Both the position numbers and the translations under genes were made by a program. Below the pieces are notes generated by a model that worked only from the letters and a program-made list of their open reading frames with translations, searched no databases and was not told the origin of the DNA. Positions 1 to 64,000 of a DNA stretch of 64,000 nt are shown one piece after another (position 1 is the stretch's first letter; each line of letters begins with the position of its first letter). Source of the DNA: Acidocella sp. (GTDB taxonomy: Bacteria > Pseudomonadota > Alphaproteobacteria > Acetobacterales > Acetobacteraceae); contig JARLIK010000014.1 of assembly GCA_031291755.1 (NCBI GenBank), positions 62,001 through 126,000 on the forward strand, read 5' to 3'.

Positions 1-53
1 TTGCCATCAGGCACCGGTGCCACGCTCGCCAGCTCATTATCATTCGCGGTCAT
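1..53 (-). CDS. Start of a gene cut by the window edge, probably hpnC
   Basis: A reading frame starts with ATG at 53 and overlaps the hpnB stop codon in an ATGA arrangement, then runs off the window. The visible residues are MTANDNELASVAPVPDG. The overlap and the absence of any stop argue for a real, translationally coupled gene. In many alphaproteobacteria hpnA-hpnB is followed by hpnC, the squalene/hydroxysqualene synthase-like protein, whose N-terminus often has a short PSGK-like stretch before the fold begins. That placement is inference from gene order; the 17 residues alone cannot identify the family. Confidence 0.5.
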   Translation of the reverse strand, partial: MTANDNELASVAPVPDG

Positions 54-1159
54 AAACTCGTCCCATAATCGCGATTCTTCCAACGCGCCCCCGTACCGCG
101 CCAGTAATCCAACGCTGAACTTAAAGTTGCCACCATGTAAAACAGCGCAATCGCGGGCAGCGTCAAGGCCCAGAATCGGCTCTGCCCATAGCGATTCAGC
201 GTCGGCAGATAGCTCACCCCCGCCAGCGCATAGGCCGCCAGCCCGAAGATGAAATTCCATCCATGCCCAAATAGCACCGCCAAGGCCGGCACCAACCAAA
301 CCAAGGTCAGCCCCAGCAAAGTTCCCGCCAGCACCCAGGCGGAATAACGCAACTGGGTAAAAGCAGTGCGGCTTACCATTTTGAAAATGTCATTAAATTT
401 TGGATAAGGCCGGATCGAGGCCGCCAACCCTGAGTGCCCCAGATAAATCGGCCCGCCCTGCTTAACCGCCTTGGCCAGCGCCACGTCATCGATCAGCGCC
501 GCTTTAATCGCATTGATCCCCCCAATCCGCACCAGCGCCTCACGCCTGATCAGCACCGTGCCGCCCGCCGCTGCCGCGGTGGCGCTCAGCGGGTCGTTCA
601 CCTTGGCGAACGGGTACAGCATCTGGAAAAAATACACGAACGCCGGCACCAAAGCCTGCTCGGCCAGGCTCTCGCAATTCAGCCGCACCATCTCGGAGAC
701 CATATCAACGCGCGCGCCGCCAAATGGGCTGACCAGCCGCGCCACCAAAGCCGATACATGCCTGGGGTCATGCACAATATCAGCATCGGCAAACAGCAAT
801 ACCGGCGCGGTTGAACGCTCAATCCCTTGGGCCAGCGCCCATAATTTACCTGACCATCCAGCGGGCTTTGGCGCCGCCGTCACAATCGTCAGTTTGGCAT
901 CCGAACCCGCCAGCGCCGCCGTGCCGTCGGTGGAATGGTCATCCACCAAAATCACCCGCAACGCGCCTGCGTAATCCTGCGCCAGCAGCGAGGCGATCAC
1001 CGGCGCGATCGTTGCGGCCTCATCGCGGGCCGGCACAATAATATCCACAGCCAGCAATTCAGCCGGCAGAGCGGGCGGTAATTCTGGCAATGATTCCCAA
1101 AACCGCCCATGCCCGAACACCAGATAGACCCACACGCACAGGGCTAAAAACGCGATCAT
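50..1159 (-). CDS. hpnB: Hopanoid-associated glycosyltransferase HpnB
   Basis: A 369-residue membrane-bound family 2 glycosyltransferase. An N-terminal membrane segment (about residues 2-16) precedes a GT-A domain with the nucleotide-binding start IIVPARDEAATI, the VDDHSTDGT motif and a metal-binding FADADI. The C-terminal part (about 265-350) is hydrophobic with several membrane spans. This architecture and the pairing with hpnA match HpnB of hopanoid clusters, thought to act in building the extended hopanoid side chain. The ATG at 1159 overlaps the hpnA stop (ATGA), and its own stop overlaps the next start at 53, so three genes appear translationally coupled. The assignment rests on domain order plus context. 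Confidence 0.85.
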   Translation of the reverse strand: MIAFLALCVWVYLVFGHGRFWESLPELPPALPAELLAVDIIVPARDEAATIAPVIASLLAQDYAGALRVILVDDHSTDGTAALAGSDAKLTIVTAAPKPAGWSGKLWALAQGIERSTAPVLLFADADIVHDPRHVSALVARLVSPFGGARVDMVSEMVRLNCESLAEQALVPAFVYFFQMLYPFAKVNDPLSATAAAAGGTVLIRREALVRIGGINAIKAALIDDVALAKAVKQGGPIYLGHSGLAASIRPYPKFNDIFKMVSRTAFTQLRYSAWVLAGTLLGLTLVWLVPALAVLFGHGWNFIFGLAAYALAGVSYLPTLNRYGQSRFWALTLPAIALFYMVATLSSALDYWRGTGARWKNRDYGTSL

Positions 1160-2154
1160 GCCAGCATCCCTTGCGCCCCGAACCAGGCCAGCGCGTCCGT
1201 CACCGCCGCCGCTGCCGGGCGCGGCGCGTAGCCCAGCTCCCGCATCGCCTTGGCTGATGAGAAAAACATCTGCTTACGGGCCATCTGTAAAATCTCCGGC
1301 GTCATCAGCGGGGTTTTACCGGTCAGCCCGGCAATGCGCTCCATCACCCAGGCCACCGGCATCAGCGGCGTAATCGGCAATGCCAGCGTGGGCGGCCTGC
1401 GCCCGGTCTGGGTGGCAATCAGCGCCAGCAAATCACGCAGCATCAAATCCTCACCACCCAGAATATAGCCCTCGCCTGATTTACCGTGCGTCAACGCCAG
1501 CAGGTGCCCCGCCGCCACGTCATCCACATGCACCAGATTCAGCCCGGTATTCACATAGGCGGGCATTTTGCCGCGGGCGGCATCCAGCACCATCTGGCCG
1601 GTGGGGGTGGGTTTCACATCACCCGGCCCAACCGGGGTGGAAGGGTTCACGATCACGATATCCTGCCCCGCCGCCGCCAGCGCCCGCACCGCCTGCTCGG
1701 CATCATATTTGCTGCGCTTATAGGCGCCGATCAGGTTCGCTTCATCAACCGGCGTGGTCTCATCGGCCACCGCGCCATGCTTGCCCAGCCCCAGCGCCGC
1801 CACCGAGCTGGTGTAAACCACCCGCTCCACCCCCGCCGCCTGCGCTGCCTTGAGCAGCGCCACGCTGCCGTCGATATTCACCTTGCGCATAGTGGCCGGG
1901 TTGGGCACCCACAGCCGGTAATCCGCCGCCACATGAAACACATAACGGCAGCCCTGCACCGCCGGGGCCAAGCTTTCTGGCTGTGCGAGGTCGGCTGTTA
2001 CAATCTCAGCCGCCAGCCCGGCCAGATTCCGCGTGTCGCTGCCTGCCCGCGTGGTCAACCGCAAACGATACCCAGCCGCCTGCAGCGCCCGCGCCACGGC
2101 CGCGCCAACAAAGCCGGTGGCCCCGGTGACCAGACAAATATCAGATGAGGCCAA
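1156..2154 (-). CDS. hpnA: Hopanoid-associated sugar epimerase HpnA (SDR family)
   Basis: A 332-residue extended short-chain dehydrogenase/reductase. The NAD(P)-binding motif GATGFVG lies at residues 11-17, the YTSS segment near 115, and the catalytic YxxxK (YKRSK) near 145. HpnA proteins are NAD-dependent sugar epimerase-like enzymes found beside hpnB in hopanoid clusters. The start is a TTG at 2154: there is no better ATG, and a GGAG sits six bases upstream of it. The gene is divergent from the ferritin-like gene at 2276, with about 120 bases between that must hold both promoters. The exact substrate is not known from sequence. Confidence 0.88.
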   Translation of the reverse strand: MASSDICLVTGATGFVGAAVARALQAAGYRLRLTTRAGSDTRNLAGLAAEIVTADLAQPESLAPAVQGCRYVFHVAADYRLWVPNPATMRKVNIDGSVALLKAAQAAGVERVVYTSSVAALGLGKHGAVADETTPVDEANLIGAYKRSKYDAEQAVRALAAAGQDIVIVNPSTPVGPGDVKPTPTGQMVLDAARGKMPAYVNTGLNLVHVDDVAAGHLLALTHGKSGEGYILGGEDLMLRDLLALIATQTGRRPPTLALPITPLMPVAWVMERIAGLTGKTPLMTPEILQMARKQMFFSSAKAMRELGYAPRPAAAAVTDALAWFGAQGMLA

Positions 2155-2275
2155 GCCAAACTCCGCAGTTCACAGCAATATTTGCCCCCTTATATACGGA
2201 AGCGGGGCCACTGGGTGTAGAACCCATTGCAGGCTCAGGTGCAACACGCGCAGGCAGGGGGTATAGAAATTTCTC

Positions 2276-3178
2276 ATGGACGACATCATCGCTACCGCCG
2301 ACTTCAACGCCCGGCACTGGAATTTCCCGCAAACCGGCAGCATCCGCCCAGGCGATGAGCAGCACTACGCCATGCTCACCCAACTGCTGATCGCGACCTA
2401 CAACCCCTACAAGCCCGCCGTGCTGAACTGGCCGAAGCTGGAGCCGGAAGCCCTGGCCCGCATCACCTCGCTGCCCATCTGGGACATTGCGGTACAGACC
2501 GAGATCAAGGCCAGCATGCGCATCGAAGCCTTCGCCGCCACCATCCGCGACCCCGCTTTGAAGGCCGCGCTGCTGCACATGGCCTCCGAAGAAGCCCGCC
2601 ATAAGGATGTGCTCTCCCGGCTGGTCGCCGCCTATGACATCCCGCTCAAACCCGACGGGACTTACCAGCCGCCACGCGATGCCGAGTGGGGTTTCATGGT
2701 CACCGGCTATTCCGAATGCGTCGACAGCTTCTTCGCCTACGGGCTGTTCGAGATGGCGCGGCGCTCCGGCTATTTCCCGCCCGAGCTGGTGGAAACCTTC
2801 GAGCCGGTGGTGCAGGAGGAAGGCCGCCATATTCTATTTTTCACCAACTGGATCGCCTGGCACAAGGCCAAAATGCCGCTCTGGCGGCGACCGTATTTCG
2901 CCCTCAAAACCGCGGCTGTCTGGGTGTTTCTGGCGTATGAGCGCATGGGCATCGCCAAGGATGTGGATGGCCTGCAGAGCGGCGACGCCAATTTCACCAT
3001 CAACGGCTCAAAGGCTCTGGCCGACGAGATGGACCCCGCTACCCTCATCGATATTTGCCTTGAGGAGGATAAAAAGCGCATGTCCGGATATGACCCCCGC
3101 CTGCTGCGCCCCACCACCATGCCCAAGCTGGCACGCTTCGCCCGGCATTTCATCCGCCCCAAAAAACGCCCTGCCTGA
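2276..3178 (+). CDS. Ferritin-like diiron protein next to hopanoid genes
   Basis: A 300-residue, mostly helical protein with two ExxH motifs, EARH at about residues 105-108 and EGRH at about 181-184, each inside a long helix and each paired with an upstream glutamate (RIEAF near 83; ECVDSFFAYGLFEM near 146-160). That spacing is typical of ferritin-like four-helix bundles that bind two irons and either store iron or activate oxygen. No signal peptide or clear membrane span is seen. It is followed after 13 bases by the HpnL-like gene and is divergent from hpnA, so a role in hopanoid modification is possible but is inference. The function is unassigned. Confidence 0.72.
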   Translation: MDDIIATADFNARHWNFPQTGSIRPGDEQHYAMLTQLLIATYNPYKPAVLNWPKLEPEALARITSLPIWDIAVQTEIKASMRIEAFAATIRDPALKAALLHMASEEARHKDVLSRLVAAYDIPLKPDGTYQPPRDAEWGFMVTGYSECVDSFFAYGLFEMARRSGYFPPELVETFEPVVQEEGRHILFFTNWIAWHKAKMPLWRRPYFALKTAAVWVFLAYERMGIAKDVDGLQSGDANFTINGSKALADEMDPATLIDICLEEDKKRMSGYDPRLLRPTTMPKLARFARHFIRPKKRPA

Positions 3179-3191
3179 GTTGGTTATTTAG

Positions 3192-4190
3192 TTGAAAAAA
3201 TCCGCCCGCCTGGTTCCGGCCATCTTTGCCCTGGCCGGACTCGCCATCGTCACCGGCCTTGTCATCTATTTCGGCGCCGATGATGTTCTTCGTGCTCTCA
3301 CCTCAGTGAAACTATCCGGCTTTGCCGCCTATATCGGCGCCCAGCTTGGCATCGTGCTGGGGCTGGCTTTGTGCTGGCGGATGCTGCTGCGCAGCCGCAG
3401 CCGCGGCAGCTTCCCGCTGCTCATCTGGGGCCGGCTGGTACGTGACGCCACCGGCGAGTTCCTGCCCTTCAGCCAAGTAGGCGGCTATGTGCTGGGGGCG
3501 CGCGTCATCACGCTCGCCGGGGTGACGGTGCCGGACGCCATCGCCTCCACCATCGGCGATGTCACCACCGAGTTCCTGGCCGAGCTGGTGTTCATCGGCA
3601 TCGGCCTGCTGGCGCTGGCGCATCTGGTGCCCTCGAGCAACCTGCTGGTGCCGGTCGCCATCGGGCTGTGCGTCGCGGTGGTGATGGCGGTGGGGTTGAT
3701 TTTAGTGCAGCGCGGCGGCGGCAAAATCTTCCGCGCCATCGCTGCCCGGCTCGCCGGTGCCGCCGGCGAAGGTGCCATGATGCACATGGACCGGCTGCAG
3801 CAATCGCTGGATAACATCTATGCCAGGCATGACCGCTTGGCCTGGTCGGCGTTTTTCCATTTAATCTGCTGGTTCGGCACCGCCACCGCCTCGTTCATCG
3901 GGTTCCACGCGCTCGGCGTGCCGCTATCCTTCACCGATGCCATCGCCATCGAGGCCATGCTGCACGCCATCATGGCGCTAGCCTTTTTTGTGCCCGGCCG
4001 GGTGGGTATCCAGGAGGGCGCCTACACGCTGCTGGCGGGCATCTTCGGCATCCCGCCCGATATCGCGCTGTCGCTCTCACTGATGCGCCGGGCACGCGAT
4101 TTCGTTATCGCGGTGCCGGTGCTGCTGGCCTGGCAGATGGTGGAGGCCAAACGCCTGCACAAAACCGCCTCACCTGATCTGAACATGTAA
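3192..4190 (+). CDS. HpnL-like polytopic membrane protein
   Basis: A 332-residue integral membrane protein with about seven to eight hydrophobic spans. It resembles the HpnL family, distant relatives of the lysylphosphatidylglycerol synthetase membrane domain often encoded in hopanoid clusters; the conserved block around residues 90-125 (GEFLPFSQVGGYVLGAR, then a TTEFLAE segment) fits. The start is TTG at 3192, followed by a lysine-rich n-region and the first membrane span; no ATG is available nearby. It lies 13 bases after the ferritin-like gene, so the two are probably co-transcribed. HpnL proteins are assumed to act in lipid flipping or transport, which is not shown here. Confidence 0.7.
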   Translation: MKKSARLVPAIFALAGLAIVTGLVIYFGADDVLRALTSVKLSGFAAYIGAQLGIVLGLALCWRMLLRSRSRGSFPLLIWGRLVRDATGEFLPFSQVGGYVLGARVITLAGVTVPDAIASTIGDVTTEFLAELVFIGIGLLALAHLVPSSNLLVPVAIGLCVAVVMAVGLILVQRGGGKIFRAIAARLAGAAGEGAMMHMDRLQQSLDNIYARHDRLAWSAFFHLICWFGTATASFIGFHALGVPLSFTDAIAIEAMLHAIMALAFFVPGRVGIQEGAYTLLAGIFGIPPDIALSLSLMRRARDFVIAVPVLLAWQMVEAKRLHKTASPDLNM

Positions 4191-4258
4191 CACATCCAGG
4201 CCTTTTCGCGGCGCGGTCAGACGTGCCAAAATGCGGCAGCTTCAAAGGAACCCTGGTC

Positions 4259-4516
4259 ATGTCACTCTTCGGTTGGATTATACTTGGCATCATCGCCGGC
4301 TGGATCGGCAGCCATATCGTCGATAACGGCGGCAAAGGCCCGCTGCTGGACATGGTGCTCGGCATTGTCGGCGCGCTGGTCGGCGGCGAGATTTTCAGCG
4401 CGTTGGGTGCCCATTCGGTCACCGGCCTGAACCTCTACAGCCTGTTCGTCGCCGTCATCGGCTCGGTGGTGGTGCTGGTGATCTACCACGCCGCCATGGG
4501 CCGCCGCCGCCTATAA
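4259..4516 (+). CDS. GlsB/YeaQ/YmgE-family small membrane protein
   Basis: An 85-residue protein made of three short hydrophobic helices rich in glycine (GWIILGIIAGWIGSHIV; MVLGIVGALVGGEIF; LFVAVIGSVVVLVIY). This matches the transglycosylase-associated / GlsB/YeaQ/YmgE family of stress-related inner-membrane proteins, of unknown mechanism. An upstream in-frame ATG at 4223 would add 12 polar residues, but an AAAGGA sequence sits at the right distance before the ATG at 4259, which is also where family members begin. Confidence 0.82.
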   Translation: MSLFGWIILGIIAGWIGSHIVDNGGKGPLLDMVLGIVGALVGGEIFSALGAHSVTGLNLYSLFVAVIGSVVVLVIYHAAMGRRRL

Positions 4517-4564
4517 CCACGCACCATCTTCACAAACCGGCTGCAATAACGTCAAAGCTGGATC

Positions 4565-5860
4565 ATGAGGTCCAGCCGCAACCGCAAAATCCTGTTCACC
4601 TCTAGCGCCGGGCTGGCGCAGCGCGTGGTGCAGTTGCTCTCCACCCTCATCACCCTGCCGCTGGTACTGCACAGCCTCGGCGTAGCGGGCTTTGGCATCT
4701 GGGCGGCGGCAAGCTCGCTCGCCTGGCTTTCCACGTTGCTTGATTTCGGACTCGGCAGTGCGCTGCTTACACTGATCCCGCAAAGCCTGGGGCGGGGCGA
4801 CACCAGCCTGTCGCGCGACTATATTACCGCTGCCCTGTATGGCGGCACGACGATGGCCCTGCTGCTCATCATCGCCGGACTGCTGGCACTCGCCATCCAT
4901 GCGCCCGCCACCGGCGCCGCCCCCTTCATCATCGCCGCCGGTGCGATTGCGCTGAATATTCCGCTCGGCATCGGCAGCGCCATCTGGCTTGGCCTGCAAA
5001 AAGGCTACATCGGCAACGTCTGGCAAATCGTGCAAATCGGGCTGACCACAGCATTGCTGCTTATCGCCGCCGCCGCCCATGCCGGCGTGACACTCATGAC
5101 CGCCGCCACCTACGCGGGGCTGCTGATCAGCAACACCGCCGCGCTGGCGCATGCGCTGCTGGGCCACCCTGCTGCCCGCCCATACCGGCGGCTGCGGGCG
5201 GCGGCGCTGCGCACCGTGCTGGCGCAAGGCAGCCAGATGTTTGCCATCACCGTCGCCGCCTTCTGCGCCTATGCGTTTGACAATATTCTTGCCCTGGCCT
5301 GGCTCGGCCCGATCGCCTCCGCCCAGATGGCGATCAGCTTGCGGGTTTGCACCACCGCCACCGGCATGCTGGGCACCATCACCACGCCGTTCTGGCCGGG
5401 CTTTGCCGACGCTGTCGCCGCCCAGGATCATCATTGGCTGAAGCAAACCCTGCGCAACGGCACGCTCGGCACCGCCGCTTTAGCCATTACCGGGTCCGGC
5501 TGCCTGATCGTGGCGGGGGCACCGCTGTTGCGCTGGTGGCTGCAACAAGATTTCCATTTCACCCCTGCCTTGCTGTGGATGATGGCGGCCTGGATTATTT
5601 TGACCAGCCTGCCGCAGATGCCCGGCCTGCTGCTGAACGCGGTTTCGCAATTGCGCCCGCAGATCATCATCCTCGCGATCGCCGCCGCGCTCAGCTTCGG
5701 CCTGAAATATCTCGCCGCGCCAAAATTCGGCGTCATCGGCATTCTCGCCGTGCCACCGTTGATGGCGGCGCTGATCATCAATCCGGCGTACTTCTGGCTT
5801 GCCTCGCGCTGGCTCACCCGGCACACTCAAACCCACAGCGCAACGAAGGCAACCCTCTGA
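4565..5860 (+). CDS. Polysaccharide flippase (Wzx/MOP superfamily)
   Basis: A 431-residue polytopic protein with about 12-14 hydrophobic segments. The N-terminal half carries the pattern seen in Wzx/RfbX-type lipopolysaccharide flippases: a basic start (MRSSRNRKILFTSS), then LVLHSLGVAGFGIWAA and a glycine-rich LLDFGLGSALLTLIPQSLGRG loop. Family members move undecaprenyl-linked sugar units across the inner membrane. It is followed three bases later by a family 2 glycosyltransferase, and the pair opens an envelope polysaccharide region. The specific O-unit is unknown. Confidence 0.8.
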   Translation: MRSSRNRKILFTSSAGLAQRVVQLLSTLITLPLVLHSLGVAGFGIWAAASSLAWLSTLLDFGLGSALLTLIPQSLGRGDTSLSRDYITAALYGGTTMALLLIIAGLLALAIHAPATGAAPFIIAAGAIALNIPLGIGSAIWLGLQKGYIGNVWQIVQIGLTTALLLIAAAAHAGVTLMTAATYAGLLISNTAALAHALLGHPAARPYRRLRAAALRTVLAQGSQMFAITVAAFCAYAFDNILALAWLGPIASAQMAISLRVCTTATGMLGTITTPFWPGFADAVAAQDHHWLKQTLRNGTLGTAALAITGSGCLIVAGAPLLRWWLQQDFHFTPALLWMMAAWIILTSLPQMPGLLLNAVSQLRPQIIILAIAAALSFGLKYLAAPKFGVIGILAVPPLMAALIINPAYFWLASRWLTRHTQTHSATKATL

Positions 5861-5863
5861 CCC

Positions 5864-6793
5864 ATGCCCTATGTCAGCATCATCACGCCCTGCTACAATG
5901 AAGCCCTGAATGTTGAGGAACTGCACGCCCGCGTGGCCGCCACCATGCAAAAGCTTGCCGGTTTCACCTACGAGCATATTTTCATCGACAATGCCTCCAC
6001 CGATGATACCGCCGCCATCCTCAAGCGCATCGCCGCCGCCGACAGCCATGTGAAGCTGATCGTCAATGCCCGCAATTTCGGCCATATCCGCTCGCCGATG
6101 CACGCCCTGCTCACCGCCAAAGGCGAAGCCGTCATCAGCATTGTCGCCGATTTGCAAGACCCGCCGGAGATGATCCCCGCCATGATCGAAAAATGGCAGG
6201 AAGGCTACGCGATGGTGGTTTGCACCAAGCGCTCCTCGGAAGAAGACCCGATGATGTTCTGGCTGCGCAAAGCCTATTACGCGCTGGTGGAAAAACTCTC
6301 CTCGATCACCACGATTCAAAATTTTACCGGCTTTGGCCTGTATGACCGCAAAGTGGTGGAAGCGGTGCGCGCCTTCGATGACCCGTACCCGTATTTTCGC
6401 GGCATGGTGGCCGAGATCGGCCTGCCGATGTATTTTATGCCGTACGACCAGCCGGTGCGCCGGCGCGGCATCACCAGTAATAATTTCTATGCGCTGTACG
6501 ACATGGCGATGCTCGGCATCATCAATCTCTCAAAAGTGCCGCTGCGGTTGGTGACAGCGCTCGGCTTCATCACCGCCTGCCTCTCACTACTCTCCGGTCT
6601 CGGCTATCTCGCCTACAAGCTAATTTTCTGGAGCCAGTTCAACGCCGGTATCGCGCCGCTGGTCATCGGGCTGTTCTTCCTCGGCTCCGTGCAACTGGTC
6701 TCACTCGGCATCATCGGCGAATATGTCGGCGCGATTCACACCCATGTGCAGAAGCGGCCGTATGTGATTGAGAAGGAGCGGGTGGGGTTTTGA
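5864..6793 (+). CDS. GtrB-like family 2 glycosyltransferase with C-terminal membrane spans
   Basis: A 309-residue protein with a dolichyl-phosphate mannose synthase/GtrB-like GT-A domain: SIITPCYNEALNVEEL at the N-terminus, FIDNASTDDT near 44, and a DLQDPPEM metal-binding motif near 98. Two hydrophobic segments at about 232-255 and 262-292 anchor it in the inner membrane. Proteins of this type transfer a sugar from a nucleotide donor to undecaprenyl phosphate. It lies three bases after the flippase and is presumably co-translated with it. The donor sugar cannot be told from sequence. Confidence 0.87.
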   Translation: MPYVSIITPCYNEALNVEELHARVAATMQKLAGFTYEHIFIDNASTDDTAAILKRIAAADSHVKLIVNARNFGHIRSPMHALLTAKGEAVISIVADLQDPPEMIPAMIEKWQEGYAMVVCTKRSSEEDPMMFWLRKAYYALVEKLSSITTIQNFTGFGLYDRKVVEAVRAFDDPYPYFRGMVAEIGLPMYFMPYDQPVRRRGITSNNFYALYDMAMLGIINLSKVPLRLVTALGFITACLSLLSGLGYLAYKLIFWSQFNAGIAPLVIGLFFLGSVQLVSLGIIGEYVGAIHTHVQKRPYVIEKERVGF

Positions 6794-6814
6794 ACCATCC
6801 CCGATTTTAGCAAT

Positions 6815-7945
6815 TCAACCCCGCCTCGGCACCGCATATACCACCGTATCAAAAGCATTCTCGCCATGCTGCCTGATATGTAAATCAGCATAAGGCGCCA
6901 TCTCCGCCAGCATTTCCACGACAAGATATAGATGCTTCGGTAAATGATACGCACTCACCGCCAATGCGGGCTGGTACTTTGTAATGGTCTTTGCCATCCC
7001 ATGTAATGCCGCCGGTTCAGCCCCTTCAATATCCATCTTGATATAATCAACCTTAGCGCCCCGCAACACGTCATCTAATGCAACACAGGGAATCGTTATC
7101 GTTCCTCCGGCTTCCAGATGCGATGACGTTCCCTGGTCGGGCCGAAAGCCCAAAAGCTGAAACTTGTCGGCCAAGCCACAAGGGAACAATATCGTATCGA
7201 ACGCCTCTTCCCGCGCAGCCGCCACCAATGCTTCAAAATTCTTTGGGTCCGGCTCAAATGCCACCCAGCGTGCAATATCAAGTTTTTGTTTCATCAAAAA
7301 TTTGTAAGTGCCGCCATCGAAAGCTCCGCCGTCCACAAATGTCATTTGCGGCCCAAATTTCAGCATGCCCGGTGGATAATACTGCGTGTTCAAATCAATT
7401 TTAAGCCCCGAGGATACCTGACCCGTACAGCGGTACCGCAGCAAAGCCGCAAGCAATGCCACACTTTTGTCTTCCGTCAAAAGCTTTGCAGCACTAACGA
7501 ACCGATCAAAATGATCCAATATAAACTGCCGATTGGTCAACCAATAATTATCGGCCTGTGGGCCAAGCGCATCAGGCAGATCAGCATTAAATAATATATC
7601 TGAAAAATCATGAGCGCCCGCAAATTTGAAAATACTTTCAAAGCCGGGGGCCGGGTTGTGAATACCCACCACCAAAACAGCCTTTGTCACATCGCCCATC
7701 TTGAACATATCTGGATGAGAGGCTGGAACCCCTTCAAAAAATTGCCCTGCCTCACTAAACTTCCGGTCAATAATGCCATAGCACGCAATCCCTTGCGCTC
7801 GCAGCAAGTGCAAAATCCGCCGTCCATAACCGCCTGCGCCATAAACATAAGCGCCCCGCGCCAACTGCTGCCGCAAAAACGCCGGACTGCGGCTTTGCAT
7901 CAACGCCGCCAACTCGGCCTTGAGCGTCACAAATAAATCGTCCAT
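6815..7945 (-). CDS. FkbM-family methyltransferase with an extra N-terminal nucleotide-binding-like domain
   Basis: A 376-residue protein. The C-terminal 200 residues are an FkbM-type SAM-dependent methyltransferase: MTFVDGGAFDGGTY at about 193-206, AFEPDPKNFEAL, and KMDIEGAE near 310. The first 130 residues start a separate Rossmann-like fold with YVYGAGGYGRRIL at 33-45 and a DRKF acidic turn, resembling the nucleotide-binding half found in some sugar-biosynthesis methyltransferases. FkbM enzymes usually methylate hydroxyl groups on glycans or natural products. The gene lies opposite to its neighbours in a polysaccharide region. A GGGAGAG sequence precedes the ATG. Confidence 0.82.
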   Translation of the reverse strand: MDDLFVTLKAELAALMQSRSPAFLRQQLARGAYVYGAGGYGRRILHLLRAQGIACYGIIDRKFSEAGQFFEGVPASHPDMFKMGDVTKAVLVVGIHNPAPGFESIFKFAGAHDFSDILFNADLPDALGPQADNYWLTNRQFILDHFDRFVSAAKLLTEDKSVALLAALLRYRCTGQVSSGLKIDLNTQYYPPGMLKFGPQMTFVDGGAFDGGTYKFLMKQKLDIARWVAFEPDPKNFEALVAAAREEAFDTILFPCGLADKFQLLGFRPDQGTSSHLEAGGTITIPCVALDDVLRGAKVDYIKMDIEGAEPAALHGMAKTITKYQPALAVSAYHLPKHLYLVVEMLAEMAPYADLHIRQHGENAFDTVVYAVPRRG

Positions 7946-8011
7946 CAGGTCTCTCCCCGCCCAACCAAACCCGCATTTGAGTTATCGAACCAGCCCGGCC
8001 ATCATGCAAAC

Positions 8012-9325
8012 ATGACCACTCGTCTCCGCCAATTCGCCTTCCGCTTCGGCCCGAGCCTTATCTTAGTCCTGGGCTTCGCAGCCCTGGCCCTGCTGCGCCA
8101 TGCCAATCTCGAACTCTACTACCAATTCCAGCAATGGACCGACCATTCCGCTGATTACACCCCCTTCGTCGATATGCAGGCGATTCTGCAAGCGGAAGCT
8201 TGCTGGCAACAGGGGGTTAATGTCTATGTTGCCAACGCGTGCATGGGCGGCGGATATTTTAACTATTCGCCGTTTCTGCTCTGGCTGGTTCACCTGCCCC
8301 TCAGCGGGGCTGACACCACCCCAGCCGCGTTGCTCACTGACTTTTTGTTGATTGCCAGCCTCAGCCTGCTGCCACCAGCAAAAAGCGAAACGGAATCTGC
8401 GTTCCGGCTCATCGTCATCGTATCACCAGCCACATTATATGCCTTGGAGCGCGCTAATCTCGATGTCACCATCTTCGCCTTCAGCGTGCTGGCCTGCTAC
8501 CTGCTGGGCAAAAAGCCACTCCTGCGCGTCGCCGGCTATGCGCTGATCGTGCTGCTCGCGCTGGCGAAATTCTACCCTGTGTTTGCGCTGGTCAGCATCA
8601 TCCGCGAGCGCCGGAGGGTGTTCCTCCTCACGGCAGCGGGCTGCCTCATCACTTTGCTGCTGGGCTTCTTCGCCTTCAAATCACAAACCATCAGCGCCAT
8701 ATCCATCATCCCCATCGGCTGGCCGTTTGACGGCCAATTCGGCTCCGCCAATATTCCATATGGCATCCGCGTCTTGCGTGCCCCCGGTGATTTTTTTGGT
8801 GGCATGCGGGTCTTTCATTACGACTTCACCTGGTTCGACTTTGGCGTATTCACGGTTCTGCGTCTCATCGCGCTGATCATTTTCATCACCTCAATCCGGC
8901 ACTACCGCCACAATGTGCCGGCCATTCAAAACCCTGCCATGACCCTGTTCACGGTTGGTGGGGCCATCATCATAGGCTGCTTTTTTACCGCCCAAAGCGG
9001 CAACTACCGCGAGATATTTTTGATCTTCACGCTGCCCGCCCTGTGGCTGATCGCCAAGACCAGCCCGCCGGTGGCCCAGGCACACTTGGCGCTGCTCATC
9101 ATCGGCGTTGTTTTTACCGTCTGGCAGCCGTTCCTGAATGGCGTCCTGTTTGCCTTTCTCGGCCTGTTCGTCAGTTTTCCGGCGCTCAACTTTCCGAAAT
9201 TCATTTTCTGGCTGTTTCGCGAATTGCTGTTCTGGTGGATCATGATCCAGTTCGCCGCCATTTTGGCCGCCGCCGCCCTGCCCCAGTTGGCACGGTTTTA
9301 CCGCCCGGCAGCAGCCCAAACTTGA
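8012..9325 (+). CDS. Polytopic membrane protein, probable GT87/DUF2029 glycosyltransferase
   Basis: A 437-residue protein with about ten hydrophobic spans. It has an early extracytoplasmic loop containing acidic residues (YYQFQQWTDHSADYTPFVDMQAI) and a later RANLDVTIFAF segment, the layout of GT-C enzymes such as the alpha-(1->2) mannosyltransferase-like DUF2029 group. These use polyprenyl-phosphate sugars on the outer face of the inner membrane. Family assignment is from overall pattern, not a diagnostic motif. It starts 66 bases from the divergent FkbM gene and is followed by rfbH on the same strand. Confidence 0.6.
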   Translation: MTTRLRQFAFRFGPSLILVLGFAALALLRHANLELYYQFQQWTDHSADYTPFVDMQAILQAEACWQQGVNVYVANACMGGGYFNYSPFLLWLVHLPLSGADTTPAALLTDFLLIASLSLLPPAKSETESAFRLIVIVSPATLYALERANLDVTIFAFSVLACYLLGKKPLLRVAGYALIVLLALAKFYPVFALVSIIRERRRVFLLTAAGCLITLLLGFFAFKSQTISAISIIPIGWPFDGQFGSANIPYGIRVLRAPGDFFGGMRVFHYDFTWFDFGVFTVLRLIALIIFITSIRHYRHNVPAIQNPAMTLFTVGGAIIIGCFFTAQSGNYREIFLIFTLPALWLIAKTSPPVAQAHLALLIIGVVFTVWQPFLNGVLFAFLGLFVSFPALNFPKFIFWLFRELLFWWIMIQFAAILAAAALPQLARFYRPAAAQT

Positions 9326-9376
9326 ACCCGCGCGGCTGGCCATAGTATGCATGGGCCCCGCTCCGGAGCCCACCCG

Positions 9377-10708
9377 ATGAACGACGCCCCCGATACCACC
9401 AACGAAGCCGCCCTGGTAAAGGCCGAGATCTTCCGGCTGGTGGAGCGTTATGCGCATCTCGCCCACGCCCCCAAGCCATTCAACCCGGCCAGTTCGCCAG
9501 TGCCGGTCAACGGCAAGGTGTATGGCGCGGCGGAGATGGTTTCATTGGTCGATTCCGCCTTGGAGTTCTGGCTCACCACCGGGCGCTTCAATGACGAATT
9601 TGAGGCGAGGCTGGCCCAGGTCACCGGCGGGCGCTATGTGCTCACCACCAATTCCGGCTCGTCGGCCAATCTGCTGGCTATCTCGGCCCTGACCAGCCAT
9701 CTTCTGGAAAACCCCCTGGCGCCTGGCGACGAGGTCATCACCTGCGCCACCGGCTTTCCCACCACCATTAACCCGATTTTGCAGAATAATCTGGTGCCGG
9801 TGTTCGTGGATGTGCAATTCCCCACCTACAATATCCAGGCTGAACTGATCGAGGCCGCCATTACGCCCCGCACCCGCGCCATCGCGCTGGCGCACACTTT
9901 GGGCAACCCGTTTGACCTGGGTGCGGTCATGGCAGTCGCCGCAAAACATAATTTGAAGGTGATGGAAGATTGCTGTGACGCCTTGGGCGCTACCTATAAC
10001 GGCACCAAGGTCGGCAATTTCGGCGACATCGCCACCTTAAGCTTCTACCCGGCCCACCACATCACCACCGGCGAGGGCGGTGCTGTATTCATGCGTGATA
10101 GCCTGCTGAAACGCGCCACCGAATCAATCCGCGACTGGGGGCGTGATTGTTATTGCGCGCCGGGATTTGATAACACCTGCAAAAAACGTTTCGGCTGGCA
10201 ACTGGGCGGATTACCATTTGGGTACGATCATAAATTCACCTACAGCCACCTCGGCTACAACCTCAAAATGACCGACATGCAAGCCGCCATCGGGGTTGCG
10301 CAACTAGACCGTCTCGAAGGTTTCATCGCCGCCCGCAAACATAATTTCGCCGCCCTGCAGCAGGGCCTCGCCCGCTTTGCCGAGCATTTAATTTTGCCCG
10401 AAGCCACCCCGAACGCCGACCCTTCCTGGTTCGGCTTCCCGCTCACGGTGCGCCCCGCAGCGCCCTTCAGCCGCGATGCGCTGGTGGCGCATTTGCACAA
10501 AGCCCGCATCGCCACCCGCTATTTGTTCGGCGGCAATCTCATCCACCAGCCCTACATGGCAGGCCGCAATTTCCGCGTTTCAGGCGCCACCCCGAATGCT
10601 GATTTGGTGATGACCAATTCCTTCTGGGTCGGGGTATACCCGGCACTCGGTGCCGAACATATTGCCTATATGCTGGAGAGTTTCGAGAGCTTCTTCAGGG
10701 CGCTGTAA
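9377..10708 (+). CDS. rfbH: CDP-4-dehydro-6-deoxyglucose 3-dehydrase (RfbH/E1 type)
   Basis: A 443-residue DegT/DnrJ/EryC1-fold enzyme. The usual PLP-binding lysine is replaced by histidine ([14 protein letters not shown]), the hallmark of the PMP-dependent 3-dehydrases. The four cysteines follow the C-x57-C-x-C-x7-C spacing of the [2Fe-2S] site of E1: the second Cys of EDCCD, then CYC and the Cys of NTCKK. Together these make the assignment firm. The enzyme removes the C3 hydroxyl of CDP-4-keto-6-deoxyglucose on the way to 3,6-dideoxyhexoses of lipopolysaccharide. An ATG at 9347 lies upstream, but GGAG eight bases before 9377 favours the latter. The earlier pathway genes rfbF and rfbG are not in this window. 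Confidence 0.92.
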
Positions 10709-11738
10709 CAGCCACCATCCGCAAATCCGCATCCAGCTTACCCGCCGCCAGCAGCGCCTTCACGGTGCCAGTGCGTTTGTAACGAATCCCGTTGAAGTCA
10801 TCGGCGCTGAGCCCCGCCGCCATGAATGATTGATACAACTCCTCCGCCCCCCGCTTTACATCCCATTCCGGCTGAAACCCCGGCAGCGCCTTGGCGATTT
10901 TATCGAAATTCACCCGGTATGACCGCTTATCCGGCCCGGCGCCCTCGGCGATTTGCAGCTGGCAGCCCGGCACAGTGGCCGCCACCGCCTCAGCGATTTC
11001 CAACACTCTATAATTCTGGCTGGTCCGCCCGACATTGAATGCCTGCCCTCGCACCACCGCCGCATCGGCCGCCAATGCTGCGATAAATGCCGCCGAAATA
11101 TCACGGATATGCACAATCGGCCGCCACGGCGTGCCATCGGACTGCAAAACAATCAGCCCCGTCGTCACCGCGCAGGCCACCAGATTATTCAGCACAATAT
11201 CCAACCGCAACCGGGGCGAAACCCCATAAGCTGTAGCGGGGCGCAAAAACACCGGACAAAACGCATCATCCGCCAGTTCTGCAATATCCCGCTCGGCCCA
11301 TACTTTCGACTGCCCATAGGCCGTCACCGGGTTCAGCGCCCCGGTCTCATCCACCATGCCTTCACCGGCCGCGCCATAATTGCTGCATGAGGATGCCAGC
11401 AAATACCGCCCCACCCCAGCCTGCTTGGCCACCCGCGCCAGATGCACCGAGCCCTCATGGTTGATTGCGTAGGTCACCGCCGGGTTCAAATCGCTCACCG
11501 GGTCGTTGGACAATGCGGCCAAATGCACCACCGCCTCCACCCCGGCCAAATCCGCCGCGGTCACATCCCGCACATCCTTGGTCAGGTCCGGCACATCGGC
11601 CAACGCGCCCGCCGCCGCATAGGTGCAGCCGGCGTAGTAATCGGCATCCAGCCCCAGCACCTCATGCCCTGCCTGCAACAGCATCGGCACCATCACCGCA
11701 CCAATGTACCCGCGATGCCCCGTCACCAAAACCTTCAT
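10695..11738 (-). CDS. NAD-dependent sugar epimerase/dehydratase (SDR)
   Basis: A 347-residue extended SDR. The cofactor motif is TGHRGYIG at residues 6-13; the ASSCSNYG segment and catalytic YxxxK (YGQSK) follow at about 112-145, and the RPATAYG substrate-side motif near 170. I start it at the ATG at 11738 (MKVLVTG), because the upstream frame extension has no family character. Its last 14 bases overlap the end of the convergent rfbH gene. With rfbH beside it, it may act on a nucleotide sugar of the same 3,6-dideoxyhexose pathway, but UDP-glucose-4-epimerase-like activity is equally possible. Confidence 0.82.
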
Positions 11739-11808
11739 GCACAGTCCCCAAACGCCACCAATTTGCGTCCAGATAATCTGCGCCCGAGAAAAAAGCGAAC
11801 CGCGCGGC

Positions 11809-13632
11809 TTATTCCGCCGCCAGCATCGTCCTTGGCCTGGCCTCAACCCCGTCTTCGGTTTTGAACTGCGCGATGATGTTGGCCAAATCCCGCGCCTCCG
11901 CCGCCAGCCCATGTGAAGCGGCGGTGGATTGCTCGACCATCGCGGCATTCTGCTGTGTCACCTGGTCCATCTGGTTGATGGCGGTATTCACCTGCCCCAG
12001 CGCGCTCGATTGCTCCTTCGCCGCCGCCGCAATTTCACTGACAATCCGGCTGATCTGCGCCACCTGCCCCACCATCCGCGTCAATGCCTTGCCGGTATCA
12101 CCCACCAGTTTCACGCCAATTTCCACCTGCTCGCCGGAGGTAGAAATCAGCTGCTTGATCTCCTTGGCGGCATCCGCCGAGCGTTGCGCCAGCGCCCGCA
12201 CTTCGGTTGCCACCACCGCGAAACCGCGCCCCGCATCACCAGCGCGCGCCGCCTCCACCCCGGCATTCAGCGCCAGCAAATTGGTCTGAAACGCAATCTC
12301 GTCGATCACCCCAATAATATTTTCAATCTGGCGCGACGAGGATTCAATTCCCCCCATCGCCTCAACCGTGGCCTTCACGGTTACGCTTGAGTGCTCGGTA
12401 TCGCTTTTGGCTTTACCCACAATCTCATTGGCCTCATCCGCCGAGGCCGCGGTGCGCCGCACGGTCGCGGTGATTTCATCGAGCGCCGCTGCCGTTTGTT
12501 CCAAAGTTGCCGCCTGCTGCTCGGTCCGGCGCGACAGATCATCCGACGCATGGGTCAGTTCATTGGCACTTGCGGTCACAGCTTGCGTGCTGCGCACCAC
12601 CGCCCGCATGGTCTGCATCAACTGGTCGATCGCCTGATTAAAATCCATCCGCAGTTTTTTATAGTCGGCCGGAAACCATTCCTGCAGGCGGAACGTCAAC
12701 TCACCTTTGGTCACCTTATCCAGCCCGGTCGTCATGGCATTCACCACGGCATCAAGCTGCTTCATGGCATCCTCACGCGCCGCCTCGTTACGCTTGCGCT
12801 CATATTCAGCACTCGCCCGTTCCACCTCCTGCTCCTCGCGCATCCGCTGATGGCCAAGGATCGAATCCCGGAACGATGACGTCGCCAGCGCCATTTCGCC
12901 AATCTCATCGTGCCGCGCCATGAACGGCACCGCCAACTCCAGATGCCCCTGCGCCAGCGTCCCCATATAGGCCGCCAGCGTTTTGATCGGCGCCACGACT
13001 TTACGCCGCACCAAAAACAGGCCCGCCAACACAATGAAAATCACCACGCCCAGTACACTCATCATTAGAATATTATAAAACTGCAACTGCGCCGCTGCCT
13101 GCGCCTCATTGGCGTCATCCGCCGCCGTCGCCTTCGCCACAATATCGTTGATCAACGCCCGGTGCGCCCGATAAATCTCGCCTAATTTGCTCATGGATTG
13201 CGCAATCGCCGGCTGATTATTCTGCGCGATCGCCGGCAGCACCACGTCATTCAACTGCTGCCAGAATTGCTGCACGTCGGCATCCGACGTCTGAGTCAAT
13301 TCCACCCGCAAATCCTCGGGTAAATCCGCGCTCTGCCAATAGGTTTTTCGGTCGTTATATTGCGCCTGCAAATCCGCCAGTGATTTTTTATAATCCGCCA
13401 CATCCGCTGGATTCTGAGCCGCCAAATTGGCGTCGAGATACGCCTCGATCACATATTCCGGCGGCGGCAGAATATCCCCCAGCAAATCCTTGCCTGCCGC
13501 GATATGCTCATACAACGGCCCGGTGATTTCCAGGTTGCGCAGCGCCAGACTGCTGATCCCCACAATGCTCAAAACCCCCAGGCAGGTTACAACACCAAAC
13601 AGCAAGATGGAGCGGGAAATTGTAAAGCGCAT
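11809..13632 (-). CDS. Methyl-accepting chemotaxis protein
   Basis: A 607-residue transmembrane chemoreceptor: first membrane span at about 7-28, a helical periplasmic sensor of about 155 residues, second span at about 190-210, a HAMP domain, and a long coiled-coil signalling domain. The conserved hairpin tip lies around [23 protein letters not shown]. It would relay ligand or redox signals to CheA/CheW, none of which are in this window. No C-terminal CheR-docking pentapeptide is seen. The ATG at 13632 has GAGGA five bases upstream; a TTG at 13644 is less likely. Its promoter lies in the region shared with the Rieske oxygenase gene. Confidence 0.93.
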
Positions 13633-13722
13633 CGGCGTCCTCAATCATTACGGAATGTGCTATCCCTGCCGCAAAATAATCAACAGCCGCTTAACGAACC
13701 CCGCCAAGCGGCTCAGCCGGAT

Positions 13723-13736
13723 TTGATTTAAATCAA
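13723..13736. promoter_or_regulatory. Perfect FNR/FixK-type box
   Basis: The sequence TTGATTTAAATCAA is an exact TTGAT-N4-ATCAA palindrome, the consensus of FNR/Anr/FixK regulators. Its centre (13729.5) is 41.5 bases upstream of 13771, where a start of transcription would be placed by the -10-like TATTAT at 13758-13763. That is the standard geometry of an FNR-activated class II promoter, directed rightwards to the Rieske gene. Regulation of the leftward chemoreceptor gene by the same box is possible. Confidence 0.7.
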
Positions 13737-13757
13737 GGCAGCCGATGTTTTTAAGAA

Positions 13758-13763
13758 TATTAT
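13758..13763 (+). promoter_or_regulatory. Probable -10 element for the Rieske oxygenase gene
   Basis: TATTAT lies in a short AT-rich stretch, 22 bases after the FNR-type box and seven bases before the palindrome at 13771. TATAAC at 13761-13766 is an alternative hexamer. No good -35 hexamer is present, as expected if an activator bound at -41.5 replaces it. Confidence 0.45.
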
Positions 13764-13770
13764 AACAAAA

Positions 13771-13785
13771 GTTCGTCAAACGAAC
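13771..13785. promoter_or_regulatory. Palindromic operator candidate (GntR/FadR-type)
   Basis: GTTCGT-CAA-ACGAAC is a perfect inverted repeat. Its core fits the TNGTNNNACNA operator pattern of FadR/VanR-subfamily GntR regulators. It sits at about +1 to +15 of the inferred transcript, where a repressor would block the start. VanR-type regulators are known to control Rieske demethylase genes; no such regulator is encoded in this window. Confidence 0.5.
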
Positions 13786-13820
13786 GAATTTCTGACACCA
13801 TAAACCACAAGGGAAATACC

Positions 13821-15104
13821 ATGCTCTCCAAGGAACAAAATGAATTCGTGACGCAAACCGGCCCCGGCACGCCGATGGGTGAATTATTCCGCCGCTACTG
13901 GATACCGGCCCTGCTGGCTGAAGAGCTGCCGGAGAATGATTGCGCACCGGTGCGGGTGAAACTGCTCTCCGAGCGGCTGGTGGCGATCCGCGACACGCAA
14001 GGCAAAACCGGCCTGATTGATGAATTTTGCCCGCACCGCGGGGCTTCATTATGGTTTGGCCGGGTGGAAGAGTGCGGCGTGCGCTGCCCCTACCACGGCT
14101 GGAAGTTCGGCGTGGATGGCCAATGCATTGATGTCCCCTCGGAGCCCGAGGAGAGCGGCTTTCGCGCCAAAATCAAACTCAAAAACTACCCGCTGGTGCT
14201 GCGCGGCGGCGTCTATTGGACCTATATGGGCCCGCTAGAAGACCAGCCGCCCCTGCCGGAATGGGAGTTCGCCATGGTGCCGGAGGGCCATGCGTTCATC
14301 TCCAAGCGGTTGCAGGAGTGCAATTATTTGCAAGCCATGGAAGGCGGCATCGACAGCTCGCACGTCTCCTTCCTGCATAGCGGTGACCTCAACCGCGACC
14401 CGCTCTTCAAAGGGGCCGCCGGCAACGAGCACCAGTTGGACTACAAGGTGTTCTTTGAAGTGGTGGACCACGCCAACGGGCTTTACATCGGCGCCCGCCG
14501 CAATGCCGCCCATGACAAATACTACTGGCGCATCACACCCTGGGTAATGCCGAGCTTCACCATGGTCGCCCCGCGCGGCGACCACCCGGTGCATGGGCAT
14601 TTCTGGATTCCCAATGACGATGAAAACTGCACCGCCTGGTCTTACGATTACAAACCAGAACGCAAGCTCTACCCCGCCGAAATTGCCGCGATGAAGGACG
14701 GCAAGGGCGTACACGCCAAAACCATCCCCGGCACCTACCGCCCGGTTGCCAACAAGGACAATGACTACCTGATGGACCGCGACGCCCAACGCGCTGGGCT
14801 GACCTATAGCGGCATCGAGGGCATCGCCATCCAGGATGGCTCGTTGCAGGAGAGCATGGGGCCGGTGGTGGACCGCACCAAGGAGAACCTCACCACCTGC
14901 GACAACGGCATCATCATGGCACGGCTGAAACTCATCCGCGCCGCCAAGGCGCTGCGGGACAAAGGCACGCTACCACCAGGCCGCCTGCCGGAAGCCCAGC
15001 ATGTGCGCTCGGCTGCCATATTGCTGGACCCAACAACCCACTTCGCGCAGGACGCCGAGACGCATTTCAAAGCCCGCACGCTTGAGCCGCATTCTTCAGT
15101 CTGA
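13821..15104 (+). CDS. Rieske non-haem iron oxygenase, alpha subunit
   Basis: A 427-residue aromatic ring-hydroxylating oxygenase. The Rieske cluster ligands are C70-x-H72 and C89-x2-H92 (16 residues between the pairs). The mononuclear iron site is D178-x2-H181-x4-H186 in the segment EGGIDSSHVSFLH. Length and domain order resemble single-component alpha subunits of the phthalate 4,5-dioxygenase/phenoxybenzoate dioxygenase/VanA group, which take electrons from a separate reductase. No reductase gene is adjacent. An AAGGGA precedes the ATG. The promoter holds an FNR-type box and a palindromic operator. An aromatic acid or ether is a reasonable guess for the substrate. Confidence 0.9.
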   Translation: MLSKEQNEFVTQTGPGTPMGELFRRYWIPALLAEELPENDCAPVRVKLLSERLVAIRDTQGKTGLIDEFCPHRGASLWFGRVEECGVRCPYHGWKFGVDGQCIDVPSEPEESGFRAKIKLKNYPLVLRGGVYWTYMGPLEDQPPLPEWEFAMVPEGHAFISKRLQECNYLQAMEGGIDSSHVSFLHSGDLNRDPLFKGAAGNEHQLDYKVFFEVVDHANGLYIGARRNAAHDKYYWRITPWVMPSFTMVAPRGDHPVHGHFWIPNDDENCTAWSYDYKPERKLYPAEIAAMKDGKGVHAKTIPGTYRPVANKDNDYLMDRDAQRAGLTYSGIEGIAIQDGSLQESMGPVVDRTKENLTTCDNGIIMARLKLIRAAKALRDKGTLPPGRLPEAQHVRSAAILLDPTTHFAQDAETHFKARTLEPHSSV

Positions 15105-15127
15105 CGTCCTTGCCGTCTCATAAATCA

Positions 15128-15162
15128 CTGGCTCATCCCGCGCGGGGTGAGCCAGTTTTTTT
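15128..15162 (+). terminator. Intrinsic terminator after the Rieske gene
   Basis: CTGGCTCA (15128-15135) pairs with TGAGCCAG (15148-15155); the inner bases TCCC and GGGG extend the stem to 12 pairs with a four-base loop, followed by seven T residues. It begins 24 bases after the stop codon at 15104. Confidence 0.92.
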
Positions 15163-15275
15163 ATACGCGGCTGCCCTCCGCCGCCCCTGGCTGACGGCGG
15201 CGGATAAATCTGGAACACTGGCCTGCACCCATATCCAGGCATTGCATGACCACAGCCTTCCACGGACGATTATAA

Positions 15276-16118
15276 GTGCCCACCAGCATGATTCTGCTGG
15301 TGCTGCTGGCAGCCTTGCTGCACGCCTGCTGGAATGCGGTGGTGAAATCCAGCCCGGACAAGTTTCTCGACATCGTGCTGGTCACCGCCAGTGCGGCGCT
15401 AATCTCGGCGGTAACTTTGGTGTTTTTACCACTACCGGCGCTGGCGAGCCTGCCGTACGTGGCTACCTCGGTGCTGAGCCATGTGGTGTATTTCGCGATG
15501 GTCGGCGCGGTGTACCGCCTCGGGGATATGAGCCACGCCTACCCCATCATGCGCGGCGCCCCACCGTTGATCGTGGCATTGCTCAGCGTCCCGCTGCTGG
15601 GCGAGGCGCTCTCGGCCAGCGAATGGGCCGGGGTTTTGCTGATTTCCGGCAGCATCCTCAGCCTGCTGGTGGCGGCGCGGTGGCGCGGCAATGTCTCCGC
15701 CAGTTCCACCATACTGGCCCTGCTCAATGCCGGGGTGATCGTTTGCTACACATTGGTGGACGGCACCGGCGTACGGCTCTCCGGCCAGCCGGTTGCCTAC
15801 ACCATGTGGATGTATGTGCTGACCGGACCACTGATTTTGGCCTGGGCGCTGAAATACCGCCGCGGCCGGGTACTGCCGCATTTTCGCGCCCGCTGGCCAT
15901 TGGGGTTACTCGGCGGCGCCTGCACCCTGGCCGCCTATATTTTAATTCTATTCGCCATGACCCGCGCCCCCATCGCCATGGTGGCCGCATTACGAGAATC
16001 CGCCATCATCTTCGGCACCATCATTTCGGTCCTGGTCCTAAAAGAACGCGCCGGCCTAAGCCGCACAATAGCCGCCGCAACCATTATGCTGGGGATTGTG
16101 GTTATTAAGCTGGGGTAG
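15276..16118 (+). CDS. EamA-family (DMT superfamily) transporter
   Basis: A 280-residue protein with ten hydrophobic segments arranged as two five-helix EamA repeats. Typical motifs are LLHACWNAVVKSS in helix 1, YPIMRGAPPLIVAL in the first repeat, and the final APIAMVAALRESAIIFGTIISVLVLKER. Such proteins export or import small metabolites such as amino acids. The start is taken as GTG at 15276; ATG at 15288 is four codons in and has no better ribosome-binding site. It follows the terminator of the Rieske gene, so it is probably transcribed separately. Confidence 0.88.
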   Translation: MPTSMILLVLLAALLHACWNAVVKSSPDKFLDIVLVTASAALISAVTLVFLPLPALASLPYVATSVLSHVVYFAMVGAVYRLGDMSHAYPIMRGAPPLIVALLSVPLLGEALSASEWAGVLLISGSILSLLVAARWRGNVSASSTILALLNAGVIVCYTLVDGTGVRLSGQPVAYTMWMYVLTGPLILAWALKYRRGRVLPHFRARWPLGLLGGACTLAAYILILFAMTRAPIAMVAALRESAIIFGTIISVLVLKERAGLSRTIAAATIMLGIVVIKLG

Positions 16119-16135
16119 GGCTTTGGTGTTGCGAT

Positions 16136-16363
16136 GGTGGGATACGCTACGCTAACCCAGCGTCCCGGAAGCAGAATTTGCCAGGCTATTGATTGTAGGG
16201 TGGGTTAGCGTAGCGTAACCCACCGCTGAAAGGAGCGCTTTGTCATTGGCTTGATACCGTTCCACCCTATGTTGCCCACCACGCCGATGATGGGTCACGC
16301 TGCGCTAACCCACCCTACGCTTCCTAGGCATTGTAGGGCGGATGAGCAACGCGTAATCCGCCA
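16136..16363. repeat. Cluster of four related palindromic repeats
   Basis: Four related units fill this gene-free stretch: 16136-16162, 16195-16224, 16286-16320 and 16332-16363. The second has the core GGGTTAGCG-TAGCG-TAACCC, a near-perfect palindrome. Units one and three are in the opposite orientation, and unit four is diverged (GGCGGATGAGCAACGCGTAATCCGCC type). These look like short dispersed repeats of the kind seen in many proteobacterial genomes, often beside transferred genes. No reading frame of note lies here. Confidence 0.75.
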
Positions 16364-16382
16364 TTCTTCTTGGGGTCAGACG

Positions 16383-17308
16383 TTATTCAAAAAACTCTTC
16401 ATCAATTTTTTTGAAATAAATCGTTTCCTCGATCCGGCAACCAACGTTATGGCGGATCATCAGCTTCGTCAGTTGATCACCATCAACAAGCACAATTCTT
16501 TTACTCAAAAATTCTGCAGTTTCCCGTGCTGATGAAGAAAACATTGATGTCGTTACGAAAAGACCTTTTGATGCTTTATGGCGGTCCAGACTACCAAAAA
16601 AATCCCTAATTGCACCCGAACCAATATTATTTCCGATCGCATAACGCTTTGCTTGAATATAAACACGGTCTAGCCCCAACGCATCCTGATCAATAACGCC
16701 GTCAACGCCATCATCGCCACTGCGGCCCAAAGCCCGGCCAGCTTCAGCTACCGAGCCGCCAAAACCCATGCCCAACAACAAATTTACAATAAGCCTTTCA
16801 AAAAAATCTGGTGGTGCCGCAAGTATGCGTTCCAAAAGCTCCTGCGCTAAGGAAGCATTAATTTTGTGATGGGCGGCCCGCATAATTTCGTCTGGTGTGG
16901 CTTCATGTTTATCAACCGAAATATCATTACTTTTAGCAGTGCTATTGACGATATTCCCATCCGTATCGGATTTCTCTACAAAATTCCTGAATTCTTCGAA
17001 TTGCTTCAAATAGCCATTATTTATTGCCTTGGGCTTTGATTCAGAACTTTTTGTCCCCGTGACGTGATTTTGAAATGTCCCCGGCGAGTGAGCTCAATGA
17101 GTCCAGCTTTACCTAAGTATGTCTTGGCCCAATGAACCCGATTAGCGAATAATGTCTGTTTACCCGACGGAAGCAGTATCGCACGATCTTCGGATGACAA
17201 ACCCAACTGATCTGCCAGAATTTCAACGACATCAGATATTCTAACTTCCCCCGACGATGCTGAGGTCAGCACGGCGAGCATAAGGGATTGATAATCGGGA
17301 ATGGCCAT
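16383..17308 (-). pseudogene. mrr: mrr-type restriction endonuclease broken by a frameshift
   Basis: Two adjacent frames together make one Mrr protein. The first (17308-17021, 95 residues) is the winged-helix Mrr N-domain (AIPDYQSLMLAVL, then LGLSSEDRAILLPSGKQTLFANRVHWAKTYL). The second (to 16383) holds the Mrr nuclease domain with DDGVDGVIDQDALGLDRVYIQAKRY, the D...QxK catalytic pattern. The join fails: the first frame ends VLNQSPRQ-stop, while the -1 frame reads SKPKAINNGYLKQFEEFRNF, which is the normal continuation. Restoring one A in the short AA run after CCC (near 17035) would fuse them. The gene is AT-rich compared with its neighbours, so it was probably acquired. It is likely inactive unless the base is a sequencing error. 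Confidence 0.85.
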
Positions 17309-17402
17309 GACCCAAGGTTAGCCAACTCAGCAAAATCTGCAATGCTGACGACACAGGGTCGAAAGCAGACCAAAAAAGTGTGAGACGCCGCCCTTCCTTC
17401 TA

Positions 17403-17464
17403 GTCATTCCCGCGAAAGCGGGAACCTCCCAATTTGAGAAGGTTCCCGCTTTCGCGGGAATGAC
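17403..17464. repeat. Perfect 24-base inverted repeat
   Basis: The arms at 17403-17426 and 17441-17464 are exact reverse complements, starting GTCATTCCCGCG and containing the core CCCGC-GAAA-GCGGG; 14 bases separate them. Each arm is nearly palindromic itself, as in REP-type elements. A single copy of the same family occurs at 40120-40145. It lies between the broken mrr gene and the M32 carboxypeptidase gene. Confidence 0.85.
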
Positions 17465-17502
17465 GGGGGGTTGTTTGATTGTAAGCCATGCACCCCCCAC
17501 CC

Positions 17503-18975
17503 TCACCCCAAATACCGCGCCGTCAAATGCGCCTCAAACGCCTTGGGGTTCAGCGCCTCACCAGTCGCGTGGCATAACAATTCATTAAAGCCCAAACTGG
17601 CCCCATAATGATGCACATTCTCATTCAACCAAAATCTCAACGGCGATAAATCACCTTTGCCAAACGCCGCATCCAGCCCCGGAATCGCCCGCCGTGCCGC
17701 GGCCATCAATTGTGCGGCGGCCATCGCGCCCAGCGTGTAGGTGGGGAAGTAGCCGAACAAGCCGCAATGCCAATGAATATCCTGCAGGCAACCGCGCCTG
17801 TCATCAGGCGGCGTAATGCCCAGCAGAGCGTGAAACCCCTCATTCCAGGCGCCCGGCAAATCCGCCACCGCCAAATCGCCCGCCATCAGCGCCTGCTCCA
17901 GCCTAAAGCGCAGCAGCACATGCGCCGGGTAGGTCATCTCATCAGCTTCCACCCGGATGAAACTGCGCTCCACATGCCGCAACCGCGATTTCAGCGCCGC
18001 CGCGGAAATGTCCCGCGCAAATGTGCGGCTCAACACCGGCGCCAGATACGATAAATACGCATCCGTGCGCACCGCCTGCATCTCAATGATGAGCGACTGG
18101 CTTTCATGCACCGCACTGCCAGCCGCCTCGCCCACCGGCTGGCGGCGGTAGGCGGCGGGTAAATTCTGCTCGTAAATTCCATGGCCGGTTTCATGCAGCG
18201 CTCCCATCAGGGCGGCGCACACATCGGCTTCGTCATAACGGTTGGTAATCCGCACATCGGTGGGCGTGCCGCCGCAAAACGGGTGGGCTGAGCGGTCCAG
18301 CCGCGCATGGGTATAATCCAGCCCCGCCGCTTCTGAGAGATGCTGGCATAGCGTTTCCTGCATTGCCTCGGGGTAGGGCCCTGGCGGCATCGCGGGGGCC
18401 GGGTTGGCAAGCTGGCGGGCTTCAGCCGCCGGCAAAGCGGTTTGCAAAAACGCCGCATACTCAGCAAACACCGGCGTCACATCCGCGGCAGTCACCCCAC
18501 GCTGAAAACTGGCCAGCAAAGCATCGTAGGGTGAAACCCCCAGTGCCGCGCCCAGAATTTCAGCTGACTCTCGGGCCAAATTCACCACCTCGGTCAGCGG
18601 TGCTTGCACCAGCGCAAAATCGGATGTCTGGCGGGCGGTGCGCCAGATTGTTTCACAATGCGAATTGGCGCGCGACACCGCCTCCACCAAATCCTGCGGC
18701 AGCGCCGTGGCACGCTTATGCGCCTCCTGCATCAGGGCAAAATTAGCCGCCTCCCAAGGCGCGGCGGGCGCTGTGGCGGCGGCAAAATCCTCTGCCACCT
18801 GCGGGGCTGTCAGCAGCTCATGCGCCAGCCCCGCCAGCACCGCCACCTGTTCGCCCCGGGCCTCCGCCCCGCCATCCGGCATCATCGCCGAGGCATCCCA
18901 GCCCAGCACCGCCGCCGCCTCATTCAAGGTGGCAATCCGGCCAAAGGCCGCCCTCAGGCGCTCATATGCAGTCAT
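17503..18975 (-). CDS. Carboxypeptidase Taq family (M32) metallopeptidase
   Basis: A 490-residue cytosolic zinc carboxypeptidase. The metal motif HETGH is at residues 261-265, followed about 25 residues later by HESQSLIIE, which supplies the third ligand and is diagnostic for M32. The length is typical (about 500). It releases C-terminal amino acids broadly and probably serves peptide turnover. Its ATG overlaps the surf1 stop (ATGA), making it the last gene of the oxidase operon by position, although a functional link is not evident. Confidence 0.93.
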   Translation of the reverse strand: MTAYERLRAAFGRIATLNEAAAVLGWDASAMMPDGGAEARGEQVAVLAGLAHELLTAPQVAEDFAAATAPAAPWEAANFALMQEAHKRATALPQDLVEAVSRANSHCETIWRTARQTSDFALVQAPLTEVVNLARESAEILGAALGVSPYDALLASFQRGVTAADVTPVFAEYAAFLQTALPAAEARQLANPAPAMPPGPYPEAMQETLCQHLSEAAGLDYTHARLDRSAHPFCGGTPTDVRITNRYDEADVCAALMGALHETGHGIYEQNLPAAYRRQPVGEAAGSAVHESQSLIIEMQAVRTDAYLSYLAPVLSRTFARDISAAALKSRLRHVERSFIRVEADEMTYPAHVLLRFRLEQALMAGDLAVADLPGAWNEGFHALLGITPPDDRRGCLQDIHWHCGLFGYFPTYTLGAMAAAQLMAAARRAIPGLDAAFGKGDLSPLRFWLNENVHHYGASLGFNELLCHATGEALNPKAFEAHLTARYLG

Positions 18976-19670
18976 GGTTCGCGCAACCTCTTGCGAGCGT
19001 AGAAGAAAAATTCAAACACCAGCACCAGGGCGAAGCCAAACCAGGTGAGTTCATACTGGTAATGATTATTCGGCGGGCGCGGCAAACTCTGCGCCGGTTC
19101 CGGCAACGGCGAACCCGGCGGCGGCAGCGGCCCCATCGCCACCAGCGCGAACGGTGCCACATTGGTAAGGCCCATGTCGGCGCCAATTTTCGCGGTATTC
19201 AGCGTATAATACAGCCCGTGCGCCACATCATCGGTCCCGGCAAACAAGCCGCCGGTATCAGATTGATGGATATACCCCACCGCCTGCGCCTCGCCAGCCG
19301 GCATGGCCATGGCCTCAGGGCGTTTCTGCGGCACCCAGCCCAGGTCCACCAGCACCACCGGCCCGCTATCCGGCTGGAACGGCATCACCAGCTCACCGCC
19401 CTCAATCGGGCCATTCGGGCTGTCATGCACCTCGTCGCTATATAAAACCGCCTTCCCCGCGATCCAGTGGCCCTGAATGCTCACCTTCTCAAAGCGCGTT
19501 GGCTGCGCCGGCATGGGAATCGGCGGGGCGATCTCGGCGGCGTGAATCTGCGCCAGAATACCTTCCTTCCACACCAGCCGCTGCGACTGCCAGACCCCCA
19601 GCGCGATGAGGATCCAGAATAGAATGAAGGCGGCGATGCCGGGGTTTTTCAGGCGGCGGTATTTATTCAT
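18972..19670 (-). CDS. SURF1-family cytochrome oxidase assembly protein
   Basis: A 232-residue protein with an N-terminal membrane helix (IAAFILFWILIALGVWQSQRL, about 11-31) and a C-terminal one (about 205-225), flanking a periplasmic domain. Signature residues include the WQ after helix one, GHW with the YSDEVH loop, and the DLGWVP motif near 115. SURF1 aids haem a insertion into subunit I. It follows ctaE and overlaps the next gene by four bases. A hairpin just before it may lower its expression. Confidence 0.9.
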   Translation of the reverse strand: MNKYRRLKNPGIAAFILFWILIALGVWQSQRLVWKEGILAQIHAAEIAPPIPMPAQPTRFEKVSIQGHWIAGKAVLYSDEVHDSPNGPIEGGELVMPFQPDSGPVVLVDLGWVPQKRPEAMAMPAGEAQAVGYIHQSDTGGLFAGTDDVAHGLYYTLNTAKIGADMGLTNVAPFALVAMGPLPPPGSPLPEPAQSLPRPPNNHYQYELTWFGFALVLVFEFFFYARKRLREP

Positions 19671-19677
19671 GACACAT

Positions 19678-19703
19678 AAAAAGGGCCGCTCACGCGGCCC
19701 TTT
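19678..19703 (-). terminator. Terminator-like hairpin between ctaE and surf1
   Basis: Read leftwards, AAAGGGCCGC pairs with GCGGCCCTTT around a GTGA loop and runs into TTTTTATG. This is a good intrinsic terminator inside the operon, likely partial, so that surf1 and the peptidase gene are made at a lower level than the oxidase subunits. Confidence 0.75.
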
Positions 19704-19709
19704 CGGTAT

Positions 19710-20561
19710 TCAGCCGGCAACAATCGCGCTGCGGCCCAGGTAGTAGATGCACACGAACAGAAACAGCCACACCACGTCCACAAAATGCCAGTACCAGGCG
19801 GCGGCTTCAAAGCCGAAGTGCCGCTGCGGGGTGAATTGATGGCGCATGGCGCGGATCAAACACACGATCAAAAAGCCGGTACCGATGATCACGTGGAAGC
19901 CATGGAACCCGGTGGCGATAAAGAACGCCGAGGGGAACACGCCGCCATGGTAAAAATTGAACGGCGAATGGGTATATTCCCAAGCCTGCCCGCAAAGGAA
20001 CGCCAAGCCCAGCAGCACGGTGACAGCCAGCCCCTGCACGGTGCCCTTGTTGTCGCCTTCCAGCAGGCAATGATGCGCCCAGGTGACAGTGGTGCCCGAC
20101 AGCAGCAGAACCATGGTATTGAACAGCGGAATCGCAAACGGGTCGATGGTGGTGATTCCCATCGGCGGCCAGACCGGCGCCATCGCGTAGCCCATTTTGT
20201 CCGGGTAGAAGAAATAATTGAAATAGTTCCAGAAGAACGAGACGAAGAACATCACTTCCGAGGTAATGAACAAGGCCATGCCGTAGCGCAGGCCAATCTG
20301 GGTGATCATTTTATGCAGGCCAGGAACCGCAGATTCCCGCACCACATCGCGCCACCACACATACATGGTGCTCATCGCGCCCATCAGCCCAATCGCCAGC
20401 AGAATGTAATTGCCAAAATGCGCGGCAAAAATAATGCCGCCCGCCACGCACATAGCGGACATGGCGCCAAATACCGGCCAGATGCTGGGGTCAACCAGAT
20501 GATACGGATGCGGAACCGTCGATTTGATCTGGCTACTGGCTGTGTGAACTTCTGCGCTCAT
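19710..20561 (-). CDS. ctaE: Cytochrome c oxidase subunit III
   Basis: A 283-residue protein with seven predicted membrane helices. Motifs of subunit III include HPYHLVDPSIWP at the start, FFVSFFWNYFNYFFYP, WPPMGI, LLSGTTVTWAHH and the C-terminal FHGFHVIIGT and AAWYWHFVDVVWLFLF. Together with subunits I and II it forms the aa3-type terminal oxidase in the inner membrane. The start is ATG at 20561, after a GAGAGAGA stretch; a longer frame to 20597 adds residues without family character. Confidence 0.97.
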   Translation of the reverse strand: MSAEVHTASSQIKSTVPHPYHLVDPSIWPVFGAMSAMCVAGGIIFAAHFGNYILLAIGLMGAMSTMYVWWRDVVRESAVPGLHKMITQIGLRYGMALFITSEVMFFVSFFWNYFNYFFYPDKMGYAMAPVWPPMGITTIDPFAIPLFNTMVLLLSGTTVTWAHHCLLEGDNKGTVQGLAVTVLLGLAFLCGQAWEYTHSPFNFYHGGVFPSAFFIATGFHGFHVIIGTGFLIVCLIRAMRHQFTPQRHFGFEAAAWYWHFVDVVWLFLFVCIYYLGRSAIVAG

Positions 20562-20590
20562 CGTCTCTCTCTCATCCCTTGGTTTCCCGA

Positions 20591-20749
20591 TTACCACATC
20601 TGCCCATATTCGTGTAGCTTTACCAGCGCAATCGCATAGATCAGCAGACAGAACCCGCCCAAAACGGCCAGCAGCAAATAATTCCGTCCCCGGCGGCGGC
20701 GCTTGAACTCCGCCAGCATTTCAGGGGTCCAGTTCCGGCTGTCGATCAT
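20591..20749 (-). CDS. Small single-span membrane protein of the oxidase operon (CoxF-like position)
   Basis: A 52-residue protein, MIDSRNWTPEMLAEFKR then RRRGR, one hydrophobic helix (YLLLAVLGGFCLLIYAIAL) and a short LHEYGQMW tail. Its ATG overlaps the ctaB stop in an ATGA arrangement, so translation is coupled, and it ends 30 bases before ctaE. A basic N-terminus followed by one helix predicts an inner-membrane protein with the tail outside. Small proteins in this position occur in other alphaproteobacterial cta operons (CoxF and similar) and are of unclear role. I see no homology strong enough to name it. Confidence 0.8.
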   Translation of the reverse strand: MIDSRNWTPEMLAEFKRRRRGRNYLLLAVLGGFCLLIYAIALVKLHEYGQMW

Positions 20750-21663
20750 AGCAACCGGTCAAAGGCGCAAGCGCCAAACAGCAGGAACAGGTACAAAATC
20801 GAAAAACGGAACGCGGCCTTGGCCGGTGCGTCTTTGGTCAGGCTGACGCCTTTTTCATCCTGGCGGTCGGTCAGCACGCGCCACGCATGATAGATGAACG
20901 CAACCCCCAGCACGGCGGCCGAGACACCGTAAATCCAGCCCAGCAGGCCGAACACTACCGGCGTCAGCGTCAACGGCACCAGAATGAGGGTATAGATGAA
21001 CACATTCCAGCGGGTGTAGCGGGCACCCTTCACCACCGGCAGCATCGGCACCCCGGCGCGCTGGTAATCACCAGAGGCATAGAGTGAGAGCGACCAGAAA
21101 TGCGGCGGGGTCCAGACAAACGCAATCAGGAACAGCAGCACCGGCAGCAAACTCACCGAGCCAGTGGCCGCGGTCCAGCCGATCACCGCCGGAAACGCGC
21201 CCGCCGCGCCGCCGATGACGATGTTCTGCGGCGTGCGGCGCTTCAGCCACATGGTGTAAACAAACACGTAAAACGCAATCGAAAACGCCAGCACAAACGC
21301 CGCCACCAGATTGGTGGCCAGCGCCATCAGCAGCACCGAGAATACCGAGAGCACGATACCATAGGCCAGCGCCGCCCCCGATGCGATCCGCCCAGCCGGG
21401 ATCGGGCGCGAGGCGGTGCGTTTCATGATCGCATCGATATCGCGGTCGTACCACATATTGATGGCACCGGCGGCACCGGCGGCAATGGTGATGCACAAAA
21501 TCGCGGTCATCGCGAGAATCGGATTCAGATGCACCGGCGCGATGATCAGGCCGATAGCACCGGTAAACACAACCAGGGTCAGCACCCGCGGTTTCAGCAG
21601 CGCGATCCAGTCGCGCGCCTCGGCGCCTAGCTCGGTTGAATTAACGAAAACCGACTCACTCAT
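20746..21663 (-). CDS. ctaB: Protohaem IX farnesyltransferase (haem O synthase)
   Basis: A 305-residue UbiA-family prenyltransferase with about nine membrane helices. Both aspartate-rich motifs are visible: NMWYDRDIDAIMKRT near 108 and the second YASGDYQRAGVPMLP near 215. It farnesylates haem b to haem O, the first step to the haem A of the aa3 oxidase. ATG at 21663 is preceded by a GAG-GGG ribosome-binding site; ATG at 21687 is an alternative. It lies between ctaD and the small coupled gene. Confidence 0.95.
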   Translation of the reverse strand: MSESVFVNSTELGAEARDWIALLKPRVLTLVVFTGAIGLIIAPVHLNPILAMTAILCITIAAGAAGAINMWYDRDIDAIMKRTASRPIPAGRIASGAALAYGIVLSVFSVLLMALATNLVAAFVLAFSIAFYVFVYTMWLKRRTPQNIVIGGAAGAFPAVIGWTAATGSVSLLPVLLFLIAFVWTPPHFWSLSLYASGDYQRAGVPMLPVVKGARYTRWNVFIYTLILVPLTLTPVVFGLLGWIYGVSAAVLGVAFIYHAWRVLTDRQDEKGVSLTKDAPAKAAFRFSILYLFLLFGACAFDRLL

Positions 21664-21695
21664 GATCCCGCTCAAACCCTTATTCATAAAACATC

Positions 21696-21715
21696 ATGCC
21701 CGCTCGCGCGGGCAT
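21696..21715. promoter_or_regulatory. Hairpin between ctaD and ctaB
   Basis: ATGCCCGC and GCGGGCAT form an inverted repeat in the 81-base gap. Only a short, interrupted T run follows leftwards, so it is more likely an mRNA-stabilising or attenuating hairpin than a full terminator. It could favour the much-needed subunit I over the enzyme CtaB. Confidence 0.5.
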
Positions 21716-21744
21716 AACGCCTTTGGTGATTAACCAGCCAGACC

Positions 21745-23370
21745 TTACTGGATGACCGGCACGTCCTCGAACGTGTGGTGCGGCGCCGGTGAGGGCACGG
21801 CCCACTCCAGAGTTGTTGCGCCCTCGCCCCAGTAATTATCCGCCAGCTTCTCTTTCGAGGTGAAGATCCGATAGAGAATATAGAAGAACACCGCGGTCGA
21901 TGCACCCGAGATCATCGCGCCGACCGAGGACACAAAGTTCCACCCGGCGAAAGCATCAGGATAATCCGGATAGCGGCGCGGCATGCCGGCCAGGCCCAGA
22001 AAATGCTGCGGGAAGAAGGTCAGGTTCACACCGATGAAGGTGGTCCAGAAATGCACCTTGCCCCAGAATTCCGGATAGGGGTGGCCAGACATTTTGCCGA
22101 TCCAGTAATAGAACCCGGCAAAAATCGCGAACACTGCGCCAAGCGAGAGCACATAATGGAAATGCGCAATCAGAAAGTAGTCGTTGTGCAATTCCTGATC
22201 GAGACCCGCATTGGCCAGCACCACGCCGGTCGCGCCGCCGATGACGAACAGGAAAATAAAGCCAATCGCCCACAGCATCGGGGTTTTGAACTCGATCGAG
22301 CCGCCCCACATGGTGGCAATCCACGAGAAGATTTTAATGCCGGTCGGCACCGCAATCACCAATGTGGCCACTTCAAAATACACCCGGCTGTCGGTTGAAA
22401 TACCGGAGATGAACATGTGGTGCGCCCACACCACAAAGCCCACGAACCCGATGATCACCATGGCGTAGGCCATGCCGAGGTAGCCAAAGATCGGCTTCTT
22501 GGAGAAGGTGGAGACTACATGGCTGATGATACCGAAGGCCGGCAAAATCATGATGTAAACTTCCGGATGCCCGAAGAACCAGAACAGATGCTGGAACAGC
22601 ACCGGATCACCGCCGCCGGCCGGCTCGAAGAACGAGGTGCCAAAGTTGCGGTCCATGATCAGCATGGTGACAGCACCAGCCAATACCGGAATGGCGAGCA
22701 GCAGCAGGAACGCGGTGACCAGAATCGCCCACACGAACAGCGGCATTTTATGCATGGTCATGCCAGGGGCACGCATGTTCAAAATGGTGGCGATGAAGTT
22801 GATCGCGCCCAGCAGCGAGGAAATACCAGCCAGATGCAGCGAGAACAATGAAAAATCGGTGGCGATGCCGGGCGAATAACGCGCGTTATCGAGCGGCGGA
22901 TAGATCGTCCAGCCAGCCCCAGTGCCGTCGCCGATCAACAGGCCGAGCATCACGAAAATGAAGCCCATCACCAGGAACCAGAAACTCATGTTGTTCAGGC
23001 GCGGGAAGGCCATATCAGGCGCGCCGATCATCATCGGCACGAACCAGTTACCAAAACCACCGATCAACGCAGGCATCACCATCCAGAAGATCATGATCAA
23101 GCCGTGCGCGGTAATGATGGCGTTCCATTCGGTGCCGCTGCTGATGATATGATTATGCGGATACATCAACTGGGCGCGCATCAGCATAGAGAGAATGCCA
23201 CCGACACATCCACCAATAACCGCTGACGTGATATACAGCGTGCCGATATCCTTGTGGTTGGTGCTCATCAACCAGCGGCGGACAAACCCCGGCTTGGCGT
23301 GGCCGTGGTCACCATGCGCGCCTTGCGCATGACCATCGTGGGCGTGCTCGTCGTGTGTCGTGGAGGACAT
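21745..23370 (-). CDS. ctaD: Cytochrome c oxidase subunit I
   Basis: A 541-residue haem-copper oxidase with 12 helices. Haem and copper ligands are in place: [17 protein letters not shown], the [17 protein letters not shown] motif with the Glu of the D-channel (A1 type), VVWAHHMF with the CuB histidines, and [11 protein letters not shown]. The N-terminus is unusually rich in histidine ([11 protein letters not shown]... about residues 6-25). The start is ATG 23370, with AAGGAG nine bases upstream. It accepts electrons from subunit II and reduces oxygen while pumping protons. Confidence 0.98.
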
Positions 23371-23401
23371 CAATTAGCGCTCCTTAGCAAAAATAAAATG
23401 A

Positions 23402-24301
23402 TCATTTGGCAATAGCTAGGTCGGCAAACTCATTCACCGGTAACGGCGAAGATAACGGACGCGGCGTGTAGCTGTTCATCACGTAATTGGCCTGCGCCAC
23501 CTTGATCCAGGCCAGATAGTCATCCATCGAGACCGCCTTGATCTCGATCGGCATGGCATCGTGATTGACGCCGCAAATCTGGTTGCATTCACCATAATAG
23601 GTGCCGATTTTCGGAATGATCGTCCAGCTTGTCAGCATGGTGCCAGGCACCGCGTAGCGCTGCACGCCCAGCGACGGCAGATAAAACCCGTGCAAAACAT
23701 CGGCGCTGGTGATCTCAAACTTAATTTTCTTGCCAACCGGCACCACAATCGGGTGGTCAACCGAAAGCCGGCGGATCTCGCCCGGCTGCAATTTGTCGTC
23801 GGGGATCATGTAGCTGGTATAGTCCAGCCCCGGCACCGCGTCGTATTTATACTCCCAGTACCATTGATGACCGGTCACCGTGATGGTCATGTAGGGGTTG
23901 GAGTCGTCAGCTTCATAATAGATCAAGCTGATCGACGGCACGATGATCACCGCCAGCAGCAGCGTCGGGATGACGATCCAAATCACCTCGACCAGCGTAT
24001 TATGGGTGAAATGCGCAGGGGTTTTATTTTTCGCTGAATTGAAGCGCAACAAAACAAAGGCCATCAATAAGCCGACAAATCCCACGATGCCGGTCATGAT
24101 CCACAGCACGTACTTCATCAGCCAGTCGATATGCTCTTCCATCGGGCTGCCCGGCACCGGCAGCCACATCTGCCAATCATGCGGCGCATTCACATAAGCA
24201 TCCGCAGCGGCTGTCGGGTCGGCGGACTGCGCCAAGGCCGCGTGGCCGCCTAAGCCAACCAGCAGCACAACCCCAAAGACCCAACCCAAAACCCGATTCA
24301 T
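23402..24301 (-). CDS. ctaC: Cytochrome c oxidase subunit II
   Basis: A 299-residue precursor with a cleavable signal ending near ALAQ, two membrane helices and a periplasmic cupredoxin domain. The CuA site is present: the YGECNQICGVNHDAMP segment with C-x3-C, H and M, plus an upstream HGFYLP histidine. The aromatic patch GHQWYWEYKYD, which passes electrons from CuA, is also intact. I start at the ATG at 24301, with AGGA eight bases ahead; 24307 is also possible. It is the first gene of the cta operon and takes electrons from cytochrome c. Confidence 0.97.
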   Translation of the reverse strand: MNRVLGWVFGVVLLVGLGGHAALAQSADPTAAADAYVNAPHDWQMWLPVPGSPMEEHIDWLMKYVLWIMTGIVGFVGLLMAFVLLRFNSAKNKTPAHFTHNTLVEVIWIVIPTLLLAVIIVPSISLIYYEADDSNPYMTITVTGHQWYWEYKYDAVPGLDYTSYMIPDDKLQPGEIRRLSVDHPIVVPVGKKIKFEITSADVLHGFYLPSLGVQRYAVPGTMLTSWTIIPKIGTYYGECNQICGVNHDAMPIEIKAVSMDDYLAWIKVAQANYVMNSYTPRPLSSPLPVNEFADLAIAK

Positions 24302-24425
24302 CCGCATTATCCTGAGTACCTGCCCGTTCCGTTTAGCCGACCCGGTTAAGCCCTCCTGATATAAGGCCAACCAAAGAAGATCAAGACAAACCAACCGGAG
24401 ACTTTTAATTGATTACTCAGTTACC

Positions 24426-25121
24426 TCAGTTTTTTAACTGTATCAGCCTGAATAAGCTCATCGGGCGCATCGGCCGGATGGTGGCAGATTTAAGGTCGGT
24501 TTCCGCGAACATATGGTTCAAATGGAAGTCCGGGTGCCAGCCGAGCAGCGAGGAGGCCGGCGCCATGGCGCGTTCCACCCACCAGACCGGGCCGCGCTCA
24601 GCCGCAAAATGATTCACAAATAAAATTGTGCCACCCGGGCGAACCACCCGCTTCAGCTCCGCCACCAGCGCCTGCGGGTTAGGCACCACGCTGGCCACGA
24701 ACATCGCCACCGCAATATCGAACTGGCCGGTCTCAAAGCTGGTAGCCTGCGCGTCCATCTCCAGCAGGGCTTCAATATTGCGCAGGTTCATCTCCGCCAC
24801 CCGCTCACGGGCCAGACGCAGCATATTGGTCGACAAATCAATCCCGGTGACACGCTTGTCCGCCGCGTAAAGCGGCAGGGCCAGGCCGGTCCCCACGCCC
24901 ACTTCCAGCACTTTCGGCCCGGAGGCTGCGTTCACCGCAGCCACCGCAGAGCGGCGGGCATGGCCGGAAATCAGGCCAAAACCGAAATCATACAACCCTG
25001 CCCAGCGCCGGTACGCGGTACGCACCGCATCGGCATCCAGCGGGCGCTTCGGCCCGTTGGCACGCGAGCTTAAGGAACCGACATTGAGTGTTTCAGCCGC
25101 GGTGCCGTAAATTTCAGACAT
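24426..25121 (-). CDS. PmtA-like phospholipid N-methyltransferase
   Basis: A 231-residue class I SAM methyltransferase. It begins its fold with VRTAYRRWAGLYDFGFG, then the SAM motif LEVGVGTGLALPLY and GIDLS; FVASVVPNP and NHFAAERGPVWW follow. This matches the Rhodobacter-type phosphatidylethanolamine N-methyltransferase, which makes phosphatidylcholine at the membrane surface, more than generic UbiE. Three methylations would come from one enzyme. The ATG at 25121 has AAGGG upstream; an earlier in-frame start at 25151 is less likely. It is a monocistronic gene between ctaC and htpG. Confidence 0.78.
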   Translation of the reverse strand: MSEIYGTAAETLNVGSLSSRANGPKRPLDADAVRTAYRRWAGLYDFGFGLISGHARRSAVAAVNAASGPKVLEVGVGTGLALPLYAADKRVTGIDLSTNMLRLARERVAEMNLRNIEALLEMDAQATSFETGQFDIAVAMFVASVVPNPQALVAELKRVVRPGGTILFVNHFAAERGPVWWVERAMAPASSLLGWHPDFHLNHMFAETDLKSATIRPMRPMSLFRLIQLKN

Positions 25122-25225
25122 GCAAAACCCTTGATCGTCATAAAATTGCAACCGGACCTTGGCCTAGAACAGGGTGCCAAGGCAATGGGCAAACGCATTT
25201 TAAGCCTGTCAGGTTTCCTGCAGTT

Positions 25226-27043
25226 TCAGGCTTTTGAGAGTGACTCCGCGACGAGTTTCACGAATTCCGCCGGATTTTCCGGCACCTCGCCCTCTTGCAA
25301 TTTGGCCAAATCCAACAGCAAATCCGCCTGTTTGCCCGGCTCCGGCTGGCTCGCGAGCGCCTTGATCCAGCCATGCGCCGGGTTGATCTCCAGCCGCGGT
25401 GCCGGGCCATAAACTGGCCGGCCCGCCCGGCGCATCAGCCGCTGCATGGCCAAATCCGGCCCGGTTTTATCGGCCACCAGCATCGCCGGGCTACCCGACA
25501 ACCGGGAAGAAGCCACCACCGCCGAGACCTTGCTGCCCAGCGCCGCCGCCAGCGCGGCGCACAAAGCGGCGACATCCTCAGCCGGTTCCGCCGCCTCAAA
25601 CAAGCCGCTGGCCTGGCTGGCGCTCTGCAGCTTCTTTTCTTTGTAGCTCTCCAATCGGGCCGGCCAGAATGCATCGATCGCATCGGCCAGCAGCAACACC
25701 TCATAGCCCTTGGCGGCAAAGCCCTCCAATTGCGGCGAAGTCTTCAGCGCCGCCGCATCGGCGCCGGCCAGATAATAAATCGCCTCCTGCCCTTCCGGCA
25801 TCCGGGCGATATACTCATCCAGGGTCGTGGCCTCCTCTTTGGTCGAGACAAAGCGCAGCAACCCGGCAATTTCAGCCGCGTGGCCGGTATCCTCGTAGAT
25901 GCCTTCCTTCAGGATAACCCCGAAATTCTCCTGGAACGGTTTGAACTCAGCAGCGTCCTTGGCCTTGGTTTTAAGTTCAGAGAGCACCCGGTTCACCAGA
26001 GCTTTGCGGATTTTATCCAAAACCGGCGTCGATTGCAGAATTTCGCGGCTCACATTCAGCGGCAAATCCTCGGTATCCACAATCCCCACCACGAAGCTCA
26101 GCCACGAGGGCAGCAACTTCGCGTCATCAGTGATGAACATCCGCTTCACATGCAGCCGCACCTTGGAATCGCGGTTCTCCTCCACCGCCATGAACGGCTT
26201 CGAGGACGGGATGAACAGCAGCGCCGAAAATTCCAGCGTGCCCTCGGCCCGCCAATGGATCGTCGCCCAGGGCTCGTCGAACATATGGCCGAGGTGGCGA
26301 TAAAATTCGGTGTAATCCTGCTTGGAAATATCAGCCTTCGGCTTGCGCCACAGCGCGGCCCCTTCGGTAATGGCGGCAAACTTGCCGTCCCGCTCCAGCT
26401 CAATGGGAATCGCGATATGGTCCGCCCATTTGCGGATCACATGCTCAATGCGCATCGGCTCCAGAAAATCCTCGGCATCGGGTTTGATGTGCAGAATAAT
26501 CGTGGTCCCGGCCTCCTCGCGGCTGGCGGGCATCAACGTGTATTGGCCGCGCCCGGCGGATTTCCATTCCCAGGCGTGCAAACTGTCCACCTTGCGCGAA
26601 ATCACCTCCACCTCATCGGCCACCATGAAGGCGGAGTAGAACCCCACACCGAACTGCCCGATCAGATTAGGCCGGTCCTCCGGCTTGGTATTGGCCAGCG
26701 TGGCGGTGAAGGCCGAAGTGCCCGAGCGGGCAATGGTGCCCAGATGCTCGGCCAGCTCATCCTTGCTCATGCCGGTGCCGGAATCAGCAATGGTGATGGT
26801 TTGCGCCAGTTTATCAACCGAGATTTTAATCGCCGGATTTTCCGGCAGCGCCAGGGTTTCATCAGACAGCGCCATAAACCGGCGGCGGTCAGTCGCATCG
26901 GCCGCATTCGCCACCAGTTCGCGCAGAAAAATCTCGCGGTCCGAATACAGCGAATGCACCACCAGATCGAGCAAACGCCCCACCTCGGCACCAAAATTCC
27001 GGGTCTCGGGGGCGGCGGTCTCAACGGTATTTGTCTCGGTCAT
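25226..27043 (-). CDS. htpG: Molecular chaperone HtpG (Hsp90)
   Basis: A 605-residue cytosolic Hsp90. The N-terminal ATPase domain has [12 protein letters not shown] (with the usual SN replaced by AN), IADSGTGMS and [15 protein letters not shown]. The middle domain contains [18 protein letters not shown] with the catalytic arginine, and the C-terminus ends with the dimerisation domain. The length is close to E. coli HtpG (624). GGGAG eight bases upstream fixes the ATG. A heat-shock-type promoter candidate lies just upstream. Confidence 0.97.
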
Positions 27044-27070
27044 TTAATAATCTCCCTGCAAGCGCCCGTG

Positions 27071-27099
27071 AGTTAGGCGCGGTGAAGCAAATGTTCAAG
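27071..27099 (-). promoter_or_regulatory. Candidate RpoH (sigma-32) promoter of htpG
   Basis: Read leftwards, CTTGAA (27099-27094) is followed after 16 bases by CCTAACT (27077-27071), about 28 bases before the htpG ATG. CTTGAA is the core of the heat-shock -35 element and the -10 element is a partial match to the alphaproteobacterial form. htpG is a classic sigma-32 gene. The match is by eye only. Confidence 0.45.
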
Positions 27100-29637
27100 A
27101 ATTGGCGCTTGCAATCGATGGCATTCGCCCCAACACTTGATGCCATGTCCGGATTCTCCCCGCGGGTTAAGGCGGTGCTTGGCCCCACCAATACCGGCAA
27201 AACCCACCTCGCCATTGAGCGGATGCTTGGCCATTCCTCGGGCATCATCGGCTTCCCGCTGCGGCTGCTGGCGCGGGAAAATTACGACCGCATGGTGCTG
27301 CGCAAAGGTGTTAAAAACGTCGCCCTCATCACCGGCGAGGAAAAAATCGTCCCCCCCGGCGCCAAATATTTCTCCTGCACGGTGGAAGCCATGCCGCTTG
27401 ACCGCCGGGTGGAATTCCTGGCGGTCGATGAAATCCAGCTCTGTGCCGACCCTGACCGCGGCCATATCTTCACTGACCGCCTGCTGCACGCCCGCGGGCT
27501 GGTGGAGACCATGTTCCTGGGTGCTGAGACCATCCGCCGCCTGCTCAAACGGCTGATCCCGGATGCCGAGATCGAAACCCGCCCCCGGCTCTCCGACCTC
27601 ACCTACGCAGGCCCCGCCAAACTCTCCCGCCTGCCGCCGCGCTCGGCCATCGTGGCGTTTTCCAGCACCGAGGTTTACGCCATCGCCGAAGCGGTGCGGC
27701 GGCGGCGCGGCGGCTGCGCGGTGGTGATGGGCCGGCTATCACCCCGCACCCGCAACGCCCAGGTGGCGCTGTATCAGGCCAAGGAAGTCGATTTCCTGGT
27801 GGCGACGGACGCCATCGGCATGGGGTTGAACATGGATGTCGACCATGTCGCCTTCGCGGGTCTCTCCAAGTTTGACGGCCACCGCCCCCGCCTGCTGCAA
27901 GCCCCGGAAATCGCTCAGATCGCCGGACGCGCCGGGCGCGGCATGCGCGACGGCACCTTTGGCGTGACAGCGAACTGCCCGCCGCTGGCCGATGAGCTGG
28001 TCAATGCCGTGGAAAGCCACGCCTTCGAGCCGCTGGAACAGCTCTGCTGGCGCAATTCGGCGCTGGATTTCACCTCCACCGACGCCCTGTTGGCCAGCCT
28101 GATGCAGCCCCCGCCAGTCGCTGGTTTGGTGCGCGGCCAGGACGCCACCGACGCCATGACCCTGGCCACCCTCTCGATGGACCCCGACATCCGCAAAGCC
28201 GCGCACGGCCGCATTGCCACCCGCATGCTGTGGGACGCCTGCCAGATCCCGGATTTCCGCAAACTCGCCAATGACTGGCACGCCAAACTCTGCGCCCGCG
28301 TGTTCCTGCACCTGCGCCACGACAAAACCCTGCCGGTGGATTGGATCGCCAGCCAGTTCGAGGGGCTGGATAAAACCGAGGGTGATATCGACACCCTGAT
28401 GCAGCGTCTGGCCGACGTGCGCGTTTGGGCCTATATCACCGCGCGGGCGGATTGGATGAAAGATGCCACCCCCTGGCAAAACCGTGCCCGCGAGATCGAG
28501 GATAAAATCTCGGACACGCTGCACGAAAAACTGATGGCACGGTTTGTCGATAAACGGGCGGCACATTTAACCAGGCGGCTGGAGGCGAAAGAGACGGAAG
28601 ACCTACTCTCAGTGGTATCAGCCCGTGGCGTGGTGCTGGTGGAAGGCCATGAAGTTGGCCGGATCGACGGCTTCAACTTCCACCCTGACCCTTCCACCCA
28701 GGGCCAGGAGAAAAAACTGGTGCTGCGGGCGGCCAGACGCGCCTTGGCGCAGGAAATGCCGCGCCGGATTCTGCGCGCGGAACTGGCCCCCGATACCGAA
28801 TTCAGCATCTCACCCACCCAGCGCATCGTCTGGGAAGGTGCTGAGATCGCCCGGCTGCGCAAAGGGGCCGGCATCATGCGCCCGGCGGTGGAAATTCTGC
28901 CCAGCGAGTTTATCGACGGTGCCGCGCGTGAGCGCCTGCGCATCCGGCTGGCCGCCTACATGGCCGCCAGTGTGGACACTAAACTGGCACCGCTGGCCGC
29001 CGTGATGGCAGCGCCACCGCCAACCCTGCGCGGCGTGGTGCACCGGCTTGGCGAAGCGCTGGGCGTACTGCCGGGTGAAATCGGCACCCCAGCCGAAAAA
29101 GCCGCCCTCAAGCCGCTGGGCATCGTAGCCGGACGCTTCGCCTTGTTTATGCCCGCCCTATTAAAACCCAGCGCCGCCGCCATGCGGGCCTTGCTCTGGG
29201 CGCTGTGGAACGGCGTGGAAACACCCCGCCTGCCACCCGCAGGGCTGGTCTCCATCCCCGCCTCCAGCAACCCGGACTTTGCTTTCATGATGGGCTGGCT
29301 GCCGGCTGGTCCCGTCATGTTGCGCCTGGACATCGCCGAAAAGCTCGGCGGCGAATTACACTACCTCATCCGCAAGCAACCGGTGGTGCTGCCAGCCAAT
29401 CTGGCGTCGCGCATGTCGCTGAAGCCGGAGCACCTGCCAACCGTGCTGAACGTGCTGGGCCTGCGGATTATTCCCGCCGCCACCCTGGGGCCAAAATTCT
29501 TTGGCCCTCCTACCCCGCCATTGCTGGCACGGCGCAAACATGTAGCGGTGAAAGCTGCCGCGCCGCCGCCGCCGCCGGAGCCGTTACCCGATAGCCCGTT
29601 TGCAGCGCTCGCCGCTTTAAGGCGCAACGCCTCCTGA
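27091..29637 (+). CDS. SUV3-like superfamily 2 RNA helicase
   Basis: An 848-residue helicase. Walker A is GPTNTGKT at about 31-38, motif II is VDEIQL (the DEIQ form of SUV3), and motifs V and VI are ATDAIGMGLNMDVDHVAF and QIAGRAGRG. The C-terminal third includes a large extension ending in a proline-rich tail (PPPPPEPLPDSP). Relatives of the mitochondrial degradosome helicase SUV3 are widespread in alphaproteobacteria but poorly studied; RNA unwinding or turnover is the likely role. The start is uncertain: 27091, 27118 and 27145 are all in-frame ATGs, of which only 27091 has a weak ribosome-binding site. Its stop overlaps the next start. Confidence 0.85.
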   Translation: MFKNWRLQSMAFAPTLDAMSGFSPRVKAVLGPTNTGKTHLAIERMLGHSSGIIGFPLRLLARENYDRMVLRKGVKNVALITGEEKIVPPGAKYFSCTVEAMPLDRRVEFLAVDEIQLCADPDRGHIFTDRLLHARGLVETMFLGAETIRRLLKRLIPDAEIETRPRLSDLTYAGPAKLSRLPPRSAIVAFSSTEVYAIAEAVRRRRGGCAVVMGRLSPRTRNAQVALYQAKEVDFLVATDAIGMGLNMDVDHVAFAGLSKFDGHRPRLLQAPEIAQIAGRAGRGMRDGTFGVTANCPPLADELVNAVESHAFEPLEQLCWRNSALDFTSTDALLASLMQPPPVAGLVRGQDATDAMTLATLSMDPDIRKAAHGRIATRMLWDACQIPDFRKLANDWHAKLCARVFLHLRHDKTLPVDWIASQFEGLDKTEGDIDTLMQRLADVRVWAYITARADWMKDATPWQNRAREIEDKISDTLHEKLMARFVDKRAAHLTRRLEAKETEDLLSVVSARGVVLVEGHEVGRIDGFNFHPDPSTQGQEKKLVLRAARRALAQEMPRRILRAELAPDTEFSISPTQRIVWEGAEIARLRKGAGIMRPAVEILPSEFIDGAARERLRIRLAAYMAASVDTKLAPLAAVMAAPPPTLRGVVHRLGEALGVLPGEIGTPAEKAALKPLGIVAGRFALFMPALLKPSAAAMRALLWALWNGVETPRLPPAGLVSIPASSNPDFAFMMGWLPAGPVMLRLDIAEKLGGELHYLIRKQPVVLPANLASRMSLKPEHLPTVLNVLGLRIIPAATLGPKFFGPPTPPLLARRKHVAVKAAAPPPPPEPLPDSPFAALAALRRNAS

Positions 29638-29912
29638 TGCCGCAGGACGAGGATAAAGCCTGGCAGCGGCTGGATAAGTTTTTATTCTTCGCCCGCTTCT
29701 GCAAAAGCCGGGCGGTCGCGGGCGAACTCATTGAGACCGGCGCGGTGCGCATCAACCGCCAGCCCACCGTCAAACCGCACGCCAAATTGCGCCCCAACGA
29801 TGTCATCACCTTACCGCTTCCCGCCGGCGTGGTGGTGGTGCGGGTACTGGCCTTGAGCACCCGCCGCGGCCCCGCTGCCGCCGCCCGATTACTTTACGAA
29901 GAGCTAGCCTAA
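29637..29912 (+). CDS. S4-domain RNA-binding protein (Hsp15-like)
   Basis: A 91-residue protein. The S4 fold starts at [32 protein letters not shown], then [14 protein letters not shown], which is the RNA-binding core shared with Hsp15 and ribosomal S4. E. coli Hsp15 rescues 50S subunits with stalled nascent chains. The ATG shares its A with the TGA stop of the helicase gene, so the two are translationally coupled, fitting a joint role in RNA metabolism or heat stress. The E. coli protein is longer at the C-terminus. Confidence 0.85.
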
Positions 29913-29976
29913 CCCTTGCGTAAATTCACATCCACGCGCATATCCGGCTCCAAGTTTCGACCTTCAGGAGTGGCTA

Positions 29977-30309
29977 ATGACCTACGTGGTCACCGAAAAT
30001 TGCATCAAGTGTAAGTTCATGGATTGTGTGGAAGTCTGCCCGGTGGACTGCTTCTACGTTGGCGAAAACATGCTGGTCATTCACCCCGATGAATGCATTG
30101 ACTGTGGCGTGTGCGAACCCGAATGCCCGGCCGAGGCGATTTTGCCCGATAGCGACAACCGCGCCACCGCCTGGATCGAGCGCAACCGCGATTTGGCCAA
30201 ATCCTGGCCGAACATCACCCGCAAGGGCACCCCGCCCGATGATGCCGACGAGTGGAAAGACAAACCCGGCAAAGAGGCGATGCTGTCGCTCGAACCCGGC
30301 CAGCCATAG
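29977..30309 (+). CDS. fdxA: Seven-iron ferredoxin (FdxA type)
   Basis: A 110-residue ferredoxin beginning [26 protein letters not shown], then [13 protein letters not shown]. The first cysteine set lacks one usual ligand spacing and fits a 3Fe-4S cluster, while the second binds 4Fe-4S. The long C-terminal extension (about residues 55-110) is typical of FdxA of alphaproteobacteria. It is an electron carrier of broad and mostly unknown partners. An AGGAGTGGCTA ribosome-binding site precedes the ATG. Confidence 0.93.
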
Positions 30310-30406
30310 GTTTTCTCGCGGCTGGCGTGACGTAACCCGGTTTTTGTGATACATGGCATTCCCGTGAACCGGGTGAATGCCCCCGGTGGTTGTATCGGGG
30401 AGCGAG

Positions 30407-31501
30407 ATGAGCAAGTCAGAGAAGGTTGGAAAAAAGTCGGCCGCTGCCGCTGCGGTAAAGCCTGCAGCCAAAGCGACCCCGCCCGCCAAAGTAAAAGCCA
30501 CCAAACCCGCACCTGTTAAGCCCGCACCTGTTAAGCCCGCGCCCGCTAAGGCAGCGCCCGCCAAGGCCGCCGCCAAAACGCCCCCTAAACCTGAACCAAA
30601 AGCAGTAAAACCATTGCCCACTCAAGTTAAGCCGAAGCCCGAACCCAAAGCCGCGGTCAAACCTGCCGTAGTGAAGCCTGCCGCGGCCACGCCGGCCAAA
30701 GCCGCCGCGAAACCTGCTGAAAAGCCCGCCGTGAAAGCCACCGCCAAGCCAGCGCCAAAAGCCGCTCCCAAACCCGAGGCCAAACCCGCCGCGAAACCGG
30801 CCGTGAAACCGGCGAAAGCCGCCGAAACCGCAGCCCCCAAGCCGGTTGCCAAGCCAGCCGCTGAACCCGCCCCCAAGGCCGAAGCGCCGCGTCCGGCCCC
30901 GGCCCCAATCCCGGCCATGGTCCCGCCCGCGCCGCCGCCGCCACCGGCCTCACATTCCGGCGTCATCTCCGGCCCAATGCGCCCGATGGCCCCGCCCCGC
31001 GCCATGGCCAAAGCCGAAATCTTCGTCGATGGCGACTATGTGGTTTACCCCACCCACGGCGTCGGCAAAGTAGAACGCATCGCCACTGAGGAAATCGCCG
31101 GCCATACACTCGAACTCATCCACATCACCTTCGATGAAAACCGCATGAAGCTACGGGTGCCCACCAACAAGGCCCGCACGGCCGGGTTGCGTAAACTCGC
31201 CTCCGCCAAACAATTCTCCGACGTGCTTGCCACCCTCAAAGGCCGCGCCCGCATCAAACGCACCATGTGGTCACGCCGCGCCCAGGAATACGAAGCCAAA
31301 ATCAACTCCGGCGACCCGCAAGCCATCGCCGAAGTGGTGCGCGATCTGCACCGCAACGCCGGCCAGCCCGACCAGTCATTCTCCGAACGCCAAATCTACG
31401 AATCAGCCCTCGACCGCCTGGCCGCCGAATACGGTGCTTTGGAAAAAATCGACAAAGCCACCGCCATCGAACGCCTGATCGCACATCTAAAATCCGAGTA
31501 A
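30407..31501 (+). CDS. CarD-family transcription regulator with a lysine/alanine/proline-rich N-terminal tail
   Basis: A 364-residue protein. Residues 1-199 are almost only K, A, P, E and V, with many KPA/KPAPV repeats like histone H1 or AlgP tails, ending in a short poly-proline run. From residue 200 (MAKAEIFVDGDYVVYPTHGVGKVERI) a complete CarD domain of 165 residues follows, including the RNA-polymerase-binding Tudor-like part and the helical DNA-binding part (WSRRAQEYEAKI, SERQIYESALDRLA). CarD proteins bind the polymerase beta subunit and steady open promoter complexes. The ATG at 30407 has GGGGAG upstream; an internal ATG at 31004 would give a plain 165-residue CarD. A strong terminator follows. 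Confidence 0.88.
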   Translation: MSKSEKVGKKSAAAAAVKPAAKATPPAKVKATKPAPVKPAPVKPAPAKAAPAKAAAKTPPKPEPKAVKPLPTQVKPKPEPKAAVKPAVVKPAAATPAKAAAKPAEKPAVKATAKPAPKAAPKPEAKPAAKPAVKPAKAAETAAPKPVAKPAAEPAPKAEAPRPAPAPIPAMVPPAPPPPPASHSGVISGPMRPMAPPRAMAKAEIFVDGDYVVYPTHGVGKVERIATEEIAGHTLELIHITFDENRMKLRVPTNKARTAGLRKLASAKQFSDVLATLKGRARIKRTMWSRRAQEYEAKINSGDPQAIAEVVRDLHRNAGQPDQSFSERQIYESALDRLAAEYGALEKIDKATAIERLIAHLKSE

Positions 31502-31541
31502 GGGCAAATGAGGTCAAGGAGCGTTGCCCCTGAAACCCCCA

Positions 31542-31560
31542 CCAAAGGCTCAACCTTTGG
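31542..31560. repeat. Hairpin of a dispersed repeat
   Basis: CCAAAGG-CTCAA-CCTTTGG forms a seven-pair hairpin. Together with the hairpins at 31647-31690, it resembles the composite GC-rich intergenic repeats often seen near gene ends in acetic acid bacteria, an identification made from memory of the pattern. Confidence 0.55.
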
Positions 31561-31581
31561 AAACTCGTAGTTAAGTTTAAG

Positions 31582-31632
31582 AAAAGGGGCCGCTCGCTGG
31601 TGTTGAAACACCAATGGGCGGTCCCTTTTTTT
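31582..31632. terminator. Bidirectional terminator between carD and the Bax inhibitor-1 gene
   Basis: AAAAGGGGCCGC pairs imperfectly with GGGCGGTCCCTTTTTT, with an inner hairpin GGTGTT-GAA-ACACC. T and A runs flank both sides, and the longer arms AAGTTTAA and TTAAACTT pair as well, so it can stop transcription in both directions. Confidence 0.85.
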
Positions 31633-31646
31633 AAACTTTAAGGATT

Positions 31647-31690
31647 CTAAGGGCCGTGCCCTTAGCGGGGTCCAGGGGCAGAGCCCCTGG
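31647..31690. repeat. Two further hairpins of the same intergenic repeat
   Basis: CTAAGGGC-CGT-GCCCTTAG (31647-31665) and CCAGGGGC-AGA-GCCCCTGG (31672-31690) stand side by side 13 bases before the convergent gene ends. There is no T run. The second is a motif (GGGTCCAGGGGCAGAGCCCC type) that recurs in Acetobacteraceae genomes. Confidence 0.6.
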
Positions 31691-31702
31691 CCTTACTTCC
31701 CC

Positions 31703-32488
31703 TTACCGGCTGTTACGCTGGCCGAAGAGTTGCAGCAGAAATAGGAACAGGTTGATGAAATTCAGGTACAGCGTGAGCGCGTCATACACGCTGCGTTTGC
31801 CGGCCATGTCCATGCCGTAGGCGCCGCCATATTGCAGGTAGCTGGTTTTGATCCGCTGGGTGTCGTAGGCGGTGAGGCCCGTGAAGATCAGCACGCCCAG
31901 GATGCTCACGGCAAACTGGATCGCTGCCGAGTGCAGGAACAAATTCACCAGCATGGCGATAATGATGCCGATCAGCCCCATGATCAGGAAGCTGCCGAAC
32001 TTGGTCAAATCGGTTTTGGTCACGTACCCAAACAGGCTGGTGCCGGCGAAGGTTCCGGCGGTGACAAAGAACACCGAGGCGATGGAGGTTTGGGTATAGA
32101 CAATGAAGATATTCGTCAGGCTGGCGCCCATCGCCGCGCAAAACGCCCAGAATAAAATCTGCGCGGTCTGGGTGGAGAGTTTATTCACACCGAAGCTCAG
32201 CACCATCACAAAGACCATCGGCGAAAAAATCGCGGCGTAGGCCAGCAATGTGGGGCGGTACACCATGCTGCCATCGGCGGCTTGCACCAGCGGGTAGAAG
32301 GCGTTCATGGCGGAGGTGTGAGAAATTAGCAGCGCAATGATGCCGGTGAGCAGGAGGCCGGAGGCCATCCAGTTATACACCCGCAGCATGTAGCTGCGCA
32401 GACCTTGGTCGAGCAGCGCCGAGCCGGTGTCAGCGCGGTAACCGGCCTGGGCGGTGCGGTAGGAGTTGCCGTCAGGATTGAAAGCCAT
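31703..32488 (-). CDS. Bax inhibitor-1/YccA-family membrane protein
   Basis: A 261-residue protein with seven hydrophobic helices and the family features: YNWMASGLLLTG in helix one, FFVTAGTFAGTSLFGYVTKTDLT in the middle, and the aspartate-bearing TAYDTQRIK pair before the last helix. Homologues act as pH-sensitive calcium leak channels or membrane quality-control partners of FtsH. The ATG at 32488 (MAFNPDGNSYR) has AAGGAA upstream; a longer frame to 32587 has no support. It is transcribed leftwards after RNase E. Confidence 0.92.
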   Translation of the reverse strand: MAFNPDGNSYRTAQAGYRADTGSALLDQGLRSYMLRVYNWMASGLLLTGIIALLISHTSAMNAFYPLVQAADGSMVYRPTLLAYAAIFSPMVFVMVLSFGVNKLSTQTAQILFWAFCAAMGASLTNIFIVYTQTSIASVFFVTAGTFAGTSLFGYVTKTDLTKFGSFLIMGLIGIIIAMLVNLFLHSAAIQFAVSILGVLIFTGLTAYDTQRIKTSYLQYGGAYGMDMAGKRSVYDALTLYLNFINLFLFLLQLFGQRNSR

Positions 32489-32599
32489 GGAGACTGAATT
32501 CCTTTTTTGAGTGGCTAGATGCCACGCCACATATTTCGCTTTTTCGGGTGGTTTTTCAAGTCTAATCGGGTAAGACGCCACCTTCACCTGTCACGGCGA

Positions 32600-32652
32600 G
32601 GCGGCTTAGCGCCGCCACTGGCATATTTTGCTTATGGCGGCTTAGCGCCGCC
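32600..32652. repeat. Repeated hairpin at the end of rne
   Basis: The 17-base hairpin GGCGGC-TTAGC-GCCGCC occurs at 32600-32616 and again at 32636-32652. The second copy contains the rne stop codon and last codons. No T run follows, so it may protect the 3' end of the mRNA rather than terminate. Confidence 0.6.
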
Positions 32653-35416
32653 ACCAGCCCCGCTTCTTATCCGCAACCGGCGCGTCGGCGTCGATGATGG
32701 TCGGCTGCACCACCGGCGCGGGCGGCGTTGCTGCTGCTGGCTCGGCTTCCTGAACCGCGGCTTCCAGAGCTTCAGTAGCCATCATGGCGGCCGGAAGCGC
32801 TTGCGCCTCGCTTATCGGCACACCAGTCATCGCCATTTCGGGCTGCAGCGCCATGCGGGCTGCAGCACGAATTCGGGCGGCTTCCTCTTCGGCGCGTTCC
32901 GCCGCCTCGAAAATATCCGCAACGTCGGCGTAAACCGGCTCCGGCACATAGGCTGGCGGCGCATAGGCCGGTGCCTCCACTGGTGCAGCATCACCCTCAG
33001 AGGCGGGCTTACGGCGGCGGCCCCCGCGTGAGCGGCGGCGGCGGGCCGGTTCTCCCAAGCCATCAGCGGCTTCAGCTTCACCAGCTAAATCCGGCTCGTC
33101 ACCAAGTTCGGCCGCCATTACCAGATCAATCTCGCTTGGCTGGTCATCACCCGGCTCACCAGATTCAGCATCGTCCGCCTCATCATTGGTTTCACCGGCG
33201 GCATTCTGGCCCGACTCGCTGCCCGGCTCAAAACGGCGCTTGCCACGGCGGCGGCGGCGGCGGCGTTTGCGCTCACCTTCCTCGGCCGTCTCGGCGGCAC
33301 CCGTTGCCGTCGCAGCGGTCTCGGTCTCAGCCTCATCCTCGGCCTCATCATCAGGCTCGACGATATCCGGCTGCGGGGTGCGGTTGGTGATCGCCGGGGT
33401 CGCATGATAGGCGGCCGGAGCTGGCATCGGCGCGGTCTGCGCCTTCAGCTTCTCGATCCGGAAGTTCGAGCCGGTCAGGCTGGCGTCGGTCGAGAACAGC
33501 ACCCGCATGGCATAACGGGCCTCAATGGCGGAGAGCCGGTCGCGCTTATGGTTAAACAGATACAGCCCAATCTCGGTCGGCAGCACCACCATGATCTCGG
33601 CAGCACGGAACTTCGCACCCTCATCCTCGATGGCACGCAAAATATGCAGCGCCGCACTTTCCGGACTGCGGATATGGCCCATGCCGGCGCAATGCGGGCA
33701 GGTGATCAGCGAGGCCTCAGCCAGCGAAGGCCGTAGGCGCTGGCGGCTCATCTCCATCAGACCAAAATGGCTGATGTTGCCCACCTGAATCCGAGCCCGG
33801 TCGTTCTTCAGCGAATCCTTCATTTTCCGCTCAACGGCGGCGTTATTCTTGCGGCTCTCCATGTCGATGAAATCGATCACGATCAGCCCGGCCAAATCCC
33901 GCATCCGCACCTGCCGCGCCACTTCCTCGGCGGCTTCCAGGTTGGTGCGCAGCGCGGTGTCCTCGATCGAGCGCTCACGGGTGGAGCGGCCGGAGTTTAC
34001 GTCGATGGCAACCAACGCCTCAGTCTGATTGATCACGATATAGCCGCCCGAGCGCAACTGCACGGTCGGGTTCAGCATCGCATCCAACTGCGCTTCCACC
34101 TGATGCTTGGCGAATAGTGGCTGGCCTTCGGTCCAAAGCTGCACTTTTTTGGCGTTCGCAGGCATCAGCATCCGCATGAAGTCACGCGCCGCGCGGAAGC
34201 CTTCCTCGCCATCCACCAGCACATCATCAACATCGCGGGTATAGACATCGCGGATGGTGCGCTTGATCAGCGAGGCTTCCTCATAAATCAGCGCCGGGGC
34301 GGAGGATTCAAAGGTGCGCTCGCGGATATCATCCCACAACCGCAGTAAATATTCGCAATCGCGCTTGATCTCGGGTTTCGGGCGGTTGGCACCGGCGGTG
34401 CGGACAATCAGCCCCATGCCGGGCGGCACGTCCAGCTCCGCCATCGCTTCCTTCAAGCGGCGGCGGTCCGCCACTGAAGTAATTTTACGCGAAACCCCGC
34501 CACCGGAGGGTGAATTGGGCATCAACACCGAGAACCGGCCAGCCAGCGAGAGGTAAGTGGTAAGTGCTGCCCCCTTATTGCCGCGCTCTTCCTTCACCAC
34601 CTGGATCAGCATGATCTGGCGGCGATGGATCACATCCTGGATTTTATAATTGCGCAGGAAACGCTGGCGCTGACGGCGCTCGCGGGCTTCGGCGGCGTCA
34701 TCGCCGTCACCGCCCAGGCTTTCCGGAGCGGGCGCTTCCGGGGCATCCTCAAAATTCTGCTCAGCGCCGTTGCCGTCGCTCTCACCCTCAACCGGGGCAT
34801 CAGCCGGAGCATCGCTGGCAGCCTCAGCCGCCATGTCTTCAGAGGCTTCCCCTGCGGGTTGCCCGGTAACAGGCGCCTCTGCCGCAGCTTCCTGGAACGC
34901 TGGTTCAACAATCTCGGCCACATAGGCGTCCGCCTCGTCAAACTCCGGTGGAGCCGCGGCGATGATGGCGATCGGCTTGATTTCCAGCGCCTGCGCGGCG
35001 TTGGAATCCGGGGTAAAATCCGCTGCTTCGGCAGAACCCTCCGCCGGGCTTTCAAGGGCCGGTTCAGCCTCTGGTGCCGGGTCGCTCAGCACCTCGGCTT
35101 CGGCTTCAGCTTCGGCCTCATCGTCATCATCCTCGGCCTGCATCGCCAGCAGGCGCTGCCGGTCGGCCAGGGGTATCTGGTAATAATCCGGATGGATTTC
35201 GCCAAACGCCAGGAAGCCATGGCGATTGCCGCCATACTCAACGAACGCCGCCTGCAGGCTGGGTTCGACCCGAATAACCTTGGCTAGATAGATGTTGCCT
35301 TTGATCTGCTTACGGGTTGCGGTTTCAACATCGAAATCCTCAAGCCGGTTGCCATCCAGCACCACAACGCGGGTTTCTTCCGCGTGGCTGGCGTCGATTA
35401 ATATTTTTTTGGTCAT
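32642..35416 (-). CDS. rne: Ribonuclease E with an acidic insertion in the S1 domain
   Basis: A 924-residue endoribonuclease. The N-terminal S1 domain starts normally (ILIDASHAEETRVVV, GNIYLAKVIRVEPSLQAAFVEYGG), is interrupted at about 93-260 by a stretch rich in E, D and A, then resumes at YKIQDVIHRRQIMLIQVVKEERGNKGAAL. The catalytic part has ALVAIDVNSGR and LIVIDFIDM with the metal-binding aspartates, and TCPHC for the zinc link. The C-terminal quarter is disordered, with basic runs (RKRRRRRRGKRR) for RNA binding. It is the core of the RNA degradosome at the membrane. A long leader precedes it. Confidence 0.96.
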   Translation of the reverse strand: MTKKILIDASHAEETRVVVLDGNRLEDFDVETATRKQIKGNIYLAKVIRVEPSLQAAFVEYGGNRHGFLAFGEIHPDYYQIPLADRQRLLAMQAEDDDDEAEAEAEAEVLSDPAPEAEPALESPAEGSAEAADFTPDSNAAQALEIKPIAIIAAAPPEFDEADAYVAEIVEPAFQEAAAEAPVTGQPAGEASEDMAAEAASDAPADAPVEGESDGNGAEQNFEDAPEAPAPESLGGDGDDAAEARERRQRQRFLRNYKIQDVIHRRQIMLIQVVKEERGNKGAALTTYLSLAGRFSVLMPNSPSGGGVSRKITSVADRRRLKEAMAELDVPPGMGLIVRTAGANRPKPEIKRDCEYLLRLWDDIRERTFESSAPALIYEEASLIKRTIRDVYTRDVDDVLVDGEEGFRAARDFMRMLMPANAKKVQLWTEGQPLFAKHQVEAQLDAMLNPTVQLRSGGYIVINQTEALVAIDVNSGRSTRERSIEDTALRTNLEAAEEVARQVRMRDLAGLIVIDFIDMESRKNNAAVERKMKDSLKNDRARIQVGNISHFGLMEMSRQRLRPSLAEASLITCPHCAGMGHIRSPESAALHILRAIEDEGAKFRAAEIMVVLPTEIGLYLFNHKRDRLSAIEARYAMRVLFSTDASLTGSNFRIEKLKAQTAPMPAPAAYHATPAITNRTPQPDIVEPDDEAEDEAETETAATATGAAETAEEGERKRRRRRRRGKRRFEPGSESGQNAAGETNDEADDAESGEPGDDQPSEIDLVMAAELGDEPDLAGEAEAADGLGEPARRRRSRGGRRRKPASEGDAAPVEAPAYAPPAYVPEPVYADVADIFEAAERAEEEAARIRAAARMALQPEMAMTGVPISEAQALPAAMMATEALEAAVQEAEPAAATPPAPVVQPTIIDADAPVADKKRGWWRR

Positions 35417-35832
35417 TGAAAGATAAGCTCCGAGATGCCGGCCCCGGCTCTGCGCGGTTCAACGCGGCAGCCTGGCGGCAAAAATTAAGTGAAAGATGGG
35501 GTTGGAGGGACCGGAGCCACGCCATGCCAAAGCTGATAAAAGAGAATTCAGTAAGGCGAGCGGTCATCGGTCCTTGTATTTCGTTGGACAGATTTGTCGA
35601 ACCTGTCCGTTTAAGTAATTGGCAGGGTTTGTGCGGCTGTTTTGGCCAAATTTGGCCGGAAACGCGCAGGTTCAAACACCTGTGGATTGTGATGACCCAA
35701 ATAACCCCCCGGTGCAAGGGGGTTGTTGAGCCGGGCCGATTCACGCAACCATAAGCGAAATGCCGACAATTCAGGATATATTGAGACCATGCGCCTGTTG
35801 AGCCCCATATCTAACAGAGATTTAAGGCAGCC
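35417..35832. other. 416-base divergent intergenic region, including the rne leader
   Basis: No convincing open frame or RNA gene is seen. rne usually carries a long 5' untranslated region through which RNase E controls its own mRNA, and this space allows one. A hairpin-like AACCCCCC-GGTGC-AAGGGGGTT lies at about 35703-35724. The GCAGGTTCAAACACCTG near 35668 looks a little like a tRNA T-arm, but no acceptor or anticodon stem surrounds it. Promoters for rne and the rightward glycosyltransferase must lie here. Confidence 0.5.
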
Positions 35833-37857
35833 ATGACGCCCCAGTACCGCTTCTCAATCGTCGCCTGCGCCCGCTGGGAGACGCGATATATAACAGAATG
35901 GCTGACCTATTACCGAATGATCGGGTTCGATCATGTTTTTCTCTACTGCAATGACGACGACCCCACCGAGCTATACCGCGAGGTGCTGCCCTTCACGCTG
36001 GGGCCGCAACCGTTCGTAACCTTTCGCTACCACCCGCACCAAGGCCAACAGGTGCAAATGTACGGGCATTTTTTGAAAACCAGCCTGGACAAGACGGAAT
36101 GGGTAAGCTTTTTCGACATTGATGAGTTTTTGCGCCTGCCACTGGGGCAAACCATCGCACAGTTCATGGACCAGTTCGACCCATCTGTTGACTGCGTATT
36201 GTTTAACTGGATTTTCTTCGGGCCTAACGGGCACAAAACCCCGCCAAACGGCAGCGTGTTGGAAAATTTTACGAGACGAGATGCGGCGCTGCATCCGCTG
36301 ACAAAATACGTGGCTCGAGCATCCGCCTTCACCGGCGATCGGCTTTTTGACCTATTTGATGGACATGGGTTCTGGCATGCACTTGTTGGCAAAGTGGCCA
36401 CCTCGGTTAAAGAGGTCAACGTGCTTGGCGAAGATATGCAGACTTATTATCAGAATTTCCCTGAGCAGGCGACCACCTTCATCAACCATACCGACCGTCA
36501 CGACCGACTTTTGGCAACAGCAATGGTCCACCATTACGCGTTCCGCTCTGAGCAGGCATTCTGGGAGCGCTCCGCGCGTGGTTTGCTTGGAGCATTTGGT
36601 GGCCAATCTATGTGGCAGCGATTGGCCGAGGGCGATCAGTTTGAAAACTACCTTGCCAGCATATCAAGAGTTTCTGATATCAGCCTGGCGTCATTCTGGA
36701 AAAATATCGAACTAACCGCATGGGGTACAAATATCGTTCCGCAGACGACAGGTTGGCCGTTCAGCCGGGGCAAGCCAGCCACACAAAGTTCTGTTTGCGA
36801 ATGGTCGTTCGCGCCGGCCGTGGAGCGCGACGCGAGCGGCGCTGTGAACGGCAAGATAGATGGCTTCAGAAAATTCCATACTGGGTTCGAGACAAATCCC
36901 TGGTGGCAAGTTGATTTAGAAAATACCGCCACCATCAGGCGGATTAAAATTTTCAATACAACTGATGAGACGGCATCACGCTTTAAAGATTTCAGTCTTG
37001 CCGTTTCAATTGATGGTGATATCTGGGCGGAAATTTCGCGCAAGGACGATGGCATAACCGTAGGTAACTTAAATACAACGCCTTATATATGGGAAGGCCA
37101 AACACCCGCCTGGGGACGCTATGTGCGGATTACAGCTCTCGGCGAAAACATTTGCCTGCATCTGGATCAGGTTGAAGTTTATGCTGATAATGTCGTACCC
37201 GCGGAGCAAGGCCCCGGCGCGGATACGACCATCGTGATTACATCATGCAACCGACACGATCTTCTTGAAAAGACACTGAAATCGCTGGTGCATTATAATA
37301 CCTATGAGGGTGTGAGAGAGATTTTGGTTGTTGAAGATGGCGATGCTGACCCGGCTGATATTTGTGCCCGGTACGGCGCGAGGTTGATTTGTCTCGGCGA
37401 ACGAAAAGGTCAATTATATGCCATTGATATCGCCTATTCCCATGTAAAAACGCCTTATATTTTTCATTGCGAAGATGACTGGGAGTTTTATAAACCAGGA
37501 TTCATTGAAAAAAGTCTGATCGTTTTAAAAGGCGATGAAGCCTGCGTGTGTGTTTGGCTGCGCGCATGGGACGATACAAATGGCCACCCTTTATCTTTTA
37601 AATCACCGGATAAAAATTTTGGCGTTTTGAGTTTCGATTATTCAGGAACATGGCATGGATTTTCATGGAACCCAGGCTTGCGGCGGAAATCTGACTATGA
37701 ACGAGTGGGGCCATTTTCTCATATTTTGAATCACCACGGCGATTTAGGAGAACCCATGGTCAGCACGCTGTATCGCGACCTTGGATATCATGCGGTGATC
37801 CTCGACGAAACCGGCTATGTTCGCCACACTGGCTGGGAGCGGCATGTTTCTGCTTAA
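35833..37857 (+). CDS. Three-module protein: GT92-like glycosyltransferase, discoidin domain, GT2-like glycosyltransferase
   Basis: A 674-residue protein without signal peptide or membrane span. Residues 1 to about 250 resemble the GT92/DUF23 group: CARWETRYITEWLTYYRMIGFDHVFLYCNDD, then FFDIDEFLRLP with a DxD-type acidic motif near 95. Residues about 312-455 form a discoidin (F5/8 type C) fold: GKPATQSS, a WWQVDLENTATIRRIKIFN core, and YVRITALGENICLHLDQVEVYAD. From about 464, TTIVITSCNRHDLLEKTLKSL, VEDGDADP and HCEDDWEFY make a family 2-like transferase. It stands alone between rne and glcB; the last third is AT-rich. The glycan and the acceptor are unknown. Confidence 0.8.
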   Translation: MTPQYRFSIVACARWETRYITEWLTYYRMIGFDHVFLYCNDDDPTELYREVLPFTLGPQPFVTFRYHPHQGQQVQMYGHFLKTSLDKTEWVSFFDIDEFLRLPLGQTIAQFMDQFDPSVDCVLFNWIFFGPNGHKTPPNGSVLENFTRRDAALHPLTKYVARASAFTGDRLFDLFDGHGFWHALVGKVATSVKEVNVLGEDMQTYYQNFPEQATTFINHTDRHDRLLATAMVHHYAFRSEQAFWERSARGLLGAFGGQSMWQRLAEGDQFENYLASISRVSDISLASFWKNIELTAWGTNIVPQTTGWPFSRGKPATQSSVCEWSFAPAVERDASGAVNGKIDGFRKFHTGFETNPWWQVDLENTATIRRIKIFNTTDETASRFKDFSLAVSIDGDIWAEISRKDDGITVGNLNTTPYIWEGQTPAWGRYVRITALGENICLHLDQVEVYADNVVPAEQGPGADTTIVITSCNRHDLLEKTLKSLVHYNTYEGVREILVVEDGDADPADICARYGARLICLGERKGQLYAIDIAYSHVKTPYIFHCEDDWEFYKPGFIEKSLIVLKGDEACVCVWLRAWDDTNGHPLSFKSPDKNFGVLSFDYSGTWHGFSWNPGLRRKSDYERVGPFSHILNHHGDLGEPMVSTLYRDLGYHAVILDETGYVRHTGWERHVSA

Positions 37858-37942
37858 ATTATTGGTGGCAGCCCTGCCCTGTACCCCCTTGCCATCCTGG
37901 GCGTGATTCCGCACTAGACGTCAAAATTCCACGGAGATCCCC

Positions 37943-40108
37943 ATGACCGAAGCTCGGACCACGCACGCCACTTTGAACATCGCCACGGTGCTGCATGATT
38001 TCATCGTCAATGAGGCCCTGCCCGGCACCGGGCTCGAAGCCGCCGCCTTCTGGGAGGGCCTGGCCAAATTGCTGACCGAATTCGCCCCGCGCAACGCCGC
38101 CCTGATGGCCAAGCGCGATGCCATCCAGGCGCAGATCGACGCCTGGTACAAGGAACATAAGGGCAAGGCGCTGGAGCAGGCCGAATATCAGGCATTCCTC
38201 ACCAGCATCGGCTATCTGGTGCCGGTACCTGCCGACGTGGCAGTGGCAACTGACCGGGTGGACGACGAAATTGCTCTCATCGCCGGGCCGCAACTGGTGG
38301 TGCCGGTAAGCAACGCCCGCTACGCGCTGAACGCCGCCAATGCCCGCTGGGGCAGCTTGTATGACGCGCTTTACGGCACCGATGCGATCTCGGACGCCGA
38401 TGGCGCGGCTCGTGGCACTGGCTACAACAAAATTCGCGGCACCAAAGTCGTCGCCCGTGGCCGTGCCTTTCTGGATGCCAATTTTGCGCTGGCCACCGGC
38501 AGCCATGCCGATGCCACCGCCTACCGAGTGAAAAACGGCCATCTGGCCGTGACCCTGCCGAGCGGCGAAACCGGCCTGAAGGATGCCGCGAAATTCGCCG
38601 GCTACACCGGCGAGCCCACCCAGCCCACCGCCATTTTGCTGAAAAATCATAATCTGCATGCTGAGATCGTCATCAACCCGGCCAGCGCCACCGGCAAGGA
38701 CGATGCGGCGGGTGTGGCCGATATCATTCTGGAATCCGCCATCAGCACCATCATGGACTGCGAGGACAGCGTGGCCGCCGTGGATGCCGAGGACAAGGTG
38801 GAAGTGTACCGCAACTGGCTGGGGCTGATGAACGGCACCCTCTCCGCCCCGGTGCAGAAGGGCGGCAAGACCTTCGAGCGCAAGCTGAACGCCGACCGCG
38901 TTTACACCGCCCCGAACGGCGGCACGCTCACCGTAGCTGGGCGCTCACTGATGCTGGTGCGCAATGTCGGTCACCATATGCTGTCGGATGCGATTTTAAC
39001 CGCTGACGGCAAGCAAGTTCCGGAAACCGTGCTCGACGCCGTGTTCACTTCGCTGATCGCGATGCATGATTTGAAGTCCACGGGTGGGATGAAAAATTCC
39101 CGCAAGGGTTCCATCTACATCGTCAAACCCAAACTGCACGGCCCGGAAGAAGTGGCGTTTGCCAACGAACTATTCGGCGCGGTGGAAAAACTCCTCGGCC
39201 TGCCCGCCAACACCATGAAAATGGGCATCATGGATGAAGAACGCCGCACCAGCGCCAACCTCAAAGCCTGCATCGAGGCTGCCAAAAACCGTGTGGTGTT
39301 CATCAACACCGGCTTCCTGGATCGCACCGGCGATGAAATCCACACCTCGATGGTGGCGGGCCCGATGGTGCGCAAGGCCGAGATTAAAAACAGCGCCTGG
39401 ATCAAGGCGTACGAGGACCGCAATGTGGATTACGGCCTGGAGTGCGGCCTGCAAGGCAAGGCGCAGATCGGCAAGGGCATGTGGGCCGCCCCCGATGATA
39501 TGGCCGCCATGCTGGAGCAGAAAATCGCCCATCCGCGCGCCGGCGCCAATACCGCCTGGGTGCCTTCACCCACCGCCGCCACTTTGCATGCCACGCACTA
39601 CCACGCGGTTGATGTCGCTGCCCGGCAGATGGAATTAAAAGACCGCGCACCGGCAAAGCTTGCCGAGCTGCTGACCCCGCCGCTGGCGGACCGGCCAAAC
39701 TGGATTCCGGCTGATGTGCAGCAGGAGTTGGACAACAACTGCCAGAGCCTGCTGGGCTATGTGGTGCGCTGGATCGACCAGGGCGTTGGCTGCTCGAAAG
39801 TGCCGGATATTCACAATGTGGAATTGATGGAAGACCGCGCCACGCTGCGAATTTCCTCCCAGCACATCGCCAACTGGCTGCTGCATGGCATCACCACTGA
39901 GGCACAAGTGATGGAAACCTTGAAGCGCATGGCGCTGGTGGTGGATAAGCAAAACGCCGGTGATGCCGCCTACACCCCGATGGCGCCTGGCTATGACGGT
40001 ATCGCTTTCAAAGCCGCATGCGACTTGATCTTCAAGGGCCTGACCCAGCCCAACGGCTATACCGAGTTCATCCTCACCCAACGCCGCCGCGAAGCCAAGG
40101 CCGGGTAA
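37943..40108 (+). CDS. glcB: Malate synthase G
   Basis: A 721-residue enzyme of the long, single-chain malate synthase class. Conserved segments include [18 protein letters not shown], the [16 protein letters not shown] catalytic region, the glyoxylate/Mg site around [19 protein letters not shown] and the C-terminal [17 protein letters not shown]. It condenses glyoxylate with acetyl-CoA to malate, allowing growth on C2 compounds and fatty acids, which fits the beta-oxidation genes later in the window. No isocitrate lyase gene is present here. GGAG precedes the ATG. Confidence 0.97.
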
Positions 40109-40119
40109 GGCTTTCTCAT

Positions 40120-40145
40120 GTCATTCCCGCGAAGGCGGGAATGAC
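40120..40145. repeat. Single palindrome of the GTCATTCCCGCG family
   Basis: GTCATTCCCGC and GCGGGAATGAC flank GAAG, giving a 26-base palindrome that matches one arm of the inverted repeat at 17403-17464 except in the loop. It lies 12 bases after the malate synthase stop and could act as its transcription end, though no T run follows. Confidence 0.8.
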
Positions 40146-40157
40146 AAAAAGGGGGGG

Positions 40158-40547
40158 TTAATCCGTGTCATCATCCGCCAGCGACTTTTCCACCTTCGCG
40201 GTAAGTTCGATGTGCAGTTGATGGATTTCCTCCATCAGTACCCGCATATTATTCATCGTCTCCAACACCGCGTCATGCTGCTCCTTGGCGAGCTGGTCAG
40301 AGGATTTCGCCGCCAAAATCGTACCGACACCCAGCAACGGCAGCGCGATCAACTGCAACACACCAGAGCTGGCATATTGCACGAACGGCATGGTATCCGG
40401 CCACTTCAGCGGCAATAATGAGAAAATTAAACAAAACCAGAAAAACCCCATGGTGGCGAAAATCGCGTTGGAGCGGATGGCGATCTGGTCGTTAAGTGTC
40501 TTGATTTTATCAAGCGGCAGTTTCTTGATGATCGGCGGCGGCTGCAT
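40158..40547 (-). CDS. Conserved two-span membrane protein of unknown function
   Basis: A 129-residue protein: a basic, proline-containing N-terminus, two hydrophobic helices (ATMGFFWFCLIFSLLPL, about 30-46; SSGVLQLIALPLLGVGTILAA, about 65-85), and a long polar helical tail (QHDAVLETMNNMRVLMEEIHQLHIELTAKVEK) likely to form a coiled coil in the cytoplasm. I do not recognise a named family. It is convergent with glcB and lies upstream of nothing obvious. Confidence 0.65.
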   Translation of the reverse strand: MQPPPIIKKLPLDKIKTLNDQIAIRSNAIFATMGFFWFCLIFSLLPLKWPDTMPFVQYASSGVLQLIALPLLGVGTILAAKSSDQLAKEQHDAVLETMNNMRVLMEEIHQLHIELTAKVEKSLADDDTD

Positions 40548-40612
40548 AATAAGGGTCTCCCGCTAGGATTATACCGTCAACATAACATAATCCGAGATGG
40601 TGCCCACTCCCG

Positions 40613-41866
40613 TTAACGGGCGCCAAGCACCTTATAAATCGCCCCGGTCAGGCAGCTAAGTTCGCCCGGCGTTATCGTAAGCGCCGGGGTGAGATATACG
40701 ATGTTACGAAACGGGCGTATCCAAACACCTTGTTCCACCAGCTTGAGGCGCAGCGCCGCCGGGTTGGCAATGGCGGCCAGTTCCACCACTCCAATCGCAC
40801 CTAGTACCCGCACATCCTTAACGCCGGGTAATACCCGGCAGGGTTCCAGTTCAGCCGCTAACTGTGCTGAAATCGCGGCTGCCTGCTGCAACCGTGGTTC
40901 TGTCTGAAACAAATCCAGCGAGGCATTGGCCGCCGCACAGCCCATCGCATTGGCCATATAGGTCGGCCCATGCATCAGCGCGGTATTGGCAGAGTCCGAG
41001 AGAAATGCAGCAAATAATTCATCCGAAGCAATCGTCACCGCCAATGGCAATGTACCACCGGTCAATGCTTTGGAGAGCGTGATGATATCCGGCACCACCC
41101 CCGCTTGCTCAAACGCAAACATGGTGCCGGTGCGGCCAAAGCCGGTGAAAATCTCATCAAATATCAGTGTTAACCCGTAATGGTCAGCCGCCTTGCGCAA
41201 ATGCCGCAGCACTCCGGGAGGGTGCAACACCATGCCGCCAGCCCCTTGCACCAGCGGCTCAACGATAATCGCCGCCAGTGTTTTGGCGTGCGCTTCGAGA
41301 AAATCATCAAAGGCAACGATGCTGGCTGCATCACGCGGCAAGCCAATTACCGGATGCTCCGGCAGTAGCCCGCTGAACATGCTGTGCATCCCCTCCTCGG
41401 GGTCACAAATCGCCATCGTGCCTAGCGTGTCACCATGATACCCGCCCGTGAAGGCAAGAATTTTGGTCCGCCCGCGCTCGCCTTTATTAAGGCGCGACTG
41501 CACGGCAATTTTAATGGCTACCTCTACCGCCACCGAACCTGAATCCGTAAAAAATACCCGGTTTAGCGGCTCCGGTAGCAGCGCCGCCAGCCGCGTCGCC
41601 AATTGATACGCCGGCTCATGCGCCAGCCCGCCGAACATCACATGCGGCATGGTTTGCAACTGCGCAGCCACCGCCTGCGCAACATGCGGATGATTATAGC
41701 CGTGGCAAGCGGTCCACCAGGAGGCAATGCCGTCAATCAGCACCCGGCCATCGGCCAGATGAATCTCCGAGCCTTGGGTGCGTACCACCGGCAGCGGCAG
41801 CGGCGCGGTCTGCATCTGCGCATACGGCAGCCACACATGCCGCCAGCCGGTTTGCAGCCAATTCAT
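40613..41866 (-). CDS. bioA: Adenosylmethionine-8-amino-7-oxononanoate aminotransferase
   Basis: A 417-residue class III PLP aminotransferase. Typical segments are [23 protein letters not shown] near 48-70, [23 protein letters not shown], the cofactor-binding [25 protein letters not shown] and the PLP lysine in TLSKALTGG. Specificity for BioA is supported by the tyrosine/tryptophan pattern and by bioB directly upstream (one base apart). It makes 7,8-diaminopelargonate using SAM as amino donor. Confidence 0.94.
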
Positions 41867-41867
41867 C

Positions 41868-42842
41868 TCACGCGCCGAGCGGGCGCAAGCCTAGTTTCCC
41901 GAACAATGCCTCATCATGGCTGACCGTAGCGTTCTTGGTCGTCAGCAATTTGTCGCCGTGAAAAATCGAGTTGGCACCTGCCAAAAAGCAAAGCGCCTGG
42001 GCCTCGTCGCTCATCGCCTCGCGCCCCGCCGAGAGCCGCACATAGCTGGCCGGCATGGTAATGCGCGCCACCGCGATGGTGCGGACAAAATCAATCGCAT
42101 CAATCGGCGCGGAATTACCCAGCGGCGTACCCTCAACCGCCACCAGCGCATTGATCGGCACCGATTCCGGCGGCGTGGGCAAACTCGCCAGCGTCGCGAT
42201 CAACTCGGCGCGGTCGCTTTCATCTTCGCCCATGCCCACAATGCCGCCGCAACAAACATTGATGCCGGCATCACGCACGTTGGCCAACGTATCCAGCCGG
42301 TCCTGATAAGTGCGGGTGGTGATCACCTTGCCGTAATACTCGGGCGAGGTATCCAAATTATGATTATAATAATCCAGACCGGCATCCTTCAGCTTGGCGG
42401 TCTGCGGCGCGGTCAGCATCCCCAACGTCACGCAGGTTTCCAGCCCGAGCGATTTCACGCCCTCGATCATGGTACAAACATTATCAAGGTCATGGTCTTT
42501 GGGTGAGCGCCAGGCCGCTCCCATGCAAAACCGCTGCGCACCTTTTTCCTTGGCCGCCCGCGCCTCCGCCAGCACAGTTTCCACCGCCATCAGCTTGGAG
42601 GCCGGGGTGCCGGTTTCATACGAAGCCGCCTGCGGGCAATAGCCGCAATCCTCCGGACAACCCCCGGTTTTAATCGAGAGCAACGTGGAAATTTGCACCG
42701 CCGCCGGGTTGAAATGTGCCCGATGCACCTCCATCGCGCGGAACATCAACTCAGGAAACGGCAGTGCCAGCAGCGCCGCCACAGCCTCGCGGCTCCAGCG
42801 CGGCTTGCTGTTATTTGAGCTCTCAATCATGGCTTCCGGCAT
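41868..42842 (-). CDS. bioB: Biotin synthase
   Basis: A 324-residue radical SAM enzyme. The cluster motif is [10 protein letters not shown] (C-x3-C-x2-C), and the second [2Fe-2S] site residues lie in [17 protein letters not shown] and the NLDTSPEYY region. It inserts sulfur into dethiobiotin. Among several in-frame starts, ATG 42842 has GGGG seven bases upstream; ATG 42830 is possible. The longer frame to 43115 runs into the bioD gene region and is rejected. Operon with bioA; divergent from bioD. Confidence 0.95.
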
Positions 42843-42950
42843 TAACAATCCCCCAAATTTTCTAAACATGACCGTAAACCCATGCCGCCCGCCTGAAAAG
42901 CCCAGACAAAACCTTGCGGATAAGCACCCATTGGCGATAACGATGACAGC

Positions 42951-43646
42951 ATGAAACCGTATTTCGTGACCGCCACCGGTACCGATATTGGCAAAACCTA
43001 CATCACGGCAGGCATCATCCGCGCTGCCCGGAAGGCCGGGCAGGATGCCATGGGCATCAAACCGATCATGAGCGGCTACAATGATTACAATCCAGAGGCC
43101 AGCGACGCCGGACAACTGCTGACCGCCATGGGCAAACCGGTTAATGAGCAGACCATCGCCGCCATCTCACCATGGCGCTTTGCCGCCCCTCTGGCACCCG
43201 ACATGGCCGCCATCCGCGAAAACCGCAGCGTCAGCCTGCGCTCGATCCTCACCTTCTGCCGCATCGCCGCTGAGGCCGCACCAGGGCTGATGCTGATCGA
43301 GGGTGTCGGCGGCGCGATGGTACCGCTCGATAGTTTCTACACGGTGCGCGACTGGATCTCCGCCCTCGAAATTCCCGCCATTCTGGTGGCCGGCACCTAT
43401 CTTGGCACCATCAGCCACACGCTCACCGCGGTTGAGGCGCTGCAGGCGCGGCAGGTGAATGTCAGCGCGATCGTGTTGAGCGAGAGCCTGAACTCACCAG
43501 TGCCGCCCGACGAGACCGCCTATGCGATGGCGAAATTCGTGCCGCGCATCCCGATTTTCACCATCCCGCGCCATGACAATGAAACCGCCTTCAAGCGCCT
43601 GGCCTGGGCACTTGGCCAGTATGAACCGGAGGCCATGCGCGCCTGA
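42951..43646 (+). CDS. bioD: Dethiobiotin synthetase
   Basis: A 231-residue ATP-dependent carboxylase. The P-loop is [14 protein letters not shown] at about 9-22; the substrate lysine and serine of IKPIMSG follow, and the [14 protein letters not shown] segment carries the second nucleotide motif. It closes the ureido ring of dethiobiotin from diaminopelargonate. It faces bioB across 108 bases, a space that should hold a shared control region, although I saw neither a BirA nor a BioR palindrome in it. Confidence 0.95.
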
Positions 43647-43655
43647 CCTGCTGGC

Positions 43656-44606
43656 TCAATCCACATTGCCGCCCGACAAAACCACCCCAACAACCTGGCC
43701 GTTGGCATTATAGCGGCTCAGCAGCGCCGCCAACGCCACCGCGCCGCCCGGCTCCACCACCAGCTTGAGATGCTGACGGGTAAACTGCATGGCGACCCGC
43801 ACCGCCTCATCGGTGGCGGTCAGCCCGCCGCTCAGCAGCCGTGCATTGATGCTGAAAGTTAATTCGCCGGGGATGGGGGTCAGCAGCGCGTCGCAGAATT
43901 TCGAACCCTGCAGGTCATTGGCCACCCGCTGCCCTACTGCCAGCGAGCGCGCCGTATCATCCCACTCGGCAGGCTCAGCCGCATAGACCTTGGTGCGCGG
44001 CGATACATCCGAGAGTGCTAACGCACAACCCGCCACCAGCCCGCCACCGCCGGTGCACACAATCATCGCATCCATTGTGAGGCCCGCCGCTGCCGCATCC
44101 TCGGCCAGTTCCAGCGCCAGCGTGCCCTGCCCGGCGATCACATCAGGATATTCATACGGCGGAATCAGCGCCGCACCCGTCTGTGCGCAAATCCGGGCGG
44201 CAATCGCCTCGCGGTCTTCGGTGGCGCGGTCATACGGGACAATTTTAGCACCCCAGAATTCAGTATGCTGGCGCTTAATCTCCGGCGCATCGCTCGGCAT
44301 CACGATGGTCGCGCGGGTGCCGAAACGCTGCGCCGCACAGGCAATCGCCTGCGCATGATTGCCTGACGAGTAAGCCACCACGCCGCACTTAAGTTGCTTA
44401 CGAGTCAAGCGCAGCAGCGCATTGGTGGCGCCGCGCAATTTAAAACTGCCGGTGCGCTGCAAAACCTCCGGCTTGAGCAAAATACTGCCGCCTGTCAGCG
44501 CATCCAACGCGGCATTGCGCAGCATCGGCGTGCGGACAATATGCGGCGAAATCCGCATCCGGGCGGCATGCACATCGGCGGGAGTCGGGGGGATCGGCAG
44601 GGTCAT
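43656..44606 (-). CDS. Serine/threonine dehydratase family PLP enzyme
   Basis: A 316-residue fold-type II PLP enzyme. The PLP lysine lies in TGSFKLRGATNAL, the phosphate-binding loop is CTGGGGLVAG, and SSGNHAQAIA is the substrate loop. It lacks the C-terminal regulatory ACT domain of IlvA, so it is of the catabolic TdcB/serine racemase-like type, deaminating threonine or serine to an oxo acid. It is convergent with bioD and overlaps the upstream glycosyltransferase gene by four bases. Confidence 0.9.
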   Translation of the reverse strand: MTLPIPPTPADVHAARMRISPHIVRTPMLRNAALDALTGGSILLKPEVLQRTGSFKLRGATNALLRLTRKQLKCGVVAYSSGNHAQAIACAAQRFGTRATIVMPSDAPEIKRQHTEFWGAKIVPYDRATEDREAIAARICAQTGAALIPPYEYPDVIAGQGTLALELAEDAAAAGLTMDAMIVCTGGGGLVAGCALALSDVSPRTKVYAAEPAEWDDTARSLAVGQRVANDLQGSKFCDALLTPIPGELTFSINARLLSGGLTATDEAVRVAMQFTRQHLKLVVEPGGAVALAALLSRYNANGQVVGVVLSGGNVD

Positions 44607-46012
44607 CGGTACGGTAATCTCACAGCATCAGGGGGAGTATTCACAACACAAACATAGTAGCTCATCGCCGGATCATCGCCACGCTTGCGGCTGCTTATGC
44701 CCAGCGGCATCACGCAAGCGCCGTTGAGATGGCGCGACACCGACAAGCCGCTGCCCGTGCCACTCACCACCGGCAGAGATAAATCATGCCATCGCGTGCC
44801 AGCGGCAATGATAGGAACCCCTGGCGGCCCGGTCCAGGCCAGTTCCGAAAGCGTGGTGTAATCCTCCGAAGTGATGAAAGCCGGTTTTGGCGACCCGAAC
44901 GGCGCAAAAAATTCCGGCCAGCCGGAAAGCTGCAACGCCGCCGGGTCACGCGCCGCCGGGATCGGGAAAGGGGCTGCCAGCGCCTGCGCGTAAACTGCCA
45001 GGGTGCAGGCAAAGCCAACCCCCAGCGCCGGGCGCAGCCATTTTTGCAAGCTCAGCGGCGCCAGCGTGGCAGCCGCCAGACAAGCCGGCATCATCATGAT
45101 CGCCGGCCAATTCGGCTCCACCCGGCCTGAGAGCACATGCTCAACAAACACCGCGCCCGGCAGCAGGGTAAGCCACAGCAGCAGGCTGGCGGCATCATCG
45201 CCCACCCGCCGCAGCCGCCACAGACCCAGCGCCGCCAGACCAAAAATCACCGGCGTTGCCAACCCGAACTGACCAATCACCAATTCCGCCAGATACTGCG
45301 CCGACCGCCCGGCATCAAACACCGTCACCCGCCCACCTTGCTTGAAATAGCTCACCCAGTGGTGCGTGGCGTTCCAATAAACATCCGGCGCAAACACCGC
45401 CCCCGCCAGCGCCAGCCCCAGCCACGGCCAGGGCGACAACAGCGCCAACCGGCGGGTGCGCGAGGTGACCAGCCACAGCCCAATCGCCGCAATCAGCAAC
45501 AAGCCGGTGTATTTGGAGAGCAGCGCCGCCCCCGCCATCACTCCAATCGCGAGCCACCAACGGTCATCGCGGCTGGCCAGCCAGCGGGCGGTGGCGGCGA
45601 TGCAGGTGGTCCAGAAAAATATCAGCGGCGTGTCGGGAGTCATCAGCACCGATCCAACACCAGCGACCAAAGTGGCATTGAACAAAGCGGCGGCTGTCAG
45701 CCCAACATGGCGGTTCGGAAACATCCGCTCACCGGCATCCCACAGCAATACCGACCCCGCCGCCGCCGCCAGCGGCCCCAGCAGCCGCACCCCCAGAGCG
45801 TTAGTCCCCAGCAATTCAGTACCGGCGCGAATCCACAACGCCACCATCGGCGGATGATCAAAATAGCCAGGCTGCAAATGCACCGACCAGACCCAGTAAT
45901 ATGCCTCGTCAGGTGACAGCGGCAGCAACGCGGCCATCAACAGTCGCAACGCCGTCAATGAAGCCAGCGCCAGCAACCAGGGCGACGCAGCCGATTTCAC
46001 CTGGCGCGCCAT
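44603..46012 (-). CDS. GT39/ArnT-like membrane glycosyltransferase
   Basis: A 469-residue GT-C protein with about ten membrane helices. The first periplasmic loop has the catalytic LSPDEAYYWVWSVHLQPGYFDHPPMVAL pattern of the PMT/ArnT family. Such enzymes move a sugar from a polyprenyl phosphate to lipid A, protein or another glycan outside the membrane. I start at ATG 46012 (MARQVKSAAS); a longer frame upstream lies inside the neighbouring gene. It overlaps the end of the GtrB-GtrA gene by 16 bases, so the two are coupled: one makes the lipid-linked sugar, the other uses it. Confidence 0.87.
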   Translation of the reverse strand: MARQVKSAASPWLLALASLTALRLLMAALLPLSPDEAYYWVWSVHLQPGYFDHPPMVALWIRAGTELLGTNALGVRLLGPLAAAAGSVLLWDAGERMFPNRHVGLTAAALFNATLVAGVGSVLMTPDTPLIFFWTTCIAATARWLASRDDRWWLAIGVMAGAALLSKYTGLLLIAAIGLWLVTSRTRRLALLSPWPWLGLALAGAVFAPDVYWNATHHWVSYFKQGGRVTVFDAGRSAQYLAELVIGQFGLATPVIFGLAALGLWRLRRVGDDAASLLLWLTLLPGAVFVEHVLSGRVEPNWPAIMMMPACLAAATLAPLSLQKWLRPALGVGFACTLAVYAQALAAPFPIPAARDPAALQLSGWPEFFAPFGSPKPAFITSEDYTTLSELAWTGPPGVPIIAAGTRWHDLSLPVVSGTGSGLSVSRHLNGACVMPLGISSRKRGDDPAMSYYVCVVNTPPDAVRLPYR

Positions 46013-47079
46013 ACCAGCGTGGCCGAAACAGCGTAGTTCCACACCACGCCCACCGCCGCCCCGGCGGCACCGGCCAATATTGAACTGGCATCCTGCGCAT
46101 ACAGCGCATTGGCGATGCCGATGTTCGCAATCGCGCCCAGGCTGCACACCAGCACGAACAACAACAGCCCGCGCCAGACTTTTGGCCCTTTGAGCCGCTG
46201 GGTGCGGTAGGTAAGCTGATTGTTCAACTCAAAATTCGCAATCATCGCCACAAACGTACCGATGGTCTGCGCCAGCCCGAAGCCCACACCCACCGACCGC
46301 GCCGCCTCCAGCACCGCGATGTTGATCAGCACGCCAAACGCCCCCACCAGGGCGAAACTGATAAACCGCAACGGCACTGTGCCGCGCAGCGCTTTATCGA
46401 CCAGCAGCCCGGCGAACTGCAGCATCACCAGCGCATCGAGCTTGCTCTCGCCCGCCGTGCGTGGCCGGAACTTGTAAGGAATTTCCACAATCTTCAGCCG
46501 GGCGGGCGACGCCAGCACCAAATCCAGCAGAATTTTAAACCCCTGCCCATTCAACCGCCCGGCGAGTGATTCAAACAAATCCCGCCGCAGCATAAAAAAC
46601 CCGCTCATCGGGTCATTCACCTCAGCACCCGTGAGTTTTTTGGCCACGGCGATGCCGAGGTTGGAGAGTTTCTCGCGGAACGGCGATGACAGCCCGGCAT
46701 TATCGCCGCCCGCCACATGACGGCTGCCGATCGCCAGTTCGGCCCCACCCTGCAGGGCTTCCAGCATCAGCGGCAAGCGCGTCTCATCATGCTGCATGTC
46801 GCCGTCGATCACCGCCACATAATCCGCCGAGGACGACAACGCCCCCTCGATCACCGCCGAGGATAATCCCCGCCGCCCGACCCTGCGGATGCAGCGCACC
46901 CGGCTGTCAGACTGCGCTAACCTTCGCGCCTCATCCGCCGTGCCGTCCGGGCTGTTATCGTCAACGAACACCACTTCCCAGGCGATGCCCGCCAGGGCCG
47001 CCTGCAAAGCTGCCACCATCGGGGCAATATTGGCGCGTTCATTATAACAGGGGACGACGACGGTAAGGGTAGAACTCAC
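45997..47079 (-). CDS. Polyprenyl-phosphate glycosyltransferase fused to a GtrA domain
   Basis: A 360-residue protein. Residues 1 to about 225 are a dolichyl-phosphate mannose synthase-like GT2 domain: TVVVPCYNERANI, VFVDDNSPDGT near 35-45, and a DGDMQHDE metal site near 94. Residues about 240-360 hold four hydrophobic helices of a GtrA/DPMS3-like domain, which may flip the product. It is coupled to the GT39 gene downstream and overlaps the peroxiredoxin gene upstream by four bases. Confidence 0.88.
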   Translation of the reverse strand: MSSTLTVVVPCYNERANIAPMVAALQAALAGIAWEVVFVDDNSPDGTADEARRLAQSDSRVRCIRRVGRRGLSSAVIEGALSSSADYVAVIDGDMQHDETRLPLMLEALQGGAELAIGSRHVAGGDNAGLSSPFREKLSNLGIAVAKKLTGAEVNDPMSGFFMLRRDLFESLAGRLNGQGFKILLDLVLASPARLKIVEIPYKFRPRTAGESKLDALVMLQFAGLLVDKALRGTVPLRFISFALVGAFGVLINIAVLEAARSVGVGFGLAQTIGTFVAMIANFELNNQLTYRTQRLKGPKVWRGLLLFVLVCSLGAIANIGIANALYAQDASSILAGAAGAAVGVVWNYAVSATLVWRAR

Positions 47080-47555
47080 AGGGCTTCGAGCACAGCCTCA
47101 GCGCGGCTGACATCAAACCCGCCGGCTTCCTCCACCGCCAGATGCGTCACCACGCCATCCTGCGTCACCAGCGCAAAACGCTGGCTGCGAATCCCAAGCC
47201 CGCGCGCCACCAGGTCAAGCTGCAAGCCCAGTGCCTTGGTGAACGCCGCCGAGCCATCGGCCAGCATGATGATCGCATCACCAACCTTCTGGTCCTTCGC
47301 CCAGGCGCCCATCACAAACGCATCATTCACCGCCATGCACACCACTTTATCGACGCCCTTGGCCTTCAGCGCCTCCATGTGGGACACAAAACCCGGCAGA
47401 TGCTTGGCGCTGCAGGTGGGGGTAAACGCCCCCGGCACGGCGAACATCACCACCTTCCCGGTGCCGAAAATATCCGCCGTATCAACCTCGCGCGGGCCTT
47501 CCGCGGTGGCGGTCATCAGCTTCATTTCGGGGATTTTATCGCCAACTTTGATCAT
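47076..47555 (-). CDS. Peroxiredoxin of the Prx5 type
   Basis: A 159-residue thioredoxin-fold peroxidase. The peroxidatic cysteine lies in FAVPGAFTPTCSAKHLPGFV at about residue 48, with the catalytic Thr three residues before, and DAFVMGAWAK and the C-terminal VEEAGGFDVSRAEAVLEAL are typical of Prx5. It reduces peroxides in the cytoplasm with glutathione or thioredoxin as donor. It overlaps the next gene (ATGA-like) and is divergent from yqgE. Confidence 0.93.
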   Translation of the reverse strand: MIKVGDKIPEMKLMTATAEGPREVDTADIFGTGKVVMFAVPGAFTPTCSAKHLPGFVSHMEALKAKGVDKVVCMAVNDAFVMGAWAKDQKVGDAIIMLADGSAAFTKALGLQLDLVARGLGIRSQRFALVTQDGVVTHLAVEEAGGFDVSRAEAVLEAL

Positions 47556-47673
47556 CGGATGCTCCTCAGCCGTTCATTGCACTGCCATCTTCGTAGCCGA
47601 AGGCTTGGCGGACGGAAAGAGAACCTGCATCGAGCCCCTTGCGCGATTTCAACAGTAACGCCAAATTTATCTC

Positions 47674-48240
47674 ATGATTCCGCTTTCACCCTCACTCACC
47701 GGGCAAATTCTCATCGCGATGCCGCAAATGAGCGACACGCGCTTCAACCAGAGCGTGATTTTTTTGTGCGCCCATTCGCCTGACGGCGCGATGGGGATTA
47801 TCCTCAACCAGCCCTTAAAAGCCCCAAAATTCGCCGATTTGCTGCGCCAGCTTGAGATCGAGCCCACGCCGCCCTCGCGCGAGATCCGCCTGTGCACCGG
47901 CGGCCCGGTCGATAACAACCGCGGCTTTGTGCTGCACTCGCCGGACTGGACCACCGAGAGCAGCCTTGACGTGGACGGCACCCACATGCTCACAGCCAGC
48001 CTGGATATTCTGCAAGCCGTCGCCCTTGGCGGCGGCCCGGAACGTTGCCTGATGGCGCTCGGCTACGCCGGCTGGGGGCCGGGGCAGTTGGACGAGGAAA
48101 TAAAACAAAACGCCTGGCTGAACGCCCCCGCCGATGAAAATTTACTGTTCGACACCGACCACGCCAGCAAATGGCAGCGGGCACTGGCAAAACTGCGCAT
48201 CAATCCCGCGATGCTCTCAAGCGGCGCCGGTCACGCTTAA
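47674..48240 (+). CDS. yqgE: YqgE/AlgH-family protein
   Basis: A 188-residue soluble protein with the family pattern: LTGQILIAMPQMSDTRFNQSVIFLCAHSPDGAMGIILNQPL at the N-terminus, GGPVDNNRGFVLHS in the middle, and LGYAGWGPGQLDEEIKQNAWL near 130-150. Function remains unknown in general. Its stop codon overlaps the stop of the convergent Hint-domain gene by four bases. Confidence 0.93.
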   Translation: MIPLSPSLTGQILIAMPQMSDTRFNQSVIFLCAHSPDGAMGIILNQPLKAPKFADLLRQLEIEPTPPSREIRLCTGGPVDNNRGFVLHSPDWTTESSLDVDGTHMLTASLDILQAVALGGGPERCLMALGYAGWGPGQLDEEIKQNAWLNAPADENLLFDTDHASKWQRALAKLRINPAMLSSGAGHA

Positions 48241-50075
48241 GCGCTGCGCACCCAGCCGACGGGAAATCCCTGCACACTCAGGCCGATGAATCGGGCCTCG
48301 AGCGGCACCGCAATCACCGCATTGCCATCAGTCCACACCGCGCTATCTCCCGCCCCGCGCGGATGCACCCCCGAGACCGCCAGCGCTTCAATCGGCCGCA
48401 CGGCAAAACCCAATTTCACCCGCCCGATGGCAACACCCAGGCAGCGCCAATCATCATCCAGCACCGCGCCATCCGACAGTTCAGCCGGAATAAACTGCCC
48501 TGACTGAATAACAAACCGTCCCGCGTGCCCTACCGGCAACCGGAACCCCGGCGCACTCACAGCACAGCGTATCGTCATCGGCACTGGCTCGCCGTTAGCG
48601 GTCTCGACCAGATGCAGCCTGGTGTCCTGCCGGCGCTGAAACCCCAACGCGGTGGCGCGGCTGAAAATCTCCCGGCGGATCTCTCGCAGCACCGGCCCGG
48701 AGAGGCATAAATCCGCGTAGGCCTGCGCATCCCATTGTTTGCCCCGGCCAAACACTGGTGCTGCGTGCGGCTGACCCTGGCTGGTGGCAAACATGCTGCG
48801 GTTGCCGGTATCCAAGTAGGTCTCCACCGCTAGATGCTCGGCGAGAATAATATCGTGCCTGGCCAGTTCGATATGAAAATACGTCACCGCCAGGCTGGAA
48901 GTTTCACGTTTGATGGTGGCGCCGTTGGTCAGCAGTTTTACCGGCACCAACTGCCCATGCAGCAGCAGCGCATGGTCGGGAGAAAGCACAATGTCACGCG
49001 CCGGCAAACCTTCCCCCAGAGCATCCTTACAAATCCGCACCGGCCGCACCGCCTCAGGGCGGCGATGCGCGGCCAGATCAATGGTGCGCCAGCCCACCCA
49101 TTGCACCGGCGCCAGCGCACCACGATGCGTCAACACCTGATCCCCCGGCCGCAACTGTTCCACCGGCACATAGCCGTGCGGCGTTAAAATCCCGGTGCCA
49201 CGGGCGAAGCAGGGCGCATTATCATCGAGCGTAATGGCGTGCGCACTTGAAGCCAGAGTAATTTCCGCGCCCAGGCCGATGGCCTGCACCTGCAAGGTCT
49301 CGTTCGGCGGCAGGGCGGTGGTGAACAGCAATCCGCCTGCCAGCAAACTCTCTGCCTGCGCCAGTGAATTGGTGAGGATCACATCGCGGTCGCCAAACCC
49401 CGCAATTGCCACGCCCGACACATCGAGCGGATCGCCCAAGGTCAGCGTTGCGGATCCGGAAAATAAAAAAGTCTGGCCAGTAATGCCTTCATTAAAGCTC
49501 GCCATCGCGCCCTGGCCCAGTTCGATGGTGCCGCCGGGGGTAAATGCCCCCTGCCCGCCATCCACCCAGCCGCCCAGCACATTCAACGCCGCGCCATCAA
49601 CAATCACGGTGCCAATGTTGCTGAACTGGGTGCCGGAAATATCCAGCGTCGCGGCGTTCTGCACCAGCACCGTCCCGGCATTCTCGAAGCTCGCCACGCT
49701 CAACCCATACTGGCTGGCAATCTCGCTGCCGGCCTGCACCACCACGGTCAGCGTGGCACCCGGCCCGGCCACTGAAATGACGCCCTCATTCACAATGGCG
49801 CCGTTGGCGAACAGCGCGTTATTATCATCGGCCTGCAGCAGCGCCTGCGGGGTGAAGGCAAAGCCCGCCCCATTGCCGATTAGCTCAGCGCCGCCTTGCA
49901 AGGTGATATTGGCCGATAAATTGGTCAGCGGGTCGATCAACACATCCGCCGCGTTCACCAGCGCGGAAACGCCCGCCACCGGCACAACCCCACCCGACCA
50001 TTCACCGGCAACCAGCCAGTCTGGGTGGATTAAGCCTTGTCCGGTAAATGTCTCACTGGTCACACCATGAGACAT
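48237..50075 (-). CDS. Hint-domain protein with an N-terminal beta-helix-like repeat region
   Basis: A 612-residue protein. Residues 1 to about 285 are low in charge and rich in A, G, V, L, N and T (LSANITLQGGAELIG, NEGVISVAGPGATLTVV, NAATLDISGTQFSNIGTVIVDGA), like stacked beta-strands of autotransporter passengers. At Cys289 a Hint_2 domain begins (CFARGTGILTPHGYVPVEQLRPGDQVLTHRG), with later DIVLSPDHALLL and the histidines of block F. Hint domains cut their own chain at that cysteine. No signal peptide is obvious. The final 170 residues form a further conserved domain. Proteins of this type are numerous in acetic acid bacteria; function is unknown. Confidence 0.85.
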   Translation of the reverse strand: MSHGVTSETFTGQGLIHPDWLVAGEWSGGVVPVAGVSALVNAADVLIDPLTNLSANITLQGGAELIGNGAGFAFTPQALLQADDNNALFANGAIVNEGVISVAGPGATLTVVVQAGSEIASQYGLSVASFENAGTVLVQNAATLDISGTQFSNIGTVIVDGAALNVLGGWVDGGQGAFTPGGTIELGQGAMASFNEGITGQTFLFSGSATLTLGDPLDVSGVAIAGFGDRDVILTNSLAQAESLLAGGLLFTTALPPNETLQVQAIGLGAEITLASSAHAITLDDNAPCFARGTGILTPHGYVPVEQLRPGDQVLTHRGALAPVQWVGWRTIDLAAHRRPEAVRPVRICKDALGEGLPARDIVLSPDHALLLHGQLVPVKLLTNGATIKRETSSLAVTYFHIELARHDIILAEHLAVETYLDTGNRSMFATSQGQPHAAPVFGRGKQWDAQAYADLCLSGPVLREIRREIFSRATALGFQRRQDTRLHLVETANGEPVPMTIRCAVSAPGFRLPVGHAGRFVIQSGQFIPAELSDGAVLDDDWRCLGVAIGRVKLGFAVRPIEALAVSGVHPRGAGDSAVWTDGNAVIAVPLEARFIGLSVQGFPVGWVRSA

Positions 50076-50098
50076 AGCCCGCGGAAGTTGATTATTAG

Positions 50099-50971
50099 TT
50101 AAGTTTTATCGTGCTTTGGTTGCGTTTGCCGCTGCGCCAGCCGGAACGGCGCCGCCGGATAAACCCCCAGAATTTTGATCTCGGAGGAGAAAAACGCCAA
50201 CTCCTCCAGCGCCAGCCGCAAATTCGGCGATTCAGGGTGCCCATCCACCTCCGCCAAAAACTGCGTGGCGGTGAAATTCCCGCCCACCATGTAGCTTTCC
50301 AGCTTGGTCATATTCACGCCATTGGTGGCAAACCCGCCCAGCGCCTTATAAAGCGCCGCTGGCACGTTGCGCACCTTGAACACAAAACTGGTCATCAGAT
50401 TCGGGGTTTCAGGCGGCTGCAACTTCGGCGTGGTGGCGGTGACATAAAACCGCGTGGTGTTATGGGCGGCGTCTTCCACGTTACGGCGCAATATCTCCAG
50501 CCCATAAATCTCCGCCGCCAGCGAAGACGCCACCGCCGCATCGGCCTTGTTATTCAGCGCCGCCACAATCCGGGCCGAACCGGCGGTATCATCCTCAATC
50601 ACCGCCTGCGCGCCCAACTCACGCACCAGGGCGCGGATTTGCCCGAGCGCGACGGGATGCGAATGCACGCGCCGCACATCCTCAATCCGCGTCCCCGGCA
50701 GGCCCAGCAGGCAATGCTCCACCCGCAAAAACGTCTCGGCGATGATCGAGAGCCCGCTTTCCGGCAGCAACGCATGAATATCGGGCACCCGCCCAGCCAG
50801 CGAATTCTCAGTCGGCAGCATACCCAGCGCGGCGCGGCCTTCCCGCACCGCCTCGATCGCCGCCTCAAACGTATCACACGGCAGGGTTTGCATATCGGGG
50901 TACGCCAACCGGCAGGCGAGGTCGGAATACGCGCCAGGCTGACCCTGGAAGGCAATTTTCATCTCAGTCAT
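50099..50971 (-). CDS. pheA: Prephenate dehydratase
   Basis: A 290-residue enzyme. The catalytic domain starts KIAFQGQPGAYSDLACR and includes LPTENSLAGRVPDIHALLPE and the NTTRFYV motif; the C-terminal ACT domain carries FKVRNVPAALYKALGGFATNGVNMTKLESY, with the phenylalanine-binding ESY segment. It converts prephenate to phenylpyruvate and is probably inhibited by phenylalanine. Its start overlaps the kdsB end by eight bases (ATG 50971; ATG 50962 also possible). No chorismate mutase domain is fused. Confidence 0.95.
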   Translation of the reverse strand: MTEMKIAFQGQPGAYSDLACRLAYPDMQTLPCDTFEAAIEAVREGRAALGMLPTENSLAGRVPDIHALLPESGLSIIAETFLRVEHCLLGLPGTRIEDVRRVHSHPVALGQIRALVRELGAQAVIEDDTAGSARIVAALNNKADAAVASSLAAEIYGLEILRRNVEDAAHNTTRFYVTATTPKLQPPETPNLMTSFVFKVRNVPAALYKALGGFATNGVNMTKLESYMVGGNFTATQFLAEVDGHPESPNLRLALEELAFFSSEIKILGVYPAAPFRLAQRQTQPKHDKT

Positions 50972-51704
50972 TTTTTAGTCCCAAAATTTTACGGGCGTGT
51001 TCAAGGTCAGCCTTTGTATCCACCCCAAACGGCGCATGGGCAACGCGCACCACGCCAATCCGCATCCCGGCTTCCAGGGCGCGTAACTGCTCCAACTTCT
51101 CACGCCGCTCCAGCGGCGATTCCGGCAAGGTCACAAACGTCGCCAGGCTCGAACGCCGGTAGGCGTACACTCCGATATGATGCCACAGCACGCCCTCGCC
51201 CGACGGAATTTTACTGCGCGAAAAATACAGCGCCGTTGCCACTTCCTCATCCGGCGCAAACGCACAGGCGCATTTCACCACCGAGGGCGCATCCGCCTCA
51301 GCCGCACTGGTGACCGGTGCCACCAGGGTAGCGATGTCATACACCGGGTTCTGCAACGGCTGGCAAACAGCGGTGAGGAAGCTCGGGTCGATGCCCGGCA
51401 GATCGCCCTGTAAATTAATAATAACGTCATGCTGCCCATACGGGTCGAGCTTCTTCAGAGCGGCGAAAATCCTATCCGACCCCGAGGGCAGCGCCGGGTC
51501 GGTGAGGATGGCCGTACCGCCGTGCGCATGCACCGCCTCGGCGATCTCAGATTCCGCGCAGGCCACCGCCACCGGCCCCAGCCCGGCCTCACGGGCGCGG
51601 TTCAGCACATGCACGATCATCGGCAGACCGCAGATATCGGCCAACGGTTTGCCTGGCAGGCGGGTCGAGCCCAGGCGGGCGGGGATCAGTATAATCGGGT
51701 TCAC
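50964..51704 (-). CDS. kdsB: CMP-KDO synthetase (3-deoxy-manno-octulosonate cytidylyltransferase)
   Basis: A 246-residue nucleotidyltransferase with IILIPARLGSTRLPGKPLADICGLPMI at the start, the DVIINLQGDLPGIDPSFL motif near 90-105 and RREKLEQLRALEAGMRIGV near the end. It activates KDO for the inner core of lipopolysaccharide, showing a conventional outer membrane. It is the first gene of a two-gene unit with pheA. Confidence 0.96.
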   Translation of the reverse strand: MNPIILIPARLGSTRLPGKPLADICGLPMIVHVLNRAREAGLGPVAVACAESEIAEAVHAHGGTAILTDPALPSGSDRIFAALKKLDPYGQHDVIINLQGDLPGIDPSFLTAVCQPLQNPVYDIATLVAPVTSAAEADAPSVVKCACAFAPDEEVATALYFSRSKIPSGEGVLWHHIGVYAYRRSSLATFVTLPESPLERREKLEQLRALEAGMRIGVVRVAHAPFGVDTKADLEHARKILGLKND

Positions 51705-51796
51705 TTGGTTATCTTATGATAATGAGAAGCTGTTCTTGTCGAGCCTGCCTAAATCGCTATAGGAAAGAGCGCAAACGCGGTGAGGCATAGGGGTCC

Positions 51797-52804
51797 ATGA
51801 GTAAATCAGGTAAAGACAGTCTGTTAATCAACAAAATAGCAGCAGGTATTCTAACGGCGGGCATTATTTTCTGGGGCGCCAACCGAATCGCCCATGTCCT
51901 GGTCCCGGACGAATCGCCAAAAACCCCGGCGATTGCCATCACCGCTCCGCAAACCGCCGCCCCCGCCGCCGCTATGGCCGTGGCCGCCGGACCGGAGACC
52001 ATCATCCCGCTGCTCGCCACCGCCGACGTGCCGAAGGGCGCCGCCTTCGTGCAGCAGCAATGCGCTGCCTGCCATACACTCACCTCCGGCGGTGCCGCCG
52101 GCGTGGGGCCAAACCTGTATGGCGTGGTGGGCGGGCCGATGTTCGCCGGCTCCGGCTTTACCTATTCGGCGGCGGTGAAAGCCAAGGCCAAAGGCAACTG
52201 GGATTACGCCAGCATGGCCAGTTGGCTGTATGACCCCAGCGCCTTCGCGCCGGGCACCGCCATGGGCTATCCGGGCATCAAAAACACCCAAACCCGCGCC
52301 GATGTGGTGGCGTATTTGCGCACCCTCTCGGCCAGCCCGCTGCCGCTGCCCACCCCTGACGAGGTGAAAGCCGCCAGCGCCGCTGCCCCAGCCGCTGCTG
52401 CCGCTGCCCCCGGCGGTGCTCCGGCCCCGGCCGCTGCCCCCAGCATCGACACCATGTTCGCCAAGGCTGATCTCTCAAAGGGTCAGGATTTCTTCCAGCA
52501 GCAATGCTCGGCCTGCCATACGCTCAACAAGGGCGGCGCCAACGGCGTTGGGCCGAACCTATACGGCGTTGTGGGAGCCAAAATGTTCGCCACCGCCGGC
52601 TTCAACTACTCCGACGCCGTGAAGGCCAAGGCCAACGGCACCTGGACCGCCGATACCATGAGCGACTGGCTGCTCTCACCCAGCAGCTTCGCCAACGGCA
52701 CCATGATGGGCTACCCCGGCATCAAGAATGACCAGACCCGGGCCGACGTGATCGCCTATCTGAACAAGAACTCCGACAGCCCGATCAAGCTGCCCGGCAC
52801 TTAA
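51797..52804 (+). CDS. Membrane-anchored dihaem cytochrome c from a tandem duplication
   Basis: A 335-residue protein. An N-terminal helix (about 14-36) anchors it, followed by two nearly alike class I cytochrome c domains. Haem motifs are C89-AACH and C237-SACH, each followed by TL-x-GG-x3-GVGPNLYGVVG, with the distal methionines in AMGYPGIKN and MMGYPGIKN. A linker rich in A, P and G (about 200-222) joins them. The single-domain membrane cytochrome c (CycM) passes electrons from bc1 to aa3 oxidase; this could be a two-domain version serving the oxidase encoded at 19710-24301. It starts a four-gene run. Confidence 0.93.
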   Translation: MSKSGKDSLLINKIAAGILTAGIIFWGANRIAHVLVPDESPKTPAIAITAPQTAAPAAAMAVAAGPETIIPLLATADVPKGAAFVQQQCAACHTLTSGGAAGVGPNLYGVVGGPMFAGSGFTYSAAVKAKAKGNWDYASMASWLYDPSAFAPGTAMGYPGIKNTQTRADVVAYLRTLSASPLPLPTPDEVKAASAAAPAAAAAAPGGAPAPAAAPSIDTMFAKADLSKGQDFFQQQCSACHTLNKGGANGVGPNLYGVVGAKMFATAGFNYSDAVKAKANGTWTADTMSDWLLSPSSFANGTMMGYPGIKNDQTRADVIAYLNKNSDSPIKLPGT

Positions 52805-52805
52805 A

Positions 52806-53573
52806 ATGACAGCGTGGGTAAAAGCCGCCGAGGCTGCGCTCGATGCAGCCGGAGCGGCGATCCGCCCATATTTCCGCACCGGCATCACGGCGGACTTAAA
52901 GAGCGATGCCAGCCCGGTGACGCTCGCTGACAAGCTGGCCGAAACCATCATCCGCCAACACCTCACTGCCGCCTTCCCCACCTATGGCTTCATGGGCGAG
53001 GAGTTTCCCGCCACGTCCGGCACTGCCCGCTATGTGTGGGTGGTGGACCCAATCGACGGCACCCGCGCCTTCATCACCGGCCGGCCCAGCTTCTGCACCC
53101 TGCTCGGGCTGCTGGAGGACGGCGTGCCAATCCTCGGGCTGATTGACCAGCCCATCACCGGCGAGCGCTGGATCGGCGGGCGCGACGTGCCAGCCAGCTT
53201 GCGCAACCCGCTAGGCGGCTGCATCGGGACGCGCACCGTGACCGCGCTGAATGAGGCCGAGCTGTCCTCCACCGCGCCCGAAATGTTCGTGGGTGACGGT
53301 GCCGCCCGCTTCGCCCGCCTGCAGGCCCATTGCCGCCGTACCTATTGGGGCGGCGATGCCTACGCCTACGGGTTGCTGGCCATCGGGCAGGTGGATATCG
53401 TCGCCGAATGTGGATTAAAGCCTTGGGACTGGGCGGCGCTGGCGCCGGTGATCGAAGCCGCCGGCGGCGTGGTCACCGACTGGTCCGGCGAAAAATTGCG
53501 CCTGGGCTGTGATGGCAGCGTTCTGGCCGCCGCCAACCCGGCTTTGCACGCGGCGGCCCTCGCTGTTTTATAA
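52806..53573 (+). CDS. hisN: Inositol monophosphatase-family phosphatase, HisN-like
   Basis: A 255-residue Mg-dependent phosphatase. Motif 1 is GEEFP with WVVDPIDGTRAFITGRPSF, and motif 2 is GLKPWDWAALAPVIEAAGGVVTDW. The pattern is closest to HisN-type histidinol-phosphatases common in alphaproteobacteria, though IMPase or 3'(2'),5'-bisphosphate nucleotidase activity cannot be excluded. It begins one base after the cytochrome stop and overlaps the yejA frame. Confidence 0.82.
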   Translation: MTAWVKAAEAALDAAGAAIRPYFRTGITADLKSDASPVTLADKLAETIIRQHLTAAFPTYGFMGEEFPATSGTARYVWVVDPIDGTRAFITGRPSFCTLLGLLEDGVPILGLIDQPITGERWIGGRDVPASLRNPLGGCIGTRTVTALNEAELSSTAPEMFVGDGAARFARLQAHCRRTYWGGDAYAYGLLAIGQVDIVAECGLKPWDWAALAPVIEAAGGVVTDWSGEKLRLGCDGSVLAAANPALHAAALAVL

Positions 53574-55329
53574 AATTTTATTAATAGCGTTGCTATTTAG
53601 CTCGGCGCAGCCCGCCCTGGCACGCGACGATCTCATCACCCTCTCCACCGCCCCGCAGCCGCCGGTGGGCTTCACGCATCTGCCCTACGCCAACCCTGAT
53701 GCGCCGAAAGGGGGCAGCATCACCCTCTCGGCAGTCGGCGATTTCGACAATCTCAACCCCTTTATCCTGCGTGGCACCGCGCCCGATAGCATCTACCGGG
53801 TATGGCAAACCCTATTCAAACAATCCGACGCTGATTCCGTCACGGTTTATGCTGACCTCGCGCAAAGTGTCGAGATCAGCCCCGATGGCCTGACCGTCAC
53901 CTTCCACCTCAACCCCAATGCCCGCTTCTCGGACGGCACCAAAGTGCTGGCGAGCGACGTAGTATGGACCTTCAACACCTTGATCACCCAGGGTTCACCC
54001 TTCTACGCCAGCTATTATGCGGGTGTGGCTTCGGTAGCCGCCCCCGATAACGAGACCGTGGTGTTCACCCTAAAACCCGGCACCGGGCGTGACATGCCAA
54101 ACGATCTGGCCGGGCTGTACGTGCTGCCCGAGCATTTCTGGAAAGGCAAGGATTTTTCAGCGCCTTTGCTGACCGCGCCGATCGGCTCGGGGCCGTACCA
54201 GGTCGCGCAGGTCAGCTTCGGCAATTCCATCACCTATACCCGCGTCAAACATTGGTGGGCGGAAAACCTGCCCGCCGACAAGGGGTTTGATAATTTCGAC
54301 ACCTACCGCGAAGTGTTTTTCCAGAATGATTCGGTGGCCCTGCAAGCCTTCAAAGCCGGACAGATCGACGCCCGCATCGAATCCAGCGCCAAACAATGGG
54401 CATCGGGCTATCATTTCCCTGGTGTGACCGATGGCAAAGTGATGCTGGTGCGGGTGCCTGTCAGCCTGCCCGCCGGCATCGATGGCTGGGCGATGAACAC
54501 CCGGCGGCCCGCGTTCGCCAACCCGCTGGTTCGTCACGCGCTGACGCTGGCGTTTGATTTTCAATGGATGAACCGCGTGCTGTTTTATGGTTCCTACGTG
54601 CGCTACAACAGCTATTTCTCGCAATCCTTCCTGGCCTCCTCAGGGCTGCCCTCACCCGATGAATTGAAGCTGCTGGCGCCTTATAAAAACCAAATTCCGC
54701 CGGCCGTTTTCACCACGCCGTTTGCGCTGCCGGTAACCGATGGCAGCGGCTATAATCTGCCGCAGCTCGAACAGGCGATGGCGCTGCTGAACCAGGCCGG
54801 CTGGCATGTGGTGGACGGCAAATTGGTAAATGCGCAAGGCCAGCAGATGAGTTTCGAGATTCTGCTGGATGACCAGTTGTTCGAGCGCATTGTGATCTCC
54901 TACGCCGCCGATTTGAAACTGCTGGGCATCAACGCCGTGGTCCGCACCATTGACCCCGCCACCTATGAGCGCCGGATTCAGCGTTTCGACTACGACATGA
55001 CCATCGCGCAGTTCCCCGAAAGCGACTACCCGGGCTCCGAGCAAAGCAATTACTGGGGCTGTGCCGCCGCCAACACGCCGGGCAGCAATAATTTGATGGG
55101 CATCTGCTCACCCGCCATTGACGCGATGATCAAAGCACAGAATGAAGCCGCCACCATCACCCAAAAAATCACCGCCATCCACGCGCTTGATAGGCTGCTG
55201 CTGAACGGCTGGTATCTGATCCCGGCCTGGAATTCGACCACCATGCGGGTGGCTTATTGGACCAGGGTGGTCAAACAGCCGGCGCCGCTGCAGGATGGCG
55301 TGGATTTTGACCTCTGGTGGGCCCCATGA
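53512..55329 (+). CDS. yejA: YejA-like extracellular solute-binding protein (family 5)
   Basis: A periplasmic binding protein of about 600 residues. A hydrophobic segment KILLIALLFSSAQPALA gives the signal peptide, and the mature part begins ARDDLITLSTAPQPP. GFTHLPYANPDAPKGGSI, with the FDNLNPFILRGTAPDSI motif after it, is typical of YejA, the binding protein for microcin C and other oligopeptides. The start is uncertain: ATG 53512 lies in hisN (62-base overlap), with only a weak ribosome-binding site. Its stop overlaps the yejB start (ATGA). Confidence 0.88.
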   Translation: MAAFWPPPTRLCTRRPSLFYKILLIALLFSSAQPALARDDLITLSTAPQPPVGFTHLPYANPDAPKGGSITLSAVGDFDNLNPFILRGTAPDSIYRVWQTLFKQSDADSVTVYADLAQSVEISPDGLTVTFHLNPNARFSDGTKVLASDVVWTFNTLITQGSPFYASYYAGVASVAAPDNETVVFTLKPGTGRDMPNDLAGLYVLPEHFWKGKDFSAPLLTAPIGSGPYQVAQVSFGNSITYTRVKHWWAENLPADKGFDNFDTYREVFFQNDSVALQAFKAGQIDARIESSAKQWASGYHFPGVTDGKVMLVRVPVSLPAGIDGWAMNTRRPAFANPLVRHALTLAFDFQWMNRVLFYGSYVRYNSYFSQSFLASSGLPSPDELKLLAPYKNQIPPAVFTTPFALPVTDGSGYNLPQLEQAMALLNQAGWHVVDGKLVNAQGQQMSFEILLDDQLFERIVISYAADLKLLGINAVVRTIDPATYERRIQRFDYDMTIAQFPESDYPGSEQSNYWGCAAANTPGSNNLMGICSPAIDAMIKAQNEAATITQKITAIHALDRLLLNGWYLIPAWNSTTMRVAYWTRVVKQPAPLQDGVDFDLWWAP

Positions 55330-56375
55330 TCCGCTATCTCGGCAAACGCATTCTCCTGATTATCCCAACATTATTCGGCATCATCGCCATCAACTTCGCG
55401 GTGGTGCAGTTTGCCCCCGGCGGGCCAGTGGAAACCGCCATGGCGAAAGTGAAACAGCAGACGCTGCAAACCGGCGACGTGGCCGCCAATAAAAGCGTGT
55501 ACCGGGGGGCGCAGGGCATGGACCCGGTGATGGAAGCCAGTTTAAAAAAACAATTCGGCTTCGACAAACCACCGCTGACGCGCTTCGTCATCATGCTGCG
55601 CGGTTATTTAACCTTCAATCTGGGCCAGAGCTTTTTCCAAGGCCAGTCGGTGCTGGCGCTGGTATGGCAACGTCTGCCGGTCTCGCTCTCACTTGGGTTC
55701 TGGTCAACCCTGATCGTCTATATGGTCTCCATCCCGCTTGGGATTCGCAAAGCCGTACTGGATGGCTCACGCTTCGACCTCACCAGCTCGCTGGTGATTC
55801 TCATCGGCTATGCCATCCCGGGGTTTTTGCTGGCGATTTTCCTGGTGGTGCTATTCGGCAGCGGCGGCATGGTCCCGATTTTTCCACTGCGCGGCCTCAG
55901 TTCGCCCGATGCGGCAACCTATTCCCTACCGGGCCGGATTGCGGATTACGCCTGGCATCTGGTGCTGCCCACCATTGCCATGACCATCGGCGGCTTTGCC
56001 TCGCTCACCATGCTGACAAAAAACTCCTTCCTGGAAGAAATCCGCAAGCTCTATGTCCTCACCGCCCGCGCCAAGGGCGCTTCTGAGACGCAGGTGCTGT
56101 ACGGCCATGTGTTCCGCAACGCCATGCTGCTGGTGATCGCCGGATTCCCTGCGGCCTTCATCTCGATATTATTCACCTCGGCCTTATTGGTCGAGATTGT
56201 ATTCTCCCTGAACGGGCTTGGGCTATTGGGTTATCAGGCGGTTCTGCAGCGCGACTATCCGGTGATGTTCGGCACGCTCTATATCTACACCCTCACCGGC
56301 CTGATCATGCAGATCATCGGCGATTTTTTCTATACCGTCATCGACCCGCGGATCGATTTCGAGACGAGGCCGTAA
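55326..56375 (+). CDS. yejB: YejB-like ABC transporter permease
   Basis: A 349-residue permease with about six helices. The N-terminus RYLGKRILLIIPTLFGIIAINFAVVQFAPGGPVE is characteristic of YejB/DppB permeases, and the EAA-like loop is RAKGASETQVLYGHVFRNAMLLVI. YejB normally pairs with YejE (second permease) and YejF (ATPase); neither follows here, because a terminator and convergent genes come next. ATG 55326 overlaps the yejA stop; the longer frame at 55317 is not needed. Confidence 0.92.
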   Translation: MIRYLGKRILLIIPTLFGIIAINFAVVQFAPGGPVETAMAKVKQQTLQTGDVAANKSVYRGAQGMDPVMEASLKKQFGFDKPPLTRFVIMLRGYLTFNLGQSFFQGQSVLALVWQRLPVSLSLGFWSTLIVYMVSIPLGIRKAVLDGSRFDLTSSLVILIGYAIPGFLLAIFLVVLFGSGGMVPIFPLRGLSSPDAATYSLPGRIADYAWHLVLPTIAMTIGGFASLTMLTKNSFLEEIRKLYVLTARAKGASETQVLYGHVFRNAMLLVIAGFPAAFISILFTSALLVEIVFSLNGLGLLGYQAVLQRDYPVMFGTLYIYTLTGLIMQIIGDFFYTVIDPRIDFETRP

Positions 56376-56406
56376 AAAAGGCCAGGGATTTGCCCTGGCC
56401 TTTTTT
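56374..56406. terminator. Bidirectional terminator between yejB and the acyl-CoA dehydrogenase gene
   Basis: AAAAAAGGCCAGGG-ATT-TGCCCTGGCC followed by TTTTTT makes a long perfect stem with A and T runs on both sides. It serves both convergent operons and overlaps the yejB stop codon. Confidence 0.93.
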
Positions 56407-56407
56407 A

Positions 56408-58183
56408 TTAGAACGCCTCGGCGGCAAATTCCATCATGGTCTCGGAACCAGACTGAATCGCCGACAGCAACGCGCCGGTTTGCGGCAGCAGCCGCTGCAT
56501 ATAGAATTTCGCAGTACCGATCTTGGCAGTGTAAAATTCACTGCCTGCCGCCTTCGGCAGCGCAATCTTCGCCATCCGGGCCCACATAAAGCCAAGTGCC
56601 ACCAGCCCGAACAACCGCAGATAATCCACCGAGGCCGCACCGATCTCATCATGATTGGACATGCCAGCTTCCATGATATAACCGGTGGCGATCTGCAAAT
56701 GCTCAAGCGCAGTCTGTAACGGTTCAATGAACGGCGCCATTTCCGCATCGCCATTGGCGTCAATGAATTCCAGCACCGGGTCGAGGAAGCGGGTGAGCAA
56801 CCGCCCGCCGTCCTGCGGCAATTTACGGCCCACGAGGTCGAGCGCCTGCACGCCGTTGGCGCCTTCATAGATCATCGAAATCCGTGCATCGCGCACATAC
56901 TGCTCCATGCCGTGATCACGGACGTAGCCATGCCCACCATAGCATTGCAGCGCGCTCGAAGTGATCTCGAAACCGAGGTCAGTAAAGAATGCCTTCACCA
57001 CCGGGGTCAGCAAGGCGGTGAAATCATCAGAGATCAACTTGGCATCTTCACTGGTTGAGCGCTGCAGAATATCAATCTCACGCGCGACCCAACCCGAAAG
57101 TGCCCGGCAACCTTCAATATAGGCCCGCATAGTCAGCAGCATGCGCCGCACATCCGGATGCACGATGATCGGGTCCGCCGGCTTGCCGGGATTCTTCACG
57201 CCCGTGAGCGAGCGCCCCTGAATTCTCTCGCGCGCATAATTCGCCGCGTTCTGATACGCCACTTCCGCCACGCCCAGACCTTGGATGCCTACCGAAAGCC
57301 GCTCGGTGTTCATCATGGTGAACATCGCCCGCATTCCCTTGTTGGGCTCACCAATCATCCAGCCCTTGGCATCTTCAAACGCCAGCGAGCAGGTAGCCGA
57401 CCCCTTGATGCCCATTTTATGCTCGATAGAGGTGCACTGCACTCCGTTGCGCTGCCCGAGCGAGCCATCATCCTTCACCATGAATTTCGGCACCACGAAC
57501 AATGATATCCCCTTCACGCCGGAAGGCGCATCCGGCAACCGCGCCAGCACCAGGTGGATGATATTCTCGGTCAGATCATGCTCACCAGCCGAGATGAAAA
57601 TCTTGGCGCCGGTGATGCTGTAGGACCCATCGGCATTTGGCACCGCCTTGGTGCGCAGCATGCCCAAATCGGTCCCGCAATGCGCCTCGGTCAGGCACAT
57701 GGTGCCGGACCATTTGCCGGAAACCATATTCGGCAGATAGGTTTGTTTTTGTTCCTCGCTGCCGTGATGATAAATCGACAGATACGCGCCATGCGTCAGG
57801 CCAGGGTACAACCCGAACGCCACATTGGACGAGCATAGCATTTCCTCAACCAGCATTGCCGGTGCCACCGGCATGCCCTGGCCGCCAAATTCCGGTGAGG
57901 AACCCATCGCGGTCCAGCCGCCTTCACAAAAGCCCTTATAAGCCTCCTTGAAGCCGGTGGGCGTGCGCACCACACCATTTTCATAGGTACAGCCTTCAAG
58001 GTCGCCTACCTGGTTAAGCGGGAACAAAACCTCTTGGGTGAATTTTGCCGCTTCCTCCAGCACGCTATCCATCAACTCCGGCGTGAAATCTTCGCAGCCC
58101 GGCAGTTCGGCGATGGTTTTGCTGTCATAGAGCTCATGCAAAACAAATCGCATATCTTCAAGTGGTGCCTTATAGATTGGCAT
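56408..58183 (-). CDS. Acyl-CoA dehydrogenase, long form (DmdC/FadE-like)
   Basis: A 591-residue flavoprotein. It starts MPIYKAPLEDMRFVLHEL and includes the FAD-binding MCLTEAHCGTDLGMLRTKA and ITGAKIFISAGEHDLTENIIHLV blocks; the catalytic base lies in the YEGANGVQALDLVGRKL region near 415, and a C-terminal helical domain of about 120 residues follows. This long architecture is shared by DmdC (3-methylmercaptopropionyl-CoA dehydrogenase) and fatty acyl-CoA dehydrogenases. Beside the other beta-oxidation genes, a fatty acyl-CoA substrate is most likely. It is the last gene of the leftward unit. Confidence 0.92.
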   Translation of the reverse strand: MPIYKAPLEDMRFVLHELYDSKTIAELPGCEDFTPELMDSVLEEAAKFTQEVLFPLNQVGDLEGCTYENGVVRTPTGFKEAYKGFCEGGWTAMGSSPEFGGQGMPVAPAMLVEEMLCSSNVAFGLYPGLTHGAYLSIYHHGSEEQKQTYLPNMVSGKWSGTMCLTEAHCGTDLGMLRTKAVPNADGSYSITGAKIFISAGEHDLTENIIHLVLARLPDAPSGVKGISLFVVPKFMVKDDGSLGQRNGVQCTSIEHKMGIKGSATCSLAFEDAKGWMIGEPNKGMRAMFTMMNTERLSVGIQGLGVAEVAYQNAANYARERIQGRSLTGVKNPGKPADPIIVHPDVRRMLLTMRAYIEGCRALSGWVAREIDILQRSTSEDAKLISDDFTALLTPVVKAFFTDLGFEITSSALQCYGGHGYVRDHGMEQYVRDARISMIYEGANGVQALDLVGRKLPQDGGRLLTRFLDPVLEFIDANGDAEMAPFIEPLQTALEHLQIATGYIMEAGMSNHDEIGAASVDYLRLFGLVALGFMWARMAKIALPKAAGSEFYTAKIGTAKFYMQRLLPQTGALLSAIQSGSETMMEFAAEAF

Positions 58184-58206
58184 AGCAAACTCCTCGACAT
58201 TGAAAA

Positions 58207-60570
58207 CTAATTACGAAGCGGACGGCCAGTATCAACAATCGACTTGATCCGCGCCAGCGATTCCTTGGTACGAATCAGCGCCATGAACGCCTGCCGTTCC
58301 AGATCCATCACATCTTTTTCAACCAGCACATCAACAATATCGGCCGGGCCGCCGCTCAGTACCATCGCAAGCTGGTCCGATACCGTCACATCATGGTCAG
58401 TGGCGATGCCGCGCTTATGGAAACCCTCCACCGCCATCTTCAACCCAACCCGGCCCGAAGCGCCCGGCAGTTGCAAGGGCTTGGCCTCCGGCGGCGCATA
58501 ATTCGCCGCCAGTTCCAGCGCCTTGGCCTTCGCATCGGCCAGCAGCCGGTAGCGATTCATCGTGATGCCATCAGAGGGTTTCAGGAACATCAACTCCTTG
58601 GCCTCAGCCGCGGATTTTGAAACCGTGGCGGTTGAGATCATCTCAAACACCTTGCCCACCGCCGGCATCGGGCCTCTCGGCATCTCCTTGGCGTGCTGCC
58701 AGCGGGTCAGCATGGTGGCACAGCCACCCCAACCGGGAATAAGGCCCACGCCCACTTCCACCAGCCCGATATAACTCTCGGCATAGGCCTGCACATGGTC
58801 AGAATGCAGCAGCAATTCACAGCCGCCACCAAGGGCTAACCCAACCGGGGCGGCCACCACCGGGAACGGCGCATAGCGCAGCCCCAAATAAGCCGCCTGC
58901 CCCTGCTTGATGCCTTTCTCGATGCTGCCCCACATGCGGATATTGGCCGCCAGCTGCACCATCCCGATATTGGCACCCTGCGAGAAATTGGTTTTCTGCG
59001 GCTGCTCGCGCAGTACGTCATCATAGAACACCAGCGCTTTGTAGCTTTTGGCCACCAGCGCCGTGGTTTTCTCGATCAAACCGATGATATCCGCATCGAT
59101 CATGTTGCGCATCACGCCACGCACTTCGGCATGCATCTCAAAGCACAGCACGCCGTCGCCTATATCCCACACGCTGGCGTTTTTATTGCCCAGCACCGGC
59201 TTTTTACCGCGCTTGAAATCATCGAGCAAAATAACACCGTCCGGGCGGCGGATAGGTTTGTAATTGCCCTCCAGCGTATATTGCCCGGCGTCAGTGTAGA
59301 ATTTGCCATCACCAATTTTGGCCAGCAGCGGCGGCACCGCGATGTCCAGCTTCGCCAGGTTTTTCGCCACCCAAGCGGCGCCCAGCATATCCATCAGCTC
59401 AAACGGGCCAAACTTCCAGGTATAGCCAAGCCGCATCGCCTCATCGATGTCAGCGATGTCGGTGGCAATCTCCGGCACCAGTGAGGCCGTATAGGCCAGC
59501 ACCCGGCCCACCACGCCCCAGGCATATTTGCCGGCCTTGGTATCAGCGCCCAGCAGCTTCTTTAAATCCTTGCGCACCTCTTTAACTTCAGCAATTTCCG
59601 GTTTCACCGCCGGACGCCATTCCAGCGTGCCGGCCGCCGCCTTGCTCAGAATCAACGCCGATTTTTCGCGCTTGCCATCAGCCCCGCGCGCCGAGCGGTA
59701 AAACCCGCCCTTGCCTTTGTTGCCGGTATAGCCTTGCGCGATCATCGTCGAGATCATCGCGGTATCGCGGTTCATCGTATGAAACGCATCCGATGCCGGC
59801 AGCAGCCTTGCCAGCGAGGCATTCACATGCGGGCCTAAATCAATGCCCACCAAATCCATCAGGCCAAAAATACCGGTGGAAGGAAAGCCCAGCGGCTTGC
59901 CCATAATCACATCGGCTTCCTCAATCTCCAACCCGTGCTCCAGCGCCAGCACCATCGCCGATTGAATCCAGTAAGTGCCAATCCGGTTGGCAATGAAGCC
60001 CGGCGTGTCGTTGCACATTACCACCGATTTACCCAGCGCCACATCGGCAAATTTGGAAATCGCCGCCAGCGCTTCCGGCTTGGTCCTGGGGCCGCCCACA
60101 ACTTCCAGCAACCGCATATAGCGCGGCGGGTTGAAGAAATGCGTGATGCAGAAATCCTGCACAATGCTATCCGGCAACCCTGCCGTTAATTCCTTCAGCG
60201 GAATCGTCGAGGTGTTCGATGATACCACTGAACCGGCTTTACGCACCGCATCCAGCTTACGGTATAAATCCTGCTTGACATCAAGCCGCTCGATCACCGC
60301 CTCAACGATCCAGTCCACCTCAGCAAGTTTGCCCAGATCATCCTCGGTATTGCCGGGCGTTATCAAACGCACCGCACGGCTGCCCATCAAGGGGGCCGGG
60401 TCCATTTTCTTCAGCCGTTCAATGGCAGCTTCTGCAATCGCGTTGCGATTGGCCTCGCCTGGCCTCACGATATCCAGCAGCAGTACCTTGCATCCGGCGT
60501 TGGCAACATGGGCAGCGATGCTTGCCCCCATCACCCCGGCGCCAATAACGGCGACAGATTTAATCGCCAT
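58207..60570 (-). CDS. Bifunctional 3-hydroxyacyl-CoA dehydrogenase/enoyl-CoA hydratase (FadN-type order)
   Basis: A 787-residue protein. The NAD-binding 3-hydroxyacyl-CoA dehydrogenase comes first (VAVIGAGVMGASIAAHVANAGC at 6-27, then VVSSNTSTIPLKELT and DFCITHFFNPPRYMRLLEVV), and the crotonase domain follows (about residues 500-700) with ALGGGCELLLHSDHVQAYAESYIGLVEVGVGLIPGWGG. This is the reverse of E. coli FadB and matches Bacillus FadN. The ATG at 60570 overlaps the thiolase stop (TGATG). It carries out hydration and oxidation of enoyl-CoA. Confidence 0.95.
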   Translation of the reverse strand: MAIKSVAVIGAGVMGASIAAHVANAGCKVLLLDIVRPGEANRNAIAEAAIERLKKMDPAPLMGSRAVRLITPGNTEDDLGKLAEVDWIVEAVIERLDVKQDLYRKLDAVRKAGSVVSSNTSTIPLKELTAGLPDSIVQDFCITHFFNPPRYMRLLEVVGGPRTKPEALAAISKFADVALGKSVVMCNDTPGFIANRIGTYWIQSAMVLALEHGLEIEEADVIMGKPLGFPSTGIFGLMDLVGIDLGPHVNASLARLLPASDAFHTMNRDTAMISTMIAQGYTGNKGKGGFYRSARGADGKREKSALILSKAAAGTLEWRPAVKPEIAEVKEVRKDLKKLLGADTKAGKYAWGVVGRVLAYTASLVPEIATDIADIDEAMRLGYTWKFGPFELMDMLGAAWVAKNLAKLDIAVPPLLAKIGDGKFYTDAGQYTLEGNYKPIRRPDGVILLDDFKRGKKPVLGNKNASVWDIGDGVLCFEMHAEVRGVMRNMIDADIIGLIEKTTALVAKSYKALVFYDDVLREQPQKTNFSQGANIGMVQLAANIRMWGSIEKGIKQGQAAYLGLRYAPFPVVAAPVGLALGGGCELLLHSDHVQAYAESYIGLVEVGVGLIPGWGGCATMLTRWQHAKEMPRGPMPAVGKVFEMISTATVSKSAAEAKELMFLKPSDGITMNRYRLLADAKAKALELAANYAPPEAKPLQLPGASGRVGLKMAVEGFHKRGIATDHDVTVSDQLAMVLSGGPADIVDVLVEKDVMDLERQAFMALIRTKESLARIKSIVDTGRPLRN

Positions 60571-61706
60571 CAGATCGCCTCCAGCACCGTCGCGATACCC
60601 TGTCCGCCACCGATGCACTGCGTCGCCAGCGCATATTTGCCGCCTTCGCGTTTCAACACCGCCGCCGCCTTGCCGGTGATACGCGCCCCGGTCGCCCCAA
60701 GCGGATGGCCAAGAGCGATGGCCCCGCCATCAAAATTCACAATCGCCGGGTCGATCTCGAGGTCCTTCATGCAAGCCATCGCCTGACTGGCAAACGCCTC
60801 GTTCAACTCCACCACACTCAGGTCCTTCGCGGTAATCCCGGCCCGCGCCATCGCCTTGCGCGATGCCGCCACCGGCCCGATGCCCATGATATCGGGCGCA
60901 CAACCCGCCACCGCAATGGATTTGATTCGCGCCAGCATCGGCAAGCCATGCTTCACCGCGTAATCCTCTGAACACACCAGCACCGCCGAGGCGCCATCGG
61001 TCAGCGGCGACGAGGTTCCCGCCGTCACCGTGCCGTTCTGGCTGAACGCCGGCTTCAACCCGGCCAAAGCCTCCGCCGAAGTATCAGCCCGGATACATTC
61101 ATCCTGCGCCACCATCATTTTACCGTTTGATACCGGAACGATTTCATCAGCCAGACGGCCCGCCTTCTGCGCGGCAGCAGCCTTCTGGTGGCTCTGCACC
61201 GCAAACGCTTCCTGCGCAGCGCGGGTAATCTGCCAGCGCGTCGCCACATTCTCAGCGGTGTCACCCATGCTGATGTAAGCCGCCGGGAATTTTGCATAAA
61301 GTGTTGGCGACGGCATCGGGTTATAACCACCCATCGGAATCCGGCTCATGCTTTCAATGCCGACACACACGAACACTTCGCCGGCATTCATTTGAATGGC
61401 ACCTGCCGCGATATGAATGGACGACATCGACGAACCGCAGAAGCGATTCACCGTCTGCCCCGCTGCTGAGATCGGCAAATCCGCCAGCAGGCTGATCAGC
61501 CGCGCCACATTGAAGCCCTGCTCGGCTTCCGGAAACGCACAGCCGGTGATGACATCTTCAATATCCTCCGGCTTCACACCAGTCCGTGTGATCAAGGCCC
61601 GCACCACCTCAGCCGCCAGCTCATCCGGGCGAACCCTTGCAAAGCTGCCTTTTTTAGCTGGCACAAAAGCTGAACGGGCATAGCCCGCGATCACAACATT
61701 GGTCAT
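60570..61706 (-). CDS. fadA: Acetyl-CoA acyltransferase (thiolase)
   Basis: A 378-residue thiolase with the acyl-accepting cysteine in VNRFCGSSMSSIHIAAGAI near 90, the catalytic NEAFASQAMA and GGAIALGHPLGATGAR, and the second cysteine in ATQCIGGGQG near 368. It releases acetyl-CoA at the end of each beta-oxidation turn. Position between the MerR regulator and the FadN-like gene, with coupled translation, supports the fatty acid role over an acetoacetyl-CoA-making one. Confidence 0.94.
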   Translation of the reverse strand: MTNVVIAGYARSAFVPAKKGSFARVRPDELAAEVVRALITRTGVKPEDIEDVITGCAFPEAEQGFNVARLISLLADLPISAAGQTVNRFCGSSMSSIHIAAGAIQMNAGEVFVCVGIESMSRIPMGGYNPMPSPTLYAKFPAAYISMGDTAENVATRWQITRAAQEAFAVQSHQKAAAAQKAGRLADEIVPVSNGKMMVAQDECIRADTSAEALAGLKPAFSQNGTVTAGTSSPLTDGASAVLVCSEDYAVKHGLPMLARIKSIAVAGCAPDIMGIGPVAASRKAMARAGITAKDLSVVELNEAFASQAMACMKDLEIDPAIVNFDGGAIALGHPLGATGARITGKAAAVLKREGGKYALATQCIGGGQGIATVLEAI

Positions 61707-61731
61707 TTATCTCTCCAATTTCCCTAAAAAA

Positions 61732-62160
61732 TTATGTTTTCCGGCTGGCCAGAATCGCCAGTGACTGGCGCTCTATTTCGGTCAACTCAGATAGACTCTC
61801 ATCAATCGCCGCGCGCTGTTCCGACAATTTCGCCAGCCGCTTGCGCACTGCCGCCAATAGCTGGCGCAGTTGCACATGGTGCGCCGGGTCCACATCGTAC
61901 AGGTCCAAAAACTCCTTGATCTCGCGCAGCGAAAAGCCCAACCGCTTGCCGCGTAAAATCAGCATCAATCTGGCGCGGTCCCGGTGGGTGTAAACCCGCG
62001 TGGTACCGGCCCGCTGCGGTGAGATCAGGTCTTTGTCCTCATAAAACCTGATGGTCCGGGCGGTAACACCCAACTGCCGCGCCAACTGGCTGACAGAATA
62101 CAGCGCTACTGAATCCGCCGCCGCTTCCTGATCGCTCATCGTCTCCACATTTGCACTCAT
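61732..62160 (-). CDS. MerR-family regulator of the beta-oxidation genes
   Basis: A protein of about 142 residues. The winged-helix reads LYSVSQLARQLGVTARTIRFYEDKDLISPQRAGTTRVYTHRDRARLMLILRGKRLGFSLREIKEFLDLYD, followed by a dimerisation coiled coil and a short end. There are no metal-binding cysteines, so it is not a metal sensor. It resembles the LiuR/acyl-CoA-responsive branch that controls acyl-CoA breakdown. The start is taken at ATG 62160, with a GGAG upstream; ATG 62211 is also in frame. A palindrome lies just upstream. Confidence 0.88.
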   Translation of the reverse strand: MSANVETMSDQEAAADSVALYSVSQLARQLGVTARTIRFYEDKDLISPQRAGTTRVYTHRDRARLMLILRGKRLGFSLREIKEFLDLYDVDPAHHVQLRQLLAAVRKRLAKLSEQRAAIDESLSELTEIERQSLAILASRKT

Positions 62161-62246
62161 CGTCTCGCCTCGCTCCTTGTCCGGGTTAGGTTGCATTATC
62201 GAGGCCAGCATGGACGCTTCCGTTTATTGACGCAAAGAGGCTGACT

Positions 62247-62262
62247 ATAACGTATAGGTTAT
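62247..62262. promoter_or_regulatory. Candidate MerR operator
   Basis: ATAAC-GTATAG-GTTAT is an inverted repeat with a six-base spacer in the 136-base gap between fadD and merR. Read leftwards it is followed by TATAGT, and TGAC-like -35 sequences lie a little ahead, the layout in which MerR proteins bind inside the promoter spacer. Exact promoter elements are not certain. Confidence 0.4.
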
Positions 62263-62296
62263 CCCTCGTCATTTGTCACCCCCCCTACGCAAAAAA

Positions 62297-63982
62297 TCAT
62301 TCGCCGGGTGGTTTTTCTGAGGCTTTTACCAACTCCTCCGCCACCAGCTCCTTTTTGGAAAGCTTACCCACCATCGTCCTCGGCAGGGTGTCACGGATTT
62401 CAACCTCCCTCGGCAGCTCAATCTTGTTCAAATGCTGGACCAGAAACGCCTTGATTTCAGCCACGGTGGCGCTGGTATCCGGCCGCAAGGTGACGAACAG
62501 CTTGGGTGCCTGGCCGCGGTAGGCATCCGGCACCGCCACCGCGATCGCATCCTGCACGGCGGGGTGCAGATAGGCGGCCTCCTCGATAACGCGCGGATAC
62601 ACATTATAGCCGCCGCACAAAATCAAATCCTTGATCCTGTCGACGATGAATAAATACCCATCGGCATCCAGATACCCAATATCACCGGTGCGCAGCGCAC
62701 CATCCACAAACACCGCATCGGTGTCAGCCGGGCGGTTATAATAACCCTTCATCACTTGCGGCCCGCGCACGCAAATCTCGCCGCGCTCACCCTGCGGCAA
62801 TATGGTTGCTGGGTGCTCGGGGTCGCGTATCTCAACCACCGTGCCCGGCATCGCAATCCCCACCGAACCGCGCCGCACGCCGCCGACCGGGGTTGCAGTC
62901 ACCACCGGCGAGGTTTCGGAAAGGCCATAGCCTTCCAGCACGCTGCACCTGGAAATCCGCTCGAACCGGTCGGCTGCCTCAATGGCAATCGGCGCACCCC
63001 CGGAAATGCAGAATTTGATGAAGCTGAGGTCCTGGTCCGGCGCACCCTTCTTGCCTTGGGCGGCGTTGGTGATGGCGGTGTATAAGGTCGGCACGCCCGG
63101 CATCACGGTGGGACGGCGGTGGTGGATCACCTGCATCAGTTGCTTCATATCCAGCCGTGGCAGCAGCAAGAGCTCGGCCCCGATGGTCACGCCAAGGTTC
63201 ATCACGCCGGTCATGGCAAACACATGAAACAGCGGCAGCACGCCGAGAATCCGCTCCTCCCCCATCAGCAAATCCGGCCCTGAGGCGAGAATTTGCTGAA
63301 CATTGGCGGTGATATTGGCATGCGTCAGCATCGCCGCCTTTGGAAAACCAGTGGTGCCGCCGGTAAATTGCAGGGTGGCTATATCGTTCAACGGGTCGAT
63401 CACCACCGGCGCCGGCTTGGCGGCCACCGCCAGCAGCGCCTCGTAGCGCATGTACGGCGCATGGTCCGGTATCGCTGCCAGCTCCTTGCCTTTGAACAGC
63501 CTAAACAGTAGCCCCTTCAGCGGCGGCAGGGCGCCCGCCATCGAGCACATAATCACCCGCTTGAATAAGCCATCGGCCGCCAGTTTGCCGATTTTATCCT
63601 GGATCAGTTTCAGATCGAGCGAGACGATAATTTCCACCCCGGCATCGCGTGCCTGGTTCTCGATCTCGCGCTCGGTGTACAGCGGATTGAAATTCACCAC
63701 CGTCCCGCCAGCCTTTAAAATGGCAAAATACATCACCACAAAGTATGGCGTATTGGGCAGGCACAGCCCAACCTTCACCCCGCGCCCAACGCCGATTTTC
63801 TGCAAACCCGCCGCCGCGCGGTTCGCCAGCCCGCCAATTTCTGCCCAATTATAGCGCTTGCCCAGAAAATCGATGGCCGGCCGGCTGCCAAAGCGCTGCA
63901 CCGCATGGTCCAGCATTTCATAGGCTGGCATTGGGGTGAACTGAAACTCTGCGGCGGCAGTCCGCGGGCTTATGCCATCCAT
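62297..63982 (-). CDS. fadD: Long-chain fatty acid-CoA ligase
   Basis: A 561-residue AMP-forming acyl-CoA synthetase. The P-loop is LQFTGGTTGFPKAAMLTH near 206-223; the motif GYGLSETSPVV lies near 355, and TGDIGYLDADGYLFIVDRIKDLILCGGYNVYPR near 440-472; the C-terminal lysine is in RTMVGKLSKKELV. It activates imported long-chain fatty acids, feeding the genes downstream. The start is well set by the GGAGGA at 63993-63988 followed by ATG 63982. Confidence 0.95.
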   Translation of the reverse strand: MDGISPRTAAAEFQFTPMPAYEMLDHAVQRFGSRPAIDFLGKRYNWAEIGGLANRAAAGLQKIGVGRGVKVGLCLPNTPYFVVMYFAILKAGGTVVNFNPLYTEREIENQARDAGVEIIVSLDLKLIQDKIGKLAADGLFKRVIMCSMAGALPPLKGLLFRLFKGKELAAIPDHAPYMRYEALLAVAAKPAPVVIDPLNDIATLQFTGGTTGFPKAAMLTHANITANVQQILASGPDLLMGEERILGVLPLFHVFAMTGVMNLGVTIGAELLLLPRLDMKQLMQVIHHRRPTVMPGVPTLYTAITNAAQGKKGAPDQDLSFIKFCISGGAPIAIEAADRFERISRCSVLEGYGLSETSPVVTATPVGGVRRGSVGIAMPGTVVEIRDPEHPATILPQGERGEICVRGPQVMKGYYNRPADTDAVFVDGALRTGDIGYLDADGYLFIVDRIKDLILCGGYNVYPRVIEEAAYLHPAVQDAIAVAVPDAYRGQAPKLFVTLRPDTSATVAEIKAFLVQHLNKIELPREVEIRDTLPRTMVGKLSKKELVAEELVKASEKPPGE

Positions 63983-63987
63983 GCTCG

Positions 63988-63993
63988 TCCTCC
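63988..63993 (-). promoter_or_regulatory. Ribosome-binding site of fadD
   Basis: A near-perfect GGAGGA lies five bases before the ATG at 63982 and decides the start of fadD, which otherwise has other in-frame methionines. Confidence 0.8.
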
Positions 63994-64000
63994 GGCTCGG

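Follow-up and report, generated by a model that had tools for sequence, protein, structure and literature searches.

Shuffled glycosyltransferase modules in one gene between rne and glcB of Acidocella: a possible source of glycan variation

A 64,000-nucleotide stretch of Acidocella sp. DNA (contig JARLIK010000014.1, positions 62,001 to 126,000), referred to here as the window, carries between rne and glcB a gene for a 674-residue protein in which a discoidin-like fold separates two parts resembling different glycosyltransferases. What kind of enzyme is this, and is its gene a solitary acquisition or something that the genus shares? The interval between rne and glcB is called the slot below, and the features of the locus are collected in Table 1. 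With a little more confidence than doubt, we read the gene as one of the alleles of a locus at which a single glycosyltransferase gene has its modules shuffled; it would encode a soluble enzyme with two GT-A sites and a middle module, D, that would dock the glycan.

Table 1. Features of the rne-glcB slot in the window (window coordinates)
Feature	Position	Strand	Basis or remark
rne (Rne/Rng family ribonuclease), left slot border	32642..35416	-	TIGR00757, 513 bits (cut-off 326)
Conserved leader, rne start to cassette	35417..35718	+	302 bases, 93% shared with G031
Modular glycosyltransferase, module order A-D-C, 674 aa	35833..37857	+	ORF, Pfam, AlphaFold2
Codons 1-44, protein identical to G017	35833..35964	+	alignment
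Module A, GT92-like (PF13704/PF01697), residues 4-289	35842..36699	+	Pfam, profiles, fold search
Codons 45-306, replaced segment, synonymous divergence from G017 saturated, flanks close	35965..36750	+	alignment, AU test
DxD motif of module A (D95-I96-D97)	36115..36123	+	D95 and D97 in 24/24 aligned A rows
Module D, F-type lectin/discoidin fold, residues 310-451	36760..37185	+	Pfam, phmmer, profiles, Foldseek
F-type-lectin motif positions in D: H349, T376 (motif: Arg), D378, R383	36877..36981	+	aligned rows; motif from the available part of PMC5712786
Module C, GT2 (PF00535), residues 463-672	37219..37848	+	Pfam, profiles
E547-D548-D549 metal-site motif of module C	37471..37479	+	42/42 aligned C rows
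glcB (malate synthase G), right slot border	37943..40108	+	TIGR01345, 1108 bits (cut-off 989)

First, the domains of the protein were analyzed. The reading frame contains no internal stop and encodes a single chain. Module A matched two Pfam families, PF13704 Glyco_tranf_2_4 (2.7e-14, 53.9 bits against a cut-off of 27.5, residues 14-110) and PF01697 GT92 (1.9e-07, 31.4 bits against a cut-off of 23, residues 18-186). Module D matched PF00754 F5/8C above the curated cut-off (9.3e-15, residues 333-438), and module C matched PF00535 GT2 (9.6e-12, 45.6 bits against a cut-off of 23.3, residues 466-621). The protein was also modeled with AlphaFold2 from 65 aligned sequences, which were picked from 146 dereplicated module stretches. 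The model had a mean pLDDT of 89.5 and a pTM of 0.55; the modules are predicted to be well folded, but at this pTM their mutual arrangement is uncertain. In Foldseek searches the transferase parts fell among GT-A enzymes, namely GlfT2, K4CP chondroitin polymerase, heparosan synthase 2, B4GALNT1, GalS1 (GT92) and GalNAc-T2, and module D fell among F-type lectins and CBM47 (3lei, 2j1t and 1k12), with TM scores by target length of 0.71-0.83, the best being that of 3lei (0.83). By sequence, phmmer placed D closest, among solved structures, to the platelet aggregation factor lectin domain (3le0, 6.2e-11) and to fucolectin-related proteins. An earlier reading made from the sequence alone (the sequence-only reading) had proposed two different transferase modules on either side of a discoidin fold, and the Pfam and fold matches bear this out. 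The same reading had seen no membrane span, in agreement with a highest 19-residue Kyte-Doolittle mean of 1.02.

The active sites point in the same direction. The model, the fold search and the aligned rows give module A a GT-A fold with a DxD motif, and E98, directly after this motif, was present in all 24 aligned A rows, like D95 and D97. Module C joins its PF00535 match to an acidic metal motif, and its H665 was present in 41 of the 42 aligned C rows. By Pfam, AlphaFold2 and motifs, two complete GT modules are thus present in one chain. Homologues in which one of the modules lacks its catalytic residues had been named as the result that would speak against a two-site enzyme; the acidic motifs were intact in every aligned row of A and of C. 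Both modules are accordingly intact by motif, and each may be an active transferase. Base composition was also compared along the gene. Its last third had been described as AT-rich, which was confirmed: the GC content was 0.526 in A, 0.495 in D and 0.466 in C, in comparison with 0.616 in glcB and 0.597 in the window. A scan for promoters and terminators added nothing firm, and a search for repeats within the window's slot found only short imperfect pairs of 16-20 nt without clear meaning.

We surveyed the slot in 38 Acidocella genomes, one genome per species and many of them drafts. The slot could be mapped in 35, on both sides in 28 and on one side in 7; an anchored slot was not found in the other three (G018, G027 and G036). 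Slot length ranged from 456 to 3881 bp. A co-oriented modular glycosyltransferase gene occupied 22 of the 28 spanned slots, including one gene split by a stop (G034). Three spanned slots held a lone GT2 module (E) on the reverse strand (G007, G020 and G031), two were empty (G019 and G028, 456-488 bp), and one held a decayed E-M gene in pieces (G003). These six empty, reverse-strand and decayed slots indicate that the product is dispensable. The gene had been read as an orphan acquired in isolation, a view that could not be kept, since most of the Acidocella genomes surveyed have an occupied slot.

The left side of the slot begins with a leader that is shared even where the contents differ; G031 holds a different gene behind it. 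A GCAAG core was present in 31 of 31 aligned leaders, those of empty slots among them, and conservation of the leader stopped about 302-317 bases from the rne start. Site-specific recombination at this border was considered and set aside: the leader abuts rne and persists in empty slots, and selection on the upstream region of rne explains it as well. No recombinase or integrase was found in Pfam scans of the slot ORFs, which covered all but some small ORFs, and no glycan-export or sugar-nucleotide gene was recognised within the slot. Outside the genus, rne was not found beside glcB in any of 27 loci with flanks of up to about 1.5 kb (0.17 kb upstream in one). Neither rne nor any of the modules was found upstream of glcB in any of 20 longer stretches reaching 3.3-9 kb upstream (17 stretches of about 9 kb and one each of 8.4, 8.0 and 3.6 kb, with the glcB start included). 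The arrangement therefore looks genus-specific.

The contents of the slot were classified with profiles built in this analysis into nine module types, with B and K separated by single-sequence seeds. Modules A, B and K are GT92-like, E and C are GT2, Y is GT61, D is the discoidin module, and M is an FkbM methyltransferase, full or short. For W, a model of the W-K-M protein had a mean pLDDT of 61.8 and matched GlyE, LARGE1 and a GT8 protein in fold, a weak hint that W is GT8-like. An uninterrupted slot ORF was present in 25 genomes, one of which (G011) begins where its contig does and may be incomplete; outside this set stand the split gene of G034, the contig-end cuts of G001, G008 and G025, and the six slots without an intact co-oriented gene. 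The 25 ORFs showed 19 module orders. Only A-D (five genomes), A-D-C (two, the window and G017) and B-E-D (two) occurred more than once. The orders found once were, with D, A-B-D-C, Y-A-D, Y-B-A-D, B-A-A-D, A-E-D (the allele of G009), W-E-D and W-D, and, with M, A-K-M, A-W-K-M, W-K-M, B-K-M-M, B-K-M, A-B-K-M, B-E-M, B-Y-M and E-M. D was present in 16 of the 25 ORFs and M in 9, and the two never occurred together; K was followed by M in 6 of 6 cases, as it was in the split G034 gene. When the 22 slot states, one of them (G001) cut by a contig end, were placed on a glcB tree of 32 rows, at least 23 changes were required, where the floor for 22 states is 21.

A general integration hotspot, in which the glycosyltransferases would be passengers acquired one at a time, could also give a slot of such variable length, with two empty examples and three carrying a reverse-strand gene. 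We consider this quite improbable, because all 33 non-empty slots among the 35 hold members of the same nine-module family (three lone reverse E, one decayed gene and several contig-end cuts included), and the Pfam scans described above showed no integrase.

How the orders change was seen in close pairs of genomes. G010 (A-D) and G009 (A-E-D) are 95% identical through the end of A, and E is present in only one of them; G030 (A-W-K-M) and G026 (A-K-M) differ by W; and G010 (A-D) and G002 (B-E-D) differ in order at 96.6% glcB identity. Three close pairs, G010/G022, G007/G020 and G011/G034, showed no module change, the last pair being a stop apart.

The window's own gene was compared with that of its nearest relative, G017, which has the same module order. 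The identity was 96% in glcB, 91% in D and 93% in C, but 49% in A. It drops after residue 44 and recovers where D begins, and the bounds of the divergent segment were set from this alignment. The number of synonymous differences per site (pS) was 0.36 in codons 1-44, 0.855 in codons 45-306, 0.31 in D-C and 0.30 in glcB, and overall values of 0.14-0.44 were obtained for 11 other genes, glcB and rne included, that the two genomes have in common within these 22 kb. Within rne (32642-35416), a gapped, acidic, low-complexity part differs strongly from G017, with a pS of up to 0.75, the only other high value along this region. In a tree of 25 A modules, the A of G017 grouped, at a long distance, with a non-slot A-D gene of G004 (L201; support 100/99), and the AU test rejected a single clade of the window A and the G017 A (p 0.00017). 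The divergence of A, the jump in pS and the AU test together show that a segment was replaced within an otherwise inherited gene. A donor of the window's segment was not found; L201 was considered because of its grouping with the A of G017, and it is too distant to be one. The window's own genome contains two further PF13704 matches, one of them below the cut-off. The recombination route may most simply have been homologous, with related alleles or paralogues as partners.

Mosaics of this kind could in principle be produced by metagenome assembly, through the joining of alleles from different species. Several genomes are drafts, that of the window included (83.67% complete), and G017, G006 and G022 appear to be MAGs. 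However, the ORFs are open and in frame over the joins, both flanks of the replaced segment fit the glcB divergence, and modular slots are also present in G037 (50 contigs) and in G009, apparently an isolate. A pattern that is in frame, repeated over many genomes and consistent with flank divergence makes assembly error unlikely, and we give this explanation hardly any weight.

Next, the putative sugar site of module D was examined. The fucose motif of F-type lectins is H-Xn-RXD-X4-(R/K), as given in the available part of the source (PMC5712786); D has the discoidin/F-type fold and keeps three of these four residues, with one Arg replaced by Thr376. Of 21 aligned D rows, 20 had His349, 17 had Asp378 and 20 had Arg383. 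Position 376 was Thr in 15 rows, which are all 15 rows from slot proteins (13) and from a second D-C locus described below (2). It was Arg in five (L194, L195, L197, L199 and L205) and Asp in one (L206); these six are all non-slot A-D proteins of the family, so that 5 of 6 such relatives carry the Arg. The lectin site thus differs in the lineage of the rne-glcB locus. We class D by its F-type fold, without calling it a fucose lectin or taking fucose binding for granted. From the residues kept, a sugar site is plausible, though altered.

This bears on whether D handles a sugar at all. It might be a structural spacer or an oligomerisation module without sugar binding, the protein being two fused transferases and the module turnover neutral domain drift. 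The uniform Thr at position 376 in the slot lineage would fit such a role, as would the loss of the first third of D, His included, in 4 of 16 slot D modules (G002, G009, G033 and G035), which suggests that the D site is not needed in every allele. We nevertheless doubt this explanation, given how widely His349, Arg383 and Asp378 are retained, the Arg at 376 in most non-slot relatives, and a dN/dS of 0.14 for D. Measured between the window and G017, dN/dS was 0.10 for C and 0.12 for D-C together, and by this ratio both D and C are under purifying selection.

Relatives of the modules were also found outside the slot. Two Acidocella genomes, G022 and G009, carry at a second locus a D-C protein without A (L186:9995-11263 and L189:9351-10502). 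This gene adjoins a gene for a YiaD-type OmpA-like lipoprotein, and another neighbour is presumably a glycosyltransferase-like gene. The second-locus proteins were 65-66% identical to the window in D and 71-73% in C. The A-B-D-C slot protein of G006 was 73% identical in D and 72% in C, and the D modules of slot proteins outside the group of the window, G017 and G006 were at most 61% identical to that of the window. From these identities, D-C may have moved between the slot and the second locus, in either direction. Neither D nor C was found at the second locus in the stretches taken from G002 and G016, and the contig of G010 ends there.

Beyond the genus, a gene of G051 (L194:1490-4324) has the order A-D-GT61, which indicates that the module family has been shuffled beyond the rne-glcB locus. 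In G057, of another genus of the same bacterial family, a methyltransferase domain is followed by a D-type discoidin module (L209:238-1341). In G050, three tandem proteins adjoining galE each carry a D-type module (L213:6461-10488), and the N-terminal half of the one scanned had no Pfam match. Four further proteins of 466-520 aa (L208, L210, L211 and L212) have D at the C-terminus of a long N-terminal region, without a Pfam match in L208, L211 and L212. Viral contigs yielded 122 relatives, of which 80 loci (L101-L180) were kept, matching mainly C; phages may carry this type of GT2. The idea that the architecture as a whole came from a phage or a plasmid was rejected, because none of the 98 plasmid and 11 phage records with a match covered 80% of the query.

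The neighbours of C relatives were used as a lead to the product. Both hldE and a Kdo transferase gene lie near such a relative in a Pseudomonas locus (L044), where msbA is also close by, and in a Shewanella locus (L029). Judged from an example sequence of each family, hldE-like families recurred in 42 and msbA-like families in 35 of the 76 loci compared. This LPS-core neighbourhood makes an LPS oligosaccharide a lead and not a test. The enzyme might alternatively work in the cytoplasm on a protein, such as a flagellin or a surface-layer protein, in place of a lipid-linked or polysaccharide glycan, with D recognising the glycoprotein product, as the lectin domain of GalNAc-transferases does. 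The fold matches include GalNAc-T2 and further protein glycosyltransferases, the enzyme is predicted to be soluble, and a single gene without export partners would be enough. However, GT-A folds match broadly, which makes matches of the GalNAc-T2 type weak, C relatives stand in LPS-core neighbourhoods, and no acceptor protein is known; protein glycosylation seems unlikely to us.

The protein is most likely a soluble glycosyltransferase with two sites, and its set of modules would determine the structure of a variable, probably surface, glycan, for example an LPS oligosaccharide. Module A (GT92-like) and module C (GT2) would each add a sugar, and different ones, with D between them docking the acceptor glycan or the growing product. 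Modules would be swapped, inserted or removed in frame by recombination between related alleles or paralogues, and different species would come to make different glycans out of one gene, as capsule and O-antigen loci do with many genes. D and M exclude each other, and both stand at the C-terminus or close to it, which suggests that they are alternative means of holding or terminating the product. In a wider form, on which we stand evenly divided, the slot would compress a serotype locus into one ORF. Throughout the genus, the gene at this site would be reassembled again and again out of exchangeable catalytic modules and one late module, either D or M, and in-frame exchange would set the glycan structure under pressure from phages or grazers.

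Among open-licence PMC papers, none found by title dealt with a modular glycosyltransferase slot in Acidocella or with a GT92-discoidin fusion. Bacterial glycan diversity is usually put down to the swapping of multi-gene loci. In Acidocella the exchange of modules within one gene, at one site, seems to have this effect, which suggests that these bacteria vary a glycan by trading parts of that gene. The 19 natural module orders in open frames would provide a testable system of combinable GT modules, in which order can be set against glycan structure, and natural linkers for the construction of multi-site glycosyltransferases. The locus also offers a test of the F-type lectin fold as an acceptor dock inside a transferase.

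The protein and its locus were compared with known systems. GalNAc-transferases join a GT27 transferase to a ricin-type lectin that steers acceptor choice, and act in the animal Golgi. A transferase with an attached lectin fold is common to them and the Acidocella protein, while the ricin-type fold and the single transferase are features of the GalNAc-transferases. K4CP and heparosan synthase 2, both among the fold matches, are two-site glycosaminoglycan polymerases of fixed architecture encoded in capsule loci. Like the Acidocella protein they carry two GT-A modules in one bacterial chain, but they have no lectin module between the sites, where the Acidocella protein has one. The plant beta-1,4-galactan synthase GalS1 (CBM95 and GT92; PDB 8d3t), as described in the available part of its publication (PMC11062476), sets a precedent for the fusion of GT92 with a sugar-binding module. 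There too a GT92 GT-A fold and a sugar-binding module share one chain, but, as far as that part of the account goes, the CBM95 is N-terminal and not F-type, and a single transferase is present with no second GT2 module. F-type lectins and CBM47 share with D the fold and three of the four motif residues; D differs in its Thr for one Arg and in its place within a predicted cytoplasmic enzyme. In type I restriction hsdS genes and in capsule and O-antigen loci, specificity segments are exchanged between conserved flanks. The rne-glcB slot has conserved flanks likewise, but the segments exchanged there are entire enzyme modules, or the greater part of one, within a single glycosyltransferase ORF.
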